Shown: one piece after another, positions 1-64,000 of the stretch
Layout of the letters: each line of letters starts with the position of its first letter
Numbering within the stretch: position 1 is the first letter of the stretch
From: Billgrantia pellis
GTDB lineage: Bacteria; Pseudomonadota; Gammaproteobacteria; Pseudomonadales; Halomonadaceae
DNA length: 64,000 nucleotides
NCBI RefSeq assembly: GCF_008297955.1
Contig: NZ_VTPY01000005.1
Span: forward strand, 310,001-374,000
Reading direction: 5' to 3'
Program-made: the position numbers and the translations under genes
The notes under the pieces: generated by a model
What the model saw: only the letters and a program-made list of their open reading frames with translations
Databases searched by the model: none
Told to the model about the DNA's origin: nothing

Positions 1-1
1 C

Positions 2-490
2 GAGTTGGGCGTCGGTCTGCTGCAGACTCACCTGTTCGTCTTCTATTACGCCGTGCTATCGGCCATTACACCCCCCGTGGCCTTAGCGGTATTTGCGGCC
101 GCGGCCATTACCGGTGAGCGAACCCTGGGAATAGCGCTCAGTGCGCTGCGCTTGTCGGTCGTGGCGTTTCTACTGCCATTCGCTTGGGTGTTCCATCCTG
201 AGATCAATCTGCAAGATCTCTCGTTCGGTGCCTTGCCCGGGGTGGTGGCGGCGGTGCTGCCGATGATCGTCGCCACGGTCGGTATCAGTGCTGCCAATGT
301 CGGGTTTTGTTGTCGTCGACTCAAGGTCGCCGAGCGCCTGATCATCGCGATTGCCGGTGTAGTGGCTCTCACCCAAGGGGTGCTGATCTCGGCGGTCGCC
401 TGCGTGGCGATCATCGGGCTGATGTTCAATGCACGGCGTACCTCGGCTCCCGGTTCACTCACGGCAAAAGCCAAAGGGAGAATGTCATGA
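2..490 (+). CDS. TRAP transporter fused permease (TAXI type), C-terminal part
   Basis: C-terminal 162 residues of an inner-membrane TRAP permease; the start lies before the window. Several hydrophobic helices are visible, and the stretch YYAVLSAITPPVALAVFAAA is typical of the DctM/TAXI large subunit, which uses an ion gradient and a periplasmic binding protein to import organic acids. The final residues are hydrophilic (KAKGRMS). The stop overlaps the start of the next gene as ATGA, so the SMP-30 lactonase is translationally coupled and probably acts on the imported compound. The substrate cannot be told from this fragment. Confidence 0.85.
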   Translation, partial: ELGVGLLQTHLFVFYYAVLSAITPPVALAVFAAAAITGERTLGIALSALRLSVVAFLLPFAWVFHPEINLQDLSFGALPGVVAAVLPMIVATVGISAANVGFCCRRLKVAERLIIAIAGVVALTQGVLISAVACVAIIGLMFNARRTSAPGSLTAKAKGRMS

Positions 491-1434
491 GTCTGTATTT
501 GCCGCCCGAGACGCGCTGGTGCGAAGTCTTCAGTGAAGTGCCCGAATCACTGCGTCTGCATGAAGCACGCTCCGGGTGGATCGATGCCAATAAGCCTGGA
601 CAGTCGGTGCCGAGCTTTCTCGAGGGTCCTGTCTTCGACTCCGCGCATAACCTTTACCTCACCGATATCCCGCATGGCCGGATCTTGCGCGTGACGCCAA
701 GCGGTGAATGGTCGATGGTCAGTCGCTATGACGGCTGGCCCAACGGCATGAAGTTCGGCCCCGATGGCCGGTTGTGGATCGCCGAATATCGCCACGGCAT
801 CCTGGCCCTTGACCCGGCCGGCGGCCAGCCCGAGCCCGTCATCACTCATGTGGGCAGTGAAAGCTTCAAAGGGGTCAACGACCTGTTCTTCGATAGTCGC
901 GGAAGGCTTTACTTCACCGACCAGGGGCAGACAGGACTACAGGATCCTACCGGCCGCGTCTATCGCGCCGATATCGAGACAGGGCGGCTGGAGTGTCTAT
1001 TGAGCAATGGTATCAGCCCCAATGGCCTGGTCTGCGATCTCGAGGAGACGGCGCTGTTCGTTGCCATGACCCGGGGCAACGGGGTATGGCGACTGCCGCT
1101 CAAGGACGATGGTCCCGCAGGCAAGGTCGGAATGTTCGTCCAGCTCGCGGGCGGCATATCCGGTGCCGATGGGCTGGCGCTCGATGAGGCGGGTAATCTC
1201 TATGTCTGCGATGCCGGCAATGGCTGTGTGTGGGTCTTCGACCGATATGGGGAGCCGCTCTGGAGGCTGCGAACACCGACGCAAGGGCGAACAGTGACCA
1301 ATCTCGCCTTCGGCGGAAAAAATCGCAAGACGTTGTTCATGACGGAGTCGGCGACTGGCACCGTGCTGAACGTCGAGATGGAGGTGGCAGGTAAGCCATT
1401 GCGTTTCGGGTTGGACGATCCTTTCGAGTCTTGA
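487..1434 (+). CDS. SMP-30/gluconolactonase family hydrolase
   Basis: A 315-residue six-bladed beta-propeller protein of the SMP-30/gluconolaconase/LRE family. Members hydrolyse sugar lactones or related esters with one bound divalent metal. The four expected metal ligands are visible: Glu46 (FLEGPVFD), Asn131 (GVNDLFFD), Asn179 (ISPNGLVCD) and Asp228 (GADGLALD). The frame stays open well upstream, but the start chosen is the ATG overlapping the stop of the transporter gene (ATGA), which fits translational coupling. No signal peptide, so cytoplasmic. Coupling to a TRAP permease suggests a role in catabolism of an imported sugar acid or lactone; the substrate is not determined. Confidence 0.88.
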   Translation: MSLYLPPETRWCEVFSEVPESLRLHEARSGWIDANKPGQSVPSFLEGPVFDSAHNLYLTDIPHGRILRVTPSGEWSMVSRYDGWPNGMKFGPDGRLWIAEYRHGILALDPAGGQPEPVITHVGSESFKGVNDLFFDSRGRLYFTDQGQTGLQDPTGRVYRADIETGRLECLLSNGISPNGLVCDLEETALFVAMTRGNGVWRLPLKDDGPAGKVGMFVQLAGGISGADGLALDEAGNLYVCDAGNGCVWVFDRYGEPLWRLRTPTQGRTVTNLAFGGKNRKTLFMTESATGTVLNVEMEVAGKPLRFGLDDPFES

Positions 1435-1482
1435 GCTGTGGCACAATGCGTTCATTAGCCAGTTAACGAAAGGAGGCAGGAC

Positions 1483-2520
1483 GTGCAGAGGAACACGGCG
1501 CGGGCGTTGGGCGTGTCATTGGCAATCGGCGCCGTAGGTGGGTTCGTGTTCCAACTCATCGGCCTGCCGCTGGCCTGGATGCTGGGGCCATTGACGGCCA
1601 ACCTGATGGTGTCCGCCCGGGGTGTCGATGTGCACATTCCCGAGCGGCTGCGTGAGGTCTTTCTCGGTGTGCTAGGCCTGGTGCTGGGCAGCCAGGTGAC
1701 GCCGCAACTGGCCGAGCGGGTACTGGACTGGCCGGTTTCCGCCGTGCTGCTGCTGCTCGGCGTGGCGGTTTCCACCGCAGCGGCGGCGGCCTGGTACCGC
1801 CGTTGCGGCTTCGATTCGGTAAGCGCGTGGTTTGCCTCGGCACCGGGGGCCATGACGGCGATGATCCTGATGGGGGAGCAGGGCGGTGGAGATCCACGGC
1901 GCATCGCCATTGCCCAGTCGCTGCGAATCATTCTGGTCGTCATGATCCTGCCACCCTTGTTTTGGGCCTACGAGGGTGGTACGGCAGTATCAGCGGGGAC
2001 GGCGGAGAATGGCTTCGAAGCCGCCTGGATGCTGCTGGTCCTGCCGCTGCTGTTCCCTTTGGGGCGCTGGCTGCGCTTGCCCAACCACACCCTGCTTGCC
2101 CCGCTGCTTTTCGCCGGCCTGCTCTCCGGCTTCGGCATGGCCAGTTTCAGCTTGCCGGACGGGGGCATGAACGTGATGCTCTGGGTACTTGGCTGCGCTA
2201 TCGGGTCGCGTTTCCGTGGGCTGTCCTCGGCACGCCTGGGGCGCTATTTGTTCGAGGCTTTCATTGCCACCTTGTTGGCATTGACGGTGCTGGCCGGCTT
2301 CGCCGAGCTGATTCATCGACTGGTGGGGGTACCGCGCGATGTGGCGCTGCTGGCGCTGGCGCCAGGTGGCATCGGCGAGATGGCCATCCTGGCCGTGGCG
2401 CTGGAGCTCGATCCGGTCTTCGTGGCCTTTCATCACCTGCTGCGCATGGTGGCACTGATGCTGTTCGCCCCGCTATGGGCGCGCTGGTTGCTACGCCAGG
2501 GTAAGCGGGGCGAAGGGTAG
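1483..2520 (+). CDS. AbrB-type (DUF/PF05145) membrane protein
   Basis: A 345-residue integral membrane protein of the family often named 'AbrB ammonia monooxygenase-like', unrelated to the DNA-binding AbrB of Bacillus. It has two similar halves of about 150 residues: the first contains GLPLAWMLGPLTANL and WFASAPGAMTAMILMGE, the second LLAPLLFAGLLSGFG and LALAPGGIGEMAILAVALE. These paired APGA/APGG-GEM motifs mark the internal duplication. A GTG start is chosen because a strong AGGAGG ribosome site lies just upstream. The 48-base gap to the lactonase gene allows co-transcription. Function of the family is not established; some relatives are proposed permeases or regulators. Confidence 0.8.
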   Translation: MQRNTARALGVSLAIGAVGGFVFQLIGLPLAWMLGPLTANLMVSARGVDVHIPERLREVFLGVLGLVLGSQVTPQLAERVLDWPVSAVLLLLGVAVSTAAAAAWYRRCGFDSVSAWFASAPGAMTAMILMGEQGGGDPRRIAIAQSLRIILVVMILPPLFWAYEGGTAVSAGTAENGFEAAWMLLVLPLLFPLGRWLRLPNHTLLAPLLFAGLLSGFGMASFSLPDGGMNVMLWVLGCAIGSRFRGLSSARLGRYLFEAFIATLLALTVLAGFAELIHRLVGVPRDVALLALAPGGIGEMAILAVALELDPVFVAFHHLLRMVALMLFAPLWARWLLRQGKRGEG

Positions 2521-2524
2521 TGGC

Positions 2525-4576
2525 TCAGTCGTGCCTGGGCCCTGCCCCGGCATCGGCCTGAAGGTCGGACGCAGGCACTCGATCGGCGCCCCAACTGCGA
2601 TAGAGATAGGCGGTGACCCGGTCGATCTCTTCCTGAGTGATCTGAGTCAGTTCGCCGCGCTCGAGCGGATCGTAGTGAAAGATGTAGAGGCGTGAGGCGA
2701 ATTGCTCGAAGGGCAGCGAAGCTTCACCGAAGCGCTCGCCGTGCCCTGCGGTACTCACCTTGATGCCGTCGCCCCAATCCTGGCCACTGTCATTGTTGGG
2801 GTTGAAGAAATAGATCCGCATGACGTCCGTTGGATCCAGCGACACCCGCAGCACCGTAATCGCATGCCAACCAATGAAGCGGGCCGCACTGTCCGTCACG
2901 GCGATACCGGCCGGTTGGGGGTGGATCAACGGTTGATTGCCGTTGTAGTAGGGATGGTAGCTGGCATAGAAGTGACGCAGGAAGGTATCGACCTCATGCA
3001 ACATGCCGGTGGCCACGTCGACGTTGATGCGAAAGCCTCGGCCCGACCACCAGCCGTGAAACTCGGGATTGACCCAACGATGCGGATCACCCTCACGGTC
3101 GGCGCAGCGACGTCCCATCTCGGCGTAGATCCTGTCCAGGTGGGGAACCACGATCAGCGAGACCGGGTCGAGATCCATGGGCAGGCTGTGGGCCACTCCG
3201 CCCAGGCTTTCCATCGAGGAGATGGCCTGCCCTTCGAAGTGCATGATGATCTCATCGTCGCGGGCCGCCCAGGCGACCATCTGCAATAGATAGTCGGGAT
3301 CGTTGTAGGCCCACATGGAGAGGGCGCGCGCCGACTGGCAGGTCGGATTGTTGCCCTGGCCAACACCCAGCGGCTGGCCGAGCATGCACAGCACTCCTTC
3401 CAGCAGCCGCGCCCGGGGGGAGACCGTCTCGCCGAAGGCGAGGTTGAGACGCGCCTGCGACCATTCCGAGAGCGACAGGCCCAACTGACGCCACATGGCC
3501 GGTGCCACCGGAGGCTGGTAGAGGATGCCGCGCTCTAGCATCAATGCCAGACCGTAGACGGCCTGAGGCGTGGCCGGGTGTACGGCGCTGCGGATCAGGG
3601 CATGGACCAGCTCGCGGTAGCACAGCAGGCAATCGCGTCCGGTCGAGGAGAGGCCCAGGGCTTCGGTCAGTAGATGGTCGCTATGGTCGAGCAAGTGGCG
3701 TAGCAGTACCGGGTGGTAGGCCGAGACCAGGCCGGTGTCGTGCATGGCGCGGGCGAAACCGGTGGCCTCGCTCTGTAGGGCGGCGTTGTCCATGCTGGAG
3801 AGCCGTTCGCGATAAACCTCCAGCCCCGGGTCTTCGCGGCACGCCTGGGTGGGACCGAACAACGAACTGACCAGGCGATCGGCACCCTGGCCGCTGACGC
3901 CCAGGTCGATCTCGGGGTTGGCCTGGCAGATGGCGATCTGGGTGATCATCTGCTTGACGGTATCTACCTGGATGGGACGCTGCTGCAGGATTCGCCAGAT
4001 CTCCTCGATCAGCTTGTCGATGATGTGTTCGTAGCCGATACGCTCTGCCAGATGATGGAACAGGTGGCGGGGAATCTGCGCCAACCGGCCCTGAGTCTCT
4101 CGTTCAGCCTCGCTGGGGGCGCCGAACAGCAGCCAGAGATTGAGCGCCATTGCCTGCGTCAGGTAATGATGGGCCTGCTCGGTCGAGATCAATGGATGCA
4201 CGTAGTCGCCCTTGGCCACTGCCAACAGACGCAGCTCGCTCAGCGCCTCGATCACTACGGTGTTGGCGTCAGGACTCTTGAGCGAATGGGTGGTCAGGGA
4301 GGGCAGGAGGTACTGCGGCGTCTCCCAGTCCGATCCCTGAAAGACGCCGGCATCCTCCAGTGCCCTGGCGCGTGTCTCCAGTGCCGCCGCGCCTCCCGGC
4401 TGGAGCAGCACGCGGCGAGCGGTGTCCAGCACGCGGGGCAGCTTTGCCGGCTTGGCGAAGTCACGCGACTCGCCCAGCAGGGTAGCCGCTTCATCGAGCT
4501 TCGCCAGCAGGCCGGGAAGTTTGTCATCGCCTGCCGGATTCTGGCTGGCGTCTTGCATTTGCCCGTTGGTGGTCAC
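2525..4576 (-). CDS. Large protein of unknown function with papain-like catalytic residues
   Basis: 683 residues, no signal peptide. I do not recognise it as a named enzyme. The first 380 residues look largely helical. From residue about 400 the sequence has the layout of a papain-like thiol enzyme: Gln407-Gly408, then Cys413 six residues after the Gln (the same spacing as Q19/C25 in papain), His571 in GWHAITVLRV, and Asn592 in YFFNPNNDSG, i.e. the usual order oxyanion Gln, Cys, His, Asn. Such a fold could be a peptidase, amidase or transglutaminase. The gene follows an ATP-grasp ligase gene by 43 bases on the same strand, which suggests a ligation/cleavage or ligation/transfer pair. The catalytic assignment is inference from motif order. 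Confidence 0.6.
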   Translation of the reverse strand: MTTNGQMQDASQNPAGDDKLPGLLAKLDEAATLLGESRDFAKPAKLPRVLDTARRVLLQPGGAAALETRARALEDAGVFQGSDWETPQYLLPSLTTHSLKSPDANTVVIEALSELRLLAVAKGDYVHPLISTEQAHHYLTQAMALNLWLLFGAPSEAERETQGRLAQIPRHLFHHLAERIGYEHIIDKLIEEIWRILQQRPIQVDTVKQMITQIAICQANPEIDLGVSGQGADRLVSSLFGPTQACREDPGLEVYRERLSSMDNAALQSEATGFARAMHDTGLVSAYHPVLLRHLLDHSDHLLTEALGLSSTGRDCLLCYRELVHALIRSAVHPATPQAVYGLALMLERGILYQPPVAPAMWRQLGLSLSEWSQARLNLAFGETVSPRARLLEGVLCMLGQPLGVGQGNNPTCQSARALSMWAYNDPDYLLQMVAWAARDDEIIMHFEGQAISSMESLGGVAHSLPMDLDPVSLIVVPHLDRIYAEMGRRCADREGDPHRWVNPEFHGWWSGRGFRINVDVATGMLHEVDTFLRHFYASYHPYYNGNQPLIHPQPAGIAVTDSAARFIGWHAITVLRVSLDPTDVMRIYFFNPNNDSGQDWGDGIKVSTAGHGERFGEASLPFEQFASRLYIFHYDPLERGELTQITQEEIDRVTAYLYRSWGADRVPASDLQADAGAGPRHD

Positions 4577-4619
4577 GCCGGCTCCTTTGGATCAGGCTGT
4601 CATGACCATGACGCCTTGC

Positions 4620-5843
4620 TCAGACATAGAAATCAAGCGCTTCCTGATGCTTGAGCAGGTCTCTCAGTCGATGGGGATCCTCGCCCTTGAAATAGATCAA
4701 CCCCCAGTGAGTGCCGAAGGCGGTGCGCTTGGTGACCGTTTCCTCCAGCGGTGGTGTCAGTTCGTGCGACTCGAAGTAGGGATCGTCCTCGACCTCTTCG
4801 GGAATCTCCAGGCGACTGACCACCCGGCGCCGCGGGTAGACCCCGAAGCAGCCTGCATAGCACTTGGCGTCCTCGACTTCCCTGGGGAAGAAGGACTTGA
4901 CCTCTTCGGGAGTGCTCTTGGGGTCGAAGACCAGCATGCTGGCCTGGTAGGCATTGAAGCCATAGACCCGTTCGAGCAATTCGAAGACCTTGAAGCCTGG
5001 CGGGCGATAGGCGACTTCGCCGAAATACATCTCGCCGTCGCTAGTGACGAAGTACTCGGGATGGATTAACCCGAAATCAATATCGAACGCCTTGATCAGC
5101 TTCTCGATCTGGATGGTGATCTGCGGGCGATACTGCTCCAGCTCGGGTGAGGCCGGCACGAAGACCGAATAGCCCAGCGTGACGTACTCGGAAATGTTCA
5201 GGAAGGCGATCTTACCGTCATGGATCCATGCCTCGACGGCGAATTCCCAACCGTCCAGGTGCGATTCCATCAGCACGGGGAACTCTTCGTCGGGGATGGT
5301 ATCGACCTCGTCGGGAGTGCGAATTACCCGATGGCCCAGGCAGCCGGCCTTGTCGAAGGCCTTGAGATGGATGGGATCGTTGGGATCGCCGTCGAGCTTG
5401 AGCAGGGTCTGGTTGACGCGCTTGAGAAAACGGATGACGTCCGCCTTGTCATGGGCCTCCTCGAAGATGCCGACGCGTATGCCGCCGAGCTGAGCACGCC
5501 GCTTCATTAGCGCCTTGTCGCGCAGCAGCAGCGATTGGCCGTAGAGGCGCGGCTTGTCGAGCAACAGCGAGTTGATGGCACCGGCCCACTCTACCGTCTC
5601 CTCGAACAAGGGGATCGCCACGTTCACACCCATCTCCTTCAGGGTCTCGGCGATCTCCAGCGAGCGGTCGTTCAGGCGTTCGAAGTTCCAGGCGATATAG
5701 GGGATGTCATGCTTTTGGCAGTATTCCTCGGCCCATTCCGGCGCTACCACTACATAGCGTCGGTCGAAATTCTCGGCGGCTTCGATGGCGTTCAGGCTCC
5801 AGCCGAGCAGTGCGATGTAACCCTTGTCGGGATTCTTGTCCAT
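4620..5843 (-). CDS. ATP-grasp domain ligase of unknown substrate
   Basis: 407 residues with an N-terminal pre-ATP-grasp Rossmann-like part (ALLGWSLNAIEAA near residues 11-23) and a central ATP-grasp domain about residues 105-310. Candidate ATP/Mg contacts are Lys161 and Lys165 (HLKAFDKAG), Glu200/Glu204 (DGWEFAVEAW) and Glu276 with Arg280 (GEVAYRPPG). The enzymes of this fold join a carboxylate, through an acyl phosphate, to an amine or thiol. A C-terminal region of about 100 residues is not recognised. First gene of an operon with the papain-like protein downstream. No peptide, cofactor or cell-wall gene nearby reveals the substrate. Confidence 0.75.
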   Translation of the reverse strand: MDKNPDKGYIALLGWSLNAIEAAENFDRRYVVVAPEWAEEYCQKHDIPYIAWNFERLNDRSLEIAETLKEMGVNVAIPLFEETVEWAGAINSLLLDKPRLYGQSLLLRDKALMKRRAQLGGIRVGIFEEAHDKADVIRFLKRVNQTLLKLDGDPNDPIHLKAFDKAGCLGHRVIRTPDEVDTIPDEEFPVLMESHLDGWEFAVEAWIHDGKIAFLNISEYVTLGYSVFVPASPELEQYRPQITIQIEKLIKAFDIDFGLIHPEYFVTSDGEMYFGEVAYRPPGFKVFELLERVYGFNAYQASMLVFDPKSTPEEVKSFFPREVEDAKCYAGCFGVYPRRRVVSRLEIPEEVEDDPYFESHELTPPLEETVTKRTAFGTHWGLIYFKGEDPHRLRDLLKHQEALDFYV

Positions 5844-5951
5844 GGGCGCCTCCTGAATGGCGGGATCTTCCTCTGCGACCGAAACTCTCCCCCTTCAAGC
5901 TAGTCGATTCCTCGCTACCTCACAGGGCAAAGGATGTCTCGATGTCTGCTC

Positions 5952-5980
5952 TTGCTGCTCCCCGGCGCCGCTGGTATAGT
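5952..5980 (+). promoter_or_regulatory. Probable sigma-70 promoter of the 4.5S RNA gene
   Basis: TTGCTG (5952-5957) and TATAGT (5975-5980) are separated by 17 bases, and the -10 carries an upstream TGG (extended -10 form). Transcription would start near 5987, about 65 bases before the conserved RNA, so the 5' end would have to be processed. Assignment is by pattern only. Confidence 0.5.
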
Positions 5981-6053
5981 GCTCGCGCACTCGGCAACCC
6001 CTTGATGCAACGCCGAGTTCGATGCCGCGGATGTCAGGCAGGCATCGTGTCGT

Positions 6054-6163
<110 letters not shown>

Positions 6164-6300
6164 TCCATTTGGGGTGCCCTTCCAGCGCTTCCTCATGGTT
6201 TTTTCAAGCTTTTCGTCATATTCGACAGGCGGTACGTTCTTTGCCGATTGGTGCGCTCCGGTTGGCGACGAGTTTTTACGTCTAACGTCTTATTCGACCT

Positions 6301-6309
6301 TGGTATAAT
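6301..6309 (+). promoter_or_regulatory. Extended -10 promoter for the 100-residue unknown gene
   Basis: TGG followed by a perfect TATAAT (6304-6309) about 50 bases before the start codon. No convincing -35 box stands 17 bases upstream, as is common for extended -10 promoters. Confidence 0.55.
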
Positions 6310-6358
6310 GCCGTCTCGCTGATATCATGCAATGCAGCAAATATCATGAGAGGATGCC

Positions 6359-6661
6359 ATGCAGATCGACACGCCGAACGATGCCATTCAGCGCAGCTTG
6401 CGCCAGTGCCTGTCGGATGCCGCTTTCCTGCTCTATCAGCAAGGTCATGTGCTGGAAACCATCACCATACCTTTCCGCGGGCTCGACAGCCGCGCCCTGC
6501 GTCAGCTGCGCGAAGCGTCACAGGAGTGGCGCGCTTGCCAGCGGGTACTGGAGAGCAGCGAGGCCGCCGTCTACAACGAGCAGGGGCGTTTCGTGTTGAC
6601 CCCGATGGCGCGCGAGCTGCTGTTTGATATGTTTGGCGAAGGGGCAGCGGATTGCGCCTGA
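6359..6661 (+). CDS. Small protein of unknown function (100 aa)
   Basis: A 100-residue soluble acidic protein I cannot assign to a family. It has no signal peptide or membrane segment. The sequence (AFLLYQQGHVLETITIPFRG, then ALRQLREASQEWRACQRV) looks alpha/beta with a central helix. The start ATG follows GAGAGGA by a normal distance, and a perfect extended -10 promoter is 50 bases upstream, so it is very likely expressed as a single gene. A hairpin follows the stop. Codon use matches its neighbours. Confidence 0.7.
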   Translation: MQIDTPNDAIQRSLRQCLSDAAFLLYQQGHVLETITIPFRGLDSRALRQLREASQEWRACQRVLESSEAAVYNEQGRFVLTPMARELLFDMFGEGAADCA

Positions 6662-6686
6662 GCCAGCCGACACATGCCCGACATTA

Positions 6687-6718
6687 GCGGGGAGGCCAAC
6701 GGCCTTCCCGCAGCATTT
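6687..6718 (+). terminator. Possible terminator after the 100-residue gene
   Basis: An 11-base stem (GCGGGGAGGCC with GGCCTTCCCGC, one G-U type mismatch) with an AAC loop, followed by AGCATTTT. The T run is short and offset, so strength is uncertain. Confidence 0.5.
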
Positions 6719-6760
6719 TCGTCACCTTAGGCAATGCGGTATCTGACCGCATCCTGAGGC

Positions 6761-7540
6761 CTATCCCGGGTTCCCCAAATGCTTGCGAAGAAAGTGGCAA
6801 GTGCGTTCCTGGTCCGGATGAGAGAAGAGATGGTCAGGGGTGTTTTCCTCGATCACCACGCCACCATCCATGAACATGGCCCAGTCGGAGACATCGCGTG
6901 CGAAAGCCATTTCGTGAGTGACAATGAGCATGGTCATGTGCTCTTCGGCGAGGTGCTTCATGACCTGGTTCACTTCTTCCACCAGCTCGGGGTCCAGGGC
7001 CGAGGTCGCTTCGTCGAAGAGCATGACCTTGGGGCGCATGGCCAGGGCGCGGGCGATGGCGACGCGCTGTTTCTGCCCGCCCGATAAGGAACTGGGATAG
7101 ACCGAAGCCTTGTCCGCCAGCCCCACGCGCTCCAGGAGCTCCATGCCCAGCTCCCGAGCGCTTCTGGCATCCACTCCCTTCAGTTTTCTCGGTGCCAGCG
7201 TCACGTTTTCCAGCGTCGAGAGATGAGGAAACAGGTTGAAATGCTGGAATACCATGCCCATGTTCTGGCGTATATGGTTGATATGCCGTTCGAAGGCGAG
7301 ACCCTTCAGATCCGGTCGATTGACCTGGACACCATCCAGCAGGATGCTGCCCTCGTCGATCATTTCCAGGTTATTGATCGATCGTAGCAGTGTGCTTTTT
7401 CCCGATCCTGACGGGCCGATGATGGAGATGATCTTGCCGCGGTCGATCTTGAGATCGATACCCTTGAGGACTTCAAGGTCACCGAATCGTTTCTTGACTC
7501 CCTTGAGCTCCACCATGGGAGTGTCTGTCGCTTGTGTCAT
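6761..7540 (-). CDS. Polar amino acid ABC transporter, ATP-binding protein
   Basis: A 259-residue ATPase of the GlnQ/HisP type that powers amino acid import. Walker A is GPSGSGKST (residues 42-50), the ABC signature is [14 protein letters not shown], and Walker B is [13 protein letters not shown], followed by the switch histidine in [10 protein letters not shown]. Last gene of a four-gene minus-strand transport set: binding protein, two permeases, ATPase, with a 12-base gap to the preceding permease. The set lies just downstream of a catabolic cluster in the same direction, which suggests a shared substrate. Confidence 0.93.
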
Positions 7541-7552
7541 GTGAAGTCCTCG

Positions 7553-8206
7553 TTAGCGGCGAGCGGCGGCACGACGCTCTATCCATGATTGGCCAGTTTC
7601 CATGAGTAGGTTGATCAAGTAGTAGATGACGGCGATCGTGATATAGAACTCGAAGGGGCGAAACGTCACGCTGATGGCATACTGCGAAAGATAGACGAGC
7701 TCGGCGATACCGATGGCGGAGAGCACCGAAATATCCTTGACCATGATGATCATGTTGTTGCCAAGCTGGGGGATGGCGCGATGAAAGGCCTGAGGAAGAA
7801 TGATATAGAAGAGAGTGGCGAGGTGGCCAAAGCCTAACGATCGCGAAGCTTCATATTGTCCGCTCGAGACCGATTTGATAGTGGCGATGAAGATATCGGC
7901 ATTGTATGCCATGTAGTGGAAACCCAGGCCGAGAACGCCGACCGCGATGGCCGGTATCAGTATCCATTGCCCAAGGCCGAAGTACAGAAAGTAGAGCTGG
8001 AGAAGCAGCGGCGTGGTCATGAATAGCCAGATCAGGAAACGCAGCGGCCAGTTCACGACCTTCCTCGTGTAGAGGGATATTACGGCGACAATCTGGCCGC
8101 CGATGATCGACATGAGGGCGACCACCAGGCCAATCAGTAGCGTGGCGCCTACGCCCTTGAGCAAGGTTGGAAAATAGGTGATGACGGGGCTGAAATCGAA
8201 TTCCAT
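7553..8206 (-). CDS. Polar amino acid ABC transporter, permease 2
   Basis: A 217-residue HisMQ-type inner membrane permease. N-terminal periplasmic residues lead into about five transmembrane helices. The cytoplasmic EAA loop that docks the ATPase is visible as GQYEASRSLGFG followed by ILPQAFHRAIP. It forms the channel with the permease encoded immediately upstream (36-base gap) and is energised by the ATPase encoded 12 bases downstream. Confidence 0.92.
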   Translation of the reverse strand: MEFDFSPVITYFPTLLKGVGATLLIGLVVALMSIIGGQIVAVISLYTRKVVNWPLRFLIWLFMTTPLLLQLYFLYFGLGQWILIPAIAVGVLGLGFHYMAYNADIFIATIKSVSSGQYEASRSLGFGHLATLFYIILPQAFHRAIPQLGNNMIIMVKDISVLSAIGIAELVYLSQYAISVTFRPFEFYITIAVIYYLINLLMETGQSWIERRAAARR

Positions 8207-8242
8207 GCTGACTTACTCTGGTTGTATTATTGTCTGGTGGCA

Positions 8243-8899
8243 CTATAGATAGGTGTATCGCGTGGCGCGACGATAGAGGAACTCAACGATGCCCATCACT
8301 GCATAGAGAATGACGATGTACATCAGGGCGCTCAGGGCAAAGACCTCCAGGGGCTTGTAAGTGGAGCCGATCAGGCGCTGAGCCTGGTAGGTCAGTTCAA
8401 CCACCGAGATGATGGAAACCAGCGAAGAGTTCTTGACCAGGATGATGGCAAGCACGCCGATGGAGCGAATCATCAAGCCGGCCGATTGAGGCAGGATGAT
8501 GTGCCGTAGCGTGGCGAAGCGGCCAAATCCCAACGATCGCGAGGCCTCGCTCTGTCCGCTGTCGACCGATTCGATGGCGCCCCGGATGGCCTCGCTCATG
8601 TAGGCGCCGATATTGAAAGCGCCGACCACCACGCCGCAGGTGAAAGGGTCCAGGCGCAGGCCGATCGCGGGCCCGCCATAGAAGACCAGCAGCAGCTGGA
8701 CGAAATAGGGGGTGCCGCGAACGACGCTGATATAGGATCGCGCAAGCCAGCGAACGGGGAGGATTCGCGCGGTTCGCAGCGCCACTAGCGCGGAAGCGAT
8801 GAAGAAGCCGAAGAACAGGGCACGAGCCGATATCTCAATGGTGACCCATGCCGCCTTTGCCAACAACGGCGTTATCTCGATCATCAGATTGATGTCCAT
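8243..8899 (-). CDS. Polar amino acid ABC transporter, permease 1
   Basis: A 218-residue HisMQ-type permease with the EAA loop GQSEASRSLGFG and ILPQSAGLMIRSIG. The frame is open another 90 codons upstream, but the start chosen is the ATG giving MDINLMIEITP, which follows a GAAGGGG ribosome site and begins at the family's usual N-terminus. The upstream extension would run through the two hairpins after the binding-protein gene and is not protein-like. Confidence 0.92.
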   Translation of the reverse strand: MDINLMIEITPLLAKAAWVTIEISARALFFGFFIASALVALRTARILPVRWLARSYISVVRGTPYFVQLLLVFYGGPAIGLRLDPFTCGVVVGAFNIGAYMSEAIRGAIESVDSGQSEASRSLGFGRFATLRHIILPQSAGLMIRSIGVLAIILVKNSSLVSIISVVELTYQAQRLIGSTYKPLEVFALSALMYIVILYAVMGIVEFLYRRATRYTYL

Positions 8900-9022
8900 G
8901 AGCCCCTTCACTCTGTTGTTGCGATTAAAATGGGAAGCACTGAGGAAATTGCCGAGCGAGATGAAGCGCAAAAGGCTCGAAGCACGGAAATCGGTGCATA
9001 GGTGATATCGGTAGGAATCCGA

Positions 9023-9096
9023 GCGCCGCGCAACGCGGCGCTGCGCTCGTGTAGTGTTTTCCCGGACCAGCAGGGCTTGCGCCCTGCTGGTCCGGG
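9023..9096 (-). repeat. Two strong hairpins between binding-protein and permease genes
   Basis: A perfect 16-base stem with a 4-base loop (9061-9076 with 9081-9096) sits 5 bases after the binding-protein stop, followed on the minus strand by an 8-base stem GCGCCGCG/CGCGGCGC (9023-9041). Neither has a U tract on the minus strand. They fit hairpins that protect the 3' end of the binding-protein message and lower expression of the permease and ATPase genes, as in other binding-protein operons. Confidence 0.7.
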
Positions 9097-9101
9097 ATTG
9101 A

Positions 9102-9905
9102 CTAATCCAACTCGACCCCTTCGCCGATCCACTTGGCGACGATCTCCTGGTAAGTGCCATCTTCCTTGATCTCGGCAAGTGCCGTATTGAGGGCTTCCTT
9201 CAGCTCCGGCGTGTTCTTCTGCACGGCAATGGCGGCAGGCCAACTGGGCAACTCACCAACATCGATCTGTTTGATGGCGAGATCCTGTTCATTGAGTGCC
9301 ACATAGACGGGAACATCGTCGGCTATCATCACATCGATGCGTCCGGTGGTCAGTGCATTCAGCATGTCAGGCAAACCCTGGAAGGTCTGGTTGCGCCATT
9401 TCCCTTCGCCATTCTCCGTGGCCCATTGATTTCCTGTCTCACCGAGGGTGGAGCCCACCCGCTTGCCGGCAAAATCGTCGATACTGGCGACATCCGTTGT
9501 ACTTTCCTGGACCCACACGGAAAGTCCCGAGCGGTAGTAACTGTCGGTGAAATCGACGGCCCGCTCGCGCTCCTCCGTCACGCTCATGCTGCAGATGCAG
9601 GCATCGAAGCGACCGCCGGCCAGGGCGGCGACGATGCCATTCCATGGGGAGGTCTGAATATTGGCCTCGACTTCCATTTTATCTGCCAGAGCGTTGGCGA
9701 TATCGACATCGAAACCGACCAGGTTTCCCGAGGTATCGACATAGCTGAAGGGGGGATAGGCGCCCGAGTTGGCAACTTGAAAGACATCGTTCTGAATCTC
9801 GGGTAAATCTCTCGCCTGGGCTGAGAAACTCGTCAGGCTAATGGCGCTGAGTAGAGCCACGGCCCCGACGAGGGGGCGATGAAAGAGCTTTTTATGAATT
9901 GTCAT
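9102..9905 (-). CDS. Polar amino acid ABC transporter, periplasmic binding protein
   Basis: 267 residues of the SBP_bac_3 family. A signal peptide covers about the first 28 residues (basic HKKLFHR, hydrophobic core, SFSAQA cut site). Ligand-site landmarks of polar amino acid receptors are seen: YPPFSY, GFDVDIANAL, PWNGIVAALAGGRFDACI, and SMSVTEERERAVDFTDSYY, whose Arg normally holds the alpha-carboxylate. The start chosen gives a proper signal peptide; the frame extends 19 codons further upstream without one. Probably the most highly expressed gene of the set, given the hairpins after its stop. Confidence 0.92.
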   Translation of the reverse strand: MTIHKKLFHRPLVGAVALLSAISLTSFSAQARDLPEIQNDVFQVANSGAYPPFSYVDTSGNLVGFDVDIANALADKMEVEANIQTSPWNGIVAALAGGRFDACICSMSVTEERERAVDFTDSYYRSGLSVWVQESTTDVASIDDFAGKRVGSTLGETGNQWATENGEGKWRNQTFQGLPDMLNALTTGRIDVMIADDVPVYVALNEQDLAIKQIDVGELPSWPAAIAVQKNTPELKEALNTALAEIKEDGTYQEIVAKWIGEGVELD

Positions 9906-10083
9906 GTTGATGCCTGCTCTATGTTGGTTTGTTTTGTTTCCATGGGCTTGCGATACGAGCATCGCGACATGCCTGTTGTTGCTTCAAGCTATCGAAGCGG
10001 ATCCGGGCCTTGTTTGCCTTATCTTCTCCCTTTAGCTATTGCTAAATTCAAATGTTCGAGATTAGCAAGCATTCCCTGCGCCG

Positions 10084-11274
10084 TCACATGCGTTCAAGAA
10101 TCACGGCAATTCCTTGGCCGCCGCCCATGCAGGCGGTGGCACAGCCGTAGCGGCCGCCACGCTCGGCAAGGATGCGCGAAAGCGTTCCAGCCAGGCGCAC
10201 GCCGGTGGCCCCTAGCGGGTGACCCAGTGCCAGAGCGCCGCCCCAGACGTTGACCCTGGCGGGATCGAGCCCGAGCTGGCACATGGCGTGAAGCGGCACG
10301 GCGGCGAACGCCTCGTTGATCTCCCAGGCGTCGATCTGCTCCGGGCGCAGGCCGGCCTGGGCCAGTGCCTGCTGGGCGGCCGCAGCGGCTCCGGCGCCCA
10401 TGGATTCGGGGGCCACGCCCACGTCGGCGAATGCCACGATGCGCGCCAACGGCTTGGCACCATGGCGCTCTACAGCCGTTGCCGACATCAGCAGCGTGGC
10501 GGCGGCGCCCGAGGTCAGCGGCGAGCTGTTGCCGGCGGTGATCCGGCCACCTTCGAGAAATACCGGGTCGAGCCCGGCGAGCCGTGCCGCGCTGGTGTCG
10601 GGGCGAATATTGGCGTCGCGTGCAATCGTTTCACCGGCGGGGTTGGCCAGTGCCAGGCGTTCACCTTCGAAGTGGCCTTCGGCGTTGGCTCGGGCCGCGC
10701 GTTGGTGGGATTCAAGGGTGAATTTATCCAGCTCGTTACGCGCGATGCCGGCCGACTCCGCCAGGCGCTCGGCGGTGAGCCCCATGTTCAGCGCCAGGTC
10801 GAGTTCGAGCCAGGGAGCGTTCTGTAAGGTACTGGGGGTGGTCAGTACGCCTTCCTTGAACAGCGCGGGGCCCATCGGCACGCGGGTCATGTTCTCGAAG
10901 CCGCCCGCCATGGCCACTTCCACCGCGCCGGCCTGGATCTCGCGGGCGGCGCTGCGCAGGGCGGCCAGCCCCGAGCCGCACTGCTGGTCGATCTGGCGGC
11001 TGGCACACGCGCGGCCATGTGGTCCGAGCCGCTGTGACAGCCACAGCGGGTAGCGCCCGCCAAAGCTCCACTGATCCTTGACCGGCAGCGCACAGCCGAC
11101 GCTGAGATCCTCCACCGCCTGTGGGTCGAGGCCGGTGCGCTCGAGTAGGGCGTCGATCACTTTGGCGAGCAGGGCGTCGCCACGGGTGTTGGCCCAGCCG
11201 TCCGTCTCCGGCTTGCGCGGGTGGGCGCGGGTAAAGGCGGTGCGGGCGTAGTCGACGAGATACGCTTCCTTCAT
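10084..11274 (-). CDS. Thiolase (acetyl-CoA C-acyltransferase)
   Basis: A 396-residue thiolase that cleaves a 3-ketoacyl-CoA with CoA (or condenses in reverse). Acylated Cys99 is in QQCGSGLAAL; NEAFAAVP, the GHPLGATGVRLAG histidine motif and the second cysteine in CMGGGQG are present. The start codon overlaps the stop of the M20 deacylase gene (ATGA), so translation is coupled. Last gene of the five-gene catabolic operon; it would give acetyl-CoA plus a shortened acyl-CoA from the product of the CoA-transferase. Confidence 0.92.
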   Translation of the reverse strand: MKEAYLVDYARTAFTRAHPRKPETDGWANTRGDALLAKVIDALLERTGLDPQAVEDLSVGCALPVKDQWSFGGRYPLWLSQRLGPHGRACASRQIDQQCGSGLAALRSAAREIQAGAVEVAMAGGFENMTRVPMGPALFKEGVLTTPSTLQNAPWLELDLALNMGLTAERLAESAGIARNELDKFTLESHQRAARANAEGHFEGERLALANPAGETIARDANIRPDTSAARLAGLDPVFLEGGRITAGNSSPLTSGAAATLLMSATAVERHGAKPLARIVAFADVGVAPESMGAGAAAAAQQALAQAGLRPEQIDAWEINEAFAAVPLHAMCQLGLDPARVNVWGGALALGHPLGATGVRLAGTLSRILAERGGRYGCATACMGGGQGIAVILERM

Positions 11275-12554
11275 GAAGGATCTCCTGCGGCTCTGGCCAT
11301 CTCCGCCCAGCGGTGAATGAACAGCGCGTAGGTAGTCAGCACGTGACGGATCGAATCGATCTCGACGCACTCGTCGACGCCGTGGATGCGCTGGGCGACC
11401 GGCCCGTAGCAGGTGCCGTTGATCGCGCCGCTGACGTGGAAAGCGCGTAGGTCGGTGGTGCAGGTGGAGAGGTAGGTGGCCGGCGGCTCGCCGAGCAGAT
11501 CCTGGTGGCAGCGCGAAAGCAGGGCGATGCCTGGCGCCTCGAGGTCGACCAGATGGCCTTCGGAGCGGAAGCCGTGGAATTCCACCCGGGGCGCGGGACT
11601 GCCGTCGGCAAGTTCGGCGTGGCGCGCCGCGATGCACCGCCGCACGCGATCCATTACCGCGTCGGACGTCATGCCCGGCGGGAAGCCCACGCGTCCCTCG
11701 AGGGTGGCATGGGCGGGCACGCTGGAGGCCCAGTTACCCCCCTCGATCTTGCCGATGCTGAGGTTGAAGGGGCTGTCGAGGGCGTCGTAGGGGGCCTGGC
11801 GCGGCAGGCCGTTGATCTCGGCCTCCAGCGCCTTGAAGGCGGGCAGATACTCGACCAGGGTCTCGATGGCGTTGCGCCCGGCACGGGTGTCGAGCACGTG
11901 GGCCGGCACGCCATCCAGGCGCATGCGGAACCACAGCACACCGACCTGGCCGGCATAGATCCGGGCGCCGAAGGGCTCGGGGATCAGCACGAAGTCGCCG
12001 CTGTAGCCCTGGTGCAGACAGGCCAGGGCGCCGTTGCCGGTGCACTCCTCCTCGATCACCGTCTGCAGGGTCAGCGGGAAGTCGATGGTGTCCCCGGCCT
12101 CGCGTACCGCCTGTACGGCCAGGGTCATGGCGGCGATCCCGGCCTTCATGTCGCCGGTCCCACGGCCATGGAGCCAGCCGTCCTTCTCCCAGGGCTCCCA
12201 GGGCGGGCGGGTCCACATGTCGTTGGGCTCGGCCGGCACCACGTCGAGGTGGCCGTTGAACACCAAGTGCGGCCCCGGGGCGTCGGCGTTGAGCCGGGCC
12301 ACCAGGTTGTAGCGCCCCGTGGAGTCCCATTCGACGGGGGCTCGATGGGGGTGGTCGGCGAAGCCCGGGGAATCCAGCGGCACCCGGGTGACCGGCAGAT
12401 CGAGGCGTTCGAACCAGCCTTCCATGGTTTTGAGTGCGTCGTGCTCCTCGCCCAGCACGCTATAGCCGCGCACCAGGTCGCGGGTCAGCGCCAGGGTGTC
12501 GTCCATCAGCGCTTCGCAGCGCGCGACGATGCGTTTCTCGATGGCGCTCAGCAT
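11271..12554 (-). CDS. M20 family metallo-deacylase/peptidase (ArgE/DapE-like)
   Basis: 427 residues of the ArgE/DapE/ACY1 family, which remove acyl groups from N-acyl amino acids with two zinc ions. Metal ligands and base are visible in order: His in FNGHLDVVP, Asp in GTGDMKAG, the Glu pair in IEEECTGNG, Glu in IPEPFG, and His in RIHGVDECVEI near the C-terminus. The lid/dimerisation domain lies between. Its start shares a base with the stop of the CoA-transferase B gene. In this operon it would release a free amino acid from an acylated precursor for the aminotransferase. Confidence 0.88.
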   Translation of the reverse strand: MLSAIEKRIVARCEALMDDTLALTRDLVRGYSVLGEEHDALKTMEGWFERLDLPVTRVPLDSPGFADHPHRAPVEWDSTGRYNLVARLNADAPGPHLVFNGHLDVVPAEPNDMWTRPPWEPWEKDGWLHGRGTGDMKAGIAAMTLAVQAVREAGDTIDFPLTLQTVIEEECTGNGALACLHQGYSGDFVLIPEPFGARIYAGQVGVLWFRMRLDGVPAHVLDTRAGRNAIETLVEYLPAFKALEAEINGLPRQAPYDALDSPFNLSIGKIEGGNWASSVPAHATLEGRVGFPPGMTSDAVMDRVRRCIAARHAELADGSPAPRVEFHGFRSEGHLVDLEAPGIALLSRCHQDLLGEPPATYLSTCTTDLRAFHVSGAINGTCYGPVAQRIHGVDECVEIDSIRHVLTTYALFIHRWAEMARAAGDPS

Positions 12555-13207
12555 CAGAACCTCCCCAGTCGACGCTCGTCGACGATCAGTTCGGCCTCGG
12601 TGGCCTCGCGCAGCTCGGCCACGCTCAATCCTTCGGCGATATCCACCACGGCGAGCCCTTGCGGTGTGACATCAAGCACTGCCTTGTCGGTGACGATGCG
12701 TGACACGCAGCGCTCGGCGGTGAGCGGCAGGCGGCAGCGCTTGAGTATCTTGGGATTGCCGTGTTTGTCGTTGTGCGAGCAGAGGATCACCAGGCGCCTG
12801 ACCTTCTGCGCCAGCTCCATGGCGCCGCCGATGCCCGGCGAGAACTTGCCGGGGATCTTCCAGTTGGCCAGGTTGCCCAGCTCGTCGACCTCGAAGGCGC
12901 CCATGAAAGTGATGTCCACGCGGCTACGGCGGATCATGGCGAAGGACATGGCGCTGTCGAACACGCTGGCGCCGGGGCGTGTGGCGATGTAGGCGCCGCC
13001 GGAGTCGATCATGTCCCAGTCCGGCGCCTCGTCCGGATGGCGCGGGCGACAGCCCAGCACGCCGTTCTCGGAGTGCACCAGCACCTCCATCTCGTCGGGC
13101 AGGTAGTGGAACAGCTGAGTGGGCAGGCCGATGCCGAGGTTGACGATCTGCCCCGGGATCACCTCGCGGGCGGCGCGGGCGAGGATGCGTTGCTGATCAG
13201 CCGACAT
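12554..13207 (-). CDS. 3-oxoacid CoA-transferase family, subunit B
   Basis: 217-residue beta subunit of a family I CoA-transferase (AtoA/ScoB/DhcB type). The catalytic glutamate is Glu47 in the SENG motif (VLVHSENGVLG), preceded by GIGLPTQLFHYLP. The start overlaps subunit A by 11 bases, as usual for these pairs. The enzyme moves CoA from a donor such as succinyl-CoA or acetyl-CoA to a 3-keto acid. In context the acceptor would be the 3-keto acid formed by the aminotransferase. Confidence 0.9.
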   Translation of the reverse strand: MSADQQRILARAAREVIPGQIVNLGIGLPTQLFHYLPDEMEVLVHSENGVLGCRPRHPDEAPDWDMIDSGGAYIATRPGASVFDSAMSFAMIRRSRVDITFMGAFEVDELGNLANWKIPGKFSPGIGGAMELAQKVRRLVILCSHNDKHGNPKILKRCRLPLTAERCVSRIVTDKAVLDVTPQGLAVVDIAEGLSVAELREATEAELIVDERRLGRF

Positions 13208-13898
13208 GGAGGCGCCTCCCTTGTTCGCTGGTGTCGCGAGCGACTTCCACTACCTGGCTGACGAAGGCGCAGGGGGTGTGGATCGCCTCGAGGCCCAGGC
13301 TGCCGGGCTCGTCGACCCGGTAGGCCTGGGCGATGACGATGTCGGCGGCCATGGCCATCAGCGGGTTGAAGTTGCTGGCGGTGGCACGGTAGATCAGGTT
13401 GCCGTAGCGGTCGGCGCGCTCGGCGTGGACCAGGGCAAAATCGGCGTAGAGTGCCGGCTCGATGCCCCAGGTGCGGCCATCCAGCTCGATTTCGCGGCGC
13501 TTGCCGGCGATCTCGGTGCCCTGGCCGATGTCGGTGATGAAGGCGTGATGGCCGGCGCCGGCGCTGCGGATCTTCTCGGCGAGAAGCCCCTGGGGGAACA
13601 GCTCCACCTCCAGCTCACCGCGGTTCATCGCCGCGATGGCATCGCGATTGAGGCCGATGTGCGAGGTGATCAAGCGGCGTACCCGGCCGGCCGCGATCAG
13701 CTTGCCGATGCCGATGCCCGGTTCGTTGGCGTCGTTCTTGATCAGGGTGAGGTCGCGCTGGCCCTGGGCCAGCAGCTCGTCGACCAGGGCGAAGGGCGTG
13801 CCCGGCGAGCCGAAGCCGCCGACCATGATCGAGGCGCCGTGCGGAATGGCGGCGATGGCCTCGTCGATGGCGCGATGTTTCCGATTGAGTAGCGTCAT
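13197..13898 (-). CDS. 3-oxoacid CoA-transferase family, subunit A
   Basis: 233-residue alpha subunit partner of the adjacent B subunit. The glycine-rich CoA loop GGFGSPGTPFALVDELL is near residues 28-44, with LTLIKNDANEPGIGIGKLI following. The stop overlaps the B subunit gene; a 24-base gap separates it from the aminotransferase gene upstream. Sequence alone does not separate succinyl-CoA:3-ketoacid, dehydrocarnitine and related transferases. Confidence 0.9.
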   Translation of the reverse strand: MTLLNRKHRAIDEAIAAIPHGASIMVGGFGSPGTPFALVDELLAQGQRDLTLIKNDANEPGIGIGKLIAAGRVRRLITSHIGLNRDAIAAMNRGELEVELFPQGLLAEKIRSAGAGHHAFITDIGQGTEIAGKRREIELDGRTWGIEPALYADFALVHAERADRYGNLIYRATASNFNPLMAMAADIVIAQAYRVDEPGSLGLEAIHTPCAFVSQVVEVARDTSEQGRRLHVG

Positions 13899-13922
13899 GA
13901 GGATGCCTTTTCCCTCTGGCGA

Positions 13923-15272
13923 TCAGGGTGTCGCGGCCTTGGCGGTCGAGGCGGTCACCTCGCGGTCGAAGCGCAGCATGGTGCGTTCGAGCCGGACCAG
14001 TAGCTCGGCGATGTCGGCGGCGTCGATGGTCAGCGGCGGGGTGACCAGGAAGTGGTCGCCGGCTACGCCATTCAGCGTGCGCCGCGGATAGATCAGCAGT
14101 CCTTCCTCCCTGGCCAGCGACGTGATGCGGGCGAAGCGGTTCTGCTCGGCGGGGAAGGGCGCCTTGGTATCGGCATCGGCGACCAGCTCCACGCCCCATA
14201 GCAGCCCCAGGCCGCGCACGTCGCCGACCCAGGGAAAGCGGGCCTTGAGCGCCTGCAGTCCCTCCTTCAATTCGCGGCCGCGGGCCGCCACGTTGTCGAG
14301 CACGTGCTCGCGCTGCATGGCATCGACAACCGCCAGTCCGGTGGCGCAGGCCAGCGGGTTGCCGGCATAGGTATGGCCGTGTTGGAAACCGCCCGAGGCC
14401 ATGATCGTCGCGACGATATCGGCACGCGATAGCACCGCCCCCACCGGGTAGTAACCGGCACCGAGTCCCTTGGCGGTGGCCAGCAGGTCGGGCGTAACGC
14501 CGTAGTGCTGGTAGGCGAACCAGGCGCCGGTACGGCCGACGCCGGTCAACACTTCGTCGAAGATCAACAGGCAGTCGAACTCGACGCACAGCGCACGCAC
14601 GCCTTCCAGGTAGTGCCGGTCGAGCAGGCGCGCGCCGGTGCTGGCTCCGCCCACCGGCTCGAGCACGAAGGCGATGATCGTCTCGGGGCCGGCGGCCTCG
14701 ATGGTGGCGCGGGTTTCCTCCAGCACCCGTGCCACGTGCCGGGCGTCGTTGGCTTCGCCATGACGATAGAAGTCGGGGCCAGGCACCTTGAGCGAAGCGG
14801 TGAAGATGTCGGTGAAGGGGGCTTCCAGCGGCCCGTAGCCGGTCACGCCCAGCGCCCCCAGGGTGCTGCCGTGGTAGGAGGGGCGCAGCGAGACGAAGCG
14901 CTGGCGCTGCGGTTCGCCCCGGGCGACGAAGTACTGGCGCGCCAGCTTGAGCGCCGACTCCACCGCCTCCGAGCCGCTGGAGACGAAGAACACCTTCTCC
15001 AACTGCCGGTGGGTGAGGGCGATCAGGGTCTCGGCCAGGGCGACCGCCGGGGCATTCTCGAACTGGGTGCGGTAGGTGAAGGCCACGCGGTCGAGCTGGG
15101 CGAGCATGGCGTCGCGGATGTCGTCGCGGCCGTGACCCAGGTTGCAGGCGATGGCGCCGGAGCAGCCATCCAGGTACTGCTTGCCGGTATCGTCCCACAG
15201 GTAGACGCCCTTGGCGTGGCTGACCTCGGGCAGGGCAGGCCCTGCTTGATAGAAGAGAGGGGATGGGTCCAT
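13923..15272 (-). CDS. Class III PLP-dependent aminotransferase
   Basis: 449 residues, fold type I. PLP Lys268 is in ATAKGLGAGYYPVGAV and the PLP-nitrogen Asp239 in LLIFDEVLTGVGRTG. Class III enzymes transfer amino groups that are often not alpha to the carboxylate (omega- or beta-amino acids). First gene of the operon aminotransferase, CoA-transferase A and B, deacylase, thiolase, and divergent from a LysR regulator gene. Because the next enzymes are a 3-oxoacid CoA-transferase and a thiolase, a beta-amino acid giving a 3-keto acid is the most coherent substrate; that is inference. Confidence 0.88.
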   Translation of the reverse strand: MDPSPLFYQAGPALPEVSHAKGVYLWDDTGKQYLDGCSGAIACNLGHGRDDIRDAMLAQLDRVAFTYRTQFENAPAVALAETLIALTHRQLEKVFFVSSGSEAVESALKLARQYFVARGEPQRQRFVSLRPSYHGSTLGALGVTGYGPLEAPFTDIFTASLKVPGPDFYRHGEANDARHVARVLEETRATIEAAGPETIIAFVLEPVGGASTGARLLDRHYLEGVRALCVEFDCLLIFDEVLTGVGRTGAWFAYQHYGVTPDLLATAKGLGAGYYPVGAVLSRADIVATIMASGGFQHGHTYAGNPLACATGLAVVDAMQREHVLDNVAARGRELKEGLQALKARFPWVGDVRGLGLLWGVELVADADTKAPFPAEQNRFARITSLAREEGLLIYPRRTLNGVAGDHFLVTPPLTIDAADIAELLVRLERTMLRFDREVTASTAKAATP

Positions 15273-15383
15273 TGGCTCGCTCGTTATCGTTATGCATCGG
15301 TGAACGGTTGTTCAGCAGTCTATGTAGCGAACGCCGAGTATTTCAATATATGATCTTTTTATTGAATTCGATGAGTTTTGCTC

Positions 15384-16304
15384 ATGGCTGACGTCACCAT
15401 TCATTCGCTCAAGGCGCTGGCGATCTTCAAGACCCTGTTCGAGGCGGGTACCGCCTCCCAGGCGGCGCGCACTCTGGGCATCACCCAGTCGGGGGTGAGC
15501 CGCTCGCTGGCTCAGCTCGAGGAGAATCTGGGGATACAGCTGTTCCTGCGCGAGAAAAACCGCCTGGTGGCGACGCCCGAGGCACGCGAGCTCTACGATG
15601 AGATCCTGCGCCTGATGGGCAATATCGAGGAGCTGCGCCACAGCGTGCTGGCGCTAAAGGAGTTCGGTACCTCGCGGCTGCGCATTGCCGCGATACCTGG
15701 ACTGTCGTTCGGATTCGTGCCGCGGCTGGTGGCGGCGCTGTTGGAGTACAACCGGAATTTCAGCGTCAGCCTCGACATGATGTCGAGTCACGAGGTGCAG
15801 CTTGCGGTGGAGTCGAGTCACGCCGATATCGGCTTCGTCACCCTACCGATCACCTCGCGGGTGCTGCGGGTGGAGCCCTGGTTCACCACCGAGGCGGTGT
15901 GCCTGGTACCGCAGGGGCATGACCTGGCGGTGCGCGAGCGCATCGACGTGCAGGATCTGCGTGATCAGCATCTGGTCATCAGCAACCAACCGAGCCTCAG
16001 CACCAACCCACTGCTCGAGCTGGCCAGTCAGCACCGCGTACGGATCGCCGGCAAGACGGAGGCCAACATCGGTACCATCACTGCCCTGGTGGCCAGCCAT
16101 GTGGGCATCACGGTGATGAACCCGATCACCGCCCAGGATCAGCTCGCTCCCCGAGACGGCGTGGTGATGCGCCCCTTCTCGCCGGCCATGGAGTTCAGCT
16201 TCGGGCTGGTCTATCGCGATGACTGGAAGGAGGTCAAGGCGCTCGGCTTTCTGCGCGAGGAGGGGCAGGCGCTGCTTTGCGACTACCGTGGCGGCGTCGG
16301 CTGA
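15384..16304 (+). CDS. LysR-type transcriptional regulator of the catabolic cluster
   Basis: 306 residues: winged helix-turn-helix in the first 65 (TASQAARTLGITQSGVSRSLAQLEE), then a periplasmic-binding-protein-like effector domain. The ATG is chosen over a TTG two codons earlier because GAG lies 8 bases upstream; both are possible. The gene diverges from the aminotransferase operon across a 111-base AT-rich gap, the usual place from which a LysR protein controls both genes. Effector is probably the substrate or an intermediate of the pathway. Confidence 0.88.
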   Translation: MADVTIHSLKALAIFKTLFEAGTASQAARTLGITQSGVSRSLAQLEENLGIQLFLREKNRLVATPEARELYDEILRLMGNIEELRHSVLALKEFGTSRLRIAAIPGLSFGFVPRLVAALLEYNRNFSVSLDMMSSHEVQLAVESSHADIGFVTLPITSRVLRVEPWFTTEAVCLVPQGHDLAVRERIDVQDLRDQHLVISNQPSLSTNPLLELASQHRVRIAGKTEANIGTITALVASHVGITVMNPITAQDQLAPRDGVVMRPFSPAMEFSFGLVYRDDWKEVKALGFLREEGQALLCDYRGGVG

Positions 16305-16438
16305 CATGGCTTTGCGCCCCTGGCCTTAACCGGTAGAATAAACCGTTAATTTCAGGCTGTCATGGCGGGCGCTCCCCGGCCATGACGACGCTCCCAGACC
16401 GGCTGCCAGCCAGCCCAGCTGCAAGGATTCCATGCCGC

Positions 16439-18481
16439 ATGAGCTATCAGGTCCTGGCCCGCAAGTGGCGGCCGCGCACGTTCCATGAGCTGGTGGGCCA
16501 GGAGCACGTCCAGCGTGCTCTGGTCAACGCCCTCGATCAGGGACGCTTGCACCACGCCTACCTGTTCACCGGTACACGGGGGGTGGGCAAGACCACGCTG
16601 GCGAGAATCCTGGCCAAGTGTCTCAATTGCACCGCCGGTGGGCTCGGCGACGATGGCGTGACCTCGTCGCCCTGTGGCGAGTGCGACAGCTGCCGTGCCA
16701 TCGACGAAGGGCGCTTCGTCGACCTGATCGAGGTCGACGCCGCCTCGCGCACCAAGGTCGAAGACACCCGCGAGCTGCTGGACAACGTGCAATACGCACC
16801 GACCCAGGGCCGCTACAAGGTGTACCTTATCGACGAGGTGCACATGCTTTCGACCAGCAGTTTCAACGCGTTGCTCAAGACGCTCGAGGAACCGCCGCCC
16901 CACGTCAAGTTTCTGCTGGCGACCACCGATCCGCAGAAGCTGCCGGCTACAGTGCTGTCGCGTTGCCTGCAGTTCACGCTCAAGAACATGCCGCCGGAGC
17001 GCATCGTCAGCCACTTGGCCAAGGTGCTCGAGGCCGAAGAGATCGGCTTCGAGGAGAGTGCGCTATGGCTACTGGGACGCGCCGCCGACGGTTCGATGCG
17101 TGACGCCATGAGCCTCACCGACCAGGCGATCGCTTTTGGCCAAGGCCAGGTACGCCATGCCGACGTTGCCGCCATGCTCGGCACACTGGATCATCGCCAC
17201 GTGCTGGCGTTGGTCGAGGCTTTAGCCGACATCGATGCCGCCCGCGTCTTGTGCGAGGTGGCCCGGCTGGCCGAGCAGGGCCCCGATTTCGCTGCCGTAC
17301 TCGATGATGTCACCGCCGTGCTGCATCGCCTGGCCGTGGCTCAGATGGTGCCCGATGCGGTGGACAACGGTCACGGCGATCGCGACGCGATACTGACGCT
17401 GGCTTCGCGCTTCACTGCTGAGGACGTGCAGCTCTATTATCAAATTGGCGTTCAGGGGCGAGGCGACATGGAGCATGCGCCCGATCTGCGCACCGCACTT
17501 GAGATGGCCCTGCTGCGCATGTTGGCTTTCCGCCCGCAGGGCGTACCGCAGCCGGCCACAGCCCCGCTACCGCTGCGTGGCGAGAATGGTGGGGGCTCGG
17601 CACAGTCGAACCAGGGCGCGCCTGACGCACCGCCGCCTTCAGGGGAAACGGCGGCCAGGCCAGCGCAGCGGCCGGCTCCCGAGCCGGTGCCGAGCGAGCC
17701 GGCCTCTCCGGCCGAGCCGATGTCGAGCTCGAGTTCGCTACCTTCAGCCGAAGCGAGCATGGCCCCGGAGCCGCCTCCGCCCTGGGAAGACGCCTCGCCG
17801 GCTCCGACATCGAGGGCCACTTCTGCATTTTCCGAAACCGCTGCGCCCCGCCATGCCGAGTCGAGCGACGGCGAGACGCACGGTGAAGCGATGCATTCCG
17901 AGGCTCGCCTCGGCAACACGAGCCTGGAAGCGGACGACACCGACGTTGCCGTACTCGAAGCGCCTGAGTCGACTTCCTTCCGCGAACCGGTGGCCAACGA
18001 CGAAGTCCCGGCCACCGAGAGGAAGCACACCGCGGCTCACGCTGAGACGCCGATGGCCGATTCCTCGTCCGGGGAACGCTGGGATCATGGGCGTTGGCTC
18101 GCCAGCTTCGATTCCTTGGGCCTGGGGGGGCTGACGCGCAACCTTGCGGCGCACTGCGTGGTCGAAGCCGACGACGGCAACCGTTTGACCTTGCGCCTCG
18201 ACCCATCGCAGGAGGCCATGAACGCCGAGATTCACGAGCGTCGCGTTCAGGAGGCGCTTGCCGCGATCGGCGTGGCGCGGCAGCTCGCGATCGTGCCGGG
18301 TCCATTGCCGGGGGAGGTGGAAACCCCCCGTCAGCAGGCTGAGCGAATTGCCGCCGAGCGACAAGCCGAGGCCGTGGCCGCCCTGGAGCGGGATCCCCAC
18401 GTTCAGCAGCTACAGGAAGCCTTCGGTGCGCGCCTGATCGCATCGACCGTCAAGCCGGCGGGTATCGCACCGCGGGCCTGA
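16439..18481 (+). CDS. dnaX: DNA polymerase III tau subunit
   Basis: 680 residues; clamp-loader ATPase and organiser of the replicase. Start [15 protein letters not shown] is the family's normal beginning. Walker A GTRGVGKT (residues 45-52), a four-cysteine zinc site (CLNC, then CGECDSC) with a slightly enlarged loop between, Walker B YLIDEVHM, and the SRC sensor LSRCLQF. A Pro/Ser/Glu-rich linker of about 180 residues leads to the C-terminal tau domain that binds the alpha subunit. No run of A's like the E. coli slippery site is seen, so a separate gamma product is not evident. Followed by ybaB and recR as in most relatives. Confidence 0.97.
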
Positions 18482-18521
18482 CACCCCACAGTTTCGATTT
18501 TGCCTATCGAGAGGAACGGAC

Positions 18522-18848
18522 ATGATGAAAGGTGGAATGGGCAACTTGATGAAGCAGGCCCAGGAAATGCAGCAGAAGATGCAGCGTGTGCAGGAGGAGA
18601 TCGCCAAGGCCGAGGTGACCGGCGAAGCCGGGGCCGGCATGGTCAAGGTCACCATGAACGGGCGCCACGACGTAAGCAAGGTCGACATCGATCCGAGTGT
18701 CATGGAAGAGGACAAGGAGCTGCTCGAGGATCTGCTGGCCGCTGCGGTCAACGATGCGGTGCGCAAGGTCGAGACGACCTCCCGAACGAAGATGGAGGAG
18801 GCCACGGCGGGGCTCAATCTGCCGCCGGGCTTCAAGATGCCGTTCTAA
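18522..18848 (+). CDS. ybaB: YbaB/EbfC family nucleoid-associated protein
   Basis: 108 residues, a small dimeric DNA-binding protein. Gly/Met-rich start ([10 protein letters not shown]), an N-terminal helix with heptad character ([21 protein letters not shown]), and a conserved [13 protein letters not shown] strand region. Located between dnaX and recR, its standard place. Confidence 0.95.
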
Positions 18849-18985
18849 GGTCTGAAACGCGCTCGATCGAGCCGCATCGGTGATCCTGTCGAAGGTACCG
18901 TCGACTCTGCGTGGACGCTGCATTCGCGAGGATCCTTTTGCCCTGCCTGCTCTTCGCTCGCTCAAGCGTCAGCCAGAGGTACTCA

Positions 18986-19591
18986 ATGAGCTTTTCTCCC
19001 CTTGTCGAGCGGCTGATGGAGTCGCTGCGGGTGCTGCCTGGCGTGGGCCCCAAGACTGCCCAACGCATGGCCATGCACCTGCTCGAACGCGATCGCGATG
19101 GTGGCCGGCGCTTGGCCGGCGTGCTCGAACAGGCGCTCGAGCAGGTGGGTTATTGTCGGTGCTGCCGAACCCTCACAGAGGAGGAGGTGTGCGTACTCTG
19201 CACCAGCGGCCGGCGCGATGACGCTTTGCTGTGCGTGGTAGAATCGCCCGCCGATCAGCTCGCCATCGAGGAAGCGGGGGGGTATCGCGGCCGCTATTTC
19301 GTACTGCATGGGCATCTCTCGCCGCTCGACGGAGTCGGGCCCGAGGATATCGGGCTCGAACAGCTGGAGGCGCGTGTGGCTGCAGGAGGCGTGGCTGAGG
19401 TGATCCTTGCGACCAACCCCACCGTGGAGGGCGAGGCCACGGCACACTATATTGCCGCCCAGCTTGCGCCTCATGGCGTCACGCTCTCGCGGCTGGCATA
19501 CGGCGTGCCGATGGGCGGCGAGCTCGAATATGTCGACGGCGGCACACTGAGCCGCGCCTTCAATGGACGGCTACCGTTTCGCGGCGAGTGA
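18986..19591 (+). CDS. recR: Recombination mediator protein RecR
   Basis: 201 residues, the same length as in E. coli. With RecO it loads RecA at single-strand gaps. Helix-hairpin-helix [13 protein letters not shown] (17-29), zinc cysteines 57, 60, 69 and 72 (GYCRCCR, CVLC), and a Toprim domain with [12 protein letters not shown] and [13 protein letters not shown]. Start chosen at the ATG 5 bases after AGAGGT; the frame is open further upstream but that part is not conserved. Confidence 0.96.
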
Positions 19592-19624
19592 TCGTCGCCC
19601 AACCGAGACTTTGCTGGACGAAGC

Positions 19625-20755
19625 ATGACCTTGACCCCTGACATTCGCTGGATCGATACCGCCGAGGCCTTGGATGCCGCCTGTGGCGAAGTCGCCCAGG
19701 CGGAGGTGATCGCGCTGGACACCGAATTCTTCCGTGAAAAGACCTTCCATCCGGTGCCGGCCTTGATCCAGTTTTCCGCGGGTGGCCCCGCTTGGCTGGT
19801 CGACCCGCTTGTTGTCGACTGCACGGACGCCTTCCGGCGCCTGCTCGGTGAGGGGCCGCTCAAGCTTCTGCATGCCAGCAGCGAAGACCTCGAGGTGTTG
19901 GCGCACTGGGCCGACGTGGCGGTAGCCCCGCTGGTGGACACCCAGGTTGCCCAGGCCCTGCTGGGTGAAGACCCGGCCATGGGTTATCAGCGACTGGTGC
20001 AGCACTGGACCGGCGAGGTCCTGCCCAAGGACGAGACCCGCTCCGACTGGCTGCAGCGTCCTCTGAGCGAAGCCCAGTGCCTTTACGCGGCGCTGGACGT
20101 TGTGTTTCTGCTCAAGGTCTGGGAGCACCAGCGAGAAGCCCTGGAGCGGCTGGATCGGCGCGACTGGCTCGAGGCAGACTGCCGCGAACTGCTTGCCCAG
20201 GCGCTGCGCAGCGAAGACGCCGACGGGCAGTGGTATCGTCGCCATCGTCAGCTATGGCGACTTTCGCCTCGGCAAATCGAGGCCTATCGGCTGCTGACGA
20301 CCTGGCGCGAGGGCGAAGCGCGGCGGCGCAACCTGCCGAGAGGCTGGCTGGTCAACGACAGGGTGCTCTTCGGCATCGCCGAGCGTATGCCCGAGAACCG
20401 CTATCAGCTCGCCGAAGTCGAGGATATCAAGCCGAGTCTGATCAAGCGTGACGGCGATACGCTGATGGCATTGGTGAAGCAGGCGCGTCAGTGTGAGGAA
20501 GAGTCGTTACCGCAGGCGCTGCCGTCGCCCATGGCGGGGGAATACAAGCGTCGCATGAAGGCGCTCAAGCGTGTGGTGAACGAGCGTGCCGAGCACCTTG
20601 GGGTGGCGCCGGAGGTGCTGATGCGTCGGCGCGAAATGGAAGCCCTGGTCGCCGCGGATCTGGCCGATGAACCCTTGCCTCTGCCGGAGGGCTGGCGCGG
20701 TGAATGCCTGGCAGTTCCGCTGCAGCGGGCACTCGACGAGGTGGAAATCGAATGA
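19625..20755 (+). CDS. rnd: Ribonuclease D
   Basis: 376 residues, a 3'-5' exonuclease in tRNA and small RNA maturation. DEDDy residues are seen in [25 protein letters not shown] and [10 protein letters not shown], followed by HRDC domains about residues 210-290 and beyond. Its stop overlaps the start of the YcgL gene, so the two are co-translated. Confidence 0.95.
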
Positions 20756-21063
20756 CGGACGATCGAATGCAAGGCGACAAGGTGTTGTGCGAGATTTTCA
20801 AGAGTCCGCGCAAGGAGGAGATGTACCTCTACGTCGACAAGCGGCAGGGATTGGCCGAAGTACCCGAAGCCTTGTTGGAGCGCTTCGGCAAGCCGGTCTC
20901 GACCATGACGCTGATTCTGACGCCCGAGAAGCGCCTGGCACGCGCCGACGCCAGCGACGTCATGGCGGCGATCCGCGAGAAGGGGTACTACCTGCAGCTG
21001 CCCCCGGTCAAGGATGAGTACTTGCTGGACTTGTACCGTACACCCACCGAGGCGCGCTACTGA
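20752..21063 (+). CDS. ycgL: YcgL domain protein
   Basis: 103 residues. Conserved YcgL features: [17 protein letters not shown] near the start, [15 protein letters not shown] in the middle, and GYYLQLPP before the C-terminus. Function not established; conserved next to rnd in gammaproteobacteria. Start overlaps the rnd stop (ATGA). Confidence 0.92.
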
Positions 21064-21065
21064 TC

Positions 21066-21515
21066 ATGCGAGAGCGCTTCTGGGAACGCTTCGACCTCGA
21101 GGAGCTCACCGCCGAAGAGTGGGAAGCGCTGTGCGACGGTTGCGGCCAGTGCTGCCTGCTCAAGTACCAAGATGAGGAGACGGGCGACCTGGCCGTGCTC
21201 GGTGTCGCCTGCGAGCTGCTGGATACGCACAGCTGCCGCTGCAGTGACTATGCCAATCGTCAGGAAAGGGTGCCGGACTGTTCCCGACTCACGCCGCAGC
21301 GGGTCGATGAGTTCCGCTGGCTGCCAAAATCCTGCGCCTATCGTCGTGTGGCAGAAGGGCGCAAGCTGGCCGGCTGGCATCCGCTGATTTCCGGCGACCC
21401 CGAGCGGGTCCACCGCAAGGGCATCAGCGTGCGCAGCTTTGCTGTCTCCCAGCGCGATGTATCCGAAGAGGCGCTGGAGGATTACGTCATCGCCATCCTG
21501 CCGATAGACGGCTGA
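21066..21515 (+). CDS. ycgN: YcgN-family cysteine cluster protein
   Basis: 149 residues of the UPF0260/YkgJ-related family. Cysteines cluster as CDGCGQCCLLKY, then CELLDTHSCRCSDY, PDCSRLTP and PKSCAYRR, suggesting a bound metal or Fe-S centre. GWHPLISGDPERVH is the conserved C-terminal block. Two bases after ycgL, so the last gene of rnd-ycgL-ycgN. Function unknown. Confidence 0.93.
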   Translation: MRERFWERFDLEELTAEEWEALCDGCGQCCLLKYQDEETGDLAVLGVACELLDTHSCRCSDYANRQERVPDCSRLTPQRVDEFRWLPKSCAYRRVAEGRKLAGWHPLISGDPERVHRKGISVRSFAVSQRDVSEEALEDYVIAILPIDG

Positions 21516-21564
21516 GGCAGCGGTGCGAAAGTCACGTTGCAAGGGGGCCCGACCACCTCAGCAG

Positions 21565-21590
21565 ACCCGGCCGGTGCCGGGTTCTTCCTT
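21565..21590 (+). terminator. Probable terminator after rnd-ycgL-ycgN
   Basis: Seven-base stem ACCCGGC/GCCGGGT with a CGGT loop and the T-rich tail TCTTCCTT, 50 bases after the ycgN stop and before the convergent protease gene. Confidence 0.55.
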
Positions 21591-21601
21591 GCCGGTGCGG
21601 A

Positions 21602-23692
21602 TTACGCCTCCTGGTCGTCGAGGCCCAGCGCCCAGAGAATGAAGGCATCCTGGCGCGCATTGTCGTGCCATGCCTTGAATCGCCCCGAGGCGCCTCCGTG
21701 ACCGGCGGTCATGTCGGTGCGCAGCAGTATCGGTCCACGCGCCGTTCCCATTTCGGTGAGGCGGGCATAGAGCTTGGCGGGCTCCCAGTAAGGCACGCGG
21801 GAGTCGTGCCAGCTACCCTGCAATAGCAAGGCGGGGTAAGGCTGGGGCGAGAGATTGTCCAGCGGCGAGTAGGCATGGATGCGCCGGCGAGCATCCGGTT
21901 CAGCGGGATTGCCCCACTCGGTGTATTCGGCGGTGGTCAGTGGCAGGTCGGGGTTCTCCATGGTGCGCAGCACATCGACGAAGGGCACGTCGAGCACGGC
22001 GGCGCAGAAGGCTTCGGGAGCGAGGTTGAGACTGGCGCCGACCAGCAGGCCGCCGGCGCTGGCACCATAGGCAGCGATACGTTCGCCGTCGCTGAAGCCG
22101 CCTTCAACGAGAGCGTTGCGGGCGGCCAGGAAATCGCGAAAGCTGTTTTCCTTGTGCTCCAGCTTGCCTGCCAGGTACCAAGGCTCGCCTCGGTCACCGC
22201 CACCTCGCACGTGCGCCACGGCGAAGGCCATACCGCGGGAGAGCAGCTCGAGCCTGGCGACCGAGAACCAGGGGTCGAGTACCTCGCCATAGGCGCCATA
22301 GCCGTACAGGAGCGTGGGGAGTGGCCGGCCGGACAGATCGGCGCGCATCACTACCGATACCGGGATGCGTTCGCCATCGTGGGCACGGGCCCAGAGCCGC
22401 TTACAGCACAGGGCTTCAGGTTGCAGGTTGCCATGGACTGGCTGGGTCTTGAGAACGCGTCGTGCGCCGCTCTCCAGGTCATGCTCCAGCCAACGCACCG
22501 GCATGACGAACGACTCCTCGCGAAGCAGCAGTCGCCGCTCGTCGAAGTGGGGCATGTTGTCGAGCGTCACGCTGCAGGGAGATTCCGGCAAGGCCAGTCG
22601 CTCGTCACGTACGCACTCATGATCCGCATCGAATTCGATGATACGAATGCGCACCTGGGCTTCGTGATGGTCGCGCTCGGTCAATGCCAGCCCCCAACTG
22701 AAGGCTTCCACATGCTCCAGCGTGTGATCGTCGCGGTGGGCGATGAGCGTTCGCCAAGTGTCGTCGGGGGCGGCCTCGCGTACCCAGTCCAGGCGGAAGT
22801 GCGGCGCTTCGCGATTGTGAGCCACATAGAAGATTCCGGGGCGATGCTCCAGGCCGTACTCCACGCCTTTCTCGCGGAGGCGAAAGCAACGTGGCGACTC
22901 GTCCGGCGTATGCGCGGGGAGCAGATGACATTCGCTGGTGTCCTTGGAGGCGCTCTCCAGCACCAGCCACTGACGCGAGCGGGTCTTGCCGAGTCCTAGC
23001 CAGAACTCGGGGTCGTCTTCGCGCAGGATCAGCGATGCCTCGCCGGCGACCCCCTCGCACACCGGCAGACGCCAGACGCTATCGGGGCGCTGGGTGGGGT
23101 CGTAGCGGGTGAACAGCAGCGTGACGTTGTCTTCGGCCCAGACCAGCTCGGAGCCGATCTCATCAAGCAGCAGGCGCGGTTCGCCGTCCGGCAGGGATTT
23201 GATGTAGAGCGAGAAGCGCTCGTCGCCGCTCGTGTCTTCGGACCAGGCCAACCAACGCTCGTCCGGCGACAGCGCCATGTCGCCCACTTCGAGGAAACGA
23301 TGCTCCGCCGCGCGGGCCTGTAGATCGAGAAACGGGGTTGTCTCGTCTTCGCGCCCGTTGGGATGGCGCCACCAGACCGGATAATCGGCCTCGGCGGCGG
23401 TCTCGCTCCAGTAGGTGAAGTGATCGAGCGAAGTGCGCAAGCCATGAACGGCCAGCTCACGACGCGACAGATGTCCATGGTAGAGCCGTTCCACCAGGTC
23501 TTCGAGCGGCGCCATCCAGGCCTGCGATTCCTTGTTTGTCGCTTCGAGAAAGGCCGTGACCTGAGGGTCGTTGCGGTCCTCCAGCCAGTGCCATTCGGGG
23601 TCATCATCGCGGCGGAAGCGCACGACGGGCGAGCGAACTTGCTCGCCTTCGTCTGCAGGCGGGGGCGTGGAATGTGGTGGCTGTGCTTTCAT
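21602..23692 (-). CDS. ptrB: Oligopeptidase B / protease II (S9A family)
   Basis: 696 residues; a cytoplasmic serine oligopeptidase that cuts after basic residues. Catalytic Ser is in AAYGASAGGLLVG, Asp in GSWHDSRVPYWEP and His in TAGHGGASGR; the N-terminal part is the beta-propeller gate. Length fits E. coli PtrB (about 690). The start at 23692 gives the usual N-terminus; the frame is open 24 codons further, into a palindrome, so that part is more likely promoter than protein. Confidence 0.92.
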   Translation of the reverse strand: MKAQPPHSTPPPADEGEQVRSPVVRFRRDDDPEWHWLEDRNDPQVTAFLEATNKESQAWMAPLEDLVERLYHGHLSRRELAVHGLRTSLDHFTYWSETAAEADYPVWWRHPNGREDETTPFLDLQARAAEHRFLEVGDMALSPDERWLAWSEDTSGDERFSLYIKSLPDGEPRLLLDEIGSELVWAEDNVTLLFTRYDPTQRPDSVWRLPVCEGVAGEASLILREDDPEFWLGLGKTRSRQWLVLESASKDTSECHLLPAHTPDESPRCFRLREKGVEYGLEHRPGIFYVAHNREAPHFRLDWVREAAPDDTWRTLIAHRDDHTLEHVEAFSWGLALTERDHHEAQVRIRIIEFDADHECVRDERLALPESPCSVTLDNMPHFDERRLLLREESFVMPVRWLEHDLESGARRVLKTQPVHGNLQPEALCCKRLWARAHDGERIPVSVVMRADLSGRPLPTLLYGYGAYGEVLDPWFSVARLELLSRGMAFAVAHVRGGGDRGEPWYLAGKLEHKENSFRDFLAARNALVEGGFSDGERIAAYGASAGGLLVGASLNLAPEAFCAAVLDVPFVDVLRTMENPDLPLTTAEYTEWGNPAEPDARRRIHAYSPLDNLSPQPYPALLLQGSWHDSRVPYWEPAKLYARLTEMGTARGPILLRTDMTAGHGGASGRFKAWHDNARQDAFILWALGLDDQEA

Positions 23693-23732
23693 TGACTCGC
23701 GTGTACCATACTGACAGTGACTTTCCATCGTG

Positions 23733-23758
23733 TACGATCCGTTCATCGGCGGATCGTA
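23733..23758. promoter_or_regulatory. Palindrome in the divergent promoter region of ptrB
   Basis: TACGATCCG (23733-23741) and CGGATCGTA (23750-23758) are perfect inverted repeats, 8 bases apart, between ptrB and a divergent membrane protein gene. Looks like a repressor operator; the regulator is unknown. Confidence 0.45.
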
Positions 23759-23778
23759 ACGCAAGACCGAGGTAGTGA

Positions 23779-24228
23779 ATGCTGACCACCGATTCGATGT
23801 CTCTACTATGGCTTACCTATCTGGGTTTGTCGCTGGTCGTGCTGCTGAGCGGCTATCTGGCACTGTCCTTCCTGCCGCGCATGCTGCGCTTGCCGATCAC
23901 CTGGGCTGTGGCCGGCATCCTCTGGATACCGACGCGCTTCCGACTGCCACTGGTGGAAGAGGGGGAATTCTACATCGGTCTGGCACCGGCCGTGGTGGTG
24001 GCATCCGTCGCCTTTCTCGAGCGCAACGCCTCGACCCTGCTCTCGTCGGGGTTGCTGGTCGCCGCCGGGGCGGGACTGGGGGTCGCTCTCGGCCTGCTGC
24101 AATGGTGGTGGTTCCGTTCGGGCAGTGAGCCCGAGGGAAGAGAAGATGACAATAACGCAAGGCGCGATGGCCGCAACGGCGAGGGACCCCGTGAGCCGCG
24201 CGAGCGCCGGGAGCCGTTGATCGGCTAG
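23779..24228 (+). CDS. Small inner membrane protein of unknown function
   Basis: 149 residues with about four hydrophobic helices (LLWLTYLGLSLVVLLSGYLA; LPITWAVAGILWI; IGLAPAVVVASVAFL; GLLVAAGAGLGVALGLL) and a charged C-terminal tail rich in Arg, Glu and Gly (residues about 115-149) that should be cytoplasmic and disordered. I do not recognise the family. It precedes the VWA gene by 9 bases and probably forms a three-gene operon with it and the amidotransferase gene. Confidence 0.75.
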   Translation: MLTTDSMSLLWLTYLGLSLVVLLSGYLALSFLPRMLRLPITWAVAGILWIPTRFRLPLVEEGEFYIGLAPAVVVASVAFLERNASTLLSSGLLVAAGAGLGVALGLLQWWWFRSGSEPEGREDDNNARRDGRNGEGPREPRERREPLIG

Positions 24229-24237
24229 GGAGCCCCG

Positions 24238-26073
24238 ATGGGGAGGGTAAGCAAGAAGGGTTGGCACGGGCTGATTGGGTTGGTCGGTGCGCTGATGTTG
24301 AGCAGTCACCTGGGTGCCGAACCCGTCGGGGAGCGGCCCGAGGTGCCCGAAGTGAGAATCATCATCGACGTCTCGGGCAGCATGCGTCGTAACGATCCCG
24401 ACCAGCTCGCCGCCGAGGCCCTGGACCTGCTCGTGGCTCTGATGCCCGGCGGCATCAGGGTCGGCATCTGGACATTCGGCGAGCGGGTGGCCAATCCGCT
24501 GCCACCGGAGACGGTCAATACCGCTTGGCGAGAGCGAGCCCGAGCCCTAACGTCACGCCTGAGCGATTATCAGCAGTACACCGACATTGAATCCGCTCTC
24601 TACGAAGCCTCGGTTGTCGAAGCCGAGGGACAGCGTCATTTGGTGCTGCTGACCGATGGTATGATCGATCTGCCCAACTGGCGCGGCACCAAGCCGGCGA
24701 TCGACGATGCCTCACGCCAGTCGCTGCTCGAGGAGCTCGGCCCGCGGCTGGCCAGCGAGGGCACCGTGGTACACGCCATCGCCTTTTCCGATGAGGCCGA
24801 TCTCGACTTGGTGGAGCGGCTTGCCCAGATGACCGGCGGCTTGTCGGCACCGGTGAAGAATCCCGACGCCCTGCTGGGTGCCTTCCTTGATATCGCCGAT
24901 CGCATCTTCCCCAGCGATCAGGTACCGGTGACCGATCAGCGCTTTCTCATCGAACCCGGCTTGGAGGGGTTCACGGCGTTGCTGTTTCGCGGCGAGGAAG
25001 CGCCGGGACTGGTGGCGCCGGACGGGCGTCGCTTCAGTGCGGAGGCGCCGCCCGAGGGAGCCGAATGGCGCAGTGAATCCCGCTACGATCTGGTGCGGGT
25101 GCCCAATCCGCAACCCGGCCAGTGGCGCCTGGAGGGTGAGCCCGGACAGTCGAGCCGTATCACCATCGAATCGCCTCTCAACCTGCAGACCGACGGCGTG
25201 CCGGCGACCCTTTACTTGGGCTTCGATGTTCCCGTGGAGGCCTGGCTGAGTCGTGATGGCCAGCCGCTGGAAGAGCAGGCGTTGCCCTTGCACTTGCGTT
25301 TGACGGCGGAACTGCAGGGCGAGGCGGAAACCGTACAGTCAGCCGTAGTGCTAAAATCGCAAGGAGATCGCTTTGTCGGTCGGCTCCCGGCACCGGCGCT
25401 GACCGGCTCTTTTCAGTTCGTGGTGCGTGCCGAGGGGCAGGGCTTTCGCCGTCAGCGGAGTCAGCCGGTCAATGTGCAGCCGGCCATCGCAGCGCGCCAC
25501 GACGCCGCCAATGAGCGCGTGCTGCTTGTTGCCGAGCATCCGAATCTCGACCGTGACAATACGCGGGTGTTTGGCCAGCTTCAGGGCGTACGGCTCGAGG
25601 CCGAGCCAGACGATGCGCGACGCTGGATCATGGCCTTGCCGGAACTGGACACGGCGCTTAGCGTGCCGCTGATGCTGCATGCCGAAGTGGTCATGAATGG
25701 CGAAACTCGCGAACTATCGCTACCACGTCTGATGCTGTTCCCCGGGGTGGACACCGCCATCGACCAGGTCGATGCCCAGACGGCCCTGGAGGTGACGCGT
25801 TTCCATGATGAGCTGGCCCCAATGCAGCCGGAGCGCGAAACGACGAGCTTGCCGGAGCCGGTCGCGCGTGTCGTACGGCAGGTGCAGGCGCTTCCCCGGC
25901 TCACCCAGGAGCGCTGGGGCGAATGGCGTCCGCTACTCTCCACCTGGTTCGACGAGGCGATGCGCGACCCGCGAAGCTGGGCGCTGGTTGTCGCCACGCT
26001 ACTGTCGCTGGGGGTGTGGCGATTGATAGTGCTGCGCCGGCGCCCCACGCAACGGGAGGAACCGCATGTGTGA
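24238..26073 (+). CDS. VWA-domain membrane-anchored protein
   Basis: 611 residues. Signal peptide at residues 1-28 (GLIGLVGALMLSSHLGAEP), a von Willebrand A domain with the metal-binding MIDAS motif DVSGSM and a later LLTDGMIDLP, then several beta-rich repeats in the periplasm, and one C-terminal membrane helix (WALVVATLLSLGVWRLIVL) followed by a basic tail. Similar to the periplasmic TIGR03503-type VWA proteins. The stop overlaps the amidotransferase gene by 8 bases. Probable role is metal-dependent protein binding at the inner membrane; partner unknown. Confidence 0.82.
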   Translation: MGRVSKKGWHGLIGLVGALMLSSHLGAEPVGERPEVPEVRIIIDVSGSMRRNDPDQLAAEALDLLVALMPGGIRVGIWTFGERVANPLPPETVNTAWRERARALTSRLSDYQQYTDIESALYEASVVEAEGQRHLVLLTDGMIDLPNWRGTKPAIDDASRQSLLEELGPRLASEGTVVHAIAFSDEADLDLVERLAQMTGGLSAPVKNPDALLGAFLDIADRIFPSDQVPVTDQRFLIEPGLEGFTALLFRGEEAPGLVAPDGRRFSAEAPPEGAEWRSESRYDLVRVPNPQPGQWRLEGEPGQSSRITIESPLNLQTDGVPATLYLGFDVPVEAWLSRDGQPLEEQALPLHLRLTAELQGEAETVQSAVVLKSQGDRFVGRLPAPALTGSFQFVVRAEGQGFRRQRSQPVNVQPAIAARHDAANERVLLVAEHPNLDRDNTRVFGQLQGVRLEAEPDDARRWIMALPELDTALSVPLMLHAEVVMNGETRELSLPRLMLFPGVDTAIDQVDAQTALEVTRFHDELAPMQPERETTSLPEPVARVVRQVQALPRLTQERWGEWRPLLSTWFDEAMRDPRSWALVVATLLSLGVWRLIVLRRRPTQREEPHV

Positions 26074-26896
26074 GCTGTTGGGCATGAGCGCCAACGTGCC
26101 CACCGACATCTGTTTCAGCTTCACCGGCTTCCTGCATCGCGGCGGTGGTACCGGACCGCATCGTGATGGATGGGGCATCGCCTTCTACGAGGCAGGTGGC
26201 TACCGCGATTTTCGTGATCCGCATCCCTCGGTGCGCTCGCCCATCGCCCGGCTGATCACCGACTATCCCATCAAGTCGCATATCGCCATTAGCCATATTC
26301 GTCAGGCCAACGTCGGCCAGATTCGCCTGGCCAATACCCATCCCTTTACCCGCGAAATGTGGGGCAGAACCTGGTGCTACGCTCATAACGGCCAGCTTGA
26401 AGGCTGGCAGGCCCTGCCGCTCAGCTTCTATCGTCCGGTGGGCGATACCGACAGCGAGCATGCGTTCTGCTGGCTGCTCGCCGCTCTGCGAGAGGGCTTT
26501 CCCGAAGCACCCGAGCTTGTGGCGTGCGACGCTGCGCTGGGCGAGCGGCACCGGGCGCTATGGCAACGGCTCCACTGCCTGTGCGAAACCTTGCGTGCCA
26601 AGGGAGTGTTCAACATGCTGCTGGCTGATGGTGAATTTCTTTACACCTATTGTTCAACCAGGCTGGCACATATCACCCGGCGTGCTCCGTTCGGCCGTGC
26701 GGAACTCTCCGATGCCGAGTTGACGGTCAATTTCGCCGAGCATACCACGCCCGACGATATCGTTTCGGTCATGGCGACCGAGCCGTTGACCAGCAATGAA
26801 GCCTGGGTGCGCATGGTTCCCGGAGAGCTGTTGATCTGGCGGCAGGGCAGGATTCTGGCCAGGCTCACGCCCGACTCCTCTGCCTTTGCGCCGTAA
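26066..26896 (+). CDS. Class II glutamine amidotransferase (YafJ-like)
   Basis: 276 residues. Cys2 after the initiator Met (MCELLGMSANVPTD) is the N-terminal nucleophile, and HRGGGTGPHRDGWGIAFYE, SHIRQANVGQ, NTHPFTREMWGRTW and YAHNGQLEGW form the glutaminase pocket. No synthase domain follows, so it is a stand-alone glutaminase-like hydrolase as in YafJ/DUG3 relatives, which act on glutamine, gamma-glutamyl peptides or glutathione conjugates. Overlaps the VWA gene, so translation is coupled. Confidence 0.9.
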   Translation: MCELLGMSANVPTDICFSFTGFLHRGGGTGPHRDGWGIAFYEAGGYRDFRDPHPSVRSPIARLITDYPIKSHIAISHIRQANVGQIRLANTHPFTREMWGRTWCYAHNGQLEGWQALPLSFYRPVGDTDSEHAFCWLLAALREGFPEAPELVACDAALGERHRALWQRLHCLCETLRAKGVFNMLLADGEFLYTYCSTRLAHITRRAPFGRAELSDAELTVNFAEHTTPDDIVSVMATEPLTSNEAWVRMVPGELLIWRQGRILARLTPDSSAFAP

Positions 26897-27103
26897 CGTA
26901 GAAACGCACGACTTGCCTTTCCGTGGTTCCTTGCCCAGCTTGGGAGTCAGGACGATGCTGCGCAAGCGAGTGGTTGAACGACTGTTTGAATCGCCTGTTT
27001 TACAGTGGCGCCGCGCCTGGTATATCGTAAAGGGCTAGCCACAATAAGAATCGTCGATGTCGAGGGTGAGCGATACGTCGACGCTGCTGCGGAGAAAGCG
27101 CCA

Positions 27104-28777
27104 ATGAGTGAGCACGCCAACGCCCACGTTCTCAATGGACCTGAGCTGAAGGGCATGGAGGAGTATCGGTCGCTGATGGATGTTTTCCATGCGGCCGTCA
27201 AGCAGTATGCCGACAATCCGGCGTTTACCTGCATGGGACAGACGCTCACTTTCAACGAGCTCGATCGTCTCTCGGCCAATTTCGCCGCCTGGTTGCAGCA
27301 CGAAACCGGGCTGCAACCAGGCGATCGCATCGCCATCCAACTGCCCAACGTGTTGCAGTTTCCGGTGGCGGTATTCGGTGCACTACGTGCCGGTCTGGTC
27401 GTGGTCAACACCAATCCGCTCTATACCGAGCGTGAAATGGCTCATCAGTTCAAGGATTCGGGCGCACGCGCGATCCTCATCCTGGCCAACATGGCGCAAA
27501 AACTCGAGAAGGTGCTGGACCGTACCGACATCGAGCACGTACTGGTGACCGAGCTCGGCGATCTACACGGTCTACCAAAGCGTTTTCTGATCAACGCGGT
27601 CGTCAAGCACGTCAAGAAGATGGTGCCCGCCTTTTCGCTGCCGATGGCGGTGCCGTTTCGCAGCGCACTCAAGCTGGGTGCTTCGCGTCAGCACCGTGAG
27701 GTCGAGCGCCAACTCGACGATGTCGCCGCTCTGCAATATACCGGAGGCACCACCGGCCTGCCCAAGGGCACCATGCTGACCCATTGCAACCTGGTAGCCA
27801 ATATGCTGCAGGCGCGTGCGGCCATTGGTCCGGGCCTTGACGAGGGCAAGGAGGTGGTGATCGCGCCGCTGCCGGTCTACCACATTTATACGTTCACGGT
27901 GAACTGCCTGTTCTTGATGGAGACCGGCAACCACTCGATCCTGATTACCAATCCGCGCGATCTGGATAACTTCGTCAAGGAGCTTCAGAAGGTCAAATTC
28001 ACTGCTTTTATCGGACTCAATACGCTGTTCAATGCGCTGTGCAATCGTGAGGATTTTCGCCGCCTGGATTTCTCCCGCCTGCACCTGACCATTTCGGGAG
28101 GCATGGCGTTGACGAAGGCTGCCGCCAGCCGCTGGGAGGAGGTTACCGGTTGCCCCATCGCCGAGGGCTATGGCCTGACCGAAACCTCGCCGATCGTCAG
28201 CTTCAATCCGATCGATTCCATTCAATTGGGCACTATCGGCAAGCCGGTGGCGGGCACCGCGGTGAAGGTGGTCGATGCCGACGGCAATGCCTTGCCATTC
28301 GGCGAGCCGGGCGAGCTATGCGTCAAGGGGCCACAGGTGATGAAGGGCTATTGGAACCGCGCCGAGGAGACCGTCAAGGTCCTCAGCGGTGATGGTTGGT
28401 TCCACACCGGCGACATTGCGGTCCTGCAGGAGGACGGCTACATCAGGATCGTCGATCGCAAGAAAGACATGATTTTGGTGTCGGGGTTCAACGTGTATCC
28501 CAACGAGGTCGAGGATGTGGTGGCGGCCCATCCGGGCGTGATCGAAGTGGCTGCCGTGGGAGTCCCCGACGAGAATAGTGGTGAAGTGGTCAAGCTGTTC
28601 GTGGTGGCCAGGGACGAGAGCCTCGATGAAACGAGTCTGCGCGAATGGTGCAAGAAGGAATTGGCCGGTTACAAGGTGCCCAAGCACGTCGAGTTTCGTG
28701 ACGAGCTGCCGAAAACCAATGTCGGCAAGGTGCTGCGACGCCAGCTGCGTGACGAGGAGACGGCCGGCCGGGCATAG
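27104..28777 (+). CDS. fadD: Long-chain fatty acid-CoA ligase
   Basis: 557 residues (E. coli FadD 561). Activates fatty acids at the inner membrane through an acyl-AMP. AMP-binding P-loop YTGGTTGLPKGTMLTH, GYGLTETSP, DGWFHTGDIAVLQEDGYIRIVDRKKD and the C-terminal catalytic Lys region KTNVGKVLRRQLRDEE are present. Start at the ATG 9 bases after GGAG; the open frame continues upstream 33 codons without family similarity. A degenerate PsrA-like dyad lies about 115 bases upstream (26974-26990). A strong terminator follows. Confidence 0.95.
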   Translation: MSEHANAHVLNGPELKGMEEYRSLMDVFHAAVKQYADNPAFTCMGQTLTFNELDRLSANFAAWLQHETGLQPGDRIAIQLPNVLQFPVAVFGALRAGLVVVNTNPLYTEREMAHQFKDSGARAILILANMAQKLEKVLDRTDIEHVLVTELGDLHGLPKRFLINAVVKHVKKMVPAFSLPMAVPFRSALKLGASRQHREVERQLDDVAALQYTGGTTGLPKGTMLTHCNLVANMLQARAAIGPGLDEGKEVVIAPLPVYHIYTFTVNCLFLMETGNHSILITNPRDLDNFVKELQKVKFTAFIGLNTLFNALCNREDFRRLDFSRLHLTISGGMALTKAAASRWEEVTGCPIAEGYGLTETSPIVSFNPIDSIQLGTIGKPVAGTAVKVVDADGNALPFGEPGELCVKGPQVMKGYWNRAEETVKVLSGDGWFHTGDIAVLQEDGYIRIVDRKKDMILVSGFNVYPNEVEDVVAAHPGVIEVAAVGVPDENSGEVVKLFVVARDESLDETSLREWCKKELAGYKVPKHVEFRDELPKTNVGKVLRRQLRDEETAGRA

Positions 28778-28818
28778 CCTTCGCATTGGCCGCCGCCCGG
28801 CTCCCGGCGTTACAATGA

Positions 28819-28857
28819 CCTGCCCGCTCCGGAATTTTCCGGAGCGGGCAGGTTTTT
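28819..28857 (+). terminator. Rho-independent terminator after fadD
   Basis: Perfect 14-base stem (CCTGCCCGCTCCGG with CCGGAGCGGGCAGG), loop AATTTT, then TTTTT. Ends the fadD transcript 30 bases before the hrpA ribosome site. Confidence 0.92.
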
Positions 28858-28888
28858 GCTTGGCAAGAGGCTTGGCTAGAGGAGCGTG

Positions 28889-31800
28889 GTGAATATCGCA
28901 TCCGGTTCCGTCGCCGCCGGCGACAAGGCAGAGTTCGAGCGCCTGCAGCGTGCGTTGGGCGAGGTCATGCTGCGCGATCGCGCAGCGCTCGAGCGCAGGC
29001 TGAGCGGGCTGAACCGCCGTATCCGCGAGGGCAAGCCGGTGGATCGCGGGCTGGCCGAGGTGGCGCGCGGCATGGAACGCTCTGCGGCGCTGGCAGCAAG
29101 GCGCGGCACCCAGCCGGTGACGTTGAACTATCCCCCTGAGCTGCCGGTTGCCGAGCGCCGCGAGGATATCCTCGCCGCGCTGCGCGAGCATCAGGTGGTG
29201 GTGGTGGCCGGAGAGACCGGTTCGGGCAAGACGACCCAACTGCCCAAGCTGTGCCTGGAACTCGGCCTGGGACGTCGCGGTCTGGTCGGCCATACCCAGC
29301 CGCGTCGTTTAGCGGCGCGTTCGGTGGCGTCACGGTTGGCCGAGGAGCTCGAGGTGCCCCTCGGCGATCAGGTCGGCTACCAAGTGCGCTTCACCGACCA
29401 GACCGGCGACGATACGTTGGTCAAGCTGATGACCGACGGTATCCTGCTGGCCGAAACCCGCCACGACCCCGAGCTTTCGCGCTACGAGGCGATCATCATC
29501 GACGAGGCCCATGAGCGTAGCCTCAACATCGACTTCCTGCTCGGCTACCTCAAGCGGTTGCTGCCGCGACGCCCCGACCTCAAGCTGATCATTACCTCGG
29601 CGACCATCGACGTGGAGCGCTTCGCTCGGCATTTCGCCCTGCCCGGGGAAAACGGCGAGCCCGTGCCCGCCCCGGTGGTGGAGGTGTCGGGGCGTACCTA
29701 TCCGGTGGAGGTGCGCTACCGTCCGCTGGTGCGCGAGGCCGACGACGAGGCCGATCGCACCCTGCAGGAGGGCATCCTCTACGCCGTGGAGGAGATCGAG
29801 CGGATCGAGCGCGACAAGCGCTGGTTCCACGGACCGCGGGACATCCTGGTGTTCCTGCCCGGCGAGCGCGAGATCCGCGAAGCTGCCGACATCCTTCGCC
29901 GCGCCGACCTCAAGGGAACCGAGATCCTGCCGCTCTACGCACGCCTGTCCAATGCCGAGCAGAATCGCGTCTTCGCTCCGCATGCGGGGCGGCGTATCGT
30001 GCTGGCGACCAACGTCGCCGAGACGTCGCTCACCGTGCCCGGCATTCGCTATGTGATCGATCCGGGGCTGGTGCGCATCAGTCGCTACAGCTATCGCGCC
30101 AAGATCCAGCGTCTGCCAGTAGAACCGGTCAGCCGGGCCAGTGCCGATCAGCGCAAGGGCCGCTGCGGGCGGGTGGCGGAAGGGGTATGCATTCGCCTCT
30201 ACGCCGAAGAGGATTTTCTCTCCCGCCCCGAGTTCACCGACCCTGAAATTCGTCGTACCAACCTGGCCTCGGTGATCCTGTCGATGCTGTCGCTGGGGCT
30301 CGGCGACATCGAGCGCTTCCCCTTCGTCGACCCGCCCGACTCGCGCTTCATCAAGGACGGCTTCCGCTTGTTGTTCGAGCTGGGAGCGGTGGACGCATCC
30401 GACCGGCTGACAGCGGTGGGGCGCCGGCTCGCCCGGCTGCCGATTGACCCGCGGTTGGCGCGGATGGTACTGGCCGGTGCCGAGCAGGGAGGGTTGCGAG
30501 AGGTACTGATCGTTGTTTCGGCACTGGCCGTGCAGGACCCACGCGACCGCCCCGCGGAGAAGCGCGAGGCTGCCGACCAGGCCCATCGGCGCTGGCAGGA
30601 TCCCGACTCCGATTTCGTTGCGCTGCTCAACCTGTGGCACGGCTTCGAGGCCGCCCGCGACGAACTCTCCGGCAATCGTCTGCGGCGCTGGTGTAAGGAG
30701 CACTACCTCAATTACCTGCGCCTGCGCGAGTGGCACGACACCTTTCGCCAGTTGCGCCAGCTGCTGCGTGACATGGAGATCGAGGTGCCGCCGCCGACGC
30801 CTCTGCCCGATGACGAACGGGCGCGGCATCAGGCACGCCGGCACAGTGCCGTGCAGCTGCACAAGGCACTGCTCACTGGGCTGCTTTCGCACCTGGGCGT
30901 ACTCACCGAGAACCGCGAATACCTGGGGGCGCGCAATCGCAAGTTCGTCATCCACCCCGGCTCGGGGCTGGCGAAGAGATCGCCCAAGTGGTTGATGGCC
31001 TTCGAGCTGGTGGAAACCACCCGGCTGTTTGCGCGCATGGTGGCCAAGGTCGAACCGCAGTGGATCGAGCCGTTGGCAGGACATCTGGTCAAGCGCAGCT
31101 ACAGCGAGCCCCACTGGGAGATGAAGCGCGCCCAGGTCGTAGCCAAGGAGCAGGTGACGCTATTCGGTCTGCCCATCGTCTCGGGGCGAAGCGTGCACTA
31201 CGGACCCATCGACCCGCAGGAGGCACGCGAGCTGTTCATCCGTCGCGCTCTGGTCGAAGGGGAATTCCGTACCAAGGGTGAATTCTTCGCCTACAATCGC
31301 GCTCTGATAGCGGAGGTCGAGGACCTCGAGGATCGCGCCCGCAAGCGCGACATACTGGTCGACGAGGAGACGCTGTTCGCCTTCTACGACGAGCGCATTC
31401 CCGAGGACGTTCACAACGGTAAGGGCTTCGAGGCCTGGCGCAAGCAAGTCGAGCGTGGCGATCCCGGCATTCTCAAGTTCGATCGCGCCGCGCTGCTGGC
31501 CCGTGAGGCCGGGGAAGTGACCCAGGCCCAGTTTCCCGATGCATTGCTGCTGAGCGGCGTGCACTATCCGCTCAGCTATCGTTTCGAGCCTGGCGCGCCC
31601 GACGACGGTGTGACCTTGACGGTACCGGCGGCCATGTTATCGCAGCTGCCAAGGGCGCGACTGGAGTGGCTGGTGCCGGGGTTACTGCGCGAGAAATGCA
31701 TCGCTCTGCTCAAGTCGCTGCCCAAATCGATCAGGCGTCAGGTCGTGCCGATTCCCGATTGGGTCGATGCCGCGTTGGAGACGCTCACGCCCGACGACGC

Positions 31801-32896
31801 TCCCCTTACCGAAGCGTTGGGTGAGTTCCTGCGCCGCCGTACCGGAGCCCGCGTTCATCCGGACGATTGGCGCGTCGACCAGCTTGAGCCGCACCTGATC
31901 CTCAATTTGCGCGTCGTCGATCATGAGGGGCGCGAGCTGGGACAGGGGCGGGACGTGCGTGAACTCGAGCGACGCTTCGAGGCGGCGGCAGGCGAGGGAG
32001 CCCGGGCGCTGGCCGCCGAGGTCGGCGATGCGCCCAGCGTGACCGACCTGCCCGAGACGCCATTGCCGGATTCGCGCGTGACGAACCAAGCCGGTATCCG
32101 CGTCGAGGCCTATCCGGCGCTGGTGCCCGAAGGCGAGGCGTTTCGCATCGAGCTGTACGATCATCCCGGCAAGGCCGAGCATGCCCACCGCCGGGGCGTG
32201 GTACGTCTGGCCATGGCACGTCTTCCCGATCAGGCGCGTGCCATTCGGCGTGTCAAGGGGCTCGAGACTTGTGCCCTGCTGTTTACCAGGGTGGGCAGCA
32301 AGCAGGAACTGGTCGAGGATGTCGTGGAGGCGGTATTTGCTCGTACCGTGGCTCAGGCACCATTGCCGCGCTCCGCCGCGGAGCTGACGACACGGCTCGA
32401 CGCGACGCGCGCCGAGCTGATACCCAATGCCGAAGGACTGGTGGCGATCCTCAAGAAGGCCCTGGAGGGGCATTTTGCCGTCGCCAAGGCGCTGAAGGGC
32501 AACCTGAGTCTGGCGCTGGCGCTGGTTTACAGTGATATCAAGGCGCAGATGCAGCGGCTGGTGCATCCCGGCTTCGTGCTCGAGGCGGGCGACTGGCTCG
32601 AGGAGTATCCGCGCTATATGGAAGCGGCATCGATCCGGCTGGAGAAGGCGCCGCGCGAGCGTATGCGCGATCAGATGAACATGCAGGCGGTTCAGGACTT
32701 CGAGGCCCGGCTCGCCGCGCGCAGAGCGAGCCAGCGTCGCGGTGGCCACGAGGATCCCGAGCTGGTCGAGTTCGGTTGGTGGATAGAGGAACTGCGGGTA
32801 TCGCTGTTCGCCCAGCAGCTCGGTACCCGCATGCCTGTCTCCGTCAAGCGCCTCGAGCGTCGCTGGGCGGAGCTGGTGGGGCACGATCAAGCATGA
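28889..32896 (+). CDS. hrpA: ATP-dependent RNA helicase HrpA
   Basis: 1335 residues, matching the approximately 1300-residue proteobacterial HrpA, a DEAH-box helicase implicated in rescue of stalled or collided ribosomes and mRNA processing. Walker A GETGSGKTTQLPK, DEAH in IIDEAHERSLNIDF, SAT motif ITSATIDVERF, and the Q-R motif QRKGRCGRVAEG, followed by the HA2/OB-fold region and a long C-terminal domain (DUF3418). A GTG start at 28889 is preferred over the GTG just before it because AGAGGAG at 28878-28884 would be too close to the first. Confidence 0.96.
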   Translation: MNIASGSVAAGDKAEFERLQRALGEVMLRDRAALERRLSGLNRRIREGKPVDRGLAEVARGMERSAALAARRGTQPVTLNYPPELPVAERREDILAALREHQVVVVAGETGSGKTTQLPKLCLELGLGRRGLVGHTQPRRLAARSVASRLAEELEVPLGDQVGYQVRFTDQTGDDTLVKLMTDGILLAETRHDPELSRYEAIIIDEAHERSLNIDFLLGYLKRLLPRRPDLKLIITSATIDVERFARHFALPGENGEPVPAPVVEVSGRTYPVEVRYRPLVREADDEADRTLQEGILYAVEEIERIERDKRWFHGPRDILVFLPGEREIREAADILRRADLKGTEILPLYARLSNAEQNRVFAPHAGRRIVLATNVAETSLTVPGIRYVIDPGLVRISRYSYRAKIQRLPVEPVSRASADQRKGRCGRVAEGVCIRLYAEEDFLSRPEFTDPEIRRTNLASVILSMLSLGLGDIERFPFVDPPDSRFIKDGFRLLFELGAVDASDRLTAVGRRLARLPIDPRLARMVLAGAEQGGLREVLIVVSALAVQDPRDRPAEKREAADQAHRRWQDPDSDFVALLNLWHGFEAARDELSGNRLRRWCKEHYLNYLRLREWHDTFRQLRQLLRDMEIEVPPPTPLPDDERARHQARRHSAVQLHKALLTGLLSHLGVLTENREYLGARNRKFVIHPGSGLAKRSPKWLMAFELVETTRLFARMVAKVEPQWIEPLAGHLVKRSYSEPHWEMKRAQVVAKEQVTLFGLPIVSGRSVHYGPIDPQEARELFIRRALVEGEFRTKGEFFAYNRALIAEVEDLEDRARKRDILVDEETLFAFYDERIPEDVHNGKGFEAWRKQVERGDPGILKFDRAALLAREAGEVTQAQFPDALLLSGVHYPLSYRFEPGAPDDGVTLTVPAAMLSQLPRARLEWLVPGLLREKCIALLKSLPKSIRRQVVPIPDWVDAALETLTPDDAPLTEALGEFLRRRTGARVHPDDWRVDQLEPHLILNLRVVDHEGRELGQGRDVRELERRFEAAAGEGARALAAEVGDAPSVTDLPETPLPDSRVTNQAGIRVEAYPALVPEGEAFRIELYDHPGKAEHAHRRGVVRLAMARLPDQARAIRRVKGLETCALLFTRVGSKQELVEDVVEAVFARTVAQAPLPRSAAELTTRLDATRAELIPNAEGLVAILKKALEGHFAVAKALKGNLSLALALVYSDIKAQMQRLVHPGFVLEAGDWLEEYPRYMEAASIRLEKAPRERMRDQMNMQAVQDFEARLAARRASQRRGGHEDPELVEFGWWIEELRVSLFAQQLGTRMPVSVKRLERRWAELVGHDQA

Positions 32897-32979
32897 CCGC
32901 GCCGCGCCGATAAGCGATATAAGGCGTCGGTTCGCCGGCGTACAGTCAGCGGTCCTGCGGCCGCACGAGGGAGACGAAC

Positions 32980-34101
32980 ATGACAGAGGTGCTGATTACC
33001 GGTACGGGACTCTTCACACCGGAGCACGCCATCGACAACGAGGCGCTGGTAGCTTCGTTCAATGCCTGGGTGGACGCGGAAAACGTGCGCCATGCCGCCG
33101 CCATCGAGGCGGGTGAGCGCGAGCCGCTACAACATTCGAGCAGCGAATTCATCGTCAAGGCTTCCGGCATTCACAGCCGCTACGTGCTGGATGCCGCCGG
33201 CATCCTCGACCCTGAGCGGATGCGTCCGCGACTGCCGTCGCGCAGCAACGACGAGCCTTCGGTCCAGTGCGAAATGGGCTTGATCGCCGCGCGCCAGGCG
33301 CTGGAGACGGCCGGCGTCGCGCCCGGTGACATCGACATGGTGATCGTGGCCTGCTCCAATCTGGAACGGGCCTACCCGGCGGTTGCCGTCGAACTGCAGG
33401 CGCAATTGGGGACTCAGGGGCATGCTTTCGACATGAACGTGGCGTGCAGTTCGGCCACCTTTGCCATCGACCTTGCCGCCTGCGCCATCCGCGGCGGCAA
33501 CATCCGCCGCGCCCTGGTAGTGAACCCCGAAATCTGCTCGGCGCACCTCAACTTTCGCGACCGGGACAGCCATTTTATTTTCGGTGACGCCTGCACCGCC
33601 GTCGTATTGGAGGATGCTGAGCTGGCCACGGCCAGCGTTCGCTTCGAGATCCTCGGCACGCGCCTCGCCACGCGCTTCTCCAACGCCATCCGTAACAATG
33701 CCGGTTTTCTCAACCGGGTCACGGACAGCGATCCACTGGCCAGTGACAAGTTGTTCGTGCAGGAGGGCAGACGCGTCTTCAAGGAAGTCTGTCCCATGGT
33801 GGCGGCACTGATCAACGATCATCTCGAAAGCCTTGGGCTGGGCGGCGGCGAGCTGTCGCGCCTGTGGCTGCATCAGGCCAATCATCACATGAACGACCTG
33901 ATCGCCCGGCGCGTGCTGGGGCACGACCCCAAGCCCGGACAGGCGCCCATCATTCTGGATCGCTATGCCAACACCAGCTCGGCGGGATCGATCATCGCCT
34001 TCCACTTGCACCATGCCGATCTGGCATCGGGCGAGGTAGGGGTGGTCTGCTCGTTCGGGGCCGGGTACAGTGCCGGCTGCGTTGTGGTGCGTCGGCAGTG
34101 A
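32980..34101 (+). CDS. Beta-ketoacyl-ACP synthase III-like enzyme (FabH family)
   Basis: 373 residues, longer than housekeeping FabH (about 320). Thiolase-fold triad: Cys156 (NVACSSATFAID), His298 (WLHQANHHM) and Asn331 (RYANTSSAGS). An insertion near residues 30-90 distinguishes it. The size and motifs resemble the Pseudomonas aeruginosa PA3286-type synthase that condenses an acyl-CoA from beta-oxidation with malonyl-ACP; that resemblance is from memory. It is not in a fab cluster, which also argues against the housekeeping FabH. Followed 36 bases later by mlaA. Confidence 0.82.
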   Translation: MTEVLITGTGLFTPEHAIDNEALVASFNAWVDAENVRHAAAIEAGEREPLQHSSSEFIVKASGIHSRYVLDAAGILDPERMRPRLPSRSNDEPSVQCEMGLIAARQALETAGVAPGDIDMVIVACSNLERAYPAVAVELQAQLGTQGHAFDMNVACSSATFAIDLAACAIRGGNIRRALVVNPEICSAHLNFRDRDSHFIFGDACTAVVLEDAELATASVRFEILGTRLATRFSNAIRNNAGFLNRVTDSDPLASDKLFVQEGRRVFKEVCPMVAALINDHLESLGLGGGELSRLWLHQANHHMNDLIARRVLGHDPKPGQAPIILDRYANTSSAGSIIAFHLHHADLASGEVGVVCSFGAGYSAGCVVVRRQ

Positions 34102-34137
34102 TGCCTCGCTTACGGTAACCTGCAGGAGACTCAGCCG

Positions 34138-34941
34138 ATGGTCGTTAAGCAGACCGGCTTTCTTTTCCGGGCCCTGGTCGCCCTGGCGGCGGTGGCCATG
34201 CTGGCCGGCTGCGCCGGACGAGTGGCCGTCGAGGATCGCCATCCCGACGACCCCTGGGAGGGATTCAACCGTCGCGTATTCAGCTTCAACGAGGCGATCG
34301 ACCGCGCGGTGCTCAAGCCTGTGGCGCGTGGCTATCGTACCGTTACGCCCGAGCCGGTACAGACCGGCATCGGCAATTTCTTCTCCAACCTCGGCGAGAT
34401 CCGCACCGCGCTCAATAGCCTGCTGCAGGGCAAGCCCGCCAATGCCGGTCTCTCCACCTCGCGCTTCCTCATCAACACCACGGTGGGGATCGGCGGGCTG
34501 TGGGATTTTGCCACGCCTATGGGGATTACCGCCGAGGAAGAGGACTTTGGTCAAACGCTTGGCGCCTGGGGCGTGGGAGAGGGGCCCTATCTGGTGCTGC
34601 CGTTCCTCGGGCCCAGCACGGTCCGCGATACGTCCGGCTTGCCTTTGGATATGTACACCTATCCGCTGACTTATGTCGAAGACGACAAGGTGCGCATAGG
34701 CCTGACCGCACTGCGCGTCGTCGACATACGCGCCGGCCTGCTCGACCAGGAGGAACTGATCCGCGGCGACCGCTATGTCTTCATTCGTGATGCGTATCTG
34801 CAGCGACGCCGCTTCGAGGTGAGCGATGGCGAGCTGGGCGACGATCCGTTTGCCAGCGATGATTTCGAGTTCGACGATTCGGATTTCGATGACGCCGATT
34901 TCGACGATTCCGCACTCGACGAAGCCGGTTCCGCAGACTGA
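34138..34941 (+). CDS. mlaA: Phospholipid-transport lipoprotein MlaA (VacJ)
   Basis: 267 residues. Lipoprotein signal with lipobox LAGC, Cys25 being the lipidated residue. Family marks: DPWEGFNRRVFSFNEAID, NFFSNLGEIRTALNSLLQGK, GLWDFATPMGI and PYLVLPFLGPSTVRD. MlaA sits in the outer membrane and removes phospholipids from the outer leaflet for return by the Mla system. The C-terminal 30 residues are an unusual Asp/Phe/Ser-rich acidic tail (repeats of DDSDFDDADFDDS type), perhaps a halophile feature. Confidence 0.94.
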   Translation: MVVKQTGFLFRALVALAAVAMLAGCAGRVAVEDRHPDDPWEGFNRRVFSFNEAIDRAVLKPVARGYRTVTPEPVQTGIGNFFSNLGEIRTALNSLLQGKPANAGLSTSRFLINTTVGIGGLWDFATPMGITAEEEDFGQTLGAWGVGEGPYLVLPFLGPSTVRDTSGLPLDMYTYPLTYVEDDKVRIGLTALRVVDIRAGLLDQEELIRGDRYVFIRDAYLQRRRFEVSDGELGDDPFASDDFEFDDSDFDDADFDDSALDEAGSAD

Positions 34942-34952
34942 GGCCTGAGCCG

Positions 34953-36161
34953 ATGGATGTACCCAAGCCGTTGATTGGTGTACTCGATGAGCCGGGCGCT
35001 TACCGCGACGCCCTGGCCGATACCATTGCCCGGGATGGTTTGGCCGTGTTCGCCGCAGAGCGTCTGGAGGAGTTGCCGGCTGAGACGGCGCTGGTCGTGG
35101 CCCATGCCCAGGCCGTGCCCAGTCTGGCTTGGTCGAGCCTGACCGAACGGCTACCCACCGTCGTGGTCAGCGATTCCCGCCTCGATGCCGACCTGTTGAC
35201 GGCGATCGACGTGGGCCTGGTGGACTACGTCGTCGAACCGATGCGGCATGGCCCGTTGTTGCGACGGATGATCCGCAAGGCGATCGAACTGCATCGGCTG
35301 GAAAAAGAGCGTGAACGCGACCGCGAACGGCTCGCTCAGCTCAATGCGCATCTGGAGGAACTCAACGAGAGCCTCGAGACGCATCTCGCGCTGCTGCGGC
35401 TGGATCAGCAGGCGGGAGGACATATCCAGCGCAAGCTGCTGCCGCCCCACCCGCAGACCGTTGGTGGAGTGACATGCGACTACTGGTTGATTCCTTCGCT
35501 TTACCTGTCGGGCGACTTCCTCGATTTTCAGCGCTTTGACGAACGTTTCACGCTGTTCTACTTTGCCGATGTGTCCGGACACGGGGCCTCGTCCGCGTTC
35601 GTCACGGTCTTGCTCAAGTATCTGAGCAATCGCTGGCTCATCGAGTGGAATGCCGAACGGCCCGAGCATCTTCCGTCACGCTGGTTGGCGGCGCTCAATC
35701 GCGAACTGCTCGATACCGGCATCGGCAAGCACGCGACATTGTTCGTCGGGGTCATTGACCATGAGGAACGCTGTCTCCACTATTCGCTGGGTGCCCAATT
35801 GCCGAAGCCGCTGCTGGTGGCCGATGGCGAGGTGACGGCGCTACCGGGCGAGGGGATGCCCGTGGGGCTGTTCCCCAACGTGGAATATCCACGTTTGACG
35901 TATAGGTTACCGGCGAACTTCCGGTTATGGTTGTGTTCGGATGGAATACTGGAGTGTCTGCCGGGCGATACGCTCGACATGCGGCTCAGGGAACTCGAGC
36001 AACGTGTTCTGACCTGTACGTCGTTGGAACGGCTTCGCGATAGCCTGGCGCTAGGCATTCCCCCCGACATCGATGCCGAAGGGGAGGGTAGCGGCGGTCA
36101 GGACTTGCCCGATGACCTGACGATCATGATGTTGAGCGGATTTGGCAATGATCACGAATGA
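34953..36161 (+). CDS. SpoIIE-type phosphatase with receiver-like domain (HsbR-like)
   Basis: 402 residues: N-terminal receiver-like domain (1-120), a coiled-coil about 115-150 (KERERDRERLAQLNAHLEELNESLE), and a PP2C/SpoIIE phosphatase domain with SGDFLDF, FADVSGHGASSAF, LWLCSDGILE and DDLTIMML, whose Asp residues bind Mn/Mg. Such proteins dephosphorylate an anti-sigma-factor antagonist, here surely the STAS protein encoded next. The receiver lacks an obvious phospho-acceptor Asp where expected (ALVVAHAQAV), so it may be controlled by binding rather than phosphorylation. No HPt or kinase gene lies alongside. Confidence 0.85.
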   Translation: MDVPKPLIGVLDEPGAYRDALADTIARDGLAVFAAERLEELPAETALVVAHAQAVPSLAWSSLTERLPTVVVSDSRLDADLLTAIDVGLVDYVVEPMRHGPLLRRMIRKAIELHRLEKERERDRERLAQLNAHLEELNESLETHLALLRLDQQAGGHIQRKLLPPHPQTVGGVTCDYWLIPSLYLSGDFLDFQRFDERFTLFYFADVSGHGASSAFVTVLLKYLSNRWLIEWNAERPEHLPSRWLAALNRELLDTGIGKHATLFVGVIDHEERCLHYSLGAQLPKPLLVADGEVTALPGEGMPVGLFPNVEYPRLTYRLPANFRLWLCSDGILECLPGDTLDMRLRELEQRVLTCTSLERLRDSLALGIPPDIDAEGEGSGGQDLPDDLTIMMLSGFGNDHE

Positions 36162-36657
36162 GGGCCGCGTCAAGGCGGCGTTCGACTCCGGTGTCTTCAT
36201 GCTCAAGCTATGCGGCGACGTTCGCTTGACGCTCTGTGCGACGCTGGACACTCAGGCCCAACAGCTCGCTCGTACCCCGGGGCTGCAGTCCCTGATAATC
36301 GATTTACGCGAGGCGACCAACGTCGACTCCACCGCGCTGGGTTTCCTGGCCAAGGTGGCCATGGCGGTCAAGGATCAAATCGTCTACAAACCGACCATCG
36401 TGGTCGACAACCCCGACGTCAGACGCATGCTCGAGGTGATGGGCTTCGCCCAGTTCTTCGCCATGGTGAAGGCTCCGCTCACCGAGACTTGCGAACTCTG
36501 CGATCTGCCGGAGATTCCCGCCGATCTCGAGGAGACGCGTCGACGCATCCTCGAGGCGCATCGTATTCTGATGCGCATGAACGAGCACAACCGAGAGGAG
36601 TTCCAGCCGCTGGTCGAGATGCTCGAGGCGCAGGAAGCCTCGCATCCCAATCACTGA
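36148..36657 (+). CDS. STAS-domain anti-sigma factor antagonist (HsbA-like)
   Basis: 169 residues. STAS domain in the first 105 with the conserved phosphorylatable Ser61 in NVDSTALGFLAKV, followed by a C-terminal helical extension (ETRRRILEAHRILMRMNEHNREEF) also seen in Pseudomonas HsbA. It overlaps the phosphatase gene by 14 bases. In P. aeruginosa the equivalent pair switches HsbA between the anti-sigma factor FlgM and a diguanylate cyclase; neither flagellar genes nor a cyclase gene are in this window. Confidence 0.85.
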   Translation: MITNEGRVKAAFDSGVFMLKLCGDVRLTLCATLDTQAQQLARTPGLQSLIIDLREATNVDSTALGFLAKVAMAVKDQIVYKPTIVVDNPDVRRMLEVMGFAQFFAMVKAPLTETCELCDLPEIPADLEETRRRILEAHRILMRMNEHNREEFQPLVEMLEAQEASHPNH

Positions 36658-36684
36658 GATGGCTGACGGAACGCACGTCAACGG

Positions 36685-36706
36685 GCCGGCAGGCTAACCT
36701 GCCGGC
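36685..36706. repeat. Hairpin between convergent hsbA-like and tal genes
   Basis: Perfect 9-base stem GCCGGCAGG/CCTGCCGGC with a CTAA loop, without a T run on either strand. Probably marks the 3' ends of both convergent transcripts rather than acting as a classical terminator. Confidence 0.5.
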
Positions 36707-36714
36707 GGTCGGCG

Positions 36715-37653
36715 TTAGCCTTGGCGCAGCTCGGCCAGCAATTTTTCCAGCTTGCGCTGATCGTCGGCGAACTTGCGTATTCCCTCGGCCAACTTCTCGG
36801 TGGCCATGGCGTCTTCGTTCATTTCCCAGCGAAACTCGGTTTCGTCCAGAGGCTCGGGTGGCGAGGTTTCGGCATCGTTGGCAACCAGCTTGCGTTCAAG
36901 CCGTCCCTCGGTCTCGGCCAGTTCACTCAGCAGAGCGGGAGAGAGAGTCAGACGGTCGCAGCCGGCAAGCGCCAGGATCTCGCCCGCATTGCGGAAGCTC
37001 GCGCCCATCACGATGGTGCCGTAGCCATGTCCCTTGTAATGCTCGTAGATACGCTTGACCGACTTGACTCCCGGGTCGTTGTCGCCCATGAAATCGGCAT
37101 CCGGCCACTCCGCCCGGTACCAGTCGAGGATGCGCCCAACGAAAGGGGAAACCAGCGTCACGCCGGCATCGGCACAGGCTTGCGCCTGAGCGAAGCTGAA
37201 CAGCAGGGTTAGGTTGCAGTGAATCCCTTCACGCTCCAACTGCCGGGCGGCGCGAATCCCTTCCCACGTCGAGGCGACCTTGATCAGGATCCGCTCGGGG
37301 CCGATGCCGTGACGATCATAGCGCTCGATCAGCGAACGGGCACGGGAGAGAGTGGCCTCAGTATCGAAGGAGAGCCGGGCGCTCACTTCTGTCGATACGA
37401 AGCCCGGTACCAGGCTGCTGATCTCGCTGCCGATTTCCACCGCGACGGCATCCAGCGCGTCATCGATGTCGGTCGCCTGACGGGCGATAGCGGCGAGCCG
37501 TTCGCGGCGAGCCTCGTGCTGGGCCGCCTGGAGAATCAGCGAGGGGTTCGTGGTCGCATCGGTGGGCTGGAAGCGACGAATGGCGTCAATGTCGCCGGTA
37601 TCGGCCACGACGGTGCTCATCGCCTTGAGTTGAGTCAGCAGATCCTCTGCCAT
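36715..37653 (-). CDS. tal: Transaldolase
   Basis: 312 residues of the TalB subfamily. Transfers a dihydroxyacetone unit between sugar phosphates in the non-oxidative pentose phosphate pathway. Schiff-base lysine is in [45 protein letters not shown] and [11 protein letters not shown] are typical. Monocistronic in appearance, followed by a hairpin. Confidence 0.96.
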
Positions 37654-37683
37654 GCCTAATCCTCGATGGGGTGATGGTCTCTC

Positions 37684-39345
37684 TCACTTTAGCAAGGCCA
37701 TGGCTTCTTCTGCATCCCGCAAGCGGGGAGGTGAAGCCAGCACGCGTGGTTCCCACTCTCGGATAGCTTCGGTAAAATCGCGCGATTGTCGAGAGTCGAT
37801 AATGAAGCGTCCGGCGTGGGCTCTCATCTGCTCCGCCTTCTCGCGCAACGCATGGGCATCCTGAGTGGAGAGGCTCACAAGGGAGCCGTTATCCTGGGTC
37901 ACTGCCTTCATCTCGTCCATGGCTCGGTTGAGTTTGCCGATACCTTCGTGTTGGCCCTGGGAGGCGGAATCGATCTGCTCCATCAGTCGCTGAACTTTGG
38001 CGATGGAGTGAACGATCTCCGCCATGCCCTGGCTGGCATGGCTCGATAGCGCATTGCCACGCTGAACGCTGTCGCGCGATGCCGTCAGCAGGTCTCGAAT
38101 CTTGTGGGCAGCTTCTGCGCTACGCGAGGCCAGCGAGCGCACTTCGCCAGCGACGACGGCGAATCCCCGACCTTGATCTCCGGCCCGCGCGGCCTCAACC
38201 GAGGCATTGAGGGCCAGAATGTTAGTCTGGAAGGCAAGGGCATCGATCAGGTCTACGATGGCATTGACCTGGCTGGCGCGCTCATTGATCTCTTCCATGG
38301 TATCGACGAAGCGATCCATGACGGCTTCACCCTGTCTCGCCTTGTCGAGGGCCAAATTAGCTAGCTGGTTAGCCTGATTGGCGCTCTCGGCATTGTGCGT
38401 CACGTTATGGGTGAGCTCGTCCAGTTGCGTGGCTGTGCGGTCAAGAGCCGCTCCCTGTTGGCGGGTCTGCGAGGCGAGTGTCTGGTTGCCCTGGGCCAGC
38501 CGCTCGGCGCTATCGAGCACATGCTGGCTGGTACCATGAAGGTGGCTCACCGTGAGCACGAGGGACTGCTGCATACCTGACAGTTCCTGAAAGAGCTGAC
38601 GAACTTCACTGAGGCCCCTTGCTGTGATGTGCCCGGTGAGGTTGCCGCTGGCGATGGTGCGGAAATGATCCACCATCTCCCGTAGCGGCACGAGAACGTA
38701 GCGCTGACCCAGCCAGGCCATGAGAGCCAGTACGCCTGACGCTAACATCAATCCAATCGCCAGCAGCCATCCGAAACGTCTGGCTTGCTGCTCAGCATGG
38801 CGCAGCAGGCCAACACCTTGCTGGTCGGCGACGGCATAAAAGCGCCGGGCGCTATCCGTCAACGCTTGGCTTATCTCGACCGCTTCCAGCGTCAGCTGAC
38901 GATAATGGCTGCGATCGCCCGTTCGTATCGCCGAGAGCTGTTGCTGCATGATGTCGAGCAAACCTTCGGTATGCGTGTTAAGCGTGTCACGCAGTGCCGG
39001 ATGCGGGGTCGATCGTGTGGCTTCCATGAAGGCCCCGTGCGACGCCATCATTTCGTCGAGTTCTTCCTCTACGGCCTGCAAGGCAGCGATCGGATCGCCC
39101 AGGGAAGGGCGCAGTTGCCTTTCCAGGGCTCGGTCCATCCGATTGAGCCCTGCCAGACTGGCAACATGAAGTCGATTCAGCATCGAGGCCTGTTGGACAT
39201 TGAGCCGTTCCAGCTCGGCCAGGTCATGTCGACTCTGCTGCATCACGCTCCAAGTCAAAAGCCCGAAAGCCAGTAGCAAAAGTGTCACCAGTGCCAGCAT
39301 GGCGAAGCTGACGTGGCGGATCGAGATTTCCTGTCGTCGCGTCAC
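37684..39345 (-). CDS. Methyl-accepting chemotaxis protein
   Basis: 553 residues. One N-terminal membrane helix (VSFAMLALVTLLLLAFGLLTWSV), a periplasmic four-helix-bundle sensor (about 35-185), a second helix (FGWLLAIGLMLASGVLALMAWLG), a HAMP domain, and a long cytoplasmic coiled coil whose tip reads ALAFQTNILALNASVEAARA, which binds CheA/CheW. Methylation-helix Glu/Gln pairs flank the tip. No C-terminal NWETF-type tether is seen. Ligand unknown. Confidence 0.93.
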   Translation of the reverse strand: MTRRQEISIRHVSFAMLALVTLLLLAFGLLTWSVMQQSRHDLAELERLNVQQASMLNRLHVASLAGLNRMDRALERQLRPSLGDPIAALQAVEEELDEMMASHGAFMEATRSTPHPALRDTLNTHTEGLLDIMQQQLSAIRTGDRSHYRQLTLEAVEISQALTDSARRFYAVADQQGVGLLRHAEQQARRFGWLLAIGLMLASGVLALMAWLGQRYVLVPLREMVDHFRTIASGNLTGHITARGLSEVRQLFQELSGMQQSLVLTVSHLHGTSQHVLDSAERLAQGNQTLASQTRQQGAALDRTATQLDELTHNVTHNAESANQANQLANLALDKARQGEAVMDRFVDTMEEINERASQVNAIVDLIDALAFQTNILALNASVEAARAGDQGRGFAVVAGEVRSLASRSAEAAHKIRDLLTASRDSVQRGNALSSHASQGMAEIVHSIAKVQRLMEQIDSASQGQHEGIGKLNRAMDEMKAVTQDNGSLVSLSTQDAHALREKAEQMRAHAGRFIIDSRQSRDFTEAIREWEPRVLASPPRLRDAEEAMALLK

Positions 39346-39509
39346 TTGGATTCCCTACGAAGCGTTGGTTGTCGAGACACTCGGGAACCATGATAGAAGG
39401 CTAATGTTTCATTTCGTGGCACGAGAGGGATACGAACGGAGGTGAGGTATTGCCTCGTCATGCTAGTATTATTAGCCACCTATCTTTTTGATGTCGCAAT
39501 GGAGCTGAC

Positions 39510-40694
39510 TTGACCCTTTCTCCTCGACGCGTGGCCCTGTTGGTGGCAACCAACACGGCACTGGCGCCTTTCGCCATCGATGCCTATCTCCCCGCCATGT
39601 CGGCATTGGCCGATAGCATCGGCGCCAGCATTCATCATACCGAGCTTTCCTTGAGCGCTTTCCTGGCCGGTTTCGCCCTGGGCCAGCTGCTGTTCGGGCC
39701 GCTCTCCGACCGGGTGGGACGCAAGCCGGTGCTGCTGGGTGGCCTGGTGGCCTTCCTCCTGGCTAGCCTGGTGATCACGACCGTCGATTCTTTGACGGAA
39801 TTGCTGGCGTGGCGCTTTGTGCAGGCGCTGGGCGGAGGGGCCACGGTGGTCAACTCGGCGGCCATCGTGCGGGACTGCTTCAGCGGCCGGGAAGCCGCCA
39901 AGGTGATGTCGACCATGGCAATCATCATGCTGCTAGCGCCTCTGGTGGCGCCGGTAGTGGGCAGCGGGTTGCTCTACCTGGGCGACTGGTGGCTGATCTT
40001 CGTCTTCCTGGCCGGCTATGCCGCCTTCCTGATGTGGCTAATGGGCACGCAACTGCCGGAGACCCGGGCGCCAGGATCACCCGTCGCTTCGCCGCGCCAA
40101 ATGCTGGGCAACTACGCCAGCGTGTTGCGACACCGCGAGGCCATGGGCTATGTGTGTGCGGCTTCCATGTCCTTTGCCGGTTTGTTCGCCTTCATTACCG
40201 CCTCGCCTTTTCTCTACCTGGACCATTACGGGCTGAGTCCGGGGCTCTATCCGTTGCTGTTCGGCGTCAACGTGGTGACCATGGCGGCTTCCAATCGCCT
40301 CAACATTCGCCTGCTGCGCCGGCGCAGTCCGCAGCAAAATCTCCGCCTGGGGTTGGCCATTCAACTGGCGGCGGCAGCCGGTCTCGCCCTGTTGGTCGCC
40401 ACCGGACTGGAATCGTTGTGGACGATGGTGCCGCTGATCATGTTGTTCGCCGGCACCATAGGCCTGGTAGCCCCCAACGCCATCTCTTCGCTGCTGGACC
40501 ACTTTCATCACATGAGCGCCACCGCGGCGGCCCTGCAAGGCAGCATTCAGTTCTCCTGCGGTGCGCTGGCCGGTGTGCTGGTGGGCGCCTTCCAGATCGA
40601 TAGCGCCTGGCCCATGGTGGCCACCATGCTGGGGGCGTCGCTGGCAGGTAACCTGGGGTTGCGCCTGCTGTCTGCTCGGGCCGAGCATGCCTGA
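39510..40694 (+). CDS. Bcr/CflA family MFS multidrug exporter
   Basis: 394 residues, about 12 membrane helices. MFS motif A is GPLSDRVGRKPVLLGG between helices 2 and 3, and the Bcr/CflA start (APFAIDAYLPAMSALADSI) is clear. Starts with TTG, five bases after GGAG (39501-39504). Proton-driven drug efflux is the family role (bicyclomycin, chloramphenicol and others). Overlaps the next exporter gene by 8 bases. Confidence 0.9.
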   Translation: MTLSPRRVALLVATNTALAPFAIDAYLPAMSALADSIGASIHHTELSLSAFLAGFALGQLLFGPLSDRVGRKPVLLGGLVAFLLASLVITTVDSLTELLAWRFVQALGGGATVVNSAAIVRDCFSGREAAKVMSTMAIIMLLAPLVAPVVGSGLLYLGDWWLIFVFLAGYAAFLMWLMGTQLPETRAPGSPVASPRQMLGNYASVLRHREAMGYVCAASMSFAGLFAFITASPFLYLDHYGLSPGLYPLLFGVNVVTMAASNRLNIRLLRRRSPQQNLRLGLAIQLAAAAGLALLVATGLESLWTMVPLIMLFAGTIGLVAPNAISSLLDHFHHMSATAAALQGSIQFSCGALAGVLVGAFQIDSAWPMVATMLGASLAGNLGLRLLSARAEHA

Positions 40695-41421
40695 GGCTTG
40701 GCTGCTGTGGGTCAACATGTCGCTCGGCGCCTGGCTGGGCTGCGCCCTGGTGCTTGCGTTGGGAGCCTTCGTGCAGCGCGCCACCGGCTTCGGCTTGGCG
40801 GTGGTCGGTGCGCCGTTGTTGCTGATGCTCGAGCCGCGCCTGGTGCCGGTGATTCTGGTGCTTTTTGGCCTCACCGTATCGCTGATGACGGTGCGCCACT
40901 ATCGGCACGAGGTCCGCCTCGGCGAAATCGGCATGGCGTTACTGGGGCGGCTGCCCGGCAATGCCCTTGGCTTGTGGCTGCTGCTTGCTGCGCCCATGGT
41001 GCTATTGGAGAAGCTGATTGCCTTTAGCGTACTGTTTGCCGTGGCGGTGACGCTGTTTCGTTTTCGTCTACCGGTCAATCGGGTAAGCCTGTTCGGAGCC
41101 GGTGTGATGTCGGGCATCTTCGGTACGGTGGCCGCCATTGGTGGGCCGCCCATGGTGCTGCTGATGCATGGACTGTCCCCGGATCGCTTGCGTGGCAATT
41201 TGGCCGCCTACTTTATCATCACGGCGAGTCTGACGTTCGTCACCCTGTTGCTAGCCGGCCAGGTGCGCCCGTGGCACCTGGGGCTTGCGCTCACGTTCCT
41301 GCCGGCGGTACTGGCCGGCAACGCACTGGCCGACCGTATTGCCCATCGCCTGGACCGCCGCCGGCTGCAGGGCGCCTCGCTCTCGCTGTGCACGCTGGCG
41401 GCGCTGGGGCTGTTGCTGTAA
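40687..41421 (+). CDS. TauE/SafE (TSUP) family membrane transporter
   Basis: 244 residues, about eight membrane helices. Two related halves carry the family motifs: FVQRATGFGLAVVGAPLLLML near the start and GIFGTVAAIGGPPMVLLMHG in the middle. Family members move sulfite, sulfoacetate or other organosulfur anions. ATG lies inside the end of the Bcr/CflA gene (8-base overlap), so the two are coupled. Confidence 0.87.
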   Translation: MPEAWLLWVNMSLGAWLGCALVLALGAFVQRATGFGLAVVGAPLLLMLEPRLVPVILVLFGLTVSLMTVRHYRHEVRLGEIGMALLGRLPGNALGLWLLLAAPMVLLEKLIAFSVLFAVAVTLFRFRLPVNRVSLFGAGVMSGIFGTVAAIGGPPMVLLMHGLSPDRLRGNLAAYFIITASLTFVTLLLAGQVRPWHLGLALTFLPAVLAGNALADRIAHRLDRRRLQGASLSLCTLAALGLLL

Positions 41422-41445
41422 GCCCAGTCGTTACGATCCGTTCAC

Positions 41446-41463
41446 TTGTCATCTTTCTGCAAT
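41446..41463 (+). promoter_or_regulatory. Pho-box-like PhoB site upstream of pstS
   Basis: TTGTCAT, four bases, CTGCAAT: two direct repeats matching the CTGTCAT half-site in 6 and 5 of 7 positions with the standard 11-base period, 100 bases before pstS. Supports control by phosphate starvation through PhoB. Confidence 0.6.
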
Positions 41464-41562
41464 CAAGTCGCCGCAGAATCACTCCTGCGAATGGCCAACG
41501 AGCCAACACGACACCGCCAGGCCGTGGGTCTGCCGGATCAAAACGCAGAGAGGATAGTGAAG

Positions 41563-42579
41563 ATGAGCTTCAAGAAGAGCACACTGAGCATGGCGATCGC
41601 CGCTTCCCTCGCCGTCGGTTTCACGACCGCCGCCCAGGCCCGCGACACCATTCAGATCGCCGGTTCCTCCACTGTGCTGCCCTTTGCCAGCATCGTTGCC
41701 GAGGAGTTCGGTGCTTCCTTCCCCCAGTTCAACACTCCGGTGGTTGGCTCCGGCGGTTCCAGCGGTGGCCTGCGTCAGTTCTGTCAGGGGGTGGGCGAGA
41801 ACACCATCGATATCGCCAACGCCTCGCGTGCGATTCGCTCGGGCGAGATCGAGAGCTGCAACGCCAACGGCGTCAATGACATTCTCGAAGTCATGTTCGG
41901 CTACGACGGTATCGTCTTCGCCTCGCGTATCGATCGTGGCGAATTCGCCCTGACCCCGCAGCACGTGTTTGCCGCTGCAGCTGCGCAAATTCCCCAGGAC
42001 GGCCAACTGGTCGACAACCCCTATACCCGCTGGTCCGAGATCGACAGCGACCTGCCTGACCAGGAGATCGTGCTGGTCATTCCGGCCTCCAACCACGGCA
42101 CGCGTGAAGTCTTCGAAGAGAAGGTGCTCCACGCCGGTTGCGACAGCTATGCCGAGATCGAAGGCGACGCCTGTAACAGTCTGCGTGGCGACGGCCGCAT
42201 CATCGAGATCGCTGGCGATTACACCGAGACCCTGGCGCGCCTCGATGCCCAGGCCGAAGCGGTCGGTGTGTTCGGCTTGAGCTTCTACGACCAGAACCGC
42301 GATCGTCTGCAGGTTGCTACCGTCAATGACGTGACTCCGAGCCTCGAGACCATCGGCTCCGGTGAATACCCGGTTTCGCGTCCCCTGTTCTTCTATGTCA
42401 AGGGCGAGCATCTCGATGTGATCCCCGGTCTGGCTGAGTACACCGAGTTCTTCCTCAGCGACGCCATCTCCGGTTACGGCAGCCCGCTGGAAGATGCCGG
42501 CCTGATCCCGATGGACGACGAAGAGCGTGCCCAGGCACTGGAAAAGTTCCAGGCGCGCACAGCCGTGTCTGCCGAATAA
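41563..42579 (+). CDS. pstS: Phosphate ABC transporter, periplasmic binding protein
   Basis: 338 residues. Signal peptide 1-26 (KKSTLSMAIAASLAVGFTTAAQA). Mature protein starts RDTIQIAGSSTVLPFA; this SST motif and SGGSSGGLRQFCQG bind phosphate. Two cysteine pairs may form disulfides. Start ATG is preceded by AGAGGATAGTG. First gene of pstSCAB-arsC and preceded by a Pho-box-like site. High-affinity PstS that discriminates phosphate from arsenate is useful beside arsenic genes; discrimination itself cannot be read from sequence. Confidence 0.94.
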   Translation: MSFKKSTLSMAIAASLAVGFTTAAQARDTIQIAGSSTVLPFASIVAEEFGASFPQFNTPVVGSGGSSGGLRQFCQGVGENTIDIANASRAIRSGEIESCNANGVNDILEVMFGYDGIVFASRIDRGEFALTPQHVFAAAAAQIPQDGQLVDNPYTRWSEIDSDLPDQEIVLVIPASNHGTREVFEEKVLHAGCDSYAEIEGDACNSLRGDGRIIEIAGDYTETLARLDAQAEAVGVFGLSFYDQNRDRLQVATVNDVTPSLETIGSGEYPVSRPLFFYVKGEHLDVIPGLAEYTEFFLSDAISGYGSPLEDAGLIPMDDEERAQALEKFQARTAVSAE

Positions 42580-42596
42580 GCCAGGCGTGGTGCCAC

Positions 42597-42619
42597 GGGG
42601 GGCGGCGGTGCTGCCCCCC
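42597..42619 (+). repeat. Hairpin between pstS and pstC
   Basis: Ten-base stem (GGGGGGCGGC with GCTGCCCCCC, one G-U) and a GGT loop, 17 bases after the pstS stop, without a T run. Likely stabilises the pstS message and lowers expression of the membrane genes. Confidence 0.65.
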
Positions 42620-42652
42620 GACCTGTACGCAAGAGCGTAAGCTGGAGAGACG

Positions 42653-44023
42653 ATGAACCTTGTCTTGATCGCTACCGTGCTGATTGTAATGGCGTTGGCC
42701 TATCAGATAGGGCTTTCGCGCAGCAGGGCGGTGGCAAACGGTGGGGTGCGGCTGCATTCCCGGCCCGGCTATTATGGTGTGCTGGTTGCCCTCTGGTGTG
42801 GGCTACCGGCACTGCTGCTTTTTGGTGTTTGGCTTCTGCTCCAGGATGCCATCATCGAGATGCTGGTGGTAAACCAGCTACCCCCGGAGCTGGCCGGCCT
42901 GAGCGAGCGCGAGATGCAGGCGCTGATGCGCCGTATCGGTGCGCTGGCTTCCGGCCAAGGGTTGGCCGGCGAGGTGGAGGCCTACGAAATTGCCGCTGCC
43001 CAGCAGATGACCCGCCTCGAAAGCATGGGACGGCTCGCCATGTTCGCGAGTATGGCCGTCTTGGCTGTCGTCGGCCTGGTGCTGGCGCAGCGGCGAATCT
43101 CGCCGCAGTTGCGGGCACGCAATCATGTCGAGCGTGTGATCACGGCGCTTCTGGCGCTCAGTTCCGGTGTCGCTATCCTGACCACGGTGGGCATCGTCCT
43201 GTCGCTGCTTGGCGAGGCGGTCCACTTCTTCAGCTATATCAGTCCGGCCGAGTTCTTTTTCGGTACGGTGTGGAATCCACGCTTCAGCAGTGCCGGTAGC
43301 GGGGGGCAGGGCCAGTTCGGTTTGCTGCCACTGCTGTGGGGCACCGTGATGATCAGCGTGATTGCGCTGCTGGTGGCGATTCCGCTGGGCCTGATGACCG
43401 CTATCTACATGGCCGAATACGCACCGCCTTGGCTGCGCAGCGTTGCCAAGCCGGTCATCGAGGTCCTGGCCGGTATCCCCACCATTGTCTATGGCTTCTT
43501 CGCCTTGATCGTGATTGGCCCCTTCCTGTCGGGGCTGGGCGACCTGATAGGCATCAACATCCGCGCCACGAGCGCCCTGACGGCAGGACTGGTGATGGGA
43601 ATCATGATCATTCCCTTCGTCTCCTCACTGTCCGATGACATCATTACCCAGGTACCCAAGTCGCTGCGCGATGGCGCACTGGGTCTCGGCGCAACGAAGT
43701 CGGAAATGATTCGTCAGGTGGTGCTTCCCGCGGCCCTGCCGGGAATCGTCGGCGCCTTTCTGCTAGCCGCCAGCCGAGCCATCGGCGAGACGATGATCGT
43801 GGTACTGGCTGCCGGCAATAATCCGGTACTGCATGCCAATCCTTTCGAGGCCGTTTCCACTATTACGGTAACCATTGTCAATCAGCTGACCGGCGACATG
43901 GATTTCTCGAGCCCGCAATCGCTGGTGGCCTTCGCCCTCGGCCTCACACTGTTCGTTATCACCCTTGGGCTCAATGTCATCGCCCTGGTGGTGGTGCGCA
44001 AATACCGTCAGCAATATGAGTGA
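42653..44023 (+). CDS. pstC: Phosphate ABC transporter permease PstC
   Basis: 456 residues, larger than E. coli PstC (319) by an N-terminal region with extra membrane segments and a soluble stretch about residues 65-130. The C-terminal 280 residues are the usual permease: LLPLLWGTVMISVIALLVAIP, IEVLAGIPTIVYGFFAL, and the ATPase-docking loop LRDGALGLGATKSEMIRQVVLPAALPGI. Pairs with PstA encoded 6 bases later. Confidence 0.93.
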   Translation: MNLVLIATVLIVMALAYQIGLSRSRAVANGGVRLHSRPGYYGVLVALWCGLPALLLFGVWLLLQDAIIEMLVVNQLPPELAGLSEREMQALMRRIGALASGQGLAGEVEAYEIAAAQQMTRLESMGRLAMFASMAVLAVVGLVLAQRRISPQLRARNHVERVITALLALSSGVAILTTVGIVLSLLGEAVHFFSYISPAEFFFGTVWNPRFSSAGSGGQGQFGLLPLLWGTVMISVIALLVAIPLGLMTAIYMAEYAPPWLRSVAKPVIEVLAGIPTIVYGFFALIVIGPFLSGLGDLIGINIRATSALTAGLVMGIMIIPFVSSLSDDIITQVPKSLRDGALGLGATKSEMIRQVVLPAALPGIVGAFLLAASRAIGETMIVVLAAGNNPVLHANPFEAVSTITVTIVNQLTGDMDFSSPQSLVAFALGLTLFVITLGLNVIALVVVRKYRQQYE

Positions 44024-44029
44024 CGCCTC

Positions 44030-45400
44030 GTGACCACAACGAACCTCGATACCGTCGATAGCAGACGCCGCCAGCGCCTCGATACCGTCCAGCGCTCATT
44101 GAAGTCACGCCATGCTCGCGAGCGTCGCTTCCAGGGTATGGGGCTGTTCGCCGTCATCACCGCGCTGGTTCTGGTGACGATCCTGTTTGCCAGCATCCTG
44201 ATGCGTGGGGTGCCGGCATTCTGGCAGGCCACGCTTTATCTCGATGTTCACCTCGATCCAGAGGTGATCCAGGTCGATGAACGGCCCGTACGCCAAGCGG
44301 CGGAGAGCCCGGCACAGTTCCGTGAGCGCGAGCTCGTCTGGTTGAACCAGCTTGGTATGGTCAATTGGAATGGTTTGATCGACGAGGCGTTAAAAGCACA
44401 CCTTCCAGGAGAGATCGAGTCGCGTCAGACCCGAGATCTACGCGCCCTGGTAGCCAGCGGCGAACGCTTCGCCCTGCGTGATCGCGTCATGGAGAATCCG
44501 GGATTGATCGGCCAGACGATTAGCGTGAAAATGCTCGCCAGTGCCGATGTAGATGTCTGGTTGAAGGGCAACATTGATCGTAGCCTGGCCGACAGCCGGC
44601 AGCAGCTGAGTGCTCAGACCCGGGAATGGGCGGACTATCTGAAAGAGCAGGGCGTCATCCGCAATAGCTTCAGCACGGCACTGTTCCTCAACACCGATTC
44701 GCGTAGCTCGCCTGCTTCGGCGGGCCTGGCCGGTGCCTTCATGGGCTCGTTGTTCATGATGTTGATCGTTATCGCTCTGACGGTGCCCCTGGGTGTGGCC
44801 AGTGCCATCTACCTTGAGGAGTTCGCGCCCAGGAATCGCCTGACCGATCTGATCGAGATCAATATCAACAACTTGGCGGCGGTGCCTTCGATCGTCTTCG
44901 GCTTGTTAGGGGCCGCGATCTTCGTCGGCTATCTCGGCCTGCCGCTCTCCGCGCCATTGGTGGGGGGGCTGGTACTCACCCTGATGACGCTGCCCACCAT
45001 CATTATCGCCACGCGTGCCGCGCTTCGCTCGATTCCGCCATCGATTCGCCAGGCAGCACTGGGCATTGGCGCATCGCGCGTGCAGACGGTTTTCCACCAC
45101 GTACTGCCCCTGGCGTTGCCCGGGATTCTCACCGGCTCGATCCTGGGGGTGGCCCAGGCACTGGGGGAGACGGCGCCACTGCTGCTCATCGGCATGAATG
45201 CCTTCGTGGCCAACGTGCCCAGTTCACCCATGGATCAGGCTACCGCACTGCCGGTGCAGATCTATCTGTGGCAGGGTAACGAACTACGCAACTTCTTCGA
45301 GGCGCGCACCTCGGCAGCCATCATCGTGCTGCTGGGTCTGATGCTGAGCCTGAATGCGGTGGCCATCTGGCTGCGCAAGAAATTCGAGACGAGGTGGTAA
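44030..45400 (+). CDS. pstA: Phosphate ABC transporter permease PstA
   Basis: 456 residues (E. coli 296): an N-terminal membrane helix ([21 protein letters not shown]) and a periplasmic insertion of about 180 residues precede the standard permease core. Core motifs: [41 protein letters not shown], and [33 protein letters not shown] start is used. The enlarged form resembles the pseudomonad type of PstA. Confidence 0.93.
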
Positions 45401-45402
45401 CC

Positions 45403-46215
45403 ATGACTGTATCCGTCACCGTGCCCATGGCGATGAACAAGCGCACCTTGGAGAGCCGAAACGTGAAGATGAGCGCCCGAGGTGTGAAGGTGTTCTATGG
45501 GGAGAACGAGGCCCTTCACGGCATCGACATCGATATTCTCGAGAATGAGGTGATTGCCTTCATCGGTCCCTCGGGCTGTGGCAAGTCGACCTTCCTGCGC
45601 TGTCTCAATCGCATGAATGACACGATCGCAGGTGCCCGCGTCGAGGGACAAATTGCCCTGGATGGTAACGATATCTACGATCCCTCTCTCGATGTGGTAC
45701 TGCTACGTGCTCAGGTGGGTATCGTGTTCCAGAAGCCCAACCCTTTCCCCAAGTCGATTTACGAGAACATCGCCTACGGCCCGCGGTTGCATGGGTTGGC
45801 CAGACGCCGTGCCGAACTCGACGACATCGTCGAAAGCAGCCTGCGTCGTGCCGGCCTGTGGGACGAGGTGAAGGATCGTCTGGACCAGCCCGGCACCGGG
45901 CTGTCGGGCGGGCAGCAGCAGCGCCTGTGCATCGCTCGCACCATCGCCGTCAGCCCTGAGGTGATCCTGATGGACGAGCCGTGCTCGGCGCTTGACCCCA
46001 TCGCCACGGGCAAGATCGAGCAGCTCATTGACGAACTGAGCGAGAGCTACACGATCGTGATGGTAACTCACAACATGCAACAGGCGGCACGGGTGGCCCA
46101 CAAGACCGCATTCTTTCACTTGGGAGATCTGGTCGAAATGGGAGATACCGACGACATCTTCACCAACCCTCGCGAGCAGCGCACCCACGATTACATAACT
46201 GGCCGTTTCGGCTAA
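45403..46215 (+). CDS. pstB: Phosphate ABC transporter ATP-binding protein
   Basis: 270 residues. Walker [20 protein letters not shown], signature [16 protein letters not shown], Walker [14 protein letters not shown], and HNMQQAARV with the switch His. The ATG is preceded by GAGGTGG. An N-terminal extension of about 30 residues precedes the ABC fold. Two bases separate it from arsC. A phoU gene, the common companion, is not adjacent. Confidence 0.95.
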
Positions 46216-46217
46216 TC

Positions 46218-46655
46218 ATGAGCGAGGTGAGCCAGGTGAAAAAGTATCGGGTCCTCTTTCTCTGCAATGCCAACTCCGCCCGGTCGCTGATGGCCGAAGC
46301 GCTGCTCAACCACATCGAAGGCGAGCGTATCGTCGCCTTCAGTGCCGGGGTCGAGCCCGACCGGCCGCATGAGCTTACCTTGGAAGCGCTGCATCATTTG
46401 GGTATCAGCACCGAGGGGCTGGCAAGCGAGCCACTGGAGAGCTACGCAGGGGAGCATTTCGATTCGGTCATCATCCTATGCGAAAAAGCTCGGCAGACCT
46501 GCCGGGAATGGCAGGGGCAGGCCGATGAGGTCGTCTTCTGGGATCTTCCCGACCCCCGCCTCAGCGACGATTCCTCCGCATATCGCAAGACGCTGCGCGA
46601 GATTCGTGGACGATTGCAGCTGTGGGTGGATGCCAAGCTGCGCAAGCTGGGTTGA
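46218..46655 (+). CDS. arsC: Arsenate reductase, low-molecular-weight phosphatase type
   Basis: 145 residues. The CX5R catalytic loop is CNANSARS (start LFLCNANSARSLMAEA), with the later Cys pair region (IILCEKARQTCREW) and the general-acid Asp in WDLPDPRLSDD. Members reduce arsenate to arsenite with thioredoxin or glutaredoxin. Placed at the end of the pst operon by a two-base gap, so phosphate starvation, when arsenate enters most, would also raise ArsC. Similar proteins without the resolving cysteines are protein phosphatases; context favours arsenate. Confidence 0.85.
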   Translation: MSEVSQVKKYRVLFLCNANSARSLMAEALLNHIEGERIVAFSAGVEPDRPHELTLEALHHLGISTEGLASEPLESYAGEHFDSVIILCEKARQTCREWQGQADEVVFWDLPDPRLSDDSSAYRKTLREIRGRLQLWVDAKLRKLG

Positions 46656-47025
46656 CTTTCTCGCAGTGCCGCAGAAAGCCTGCCTGTATGGCAAGTGTCT
46701 GGCGACCCCGCTCGATCTCGGTCGCGCATGAGCGACAGGCCAGTGCCGTTGACGCTGAACCAGAGTGAGGCACCCAGCGCTGGACGAGTACGATGACGGA
46801 GCGGCTGGCGTTGCCACAAGTGCAGCTGTCTTCTTCCATCGTTATTGTCCCGATAGGGTGAGACAAGGCGCCATTCGTCGCGTTCACTCGGTTATCACGG
46901 ATAGGCGGTTGGAAGGTGAGCGGGGCCGTTGACATAAATTTGACACGGCAGATATGTATATATGTAATTCCATATATCTCGGCCCGTTCCACGATCCGAT
47001 ACATCTTTCCAACCCGGAGAACGCC
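46656..47025. other. Intergenic region between arsC and the GAPDH operon
   Basis: 370 bases. The last 100 hold the promoter and palindrome described separately. In the first 270 I see no convincing gene, RNA or terminator; open frames there lack ribosome sites and family features. Confidence 0.5.
46940..46977 (+). promoter_or_regulatory. Promoter with probable ArsR operator, GAPDH-arsR-chrA operon
   Basis: TTGACA (46940-46945), 17 bases, TGTAAT (46963-46968). Overlapping the -10 is the palindrome ATATATG-N6-CATATAT (46958-46977). A second TTGACA lies at 46929-46934. The same palindrome occurs in the ACR3 promoter, so it is probably bound by the ArsR encoded in this operon. Confidence 0.75.
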
Positions 47026-48042
47026 ATGACGATTCGTGTCGGCATCAATGGCCTTGGCCGCATGGGGCGACTTTCCCTGCGCTGCCTGTGGCCCCATGTT
47101 GCGCGCGGCGATGTCGAACTCGCTCACCTCAATGATCCGGGTGGCGACGCGGCAACGTTCGCCCACCTGCTCGAGTTCGACTCCGTGCACGGCCGCTGGG
47201 TACCGGGGAAGGGGTTCCAGGCAGAAGAGGAAGCACTGGTGATCGACGGCAGGCGTATCTCGTTCACCGGTGACCGCGAGCTGGTCGATAGCGACTGGTC
47301 CGGCTGCGATGTCGTCATCGAGGCCTCGGGCAAGATGAAGAGCCGGGACAAGCTGCAAGCCTATCTCGACCAAGGGGTCTCTCGCGTTGTCGTCACGGCA
47401 CCGCTCAGAGAACAGGGTGTCCTCAACGTGGTCATGGGCGTCAATGACGAACGCTATGATCCCGGCGAGCATCGTATTGTCACTGCTGCGAGCTGCACGA
47501 CCAACTGCATGGCACCGGTGGTCAAGGTCATCCTCGAGTCATTCGGCATTCGCCATGGCTCGATGACCACCGTGCACGACATTACCAATACCCAGTCGAT
47601 CCTCGACACGCCGCACAAGGATCTGCGTCGGGCGCGGGCCAACAGCCAGAGTCTGATTCCCACGACGACCGGCTCGGCCAAGGCGATCACCGCCATCTTC
47701 CCCGAGCTCGAAGGCAAGCTCAACGGCCATGCCATCCGCGTGCCGCTGCTCAACGCCTCGCTGACCGACATGGTCTTCGAGCTGGAGCGCAGTGTCACCG
47801 TGGAAGAGGTCAACGCAGCGCTCAAGGTAGCCGCCGAGGGCGAACTGGCCGGCATCCTGGGCTTTGAGGAGCGTCCGCTGGTCTCGGTCGATTACCGTAC
47901 CGACCCGCGCAGCTCGATCATCGACGCGCTCTCCACCATGGTGGTCAACGGCACGCAGCTGAAGCTGTACGCCTGGTACGACAACGAGTGGGGCTACGCC
48001 AACCGTACCGCGGAGCTGGCGCTGAAGGTGGGCCGTGGCTGA
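47026..48042 (+). CDS. Arsenic-linked glyceraldehyde-3-phosphate dehydrogenase
   Basis: 338 residues. NAD site [11 protein letters not shown], catalytic Cys in [11 protein letters not shown], His in [11 protein letters not shown], and the C-terminal [11 protein letters not shown]. Position right before arsR, under an ArsR-type operator, marks it as the arsenate-resistance GAPDH, not the glycolytic one. The known mechanism is formation of 1-arseno-3-phosphoglycerate, which ArsJ then exports. No ArsJ is seen; a ChrA-family transporter is in the operon instead. Start is the ATG after CGGAGA. Confidence 0.9.
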
Positions 48043-48100
48043 GTCGATCGATCCCGCGCAATCGCCGAGACGCTGCGCTTAACGGCACCCTATCGCTAAG

Positions 48101-48481
48101 ATGCACGCGACCGTATTGGAGGGCCCCTTGGCCTTGATGGATCCCGTTCGTGTTTTCAAATGCCTGGGAGACGAGACTCGGCTAATGCTGATGCTTCTTG
48201 TCTTGCGCGAGAGCGAGCTGTGCGTCTGTGAAATGTCTCACGCTCTGCAGCAATCCCAGCCCAAGATATCACGCCACTTGGCCCAGTTGCGTCAGTGCGT
48301 CCTGCTTGAGGATCGCCGCGAGGGGCAGTGGGTCTACTATGGCTTGGCGCCAGAACTTCCTGATTGGGTCATGACGATCCTGAACGCAGCCGCATCGGGT
48401 CAGGGCGAACGCCTTGAAGCCGTCCAGACTCGCCTGCGTGGGATGGGCAATCGTCCCGAACGACGCCTGGCCATGTGTTGA
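48101..48481 (+). CDS. arsR: ArsR family arsenic-responsive repressor
   Basis: 126 residues. Winged helix with the metalloid-binding ELCVCEMSHALQQSQPKISRHLAQL: Cys pair CVC in the helix before the recognition helix, as in E. coli ArsR. A further Cys ends the protein. It represses until arsenite binds. The start is uncertain: the first ATG has no ribosome site, while GGAGGG at 48118-48123 would serve TTG codons at 48128 or 48134 or the ATG at 48137, any of which gives the usual short N-terminus before VFKCLGDETRL. Second gene of the operon. Confidence 0.9.
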   Translation: MHATVLEGPLALMDPVRVFKCLGDETRLMLMLLVLRESELCVCEMSHALQQSQPKISRHLAQLRQCVLLEDRREGQWVYYGLAPELPDWVMTILNAAASGQGERLEAVQTRLRGMGNRPERRLAMC

Positions 48482-48520
48482 GACGGCTCGGTCTGGAATC
48501 CTTCAAATGTAAGTGAAACC

Positions 48521-49744
48521 ATGGAACAGCGAACGGTAACCGCGACAGCAGGGCATGTGGGGGAGGTCTTCAAGGCGTTTCTGTTGTTGGGCCTGACCTC
48601 CTTTGGAGGCCCTATCGCTCATCTTGGCTATTTTCGCACCGAATTCGTGGCGCGACGCAAATGGCTGGACGAGCAGGCGTATGCCGACCTGGTGGCGCTG
48701 TGCCAATTCCTGCCCGGTCCGGCCAGCAGCCAGGTAGGCTTCGCCCTCGGATTGATGCGAGGGGGCCCTTGGGGCGCTGCCGCCGCATGGCTGGCCTTCA
48801 CGTTGCCCTCGGCCCTGGTGCTCGTGCTGTTTGCCTACGGGGCTGCGGTCATGGAGGGGGCGGTTGGGCGTGGTGTCATCCATGGGCTAAAGATCGTCGC
48901 CGTTGCCATCGTGGCGCATGCCGTATGGGGCATGGCGAAGAACCTATGCCCCGATCGTCAGCGGGCTACCATTGCCTTGGCGGCAGCACTTGTCGTGGTG
49001 TTGATAAACGGTTCACTGGGCCAGGTGGGGGCCATCCTGGCCGGGGGGCTGGCCGGCATCTGGTTGTGTCGCGGCCGTGTCGTGGCCACTGCGAGCCATC
49101 TGTCTCTACCCGTTTCCCGCACTGCCGGCGGGGCTGCCCTCGTGCTTTTCGTTGCCCTATTGGCTGGACTGCCGCTACTTACATGGATTGTCACGAGCCA
49201 GACGCTGGAGGTAATGGATGCGTTCTATCGCGCCGGGGCCATGGTGTTCGGCGGCGGCCATGTCGTTTTACCCTTACTCGAAGCTGAAGTGGTGCAATCC
49301 GGCTGGGTGAGCTCGGATGCCTTCTTGACGGGCTATGGTGCAGCGCAGGCGGTTCCCGGGCCGCTTTTCACCTTTGCCGCTTATCTCGGCAGCGTGTTGG
49401 AACCTGCCCCCGACGGTTTGGTTGGTGCGATCATTGCGCTATTGGCCATTTTCCTACCCGGGATGCTGCTTCTGGTTGCAATACTGCCGTTCTGGAACAC
49501 CTTTCGCCAATTGGCGGCCGCCCAGGCCGTGATGCGTGGTGCCAACGCCGCCGTCGTCGGTATCCTGGGTGCCGCGCTCTACCAACCGGTGTGGACGAGC
49601 GCCATTTTCGGTCCCTACGATTTCGCGCTGGCACTGACGGGCTTCGTGCTATTGAGCATATGGAAAATGCCGGCTTGGGCCGTGGTTTTGATCGTGGGTT
49701 CTGGTGGGGTGGCGGTCAGCTTGTTGACTACGTCTGCTTTTTGA
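48521..49744 (+). CDS. chrA: ChrA (CHR) family transporter in arsenic operon
   Basis: 407 residues, two homologous halves of about six helices. CHR motifs: LTSFGGPIAHLGYFRTEFV, CQFLPGPASSQVGFALG in the first half; MVFGGGHVVLPLLEAEVV, GYGAAQAVPGPLFTFAAYLG in the second. The family exports chromate, but this gene follows arsR by 40 bases in an arsenic-controlled operon headed by GAPDH. It may therefore export another anion. No chrB regulator is near. Confidence 0.9.
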   Translation: MEQRTVTATAGHVGEVFKAFLLLGLTSFGGPIAHLGYFRTEFVARRKWLDEQAYADLVALCQFLPGPASSQVGFALGLMRGGPWGAAAAWLAFTLPSALVLVLFAYGAAVMEGAVGRGVIHGLKIVAVAIVAHAVWGMAKNLCPDRQRATIALAAALVVVLINGSLGQVGAILAGGLAGIWLCRGRVVATASHLSLPVSRTAGGAALVLFVALLAGLPLLTWIVTSQTLEVMDAFYRAGAMVFGGGHVVLPLLEAEVVQSGWVSSDAFLTGYGAAQAVPGPLFTFAAYLGSVLEPAPDGLVGAIIALLAIFLPGMLLLVAILPFWNTFRQLAAAQAVMRGANAAVVGILGAALYQPVWTSAIFGPYDFALALTGFVLLSIWKMPAWAVVLIVGSGGVAVSLLTTSAF

Positions 49745-49826
49745 AAACGCACGAAATCAGCTATATCCACCAAGAAAGCAGCGCCATATTGAGCTAATGG
49801 AATGCTGCATTGCGGCTTCGTCACCT

Positions 49827-49886
49827 TCGCGTTTCGTTGGGTGGGCGCAGCCAGCCCGCTAATGGCGAGTGCTACTCGAAACGCGA
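49827..49886. repeat. Long inverted repeat between convergent chrA and ACR3 genes
   Basis: TCGCGTTTCG (49827-49836) and CGAAACGCGA (49877-49886) are perfect 10-base inverted repeats 40 bases apart, enclosing GC-rich imperfect hairpins. Possibly a shared 3' end structure. No transposase or integron features nearby. Confidence 0.4.
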
Positions 49887-49906
49887 TGGCAATGCGCTAG
49901 TCATGC

Positions 49907-50992
49907 TCAATCGAATGTCTCGTTGGCGCGGGAAAAATGCTCGTGGGTATTGTTGGCGATGCGTACCAGAGCCAGCATCAGTGGCACCTCCACCAGAACG
50001 CCCACCACCGTGGCCAGCGCCGCGCCCGACTGCAGGCCGAACAGCGCGATGGCGGCGGCCACGGCCAGCTCGAAGAAGTTGCTGGCGCCGATCATGGCGC
50101 CGGGAGCGGCTACGTTGTGCGGTACCTTCCACGCCTTGGCCCAGCCATAGGCGATGAAGAAGATCAGGAAAGTCTGAATGATCAACGGAATGGCGATCAG
50201 CACGATATGCAGGGGGGTGGCGATGATCACGTCGCCCTGGAAGGCGAACAACAGCACTAGGGTGATGACCAGTCCGATGGGTGTGAGCGGTCCCACCTTC
50301 TTCATGAAGACGTTGTCGTACCACTCGAGGCCGTGGCGGGCGATCAGGGTGCGCCGGGTCACGCAGCCGGCGGCGAGCGGTATGACGATGTAAAGAAAGA
50401 CAGACAGCGCCACGGTGTCCCAGGGCACCTGGATACTGGAGATGCCGAGCAGGAAAATCACGATGGGGGCGAAGGCGAACAGCATGATCAGGTCGTTGAA
50501 GGCTACCTGCACCAGGGTGTAGGCGGCGTCGCCGCGGGTCAGGTAGCTCCACACGAAGACCATGGCGGTGCAGGGGGCGGCGCCGAGCAGGATGGCGCCG
50601 GCCAGGTACTGGCTGGCCAAGTGTTCCGGAATCAGTGGCTGGAACGCCACCATCAGGAAGAACCAGGCGATGGCGAACATGGTGAAGGGCTTGATCAGCC
50701 AGTTCACTGTGGTAGTGATAATCAGTCCCTTGGGCTGGCGGCGCACGTCCAGCACGGCGGCGAATTCGATCTGCGCCATCATCGGGAAGATCATTGCCCA
50801 GATCAGGATCGCCACCGGTATCGATACCTGGGCGACTTCGAAGCGCGAGAGAGTTTCTGGCACCGCCGGGGCGAACTGGCCTAGCAGTACACCGGCGACG
50901 ATGGCCAGTGCCACCCACACGGAGAGATAACGTTCGAACAGGCCCATGCCCTCGGTTGGCGGAGGCGCCTGGGTGTCCTGATGTGAGGTCAT
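49907..50992 (-). CDS. acr3: ACR3 family arsenite efflux permease
   Basis: 361 residues, ten membrane helices. The essential cysteine is Cys141 in GAAPCTAMVFVWSYLTRGD, with EFAAVLDVRRQPKGL and GASNFFELAVAAAIALFG as family marks. Exports arsenite using the proton motive force, completing the pathway arsenate, ArsC, arsenite, efflux. Transcribed from a strong promoter at 51062-51090 that carries the ArsR-type palindrome in its spacer. Confidence 0.94.
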   Translation of the reverse strand: MTSHQDTQAPPPTEGMGLFERYLSVWVALAIVAGVLLGQFAPAVPETLSRFEVAQVSIPVAILIWAMIFPMMAQIEFAAVLDVRRQPKGLIITTTVNWLIKPFTMFAIAWFFLMVAFQPLIPEHLASQYLAGAILLGAAPCTAMVFVWSYLTRGDAAYTLVQVAFNDLIMLFAFAPIVIFLLGISSIQVPWDTVALSVFLYIVIPLAAGCVTRRTLIARHGLEWYDNVFMKKVGPLTPIGLVITLVLLFAFQGDVIIATPLHIVLIAIPLIIQTFLIFFIAYGWAKAWKVPHNVAAPGAMIGASNFFELAVAAAIALFGLQSGAALATVVGVLVEVPLMLALVRIANNTHEHFSRANETFD

Positions 50993-51061
50993 TTCGTTAT
51001 CCGAAGGGTAAAAAGAAGTTTGAAGACAAGCCCTGGTGAATTAACTTGAACCTGCTGGTTT

Positions 51062-51090
51062 ATTATATATGGATACCCATATATAGACAA
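51062..51090 (-). promoter_or_regulatory. ACR3 promoter with probable ArsR operator
   Basis: On the minus strand TTGTCT (51085-51090), 17 bases, and a perfect TATAAT (51062-51067). The perfect palindrome TATATATGG-ATAC-CCATATATA (51064-51085) lies between and over the boxes. It contains ATATATG-N6-CATATAT, identical in pattern to the GAPDH operon site. Its right end is only 17 bases from the fetA-like start codon. Confidence 0.8.
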
Positions 51091-51102
51091 TCGAGAGGTA
51101 AC

Positions 51103-51789
51103 ATGGCTTCGACTTGTCAGCCTGCGGGTTCGCGCCACTGCCACTTCTTTTCCACCCGGCGGGGAAAAGCCTTGTCCGAAGAGTGCTTGCGACTCGACCG
51201 TGTTGCCATCGGCGAGCTGGCCGAGGTCAGCCTCGACGTCGCACCTGGCGAGATCGTCTGTCTCTCCGGCGCCAGCGGTTCCGGCAAGAGCCGGCTGCTG
51301 CGTGCCGTGGCCGACCTTGAACCCCATGGTGGCGAGGCCTGGCTGGGCGAACGAGCCCAATCGAGCCTGCCGGGGCATGTCTGGCGGCGGTGTGTGATGC
51401 TGGTGCCGGCCGAGAGCCACTGGTGGGAGGAAACGGTGGGCGAACATTTTCCCCAGGAGCCGGAAGCATCGGAACTGGAAGCGCTGGGGCTGGCCCCCGA
51501 TGCCCTGGCCTGGCAGGTGGGGCGGCTCTCCACCGGCGAGAAGCAGCGCCTGGGGTTGCTGCGGGCCGTGAGCCGCGAGCCCGGGGCACTACTGCTCGAC
51601 GAGCCCACCGCCAACCTGGATGATGCGACCAGCGAGTGTGTGGAGGCCTGGCTGAAGGCGCGTATCCACGAGCGTGGCTGGCCGACGCTTTGGGTCGCCC
51701 ATGACCGAGGGCAGATCGCTCGGGTAGCCGGCCGACACCGGCGGATTGCGAACGGGCGACTGGAGGAAGTGGACGCAGCATGGACGTGA
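51103..51789 (+). CDS. fetA: FetA-like ABC transporter ATP-binding protein
   Basis: 228 residues. Walker A SGASGSGKSRLL, signature LSTGEKQRLGLLRAV, Walker B ALLLDEPTANLDD, His in LWVAHDRGQIARVAG. With the FetB-like permease it forms the family that in E. coli lowers cellular iron (FetAB). The ATG start follows GAGAGGT, but the first 23 residues (HCHFF and others) are not FetA-like; a TTG at 51172 after GGGGA would begin with LSEECLRLDRV, close to the usual FetA start. Divergent from ACR3. Confidence 0.8.
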   Translation: MASTCQPAGSRHCHFFSTRRGKALSEECLRLDRVAIGELAEVSLDVAPGEIVCLSGASGSGKSRLLRAVADLEPHGGEAWLGERAQSSLPGHVWRRCVMLVPAESHWWEETVGEHFPQEPEASELEALGLAPDALAWQVGRLSTGEKQRLGLLRAVSREPGALLLDEPTANLDDATSECVEAWLKARIHERGWPTLWVAHDRGQIARVAGRHRRIANGRLEEVDAAWT

Positions 51790-52583
51790 TAGAACTCTCC
51801 TGGTGGCAGCTGGCGCTGGCGGCGATGATGGTCGTGCTGCTTGCGGCCTGTACCGTCGTGATGCGGCTGGGCATGGGGCGCAGCCTGCTGGTTGCCGCGC
51901 TGCGCACCGTCATTCAACTGGCGTTGGTCGGTCTGGTGCTGGAGGCGCTGTTCGCCGCCGAGCGGCTGGTGTGGGTCGTGCTGATGGCGCTGGCGATGCT
52001 GCTGGTCGCCGGGCGCGAGGTGATGGCGCGCCAGAAGCGACGGTTGCTGGGCGGCTGGGCCTTCGGCATCGGGACGCTGTCGATGTTTCTCTCGTCGTTC
52101 ACCGTCGCCGTGCTGACCCTGACCGTAGTCATCGGCCCCGAGCCGTGGTATCGCCCTCAGTATGCCATTCCGCTGCTGGGCATGCTGCTGGGCAACACCA
52201 TGACCGGCGTGGCTCTGGCGTTGGATCGACTGACCGATACCGCCTGGCGTCAGCGTGGCGTGATCGAGAACCGCTTGATGCTCGGCGAGCCGTGGCAGGT
52301 GGCGATTGGCGGCATCCGTCGCGAGGCGATGCGTAGCGGCCTGATGCCGATGATCAACGCCATGGCCGCCGCCGGCGTGGTCAGCCTGCCGGGCATGATG
52401 ACCGGCCAGATACTCGCCGGCACCGCGCCGGCGCTGGCGGTGAAATACCAGATTCTGATCATGTTCGCGATCACGCTGGGAACCGGTTTCGGCACCTTGG
52501 CCGCGGTATCCATGGGCAGTCGGCGCCTTTTCGATGGACGCGAACGGCTACGCCTCGACCGTCTCGCCGCTCCCCAAGGATGA
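51780..52583 (+). CDS. fetB: FetB-like ABC transporter permease
   Basis: 267 residues, about seven membrane helices, UPF0014/FetB family. Family marks: LRTVIQLALVGLVLEALF, YAIPLLGMLLGNTMTGVALALDRL, and VSLPGMMTGQILAGTAPALAVKYQ. Overlaps fetA by 10 bases. E. coli FetAB exports iron and helps against peroxide; the position beside ACR3 suggests a link with metalloid or iron stress, but this is inference. Confidence 0.88.
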   Translation: MDVIELSWWQLALAAMMVVLLAACTVVMRLGMGRSLLVAALRTVIQLALVGLVLEALFAAERLVWVVLMALAMLLVAGREVMARQKRRLLGGWAFGIGTLSMFLSSFTVAVLTLTVVIGPEPWYRPQYAIPLLGMLLGNTMTGVALALDRLTDTAWRQRGVIENRLMLGEPWQVAIGGIRREAMRSGLMPMINAMAAAGVVSLPGMMTGQILAGTAPALAVKYQILIMFAITLGTGFGTLAAVSMGSRRLFDGRERLRLDRLAAPQG

Positions 52584-52593
52584 CGGCGGGCAT

Positions 52594-53379
52594 CTAGCGG
52601 ATCGTCGGATCGGCGAGGAAAGGCTGTAGGGCGTCGAGCAGGCGCTCCGGGCACTCGCGATGGGGGACATGGCCGCAGTCGGCTAGCAGCTGTGCCACGG
52701 AGGGGCCCGCCGTCAGCGCTTTGATGCGTGCCGGCTGCTCGGGGGAGCCATATTCATCGTCTTCGCCGTGGAGCGCCAGCGTCGGGCAGCGTACCTGACG
52801 CAGGGCATCGTCCAGCCGCCATTCGCGGAAGGCCTCGGAGTGCCAGTTGTCGACCCAACTGCGCAGCACCCACTCGGCCTTGTCGCCATGGTATCTCGCC
52901 AGCCGCGCCATCTGCTCGGGGTCGGCGAAGGCCCGCTCGGCCTCGCGGATCCCCGCCAGGGTGCAGGGTTCGATGAAGGCTTGGGCGCCCATCGTCACCA
53001 ACGCCTCGCAGGCGTCGGCATGGACTCCGGCGGCGTGGACGGCCATGCAACCGCCCACGCTGTGACCCAGCAGCACGAAGCGTTCCAGGCCAAGTCGCTC
53101 ACATACCGCCGCCAGCGCTTGCCGTGGCTCGTCGGCGATGAAGCTGGACGGTTGCCGACCGACATGGGGGTCGGATCTGCCGTAGCCAAGCCGGTCATAG
53201 GCGACAACGGGGCGTCCCGTGCGCCGCGCCAGGCGTTCCGGGAAGTCCCGCCAGAGGGCTACGCAACCCAGGGAGTCGTGCAACAGAACGATGGGACAGC
53301 GCCCCGGCAGCGCCTCCGCTGGCATCCAGCCGACGGCGTGGAGGATGCCCCGTGGCGTCGCGATGCGGTACTCCCTCAT
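52594..53379 (-). CDS. Alpha/beta hydrolase
   Basis: 261 residues. Nucleophile Ser in LLGHSVGGCMAVHAAG, Asp in LALHGEDDEYG, His in ADCGHVPHRECPERLL; oxyanion region LLHDSLGC. Cytoplasmic. Encoded 21 bases after the thiolase gene on the same strand, so probably co-transcribed; it may release an acid or lactone for the adjacent oxidation pathway. Substrate not known. Confidence 0.85.
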   Translation of the reverse strand: MREYRIATPRGILHAVGWMPAEALPGRCPIVLLHDSLGCVALWRDFPERLARRTGRPVVAYDRLGYGRSDPHVGRQPSSFIADEPRQALAAVCERLGLERFVLLGHSVGGCMAVHAAGVHADACEALVTMGAQAFIEPCTLAGIREAERAFADPEQMARLARYHGDKAEWVLRSWVDNWHSEAFREWRLDDALRQVRCPTLALHGEDDEYGSPEQPARIKALTAGPSVAQLLADCGHVPHRECPERLLDALQPFLADPTIR

Positions 53380-53400
53380 GGCGGGTACTCCTCAAGCCGT

Positions 53401-54588
53401 TCAGTCGATCAGTTCGACCGCGACCGCGGTGGCCTCGCCGCCGCCGATGCAGAGACTCGCGATACCGCGCTTGCCGCTGCGGGAGCGCAGGGCGTGGATC
53501 AGGGTAGCGATGATGCGTGAGCCGGTGGAGCCGATCGGATGGCCCTGAGCGCAAGCGCCGCCGAAGACGTTGACCTTGCTGTGCGGGATATCGAGCCCAT
53601 CCATGGCCAGCAGGGTGACCACGGCGAACGCCTCGTTGATCTCGAACAGGTCGACGTCGTTCACGCTCCAGCCAAGCGTCCTCATCAGCTTGCCGATGGC
53701 GCCCACCGGAGCAATGGTGAATTCGCTGGGGTGCTGGGAATGGGTGCTATGGCCGAGCATGCGGGCCAGAGGCTTGGCGCCGAGCCTGTCCGCTGCCGTT
53801 TGGCTCGCGAGAATCAAGGCCGAGGCGCCGTCGGAGATCGAGCTGGCGTTGGCGGCGGTGATCGTCCCGTCCTTGGCGAAGGCGGGGCGCAGCTCACGAA
53901 TCTTGTCGAGCTTGGCCTGGAACGGCTGCTCGTCGTGCTCGACGACGCTTTCGCCGTGGCGGCTGGTGACGGTGACCGGCGCCATTTCGGCCTTCAGGTG
54001 GCCGGCGTTGGTGGCCTCCATAGCGCGCTCCAGCGAGGCGATGGCGAAATCGTCCAGGCGCTCGCGCGTGTAACCGCGCTCGGTGGCGATGTCCTGGGCG
54101 AAGGCGCCCATCAGCTTACCGGTCTCGGCGTCCTCCAGGCCGTCGAGAAACATATGGTCCTTCAGCTCGCCATGACCTAGGCGATAGCCGGTGCGCGCCT
54201 TGGTCAGCACATGCGGCGCGTTGGACATCGACTCCATGCCACCGGCCAGGATCACGTCGCCACTGCCGGCGCGGATCAGATCGTGCGCCATCATGGTGGC
54301 CTTCATGCCCGAGCCGCACAGCTTGTTGATGGTGGTGGCGCCGATGCCATCCGGGATGCCGGCCTGGCGCATCGCTTGTCGGGCCGGGCCCTGTTTGACG
54401 CCGGCGGGCAGTACGCAGCCCAAGATGCCTTCGTCGATGCTCGATGCCTCGATGCCGGCGCGCTCGATGGCAGCGCGAATCGCCGTGGCCGCAAGCTCGG
54501 GGGCCGTGACGCTGGACAGGCTGCCCAGCATGCCTCCCATGGGAGTGCGGGTGGCGGAAAGGAAAACGATATCGGTGGGATGGCTCAT
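53401..54588 (-). CDS. Thiolase (acetyl-CoA acetyltransferase)
   Basis: 395 residues. Cys nucleophile in NKLCGSGMKATMMA, FEINEAFAVV, GGACAQGHPIGSTGSR and the second Cys in CIGGGEATAVA. More like biosynthetic/degradative AtoB-type thiolases than the first thiolase in this window. Divergent from the TetR gene, sharing a 159-base control region, and followed by a hydrolase gene. Likely last step of the acyl-CoA oxidation encoded nearby. Confidence 0.92.
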   Translation of the reverse strand: MSHPTDIVFLSATRTPMGGMLGSLSSVTAPELAATAIRAAIERAGIEASSIDEGILGCVLPAGVKQGPARQAMRQAGIPDGIGATTINKLCGSGMKATMMAHDLIRAGSGDVILAGGMESMSNAPHVLTKARTGYRLGHGELKDHMFLDGLEDAETGKLMGAFAQDIATERGYTRERLDDFAIASLERAMEATNAGHLKAEMAPVTVTSRHGESVVEHDEQPFQAKLDKIRELRPAFAKDGTITAANASSISDGASALILASQTAADRLGAKPLARMLGHSTHSQHPSEFTIAPVGAIGKLMRTLGWSVNDVDLFEINEAFAVVTLLAMDGLDIPHSKVNVFGGACAQGHPIGSTGSRIIATLIHALRSRSGKRGIASLCIGGGEATAVAVELID

Positions 54589-54722
54589 GGCATCTCTCCT
54601 GACTTGTGATTATCGGGGCGTGAGGCGCGACAACATCGGCTTCGCTCCGGCACCTGCCGCTGGCGTGAATGCGCTAGCGCTGCGTTGACCTGTCGGCGTC
54701 GCTGTGTTCTTCTCAAGATCAA

Positions 54723-54740
54723 CCAAGCAAGCGCTAGTGT
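54723..54740. promoter_or_regulatory. Candidate TetR operator before the tetR gene
   Basis: CCAAGCAAGCGCTAGTG; on the other strand it reads AGCGCTTGCTTGG, sharing AGCGCTTG with sites at 55409 and 58817. Lies 8 bases before the tetR start codon, a place for autoregulation. Confidence 0.5.
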
Positions 54741-54747
54741 AAACCCG

Positions 54748-55353
54748 ATGAATGCCGTTAACGAGTCCCCACGCCGCAAGGAATTGACCCGTCTGGCCGC
54801 CCAATTGTTCGTTCAGGAGGGCTTCGACCGGACCACGGTGCGCATGCTCGCCCAGGAAATGGGCATTAAATCCGGGAGCCTGTTCCATCATTTCCGCGAT
54901 AAGCAGGAAATACTTGCCGCGGTGATCGAAGAGGGCACCCAGAACGCCCTAAGCCTTGCCCGCCAGGCGCTCGAAAGCTGTGGCGATTCCGCGCGCGAGC
55001 GTCTGCATGCCATGGCCCGGGCCCATCTGGAAACGCTGCTGACCGATCGCAATGCCCACGTGGTGGCGCTCTACGAGTGGCGGCGGCTCGATGCCGCGGC
55101 CCGCGACCATCTCAGTCATCTACGCGACGCCTACGAGGCGCTGTGGGAGCAGGTAATCGATGAAGCGCTCGAGGCCGGTCTCGTTCACGGTGACCGCTTT
55201 CTGGTTTCACGCTTCGTCATGGGGGCGCTGAATTGGACGGTGCGCTGGTACGATCCCGAAGGTGAGCGCAAACCAGGGGATCTCGCCCATGAGCTGGTCG
55301 CCATGATCACGCCTGCCGCCCCGCTGACGGCATCGGAATCGACCAAGGTCTAG
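54748..55353 (+). CDS. TetR family transcriptional regulator
   Basis: 201 residues. N-terminal helix-turn-helix: TRLAAQLFVQEGFDRTTVRMLAQEMGIKSGSLFHHFRDKQEI. The C-terminal ligand domain includes a KefS/BigR-like helical region. Located between the thiolase and acyl-CoA synthetase genes and probably controls both through the AGCGCTTG sites. An acyl-CoA is the likely inducer by analogy with other TetR proteins in such clusters. Confidence 0.9.
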   Translation: MNAVNESPRRKELTRLAAQLFVQEGFDRTTVRMLAQEMGIKSGSLFHHFRDKQEILAAVIEEGTQNALSLARQALESCGDSARERLHAMARAHLETLLTDRNAHVVALYEWRRLDAAARDHLSHLRDAYEALWEQVIDEALEAGLVHGDRFLVSRFVMGALNWTVRWYDPEGERKPGDLAHELVAMITPAAPLTASESTKV

Positions 55354-55408
55354 CTTCCGGTTGGCGTTTGAGGGGTTGCCCTACCCCGGCTTTGCTTCTA
55401 GCTTGTAC

Positions 55409-55440
55409 CGAGCGCTTGCTAGGTTGACGCTTACGTCAAC
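55409..55440. promoter_or_regulatory. Operator-like motifs before the acyl-CoA synthetase operon
   Basis: Two motifs side by side: CGAGCGCTTGCTAGG (55409-55423), related to the site before tetR, and a perfect palindrome GTTGACG-CTTA-CGTCAAC (55423-55440), which also contains a -35-like TTGACG. About 105 bases upstream of the synthetase start. Confidence 0.5.
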
Positions 55441-55545
55441 TGCCTCTAAGCAGAGAAGGTATCGTGCGCCGGTCATGGTCAGACGCCATGCCGGCGACGC
55501 ATTCCACACAACAAGCACAAACCGGTACAAGAGGGCAGTCCCGCC

Positions 55546-57222
55546 ATGAGCACCCACACCCTTCCCGAATATTCCGCCTACCTCGAGCGATTCTCCATCG
55601 ACGAGGTCATCGCCCGACTCGATGATCACGTCGATGGCAAGTTCAATGCGTACGAGTCCTGCTGTGGACGCCATCTGCGTGCCGGTCGCGGCGAGGTGCT
55701 CGCATTGGTGCACGAAGATGCCCAGGGTAGCGCCAACCGCCTTACCTATGCCGAACTCGAGGCCCGGAGTGCGAAGCTGGCCGGCTGGTTCGCCGAGCAT
55801 GGCCTGGGAGTGGGTGATCGTATCGCCTGCATGCTGCCGCGCTCGCCCGAACTGCTGGTGGCGGTGCTGGCGGCCTGGCGTATCGGCGCCGTTTACCAGC
55901 CGCTGTTCACCGCCTTCGGCCCCGATGCCGTCGATTATCGCCTCGGCCGCGCCGACACCAAGCTGGTGATTACCGACTCGGTCAACCGTTTCAAGTTCGA
56001 CGGCCTGACACAGAGCCCTCCGGTGCTTGCCGTGGGGGGGGCTGGCGTAGGCCGCGATTCCGACTGGGATTGGGCCGAGGCGCTGGGGCATAGCCCGATC
56101 CAGACCCAGCCGCCGCGGCTGGCGCCGGACGCCCCTTTCCTGCAGATGTTCACTTCGGGCACCGTGGGCAAGCCCAAGGGCGTCGCGGTACCGCTTTCCG
56201 CCATGCCGGCCTTCGCGCTCTACATGGAACTTGCCATCGATCTGCGCGAAAGCGACCGCTTCTGGAACATGGCCGATCCGGGTTGGGCTTACGGGCTCTA
56301 CTACGCCATTGCCGGACCGCTGCTGCTGGGCGTCACCACGCACTTCTGCGAGGCGGGCTTCAGCGCCGAAGGGGCGCTGGACTTCATGACGCGACACCGC
56401 ATCACCAATTTCGCCGCCGCGCCCACCGCCTATCGTCTGATGAAGGCTTCGGGCCTGTTCGACAGCGCCCATGAGACCCTCGAGCTACGCGTGGCCAGCT
56501 CGGCTGGCGAGCCCCTCAACACCGAAGTGGTGACTTGGGTCGAGCGCTCGCTGGGCTGTTCGGTCATGGATCACTATGGGCAAACCGAAACCGGCATGAC
56601 GTGCTGCAATCACCATGCGCTGGAGCACCCCAAGCACGTCGGTGCCATGGGCGTGCCGATGCCGGGTTATCGGCTCGCCATCCTGGACGCCGAATACAAC
56701 GAGCTGCCCCCCGGGGAGCCGGGGGTACTGGCGGTGGACATCGCACGCTCGCCGGCGCACTTCTTCGCCGGTTACACCTGGCAGGAGAAACATCCGTTCG
56801 CCAACGGTTACTACCTGACCGGCGACGTGGTGATCCGCAATGAGGATGGCACCTTCCAGTTCGCCGGCCGTGACGACGATATTATCACCACCGCGGGCTA
56901 CCGCGTCGGGCCCACCGACGTCGAGAATACGGTCATGACCCATCCCGCGGTGGCGGAATCCGCTGCGGTGGGGCAGCCCGATGAGATTCGCGGTGAAATC
57001 ATCAAGTCCTACATCGTGCTGCGTGAAGGCTTCGAGGCCAGCGATGCCCTGGCCGACGAAATTCGTCAGCGTGTGCGCGAACGGCTTTCCACCCATGCCT
57101 TCCCGCGGGTGATCGAGTTCGTCGACACCCTGCCCAAGACGCCCAGCGGCAAGATCCAGCGCTTCAAGCTGCGCGCCGACGCCGCCGAGAAGGCGGAAGC
57201 CGGTGCGCCGGCAGCGAAATGA
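55546..57222 (+). CDS. Acyl-CoA synthetase (AMP-forming, medium-chain/acetyl type)
   Basis: 558 residues. AMP-binding P-loop MFTSGTVGKPKGVAVP, DHYGQTETGM, GYYLTGDVVIRNEDGTFQFAGRDDDII and the C-terminal lysine region KTPSGKIQRFKLR. Resembles the Acs/MACS branch rather than FadD, so short to medium or branched acids are expected. First gene of synthetase-SDR; GAGGG ribosome site 10 bases upstream. Confidence 0.9.
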   Translation: MSTHTLPEYSAYLERFSIDEVIARLDDHVDGKFNAYESCCGRHLRAGRGEVLALVHEDAQGSANRLTYAELEARSAKLAGWFAEHGLGVGDRIACMLPRSPELLVAVLAAWRIGAVYQPLFTAFGPDAVDYRLGRADTKLVITDSVNRFKFDGLTQSPPVLAVGGAGVGRDSDWDWAEALGHSPIQTQPPRLAPDAPFLQMFTSGTVGKPKGVAVPLSAMPAFALYMELAIDLRESDRFWNMADPGWAYGLYYAIAGPLLLGVTTHFCEAGFSAEGALDFMTRHRITNFAAAPTAYRLMKASGLFDSAHETLELRVASSAGEPLNTEVVTWVERSLGCSVMDHYGQTETGMTCCNHHALEHPKHVGAMGVPMPGYRLAILDAEYNELPPGEPGVLAVDIARSPAHFFAGYTWQEKHPFANGYYLTGDVVIRNEDGTFQFAGRDDDIITTAGYRVGPTDVENTVMTHPAVAESAAVGQPDEIRGEIIKSYIVLREGFEASDALADEIRQRVRERLSTHAFPRVIEFVDTLPKTPSGKIQRFKLRADAAEKAEAGAPAAK

Positions 57223-57239
57223 ACCGGGAGATCCCATAG

Positions 57240-58007
57240 ATGCAAGTGAAGGACCGTACGTTTCTGATTACCGGCGCCGCCTCCGGCCTGGGGGCGGCCA
57301 CCGCCGAGCGCATCGTTGCCGGCGGTGGCCGGGTGGTGCTGTGCGACCTCAGCGAAGCCGTCGAGGCGCATGCAGAAGCGCTGGGTGACGCCGCGCGCGC
57401 GGTGCGGGGCGACGTCACCTCGGCCGACGACATGCAGGCGGTGATCGATGCGGCCGTTGCGCTTGGCGGTGAGAGTGGGCTGGCCGGCGTAGTGCACTGC
57501 GCCGGTGTGGTCAGCGTGGCCAAGCTGGTCGACCGCGAGGGCAACCCCGCCGATCTCGACGCCTATGCCCGCACCGTACAGATCAACCTGGTCGGCACCT
57601 TCAATGTCATGCGCTTGGCGGCCGCCGCCATGGCTCGGAATGCGCCGGGTGAAGATGGCGAGCGTGGGGTGATCGTCAATACCGCCTCCATCGCCGCCTT
57701 CGACGGTCAGGTCGGCCAGTGCGCCTACAGTGCTTCCAAGGCCGGCGTGGTGGGCATGAACTTGCCAGCGGCGCGTGAATTGTCTCGTCACGGCGTGCGT
57801 GTCATGGCGATAGCGCCCGGCGTATTCCAGACCCCGATGATGAGTGACATCCCCGACGAGGCGGCTAAGGCGCTAGCCGCCGCGGTACCGTTCCCCAAGC
57901 GGCTTGGGTTTCCTGATGAATTCGCTCGGCTGGTCGAGCAGATCATTACCAACCCCATGCTCAACGGCGAAGTGATCCGGCTGGATGGCGGCATTCGCAT
58001 GCAGTGA
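57240..58007 (+). CDS. SDR family 3-hydroxyacyl-CoA dehydrogenase (HSD10-like)
   Basis: 255 residues. NAD site [13 protein letters not shown], catalytic Ser in [11 protein letters not shown], Tyr-x3-Lys in YSASKAG, and the C-terminal [13 protein letters not shown] typical of type II 3-hydroxyacyl-CoA dehydrogenases, which oxidise 3-hydroxy- and 2-methyl-3-hydroxyacyl-CoAs. Starts 17 bases after the synthetase. Provides the ketoacyl-CoA for the thiolase encoded across the tetR gene. Confidence 0.9.
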
Positions 58008-58095
58008 GCGTTGGTGGGGGCCGCTTGGCAGGTGTCGGCTGGCGCGCTAGCGTGTGGCGCACGACAAGACGCGCCAAGAACAGGGGAGTGCCCGC

Positions 58096-58548
58096 ATGGC
58101 CAGCCAGGAGACCGGCTCCGACCTTCAACTCGACAACCAGCTCTGCTTTACGCTCTACACGACCTCGCTGCTGATGACCAAGTTCTACAAGCCCCTGCTC
58201 AAGGGGCTTGGCCTTACCTATCCCCAATACCTGGTGCTGCTCACCCTTTGGCAGGAGGACGGTCAAAGCGCCGGCGCCATCAGCCGACGTCTGATGACCG
58301 ATACCGGCTCGCTGACGCCCGTATTCAAGCGCCTGGAGGCTGATGGGCTGCTAAAGCGGGTGCGTAGCCGCCGTGACGAACGGGTCGTCGAGCTGTTTCT
58401 CACCGAGCGGGGCAGGGCCATGCAATCGCAGGCCGAGGAGATACCCGACTGCGTGGTCATGGCCAGCGGCCAGTCGCCAGACGAACTGGTCGAACTCAAG
58501 GCGCGTCTCGAGATGCTGCGCGATAGGCTCGAGGAAGCCATGCCCTGA
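58096..58548 (+). CDS. MarR family regulator, OhrR-like
   Basis: 150 residues. Begins with LDNQLCFTLYTTSLLMTKFYKPLLKGLGLTYPQYLVL in the pattern of OhrR, with Cys17 at the position of the peroxide-sensing cysteine, followed by a winged helix (LMTDTGSLTPVFKRLEADGLL) and the wing RSRRDERVVELFLTE. OhrR represses ohr and is released when the Cys is oxidised by organic hydroperoxides. No ohr gene is in the window. Start chosen after GGGGAG at 58083-58088. Confidence 0.88.
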   Translation: MASQETGSDLQLDNQLCFTLYTTSLLMTKFYKPLLKGLGLTYPQYLVLLTLWQEDGQSAGAISRRLMTDTGSLTPVFKRLEADGLLKRVRSRRDERVVELFLTERGRAMQSQAEEIPDCVVMASGQSPDELVELKARLEMLRDRLEEAMP

Positions 58549-58941
58549 CCACGCCTGCCTCTGACTCAATCACGCTACCGCCGTATGGCTCGCTTAATTG
58601 CTTAGTGCACAATAGTTTATTGTTATTTTGATTGGTGCGCGTTCTATTGGTGTGATTCGAGAGTTCTGTAATCTGTTGCAGCAAGTAGTTTTCTCTTTCA
58701 AGCACTCTCCTGAGCCGAATAGACGAGGTTCGCCGTGGCTTGCACTCCGATGTTGAGCCTGGCTGCCGGTGTGGCATGGGTGAGCCTTCGTCGGGTCGTC
58801 ACGAGCATGAATAAAACGAGCGCTTGACTAAGCGTTGCATGCAGGCTAGTTTCAAACACATGTTTGAAAGAGGCTTTGCCGCTTTCACGCGACCGACTTC
58901 AGGCGACCTTTTTGCCCAGGCGATCTTTTGGAGAAGTGGAG
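58549..58941. other. Intergenic region before the acyl-CoA dehydrogenase gene
   Basis: 393 bases without a supported gene. More AT-rich than its surroundings near 58600-58650. Holds a small palindrome ACAATA-GTT-TATTGT (58609-58623), an AGCGCTTG motif and a PsrA-like palindrome (described separately). Confidence 0.6.
58817..58869 (+). promoter_or_regulatory. Promoter with AGCGCTTG motif and PsrA-like operator
   Basis: CGAGCGCTTG (58817-58826, identical to 10 bases at 55409) runs into TTGACT (58824-58829); 17 bases later is a -10-like TAGTTT (58847-58852). The perfect palindrome TTTCAAACA-CA-TGTTTGAAA (58850-58869) covers the -10 edge and start region. Its core CAAAC-N4-GTTTG fits the PsrA consensus. 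Confidence 0.6.
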
Positions 58942-60753
58942 ATGCCCGACTATCAGGCCCCCCTGCGCGACCTTCGTTTCGTGATGGACGAAATGCTGAA
59001 CTATCCCGCTCACTATGCCCGCTTGCCGGGTGGTGAAGAGGCCACACCCGACGTGGTGACCGCCATTCTCGAGGAGGGCGCTCGCTTCGCACGCGAGGTA
59101 CTGCTGCCGCTGAACCAGAGCGGCGATCAGGAGGGATGCCTGCTGGAGGGTGGTGAGGTCAAGGCGCCAAAGGGCTTCAGGGAAGCCTACCAGCAATTCG
59201 TCGAGGGCGGCTGGCCGAGCCTTGCCGCCGATCCTGCCCACGGCGGTCAGGGGCTGCCTCATTCGCTGGCCATGGCGCTCAACGAGATGATCTGCTCCAC
59301 CAACCTGGCCTGGGGCATGTATCCCGGCCTCTCCCATGGCGCCGCTGATGCCCTGCGCCACCATGGTACCGAGGAGCAGCAGGCCACCTATCTCACCAAG
59401 CTGGTGGAAGGCGTATGGACCGGCACCATGTGCCTGACCGAACCGCACTGCGGCACCGATCTGGGGCTGATCAAGACCCGCGCTGTGCCTACCGCCGACG
59501 GTGCCTATGAGATCACCGGCACCAAGATCTTCATCTCCGCCGGCGAGCACGACCTGGCCGAGAACATCGTTCACCTGGTGCTGGCCAAGCTGCCGGATGC
59601 GCCGGAGGGCTCCAAGGGCATCTCGCTGTTCGTAGTGCCCAAGTTCTTGCCCGATGCCGAAGGCAACCCCGGCAAGCGTAACGGCGTCAGCTGTGGCTCG
59701 CTCGAGCACAAGATGGGCATCCATGGCAATGCGACCTGCGTGATGAACTTCGATGGCGCCCGTGGCTTCCTCGTGGGTCCGCCCAACAAGGGGCTGGCGT
59801 GCATGTTCACCATGATGAACGCTGCGCGCCTGGGCGTGGGTATTCAGGGGTTGGGCCTGACCGAGGCGAGCTTCCAGAACGCGCTGGCCTATGCCCGCGA
59901 CCGCCTGCAGATGCGTGCGCTCTCTGGGCCCAAGGCGCCGGAAAGACCCGCTGATCCGATCATCGTTCACCCCGACGTGCGACGCATGCTGCTGACGCAG
60001 AAGGCCTTCGCCGAAGGCGGGCGGATGCTGGTGCTATACACCGCCCAGATGCTCGATATCGTCGAACATGGCCAGGACGCGTCGGAGCGTGAGCATGCCG
60101 AGACCCTGCTCAGCCTGCTGACGCCGATTGTCAAGGCGTTCCTCACCGAGGTGGGCTTCGAGGCCACCAACGAAGGCGTGCAGGTTTTCGGTGGCCACGG
60201 CTTCATTCAGGAGTGGGGCATGGAGCAACTGGTACGCGATGCGCGTATCACGCGCCTCTACGAGGGCACTACCGGTATTCAGGCCCTCGACCTGCTGGGC
60301 CGCAAGGTGCTGATGAGCCAGGGCGAGAGTCTCAAGGTCTTCACCAAGGAAATTCACACGTTCTGCAAGGCAGAAGAAGCCAACGGCGAGCTGGCCGAAT
60401 TCGTCGGCCCGCTGGCCAAGCTCAACGCCGAATGGGGCGAGCTGACCATGGGCATCGGCATGAAGGCCATGAACGATCGGGAGGAAGTGGGCGCGGCCAG
60501 TGTCGATTACCTGATGTACTCCGGCTACGTGACGCTTGCCTACCTCTTTGCCCGCGCGGCGAAGCAGGCTCGCGAGGCGCTCTCGGCGGGCAGCGACGAA
60601 GCGGCCTTCTACGAGGCCAAGATCCACACAGCGCGCTTTTACTTCCAGCGTCTGTTGCCGCGCACCCTGGCTCATGCTCGCATGATTCAGGCTGGCGCCG
60701 AGCCGCTGATGGCACTGTCACCGGAGGATTTCGGTCGCGGTTTCGAAATCTGA
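58942..60753 (+). CDS. Acyl-CoA dehydrogenase, long (about 600-residue) type
   Basis: 603 residues, longer than typical 380-residue enzymes because of a C-terminal domain. FAD/substrate landmarks: MCLTEPHCGTDLGLIKTRA, GTKIFISAGEHDLAENIVHLVLA, EHKMGIHGNATC, QVFGGHGFIQEWGMEQLVRDARI and YEGTTGIQALDLLGRKVL. Similar to FadE-type and DmdC-type enzymes; which acyl-CoA it takes cannot be told. Start at the ATG after GGAGAAGTGGAG gives the family's N-terminus (MPDYQAPLRDLRF). Probably fatty-acid controlled through the operator upstream. Confidence 0.92.
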   Translation: MPDYQAPLRDLRFVMDEMLNYPAHYARLPGGEEATPDVVTAILEEGARFAREVLLPLNQSGDQEGCLLEGGEVKAPKGFREAYQQFVEGGWPSLAADPAHGGQGLPHSLAMALNEMICSTNLAWGMYPGLSHGAADALRHHGTEEQQATYLTKLVEGVWTGTMCLTEPHCGTDLGLIKTRAVPTADGAYEITGTKIFISAGEHDLAENIVHLVLAKLPDAPEGSKGISLFVVPKFLPDAEGNPGKRNGVSCGSLEHKMGIHGNATCVMNFDGARGFLVGPPNKGLACMFTMMNAARLGVGIQGLGLTEASFQNALAYARDRLQMRALSGPKAPERPADPIIVHPDVRRMLLTQKAFAEGGRMLVLYTAQMLDIVEHGQDASEREHAETLLSLLTPIVKAFLTEVGFEATNEGVQVFGGHGFIQEWGMEQLVRDARITRLYEGTTGIQALDLLGRKVLMSQGESLKVFTKEIHTFCKAEEANGELAEFVGPLAKLNAEWGELTMGIGMKAMNDREEVGAASVDYLMYSGYVTLAYLFARAAKQAREALSAGSDEAAFYEAKIHTARFYFQRLLPRTLAHARMIQAGAEPLMALSPEDFGRGFEI

Positions 60754-60798
60754 CGTCGATCGAGCATGTCTCTCGGTCAGGTGACCGATCGGTGGTTT

Positions 60799-60823
60799 GC
60801 GGCGGGCCTTGCCCGCCGCTTTT
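60799..60823 (+). terminator. Rho-independent terminator after acyl-CoA dehydrogenase
   Basis: Nine-base perfect stem GCGGCGGGC/GCCCGCCGC with a CTT loop, then TTTT. Confidence 0.85.
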
Positions 60824-60944
60824 CGTTGGGCTTCGTTCGGCTGGTTTCTCGCCACTGGCATTCCGCGGTCGGCTCCGTCGTCGCACTGGGACCGTCGTGC
60901 GTCTCCCGCCGTCCTCATGGAAGATGGAAGAGCTGCGGGGCGTC

Positions 60945-61247
60945 TCATGTCAGCGGGGGGTAGCCCAGCGCGTCGCGTATCCGTTCGGCATGGCGGGCCA
61001 CCCAGGCCGGGTCGATGGGGCCCCAGTCGACGATCGTATAGCGCCCGCTGTTGTGACGTTGGCCTGGCGTGGGCCGAAATTCGTAGCGCACGTCCAATTC
61101 CTCCAGTGCTTTCAGCGTGTCCTGCGCAGTACGCCGTGGCATGCCGGTGGCCTCGAGGAGAGCCGGCACGCTGGCGATGCCGTGCTCGATCAGGTGGGCC
61201 AGGTAAAGGCGTCGGTAGAAGCTGGACTGTGTCTTGCTGAGTGTCAT
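60945..61247 (-). CDS. Small winged-helix DNA-binding protein
   Basis: 100 residues. A helix-turn-helix is visible (LIEHGIASVPALLEATGMPRRTAQDTLKALEELDV), followed by a wing and IVDWGPIDPAWVARHAERI. Start chosen at MTLSKTQSSFYRRLYLAHL; the upstream open frame is Arg-rich and not protein-like. Conserved-looking YfeC/DUF-type regulator; targets unknown. Stands alone between convergent and divergent neighbours. Confidence 0.75.
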   Translation of the reverse strand: MTLSKTQSSFYRRLYLAHLIEHGIASVPALLEATGMPRRTAQDTLKALEELDVRYEFRPTPGQRHNSGRYTIVDWGPIDPAWVARHAERIRDALGYPPLT

Positions 61248-61402
61248 GCGGAATTTCCTGGAATCGGGGCGCTGCCGACAGCATAGCGTCCGCCGGCGGG
61301 CGGCCTCCACCCCCGCCTTGCCCTGTACCGAGCGCCTTCATCACCTACAGTGAAGGAGTGACCCTGCAGCACTTGGCAAGGACGGCATAACGGAGGAGAG
61401 CC

Positions 61403-61669
61403 ATGTCAACCCAACAAATGGAAGTGAGCAAACACGAGCTGAAAGAACAGGTAGGGCGCTGCATGTTCGGGGAGCGCTTGGTGATCGAGCACGAGGGCAA
61501 GCGTTTCTCGGCACGTGTACAGCATGTCGGGGTTACCGGAGTGAAAGTCGTTCCCGAGACGGATCTGCTGGAGCATGAGGGAGAGCCGGGCGATCTCAAC
61601 GGTGTCACCGTCTCTTACGACGATATCCGCGAGGTGGAGGTGGGAGACGTCATCTACCAGTTGAAGTAG
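61403..61669 (+). CDS. Small acidic protein of unknown function (88 aa)
   Basis: 88 residues, acidic, mostly predicted beta strands (ERLVIEHEGKRFSARVQHVGVTGVKVVPE, then VTVSYDDIREVEVGDVIYQL), possibly a small barrel. No signal peptide. Good GGAGGAGAG ribosome site. I do not recognise a family. Confidence 0.7.
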   Translation: MSTQQMEVSKHELKEQVGRCMFGERLVIEHEGKRFSARVQHVGVTGVKVVPETDLLEHEGEPGDLNGVTVSYDDIREVEVGDVIYQLK

Positions 61670-61674
61670 GGGGC

Positions 61675-62136
61675 TTATTCGTCTCGCTCGGCATGCGAGG
61701 CGAGTCGCTCCAGCGCACGCTTGAGCCTCGGGTCGTCGATATCGGCGGCACAGGCGGATATCTCGTCGGCGGCCGGGGCCGGCAGTCGGCGAACCTGGCG
61801 AAGGGGGGGCTTGACGGGGCGCACCGGACGCACCTTCAGAGTGAAGCCGCTTACCGGGGCGAACTCGGGCAGGCGATGCAACAGGTCGAGCAGGCGCGGC
61901 TGCTCATAGCGCAGCCAAGTCAGCCATACGGCGCGATCGGTGAGTAGCGTCAACTTGCCGTCGCGAAACCCCCCGACGAAGACATGGTCGCGTACTTCTT
62001 CGGGCAAGTGGTCTCGCAGGTGCTGCTGGGCCTGGGCGATGGCCTTCGCGATGCGCATCAGCGGCGCCAGCTCGCCACGCCCGTCGAGCAAGCGTGACAT
62101 GGGCTGGGCTCGTGAACGCTTAACCTTTATACTCAT
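61675..62136 (-). CDS. dciA: DUF721 / DciA-type protein
   Basis: 153 residues. N-terminal KH-like DUF721 domain (LMRIAKAIAQAQQHLRDHLPEEVRDHVFVGGFRDGKLTLLTDRAVWLTWLRYEQPRLLDLL) with a Pro/Arg/Val linker (TLKVRPVRPVKPP) and a C-terminal helical tail. DciA is the replicative helicase operator in bacteria lacking DnaC. Start at MSIKVKRSRAQP; further upstream the frame is not conserved-looking. Divergent from the secA region, a common neighbourhood. Confidence 0.85.
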   Translation of the reverse strand: MSIKVKRSRAQPMSRLLDGRGELAPLMRIAKAIAQAQQHLRDHLPEEVRDHVFVGGFRDGKLTLLTDRAVWLTWLRYEQPRLLDLLHRLPEFAPVSGFTLKVRPVRPVKPPLRQVRRLPAPAADEISACAADIDDPRLKRALERLASHAERDE

Positions 62137-62277
62137 GAGCTTGTTTCTCGGGGCGGAAGCCTTGTCCGGATGACGCGGGCAGGTCGAACATACCATCTGC
62201 CTCGGAATGCGCTAACCGGCGTTCGTCGCCGGCGCCCGACACATCACAGCCTATCACGCTCGGAGTTCGTCGACAGC

Positions 62278-62658
62278 ATGACCGCCGCCCCGATCACGCA
62301 CCAGCGCACCGACAGCCCGCCCTCGGGGGCGGTGACACGCTGCCGGTTGCGTTCGCGCTGGTGGCTGGCGGGCCTGTTGGTGACTTGCCTGCTGCCGGCG
62401 GGGCTGTCCCAAGCGGAAACGCTGCGCCTCGCCGAGCGAGTGGTCCATACCTGCATTCTCGCTCCGACGCTGATGCGCGCGCGCTGCCGCTACGTGGCGC
62501 GCCGACGCGCTTCACCGCACTGGCCACCGCGTCGCCTGGTCGTCACCGCGCATCGGACGCCCACCCCACGTCGACCGCGGCCGTTCCGTGCCCGCTGGGC
62601 GGCCGCGCATGACGTCCTGACGCGCCGCGGCCCGCCCGGTGTGTGTCGCTGCCCTTGA
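62278..62658 (+). CDS. Putative SecM-like secretion monitor with RGPP arrest motif
   Basis: 126 residues, immediately upstream of secA. Signal peptide: basic RCRLRSR (21-27), hydrophobic [16 protein letters not shown] (28-43), cut site SQA-E (44-47). The mature part is Arg/Pro-rich and not enzyme-like. Near the end is RRGPPG: Arg117-Gly118-Pro119-Pro120, six residues before the C-terminus, preceded by Phe103 and Trp107. E. coli SecM has the same plan: signal peptide, F...W... then R-A-G-P close to the stop, then secA. RAPP-type motifs stall ribosomes in ApdA/ApdP. GGAG lies 12 bases before the ATG, a rather long spacing; a GTG at codon 19 is an alternative start. It could be a spurious ORF in GC-rich DNA, but the signal peptide argues against that. 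Confidence 0.55.
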
Positions 62659-62670
62659 TCCACGATACTA

Positions 62671-62705
62671 CCGGCGGGGCTGGTTCGGACCAGTCTTCGC
62701 GCCGG
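62671..62705 (+). repeat. Stem-loop in the secM-like/secA intergenic region
   Basis: Inner stem CTGGT/ACCAG with a TCGG loop (62680-62693) and outer stem CCGGCG (62671-62676) with CGCCGG (62700-62705). It lies between the stop of the upstream ORF and the secA ribosome site and could take part in folding that controls secA translation. Confidence 0.5.
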
Positions 62706-62734
62706 CTAACGCGACACGCAGAGATGGACGTCTC

Positions 62735-64000
62735 ATGATCAATACGTTGTTACGCAAGGTCGTCGGCTCCAAGAACGACCGCGAAGTCAAGCGCATGCAG
62801 CGCCAGGTGGCGCAGATCAACGCGCTGGAACCGCAGTTCGAAGCGCTCGATGACGCCGCCCTCAAGGCGCGCACCGAGGAGTTTCGCGAACGTCTGGCCG
62901 GCGGCGAGAGCCTCGATGCCCTGCTGCCGGAGGCCTTTGCCACGGTGCGCGAAGCCAGCAAGCGCGTAATGGGCATGCGCCATTTCGATGTCCAGATGAT
63001 CGGCGGCATGACGCTGCACCGCGGGCGCATCGCCGAGATGAAGACCGGCGAGGGCAAGACCCTGGTCGCCACGCTGGCGGTCTATCTCAACGCACTACCC
63101 GGCCAGGGCGTTCACGTGGTCACGGTGAACGACTACCTGGCGCGCCGCGACGCCGAGTGGATGCGGCCGCTCTACGAATTCCTGGGCCTCACGGTCGGCA
63201 TCATCTTCGCCGGCCAGAGCGGTGAGCAGAAGCGAGCCGCCTATGCCTGCGACATCACCTACGGCACCAACAACGAGTACGGTTTCGACTACCTGCGGGA
63301 TAACATGGCCTTCTCGCTGGAGGACAAAGTCCAGCGCAGCCTCAGCTTTGCCATTGTCGACGAGGTGGACTCGATCCTGATCGATGAGGCGCGTACTCCG
63401 CTCATCATCTCCGGTGCAGTGGACGAGAATACCGAACTCTACAAGGTGGTGGACAAACTCGCGGCGCACCTGGTCAAGGGCGAGGTGTCGGAAGACCCCG
63501 AGGCTCCCGTCAGCGGTGACTTCGTGCTCGAGGAGAAGCACAAGCAGGTCGAGATCACCGAGGCCGGCCACCACAAGGTGGAGGAGTTGATGCGCGCCGA
63601 GGGGCTGCTGGGCGAGGACGATTCGCTCTACGCCGCACAGAATCTCAATTTGCTGCACCATATGCATTCGGCCCTGCGCGCCCGTCACCTTTACCATCGC
63701 GACGTCGACTATATCGTCGTCGACAACCAGGTCGTGATCGTCGACGAACACACCGGCCGCACCATGCCCGGTCGCCGCTGGTCCGAGGGGCTGCACCAGG
63801 CCGTGGAGGCCAAGGAGGGCGTGCCGGTGCAGCGCGAGAGCCAGACGCTGGCCTCGACCACCTTCCAGAACTATTTTCGTCTCTACGACAAATTAGCCGG
63901 GATGACCGGTACCGCCGATACCGAGGCCTTCGAGTTCCGCCAGATCTACGGCCTTGACGTGGTGGTGATTCCCACCAACCGGCCGCTGATTCGTCGCGAC
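62735..64000 (+). CDS. secA: Preprotein translocase ATPase SecA, N-terminal part
   Basis: First 422 residues; the gene runs past the window. SecA drives post-translational secretion through SecYEG. Walker A MKTGEGKT with Lys108 in the same position as in E. coli, [27 protein letters not shown], and the DEVD box [17 protein letters not shown] followed by the start of the preprotein cross-linking domain. The ATG sits in GGACGTCTCATG; GGACGTC can pair with GACGTCC inside the upstream ORF. Confidence 0.97.

Follow-up and report, generated by a model that had tools for sequence, protein, structure and literature searches.

What does the short open reading frame directly before secA in Billgrantia pellis encode, and does it act on secA? 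The frame lies in a stretch of 64,000 nucleotides (the window; contig NZ_VTPY01000005.1, positions 310,001 to 374,000), and the initial annotation had proposed that it encodes a new SecM-type arrest peptide. The locus is organized as follows.

62278..62658, + strand: upstream open reading frame (uORF) of secA, 126 aa, proposed secretion-monitor arrest peptide; read from the translation, with an R[G/A]PP frame in 134/150 family genomes and an overall dN/dS of 0.25.
62735..64000, + strand: secA (SecA ATPase), an ORF continuing beyond the window end; PF07517, E 4e-133.
62262..62265, + strand: GGAG, likely Shine-Dalgarno sequence of the uORF, at -16 to -13, 73-83% conserved per base among 132 relatives.
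62726..62729, + strand: GGAC, likely Shine-Dalgarno sequence of secA; GGA is found within -14..-5 of secA in 126/132.

The translated B. pellis frame consists of a basic n-region, a signal sequence, a long basic stretch and an R117-G-P-P end. Its TGA is separated from the secA ATG at 62735 by 76 nt (median across relatives, 74 nt), and on the other flank, a gene encoding a DciA domain is transcribed divergently (61675-62136, minus strand). The secA gene at 62735 is the stronger of two SecA-type matches to PF07517 in the B. pellis genome; the weaker SecA-like gene is located elsewhere in the genome (contig C1:656820-657968, locus L002) in a 655-residue frame (E 3.3e-98). Across the family, a CTANCAYG box is kept some 20-28 nt ahead of the uORF (62251-62258 in B. 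pellis); it may serve as a -10 element of a transcript whose leader is very short, but scanning 62050-62800 for the sigma-70 consensus revealed no promoter.

The DNA upstream of secA was sampled from 150 of 151 family genomes, one genome with a weak secA match being excluded. A uORF with a signal peptide and an R[G/A]PP end was located directly before secA in 134 of the 150; 132 were found by a script using the signal core and R[GA]PP, and two (L142 and L042) were added by hand. The uORF of L042 (genome G071) carries RGPP, has no stop codon and reads in frame into secA, possibly through a sequencing error. The remaining 16 genomes lack the uORF and are confined to 4 of 24 genera (g3, 0/8; g5, 0/6; g22, 0/1; g24, 0/1). 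An ATG was present at a suitable place in 132/132 aligned relatives, the script preferring ATG, though in a few of them (L052, L099 and L101 among others) the start assignment is uncertain. Since the script picked ORFs by signal core and R[GA]PP, the invariance of those positions in its table is partly built in, and the search was therefore repeated with a model of residues 50-77 alone, without signal or motif. This model, trained on the same ORFs that the script had selected, matched 132/150 genomes at E <= 0.001, and R[GA]PP was found downstream in 132/132. Residues 50-77 were missed by it in L113 (genome G146), where a 44-residue tail follows RGPP and the uORF stop overlaps the secA start.

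Selection was measured within the genus of B. pellis (36 pairs of 9 genomes). The dN/dS values were 0.03 for the signal, 0.03 for residues 50-77 and 0.04 for residues 108-120, compared with 0.62 for the n-region, 0.43 for residues 78-107, 0.80 for the tail after RGPP and 0.25 for the whole uORF. Omitting the positions fixed by the search pattern gave 0.05 for the signal and 0.07 for residues 108-116 (without RGPP). The stretch 62278-62658 is a real, well-conserved protein-coding uORF, as the initial annotation had claimed. It had also asked for conserved ends and a drifting middle, and this pattern was found, with the addition that residues 50-77 are as constrained as the signal. Of the outcomes named there as fatal, neither a frame not conserved among relatives nor an absence of coding selection was seen: the frame recurs in 134/150 genomes and its blocks stand at dN/dS 0.03-0.04.

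A profile built from 63 members (alignment A1) matched 13 of 293 genomes of the order, 12 of them in the same family; the 13th, where a frame of 406 residues gave a weak local match (E 4.5e-4), was left uncounted. This whole-genome search was not anchored on secA, and 12/12 family matches were located directly before secA, one per genome. Within a named genome collection, 188 stretches encode relatives, and the 80 of 188 that were kept carry names such as Billgrantia, Halomonas, Vreelandella, Chromohalobacter, Salinicola, Onishia, Modicisalibacter and Litchfieldella, genera which we take to be Halomonadaceae; the closest relative among these 80 is Billgrantia saliphila (92%). The scan of this collection used one signal-peptide pattern and therefore favours close relatives. 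Among other families of the order, 30 genomes were sampled and secA was placed in 28; an ORF of at least 60 residues with a hydrophobic N-terminus and a [RQH][AG][PG][PG] end before secA was found in 0/28. In 12 of these 28, an ORF of ~310 residues with a presumably M23-peptidase-like end stands directly before secA. An ORF of about 310-340 residues, presumably ending like an M23 peptidase, occupies the same place in 14 of the 16 uORF-less family genomes (L134, L136, L137, L139, L141, L143-L149, L151 and L152). Because none was detected in the 28 other-family genomes, the uORF looks like an invention within Halomonadaceae, a family of salt-loving bacteria.

The N-terminal part of the protein carries the first conserved block.

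62359..62418, + strand: signal peptide core and cut site, codons 28-47; dN/dS 0.03, or 0.05 at positions outside the search pattern.

A charged n-region, a hydrophobic core and an AxA|[ED]-like site, read from the alignment and not from a dedicated predictor, are conserved in the 132 sequences. The textbook signal peptide with a cut at SQA-E described at first was borne out, and the cut-site residues among the 132 are A83, G16 and S14 at position 46 and E56 and D48 at position 47. The distance from signal core to motif is near-fixed (81-88 residues in 132 ORFs), the spacer from position 47 to the P-site residue has a median of 71 residues, and the protein is strongly basic, with a median net charge of +16. 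A cysteine, Cys37 (62386-62388), is present in 132/132 within a lipobox-like L-[VILF]-[GST]-C, after which the hydrophobic core continues to the AxA|[ED]-like site; Cys37 was required by the search pattern of the script, and 132/132 is therefore partly built in. When the search was run without the Cys requirement, C-x-x-P was found before residues 50-77 in 121/132, and in several of the 11 others the match span began too early for it to be seen. If L-V-G-C at 34-37 were a true lipobox, the protein would be a lipoprotein, but the hydrophobic stretch extends past the Cys, which makes SPase I cleavage at 46/47 the likelier reading.

The C-terminal part carries the putative arrest sequence.

62602..62637, + strand: C-terminal arrest block, codons 109-120; D112 in 123/132, dN/dS 0.04 for residues 108-120 and 0.07 for 108-116 without RGPP.
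62626..62637, + strand: RGPP arrest motif, where a stall is expected (P site, Pro119; A site, Pro120); R[GA]PP in 132/132 frames found without it, the stall position being taken from the RQH toeprints reported in PMC10987492.

The motif lies about six residues (median) from the C-terminal end, and the R-G-P-P end noted earlier was upheld by the frames found with residues 50-77 alone. The motif reads RGPP in 124 and RAPP in 8 of the 132, the difference being Gly or Ala at residue 118 (the script set was selected for the motif), and the 12-nt motif is written in 76 different codings among the 132. Among its neighbours, D112 (123/132) and V113 (104/132) are conserved. Other residues singled out by the initial annotation proved variable among the 132: Phe103 (V24, L23, P12), Trp107 (L35, P28, W16) and the Gly after RGPP (position 121: S24, A20, V18). 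The 8 genomes with RAPP comprise all 6 sampled members of genus g7, together with L029 and L034; in g7, the residues before RAPP are also without Asp-Val-Leu. In PMC12992588, RAPP and RGPP are described as versatile arrest cores, RGPP giving generally the most robust arrest among the cores tested, and the account of RAPP-type arrest in PMC10951233 places the Arg in a pocket of the peptidyl-transferase centre, where the A-site Pro cannot attack.

Between signal and motif lies a further block.

62425..62508, + strand: conserved helix-forming block, codons 50-77, expected outside the tunnel with Pro119 in the P site; dN/dS 0.03, AlphaFold2 helix.

This second strongly conserved block was absent from the initial annotation. 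Its family consensus is near RLAERLTQICLMAPEAIRAESRRVARRR. AlphaFold2 predicted a helix over residues 20-81, with ten-residue pLDDT means of 87-95 for 51-80 in a model with an overall mean of 69 and a pTM of 0.30. At the stall, residues 50-77 would be 42-69 residues away from the P site and, with 30-40 residues filling the tunnel, would just have emerged from it. The amphipathicity of residues 50-67 was not clearly above that of shuffles (on average, 0.21 of shuffles were at least as high). For E. coli SecM, PMC4373844 reports that arrest is also strengthened by the chain outside the ribosome.

Two kinds of known arrest peptide offer themselves for comparison, and the SecM likeness was examined as follows. 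PF06558 was not among the families matched by any of 63 members (E up to 1). A class-wide PF06558 search matched the E. coli control alone and 0/274 genomes, and SecM was therefore compared as one sequence: hhalign against E. coli SecM gave E 0.93 (probability 0.03 on the hhalign scale) and BLASTP gave E 16. Homology to SecM went undetected in these comparisons. The uORF product resembles E. coli SecM in being a secreted uORF peptide before secA with a C-terminal Arg-x-x-Pro end and a possible mRNA duplex in which the arrest codons pair with the region of the secA start; it differs in showing no detectable homology, in having RGPP/RAPP and not RAGP, and in being without a conserved F...W. Set against the SecM arrest sequence F-x4-W-I-x4-G-I-R-A-G-P, positions 103 and 107 are variable, with no SecM-like F...W spacing kept, and the motif is RGPP/RAPP. 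PMC10951233 depicts RAPP and SecM chains in different conformations.

In ApdA/ApdP systems, yidC occurs as a downstream gene. An uORF of secDF or yidC would be expected of that class, and the gene downstream here is secA. The RAPP/RGPP core is shared with ApdA and ApdP, which stall with the third motif codon in the P site according to PMC12992588; they are set apart by their description in PMC10987492, which places them in Actinobacteriota and Alphaproteobacteria, ApdP before secDF.

The closest counterpart is a group that has already been described. We take Halomonadaceae to fall within Pseudomonadales in GTDB r202. GTDB moved most Oceanospirillales into Pseudomonadales, as related in PMC7498684. 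Fujiwara et al. (2024; PMC10987492) define uA_RQH_Pseudomonadales as the secA-uORF group of the RQH family, and the tested member (R109GPP) arrested ribosomes in vitro, with an arrested fraction >0.9 for E. coli as well as B. subtilis ribosomes; the passages concerned report arrest for the group and, for one secDF member, induction of the downstream gene. The Halomonadaceae peptide shares with this group the position as a secA uORF, a small unannotated protein, an N-terminal signal, a C-terminal RGPP and, as we infer, the GTDB order; Arg109, the motif position of the tested member, is found in 15/132 Halomonadaceae relatives. The sequence features expected of the RQH family were found: a sec-gene uORF of an unannotated small protein, an N-terminal signal, a RAPP-like C-terminal motif and a spacer longer than 30 residues. 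The RQH groups are characterized in PMC10987492 as without overall similarity beyond the motif, whereas the Halomonadaceae set has two further conserved blocks beside it. No Pfam or NCBIfam family was found for the B. pellis protein at E up to 10, and among 63 relatives the matches were scattered and weak, no family being matched by more than 4. Among the open-access papers searched, none was found on Halomonas with an arrest peptide and secA, and the group name occurred in PMC10987492 alone. Judged by order and motif, the Halomonadaceae peptide probably belongs to uA_RQH_Pseudomonadales. It cannot count as new as a class, since the secA-uORF group with RGPP is already described in that paper; on present sequence comparison it is not detectably SecM, and it is known in kind and new in detail.

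Taken together, the uORF product is very probably a secretion-monitor arrest peptide that sets SecA levels, a reading that draws on sequence evidence. The proposal that a secreted uORF product with a RAPP-like end precedes secA stood up to the sequence tests: frame and both ends are conserved, the middle drifts, and purifying selection is strong. What falls away is its novelty as a class and the SecM-like F...W. In the proposed mechanism, uORF and secA would be carried on one mRNA and the nascent signal peptide would be handed to the Sec pathway. The ribosome would then halt when Pro119 occupies the P site and Pro120 the A site, covering RGPP and the next few codons, which would otherwise be paired with the region just before the secA start. 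With these codons covered the pairing would be lost, so that the secA start would be freed and secA translation would rise; the pairing is a family-level result and its effect is proposed. Under brisk export, by analogy with SecM, pull on the chain would end the arrest and secA would stay low.

The pairing invoked here was analysed at the RNA level.

62641..62649, + strand: arm 1 of a predicted mRNA helix, in the codons after RGPP; duplex of -20.3 kcal/mol for the surrounding 24 nt x 18 nt.
62711..62719, + strand: arm 2 of the predicted helix, just upstream of the secA ribosome-binding site; 9/9 pairs with arm 1.

Duplex energies within genomes were compared with those of permuted partners for 62 representatives (<75% identity, >=20 nt between the genes; 2/64 dropped) over 49 pairs of sequence intervals. 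For secA -30..-2 against nt 0..+36 from the Arg117 codon, within-genome pairing was better, with z between -4.4 and -5.6 and 0/1500 permutations in each of six cells. Elsewhere in the 49-cell map, a few cells were at -3.1 to -3.4, some were positive up to +2.6, and the rest were between. With 29 clade representatives, 0..+36 against -18..-2 gave z -3.9 (0/4000), and 12..36 alone was weaker (z -2.2, 84/4000). Pairing of the DVL codons (GAYGTCCTG) with the secA Shine-Dalgarno sequence is striking in some genera (L048, L094, L028, L044) and was considered as an alternative, but codons -24..0 gave a weak result (z -1.8, 112/3000), the signal lying at 0..+36 instead.

The B. pellis helix itself is unexceptional, 175/2000 shuffles being as good, and other stretches of its uORF pair equally or better (-20.2 from 62347 and -19.8 from 62434, versus -17.7 at 62626). 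Shuffled sequences fold as well as the B. pellis region (z 0.15), no helix appeared at the arm positions when a consensus fold was computed for 18 close relatives, the 9-bp helix is broken in many of these 18 on the alignment, and Rfam had no match in 62000-63000. Masking the arrest site barely opened the B. pellis secA Shine-Dalgarno sequence (5.72 to 5.68 kcal/mol). Over the 62 genomes the same mask lowered the value from 5.18 to 3.86, little better than a mask placed 30 nt upstream (4.10) and thus weakly specific, and for E. coli it was not better than upstream masks (4.62 vs 4.16 and 4.82). E. coli secM-secA has a duplex of -17.5 kcal/mol in the same two intervals (a bare energy, without a null). 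By eye, both helix arms of the B. pellis genus are changed in L160 to a new complementary pair, GGUGUCAC with GUGACACC; the aligned register gives 5/9 pairs. Pairing of the sequence ahead of secA with the codons of the arrest motif and those shortly after it, in a form peculiar to each genome, is supported for the family and not for B. pellis alone. Much of the 0..+36 stretch would be expected to lie under a ribosome halted at Pro119.

Other readings of the locus were weighed against the secretion monitor. The protein could be a secreted small protein with a periplasmic role, its place before secA being incidental and RGPP and the mature blocks being kept for that role. Residues 50-77, conserved (dN/dS 0.03), predicted to be helical and unneeded for arrest in the simplest model, would fit such a role, as would the strongly basic composition. 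According to PMC12992588, however, no tetrapeptide is avoided more strongly than RGPP in 10 major bacterial groups, yet it is kept here near the end of the protein while the tail drifts, and all 12 matches of the whole-genome search were directly before secA; we regard a periplasmic role as improbable. The uORF could also be a leader ORF whose reading opens secA by translational coupling without a programmed arrest, as the short distance from stop to secA, the overlap in L113 and the family-level mRNA pairing would allow. Coupling, though, needs no particular amino acids, yet R[GA]PP occurred in every frame found without it, in 76 codings, and the signal peptide is under equally strong selection, which leaves this reading as unlikely as a periplasmic role. 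A chance open frame in GC-rich DNA, where long overlapping ORFs are common in the window, can practically be dismissed given third-position changes of 1355 versus 535 and 522 at the other two positions (36 genus pairs), the dN/dS pattern and the 134/150 genomes.

For the secretion monitor, a more specific version can be put forward tentatively. In this two-module form, which we hold to be possible but doubtful, the RGPP core would be combined with the helix of residues 50-77 (RLAERLTQICLMAPEAIRAESRR type) just outside the tunnel and with the signal-peptide Cys; a Sec or targeting factor would read these and set arrest release, and the pairing of the secA start with ribosome-covered codons would have been rewired clade by clade.

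Three things are new: the survey of the uORF across the family, the RNA pairing and the conserved helix that should lie just beyond the tunnel exit. The 132 genomes provide a natural alignment of an RGPP-type peptide at secA, in which evolution holds the last 12 residues (the arrest block), the signal and an unexpected helix outside the tunnel. The codons that pair with the secA start differ between clades and fall where a stalled ribosome should cover them, so the family offers a comparative test of how arrest becomes secA induction.
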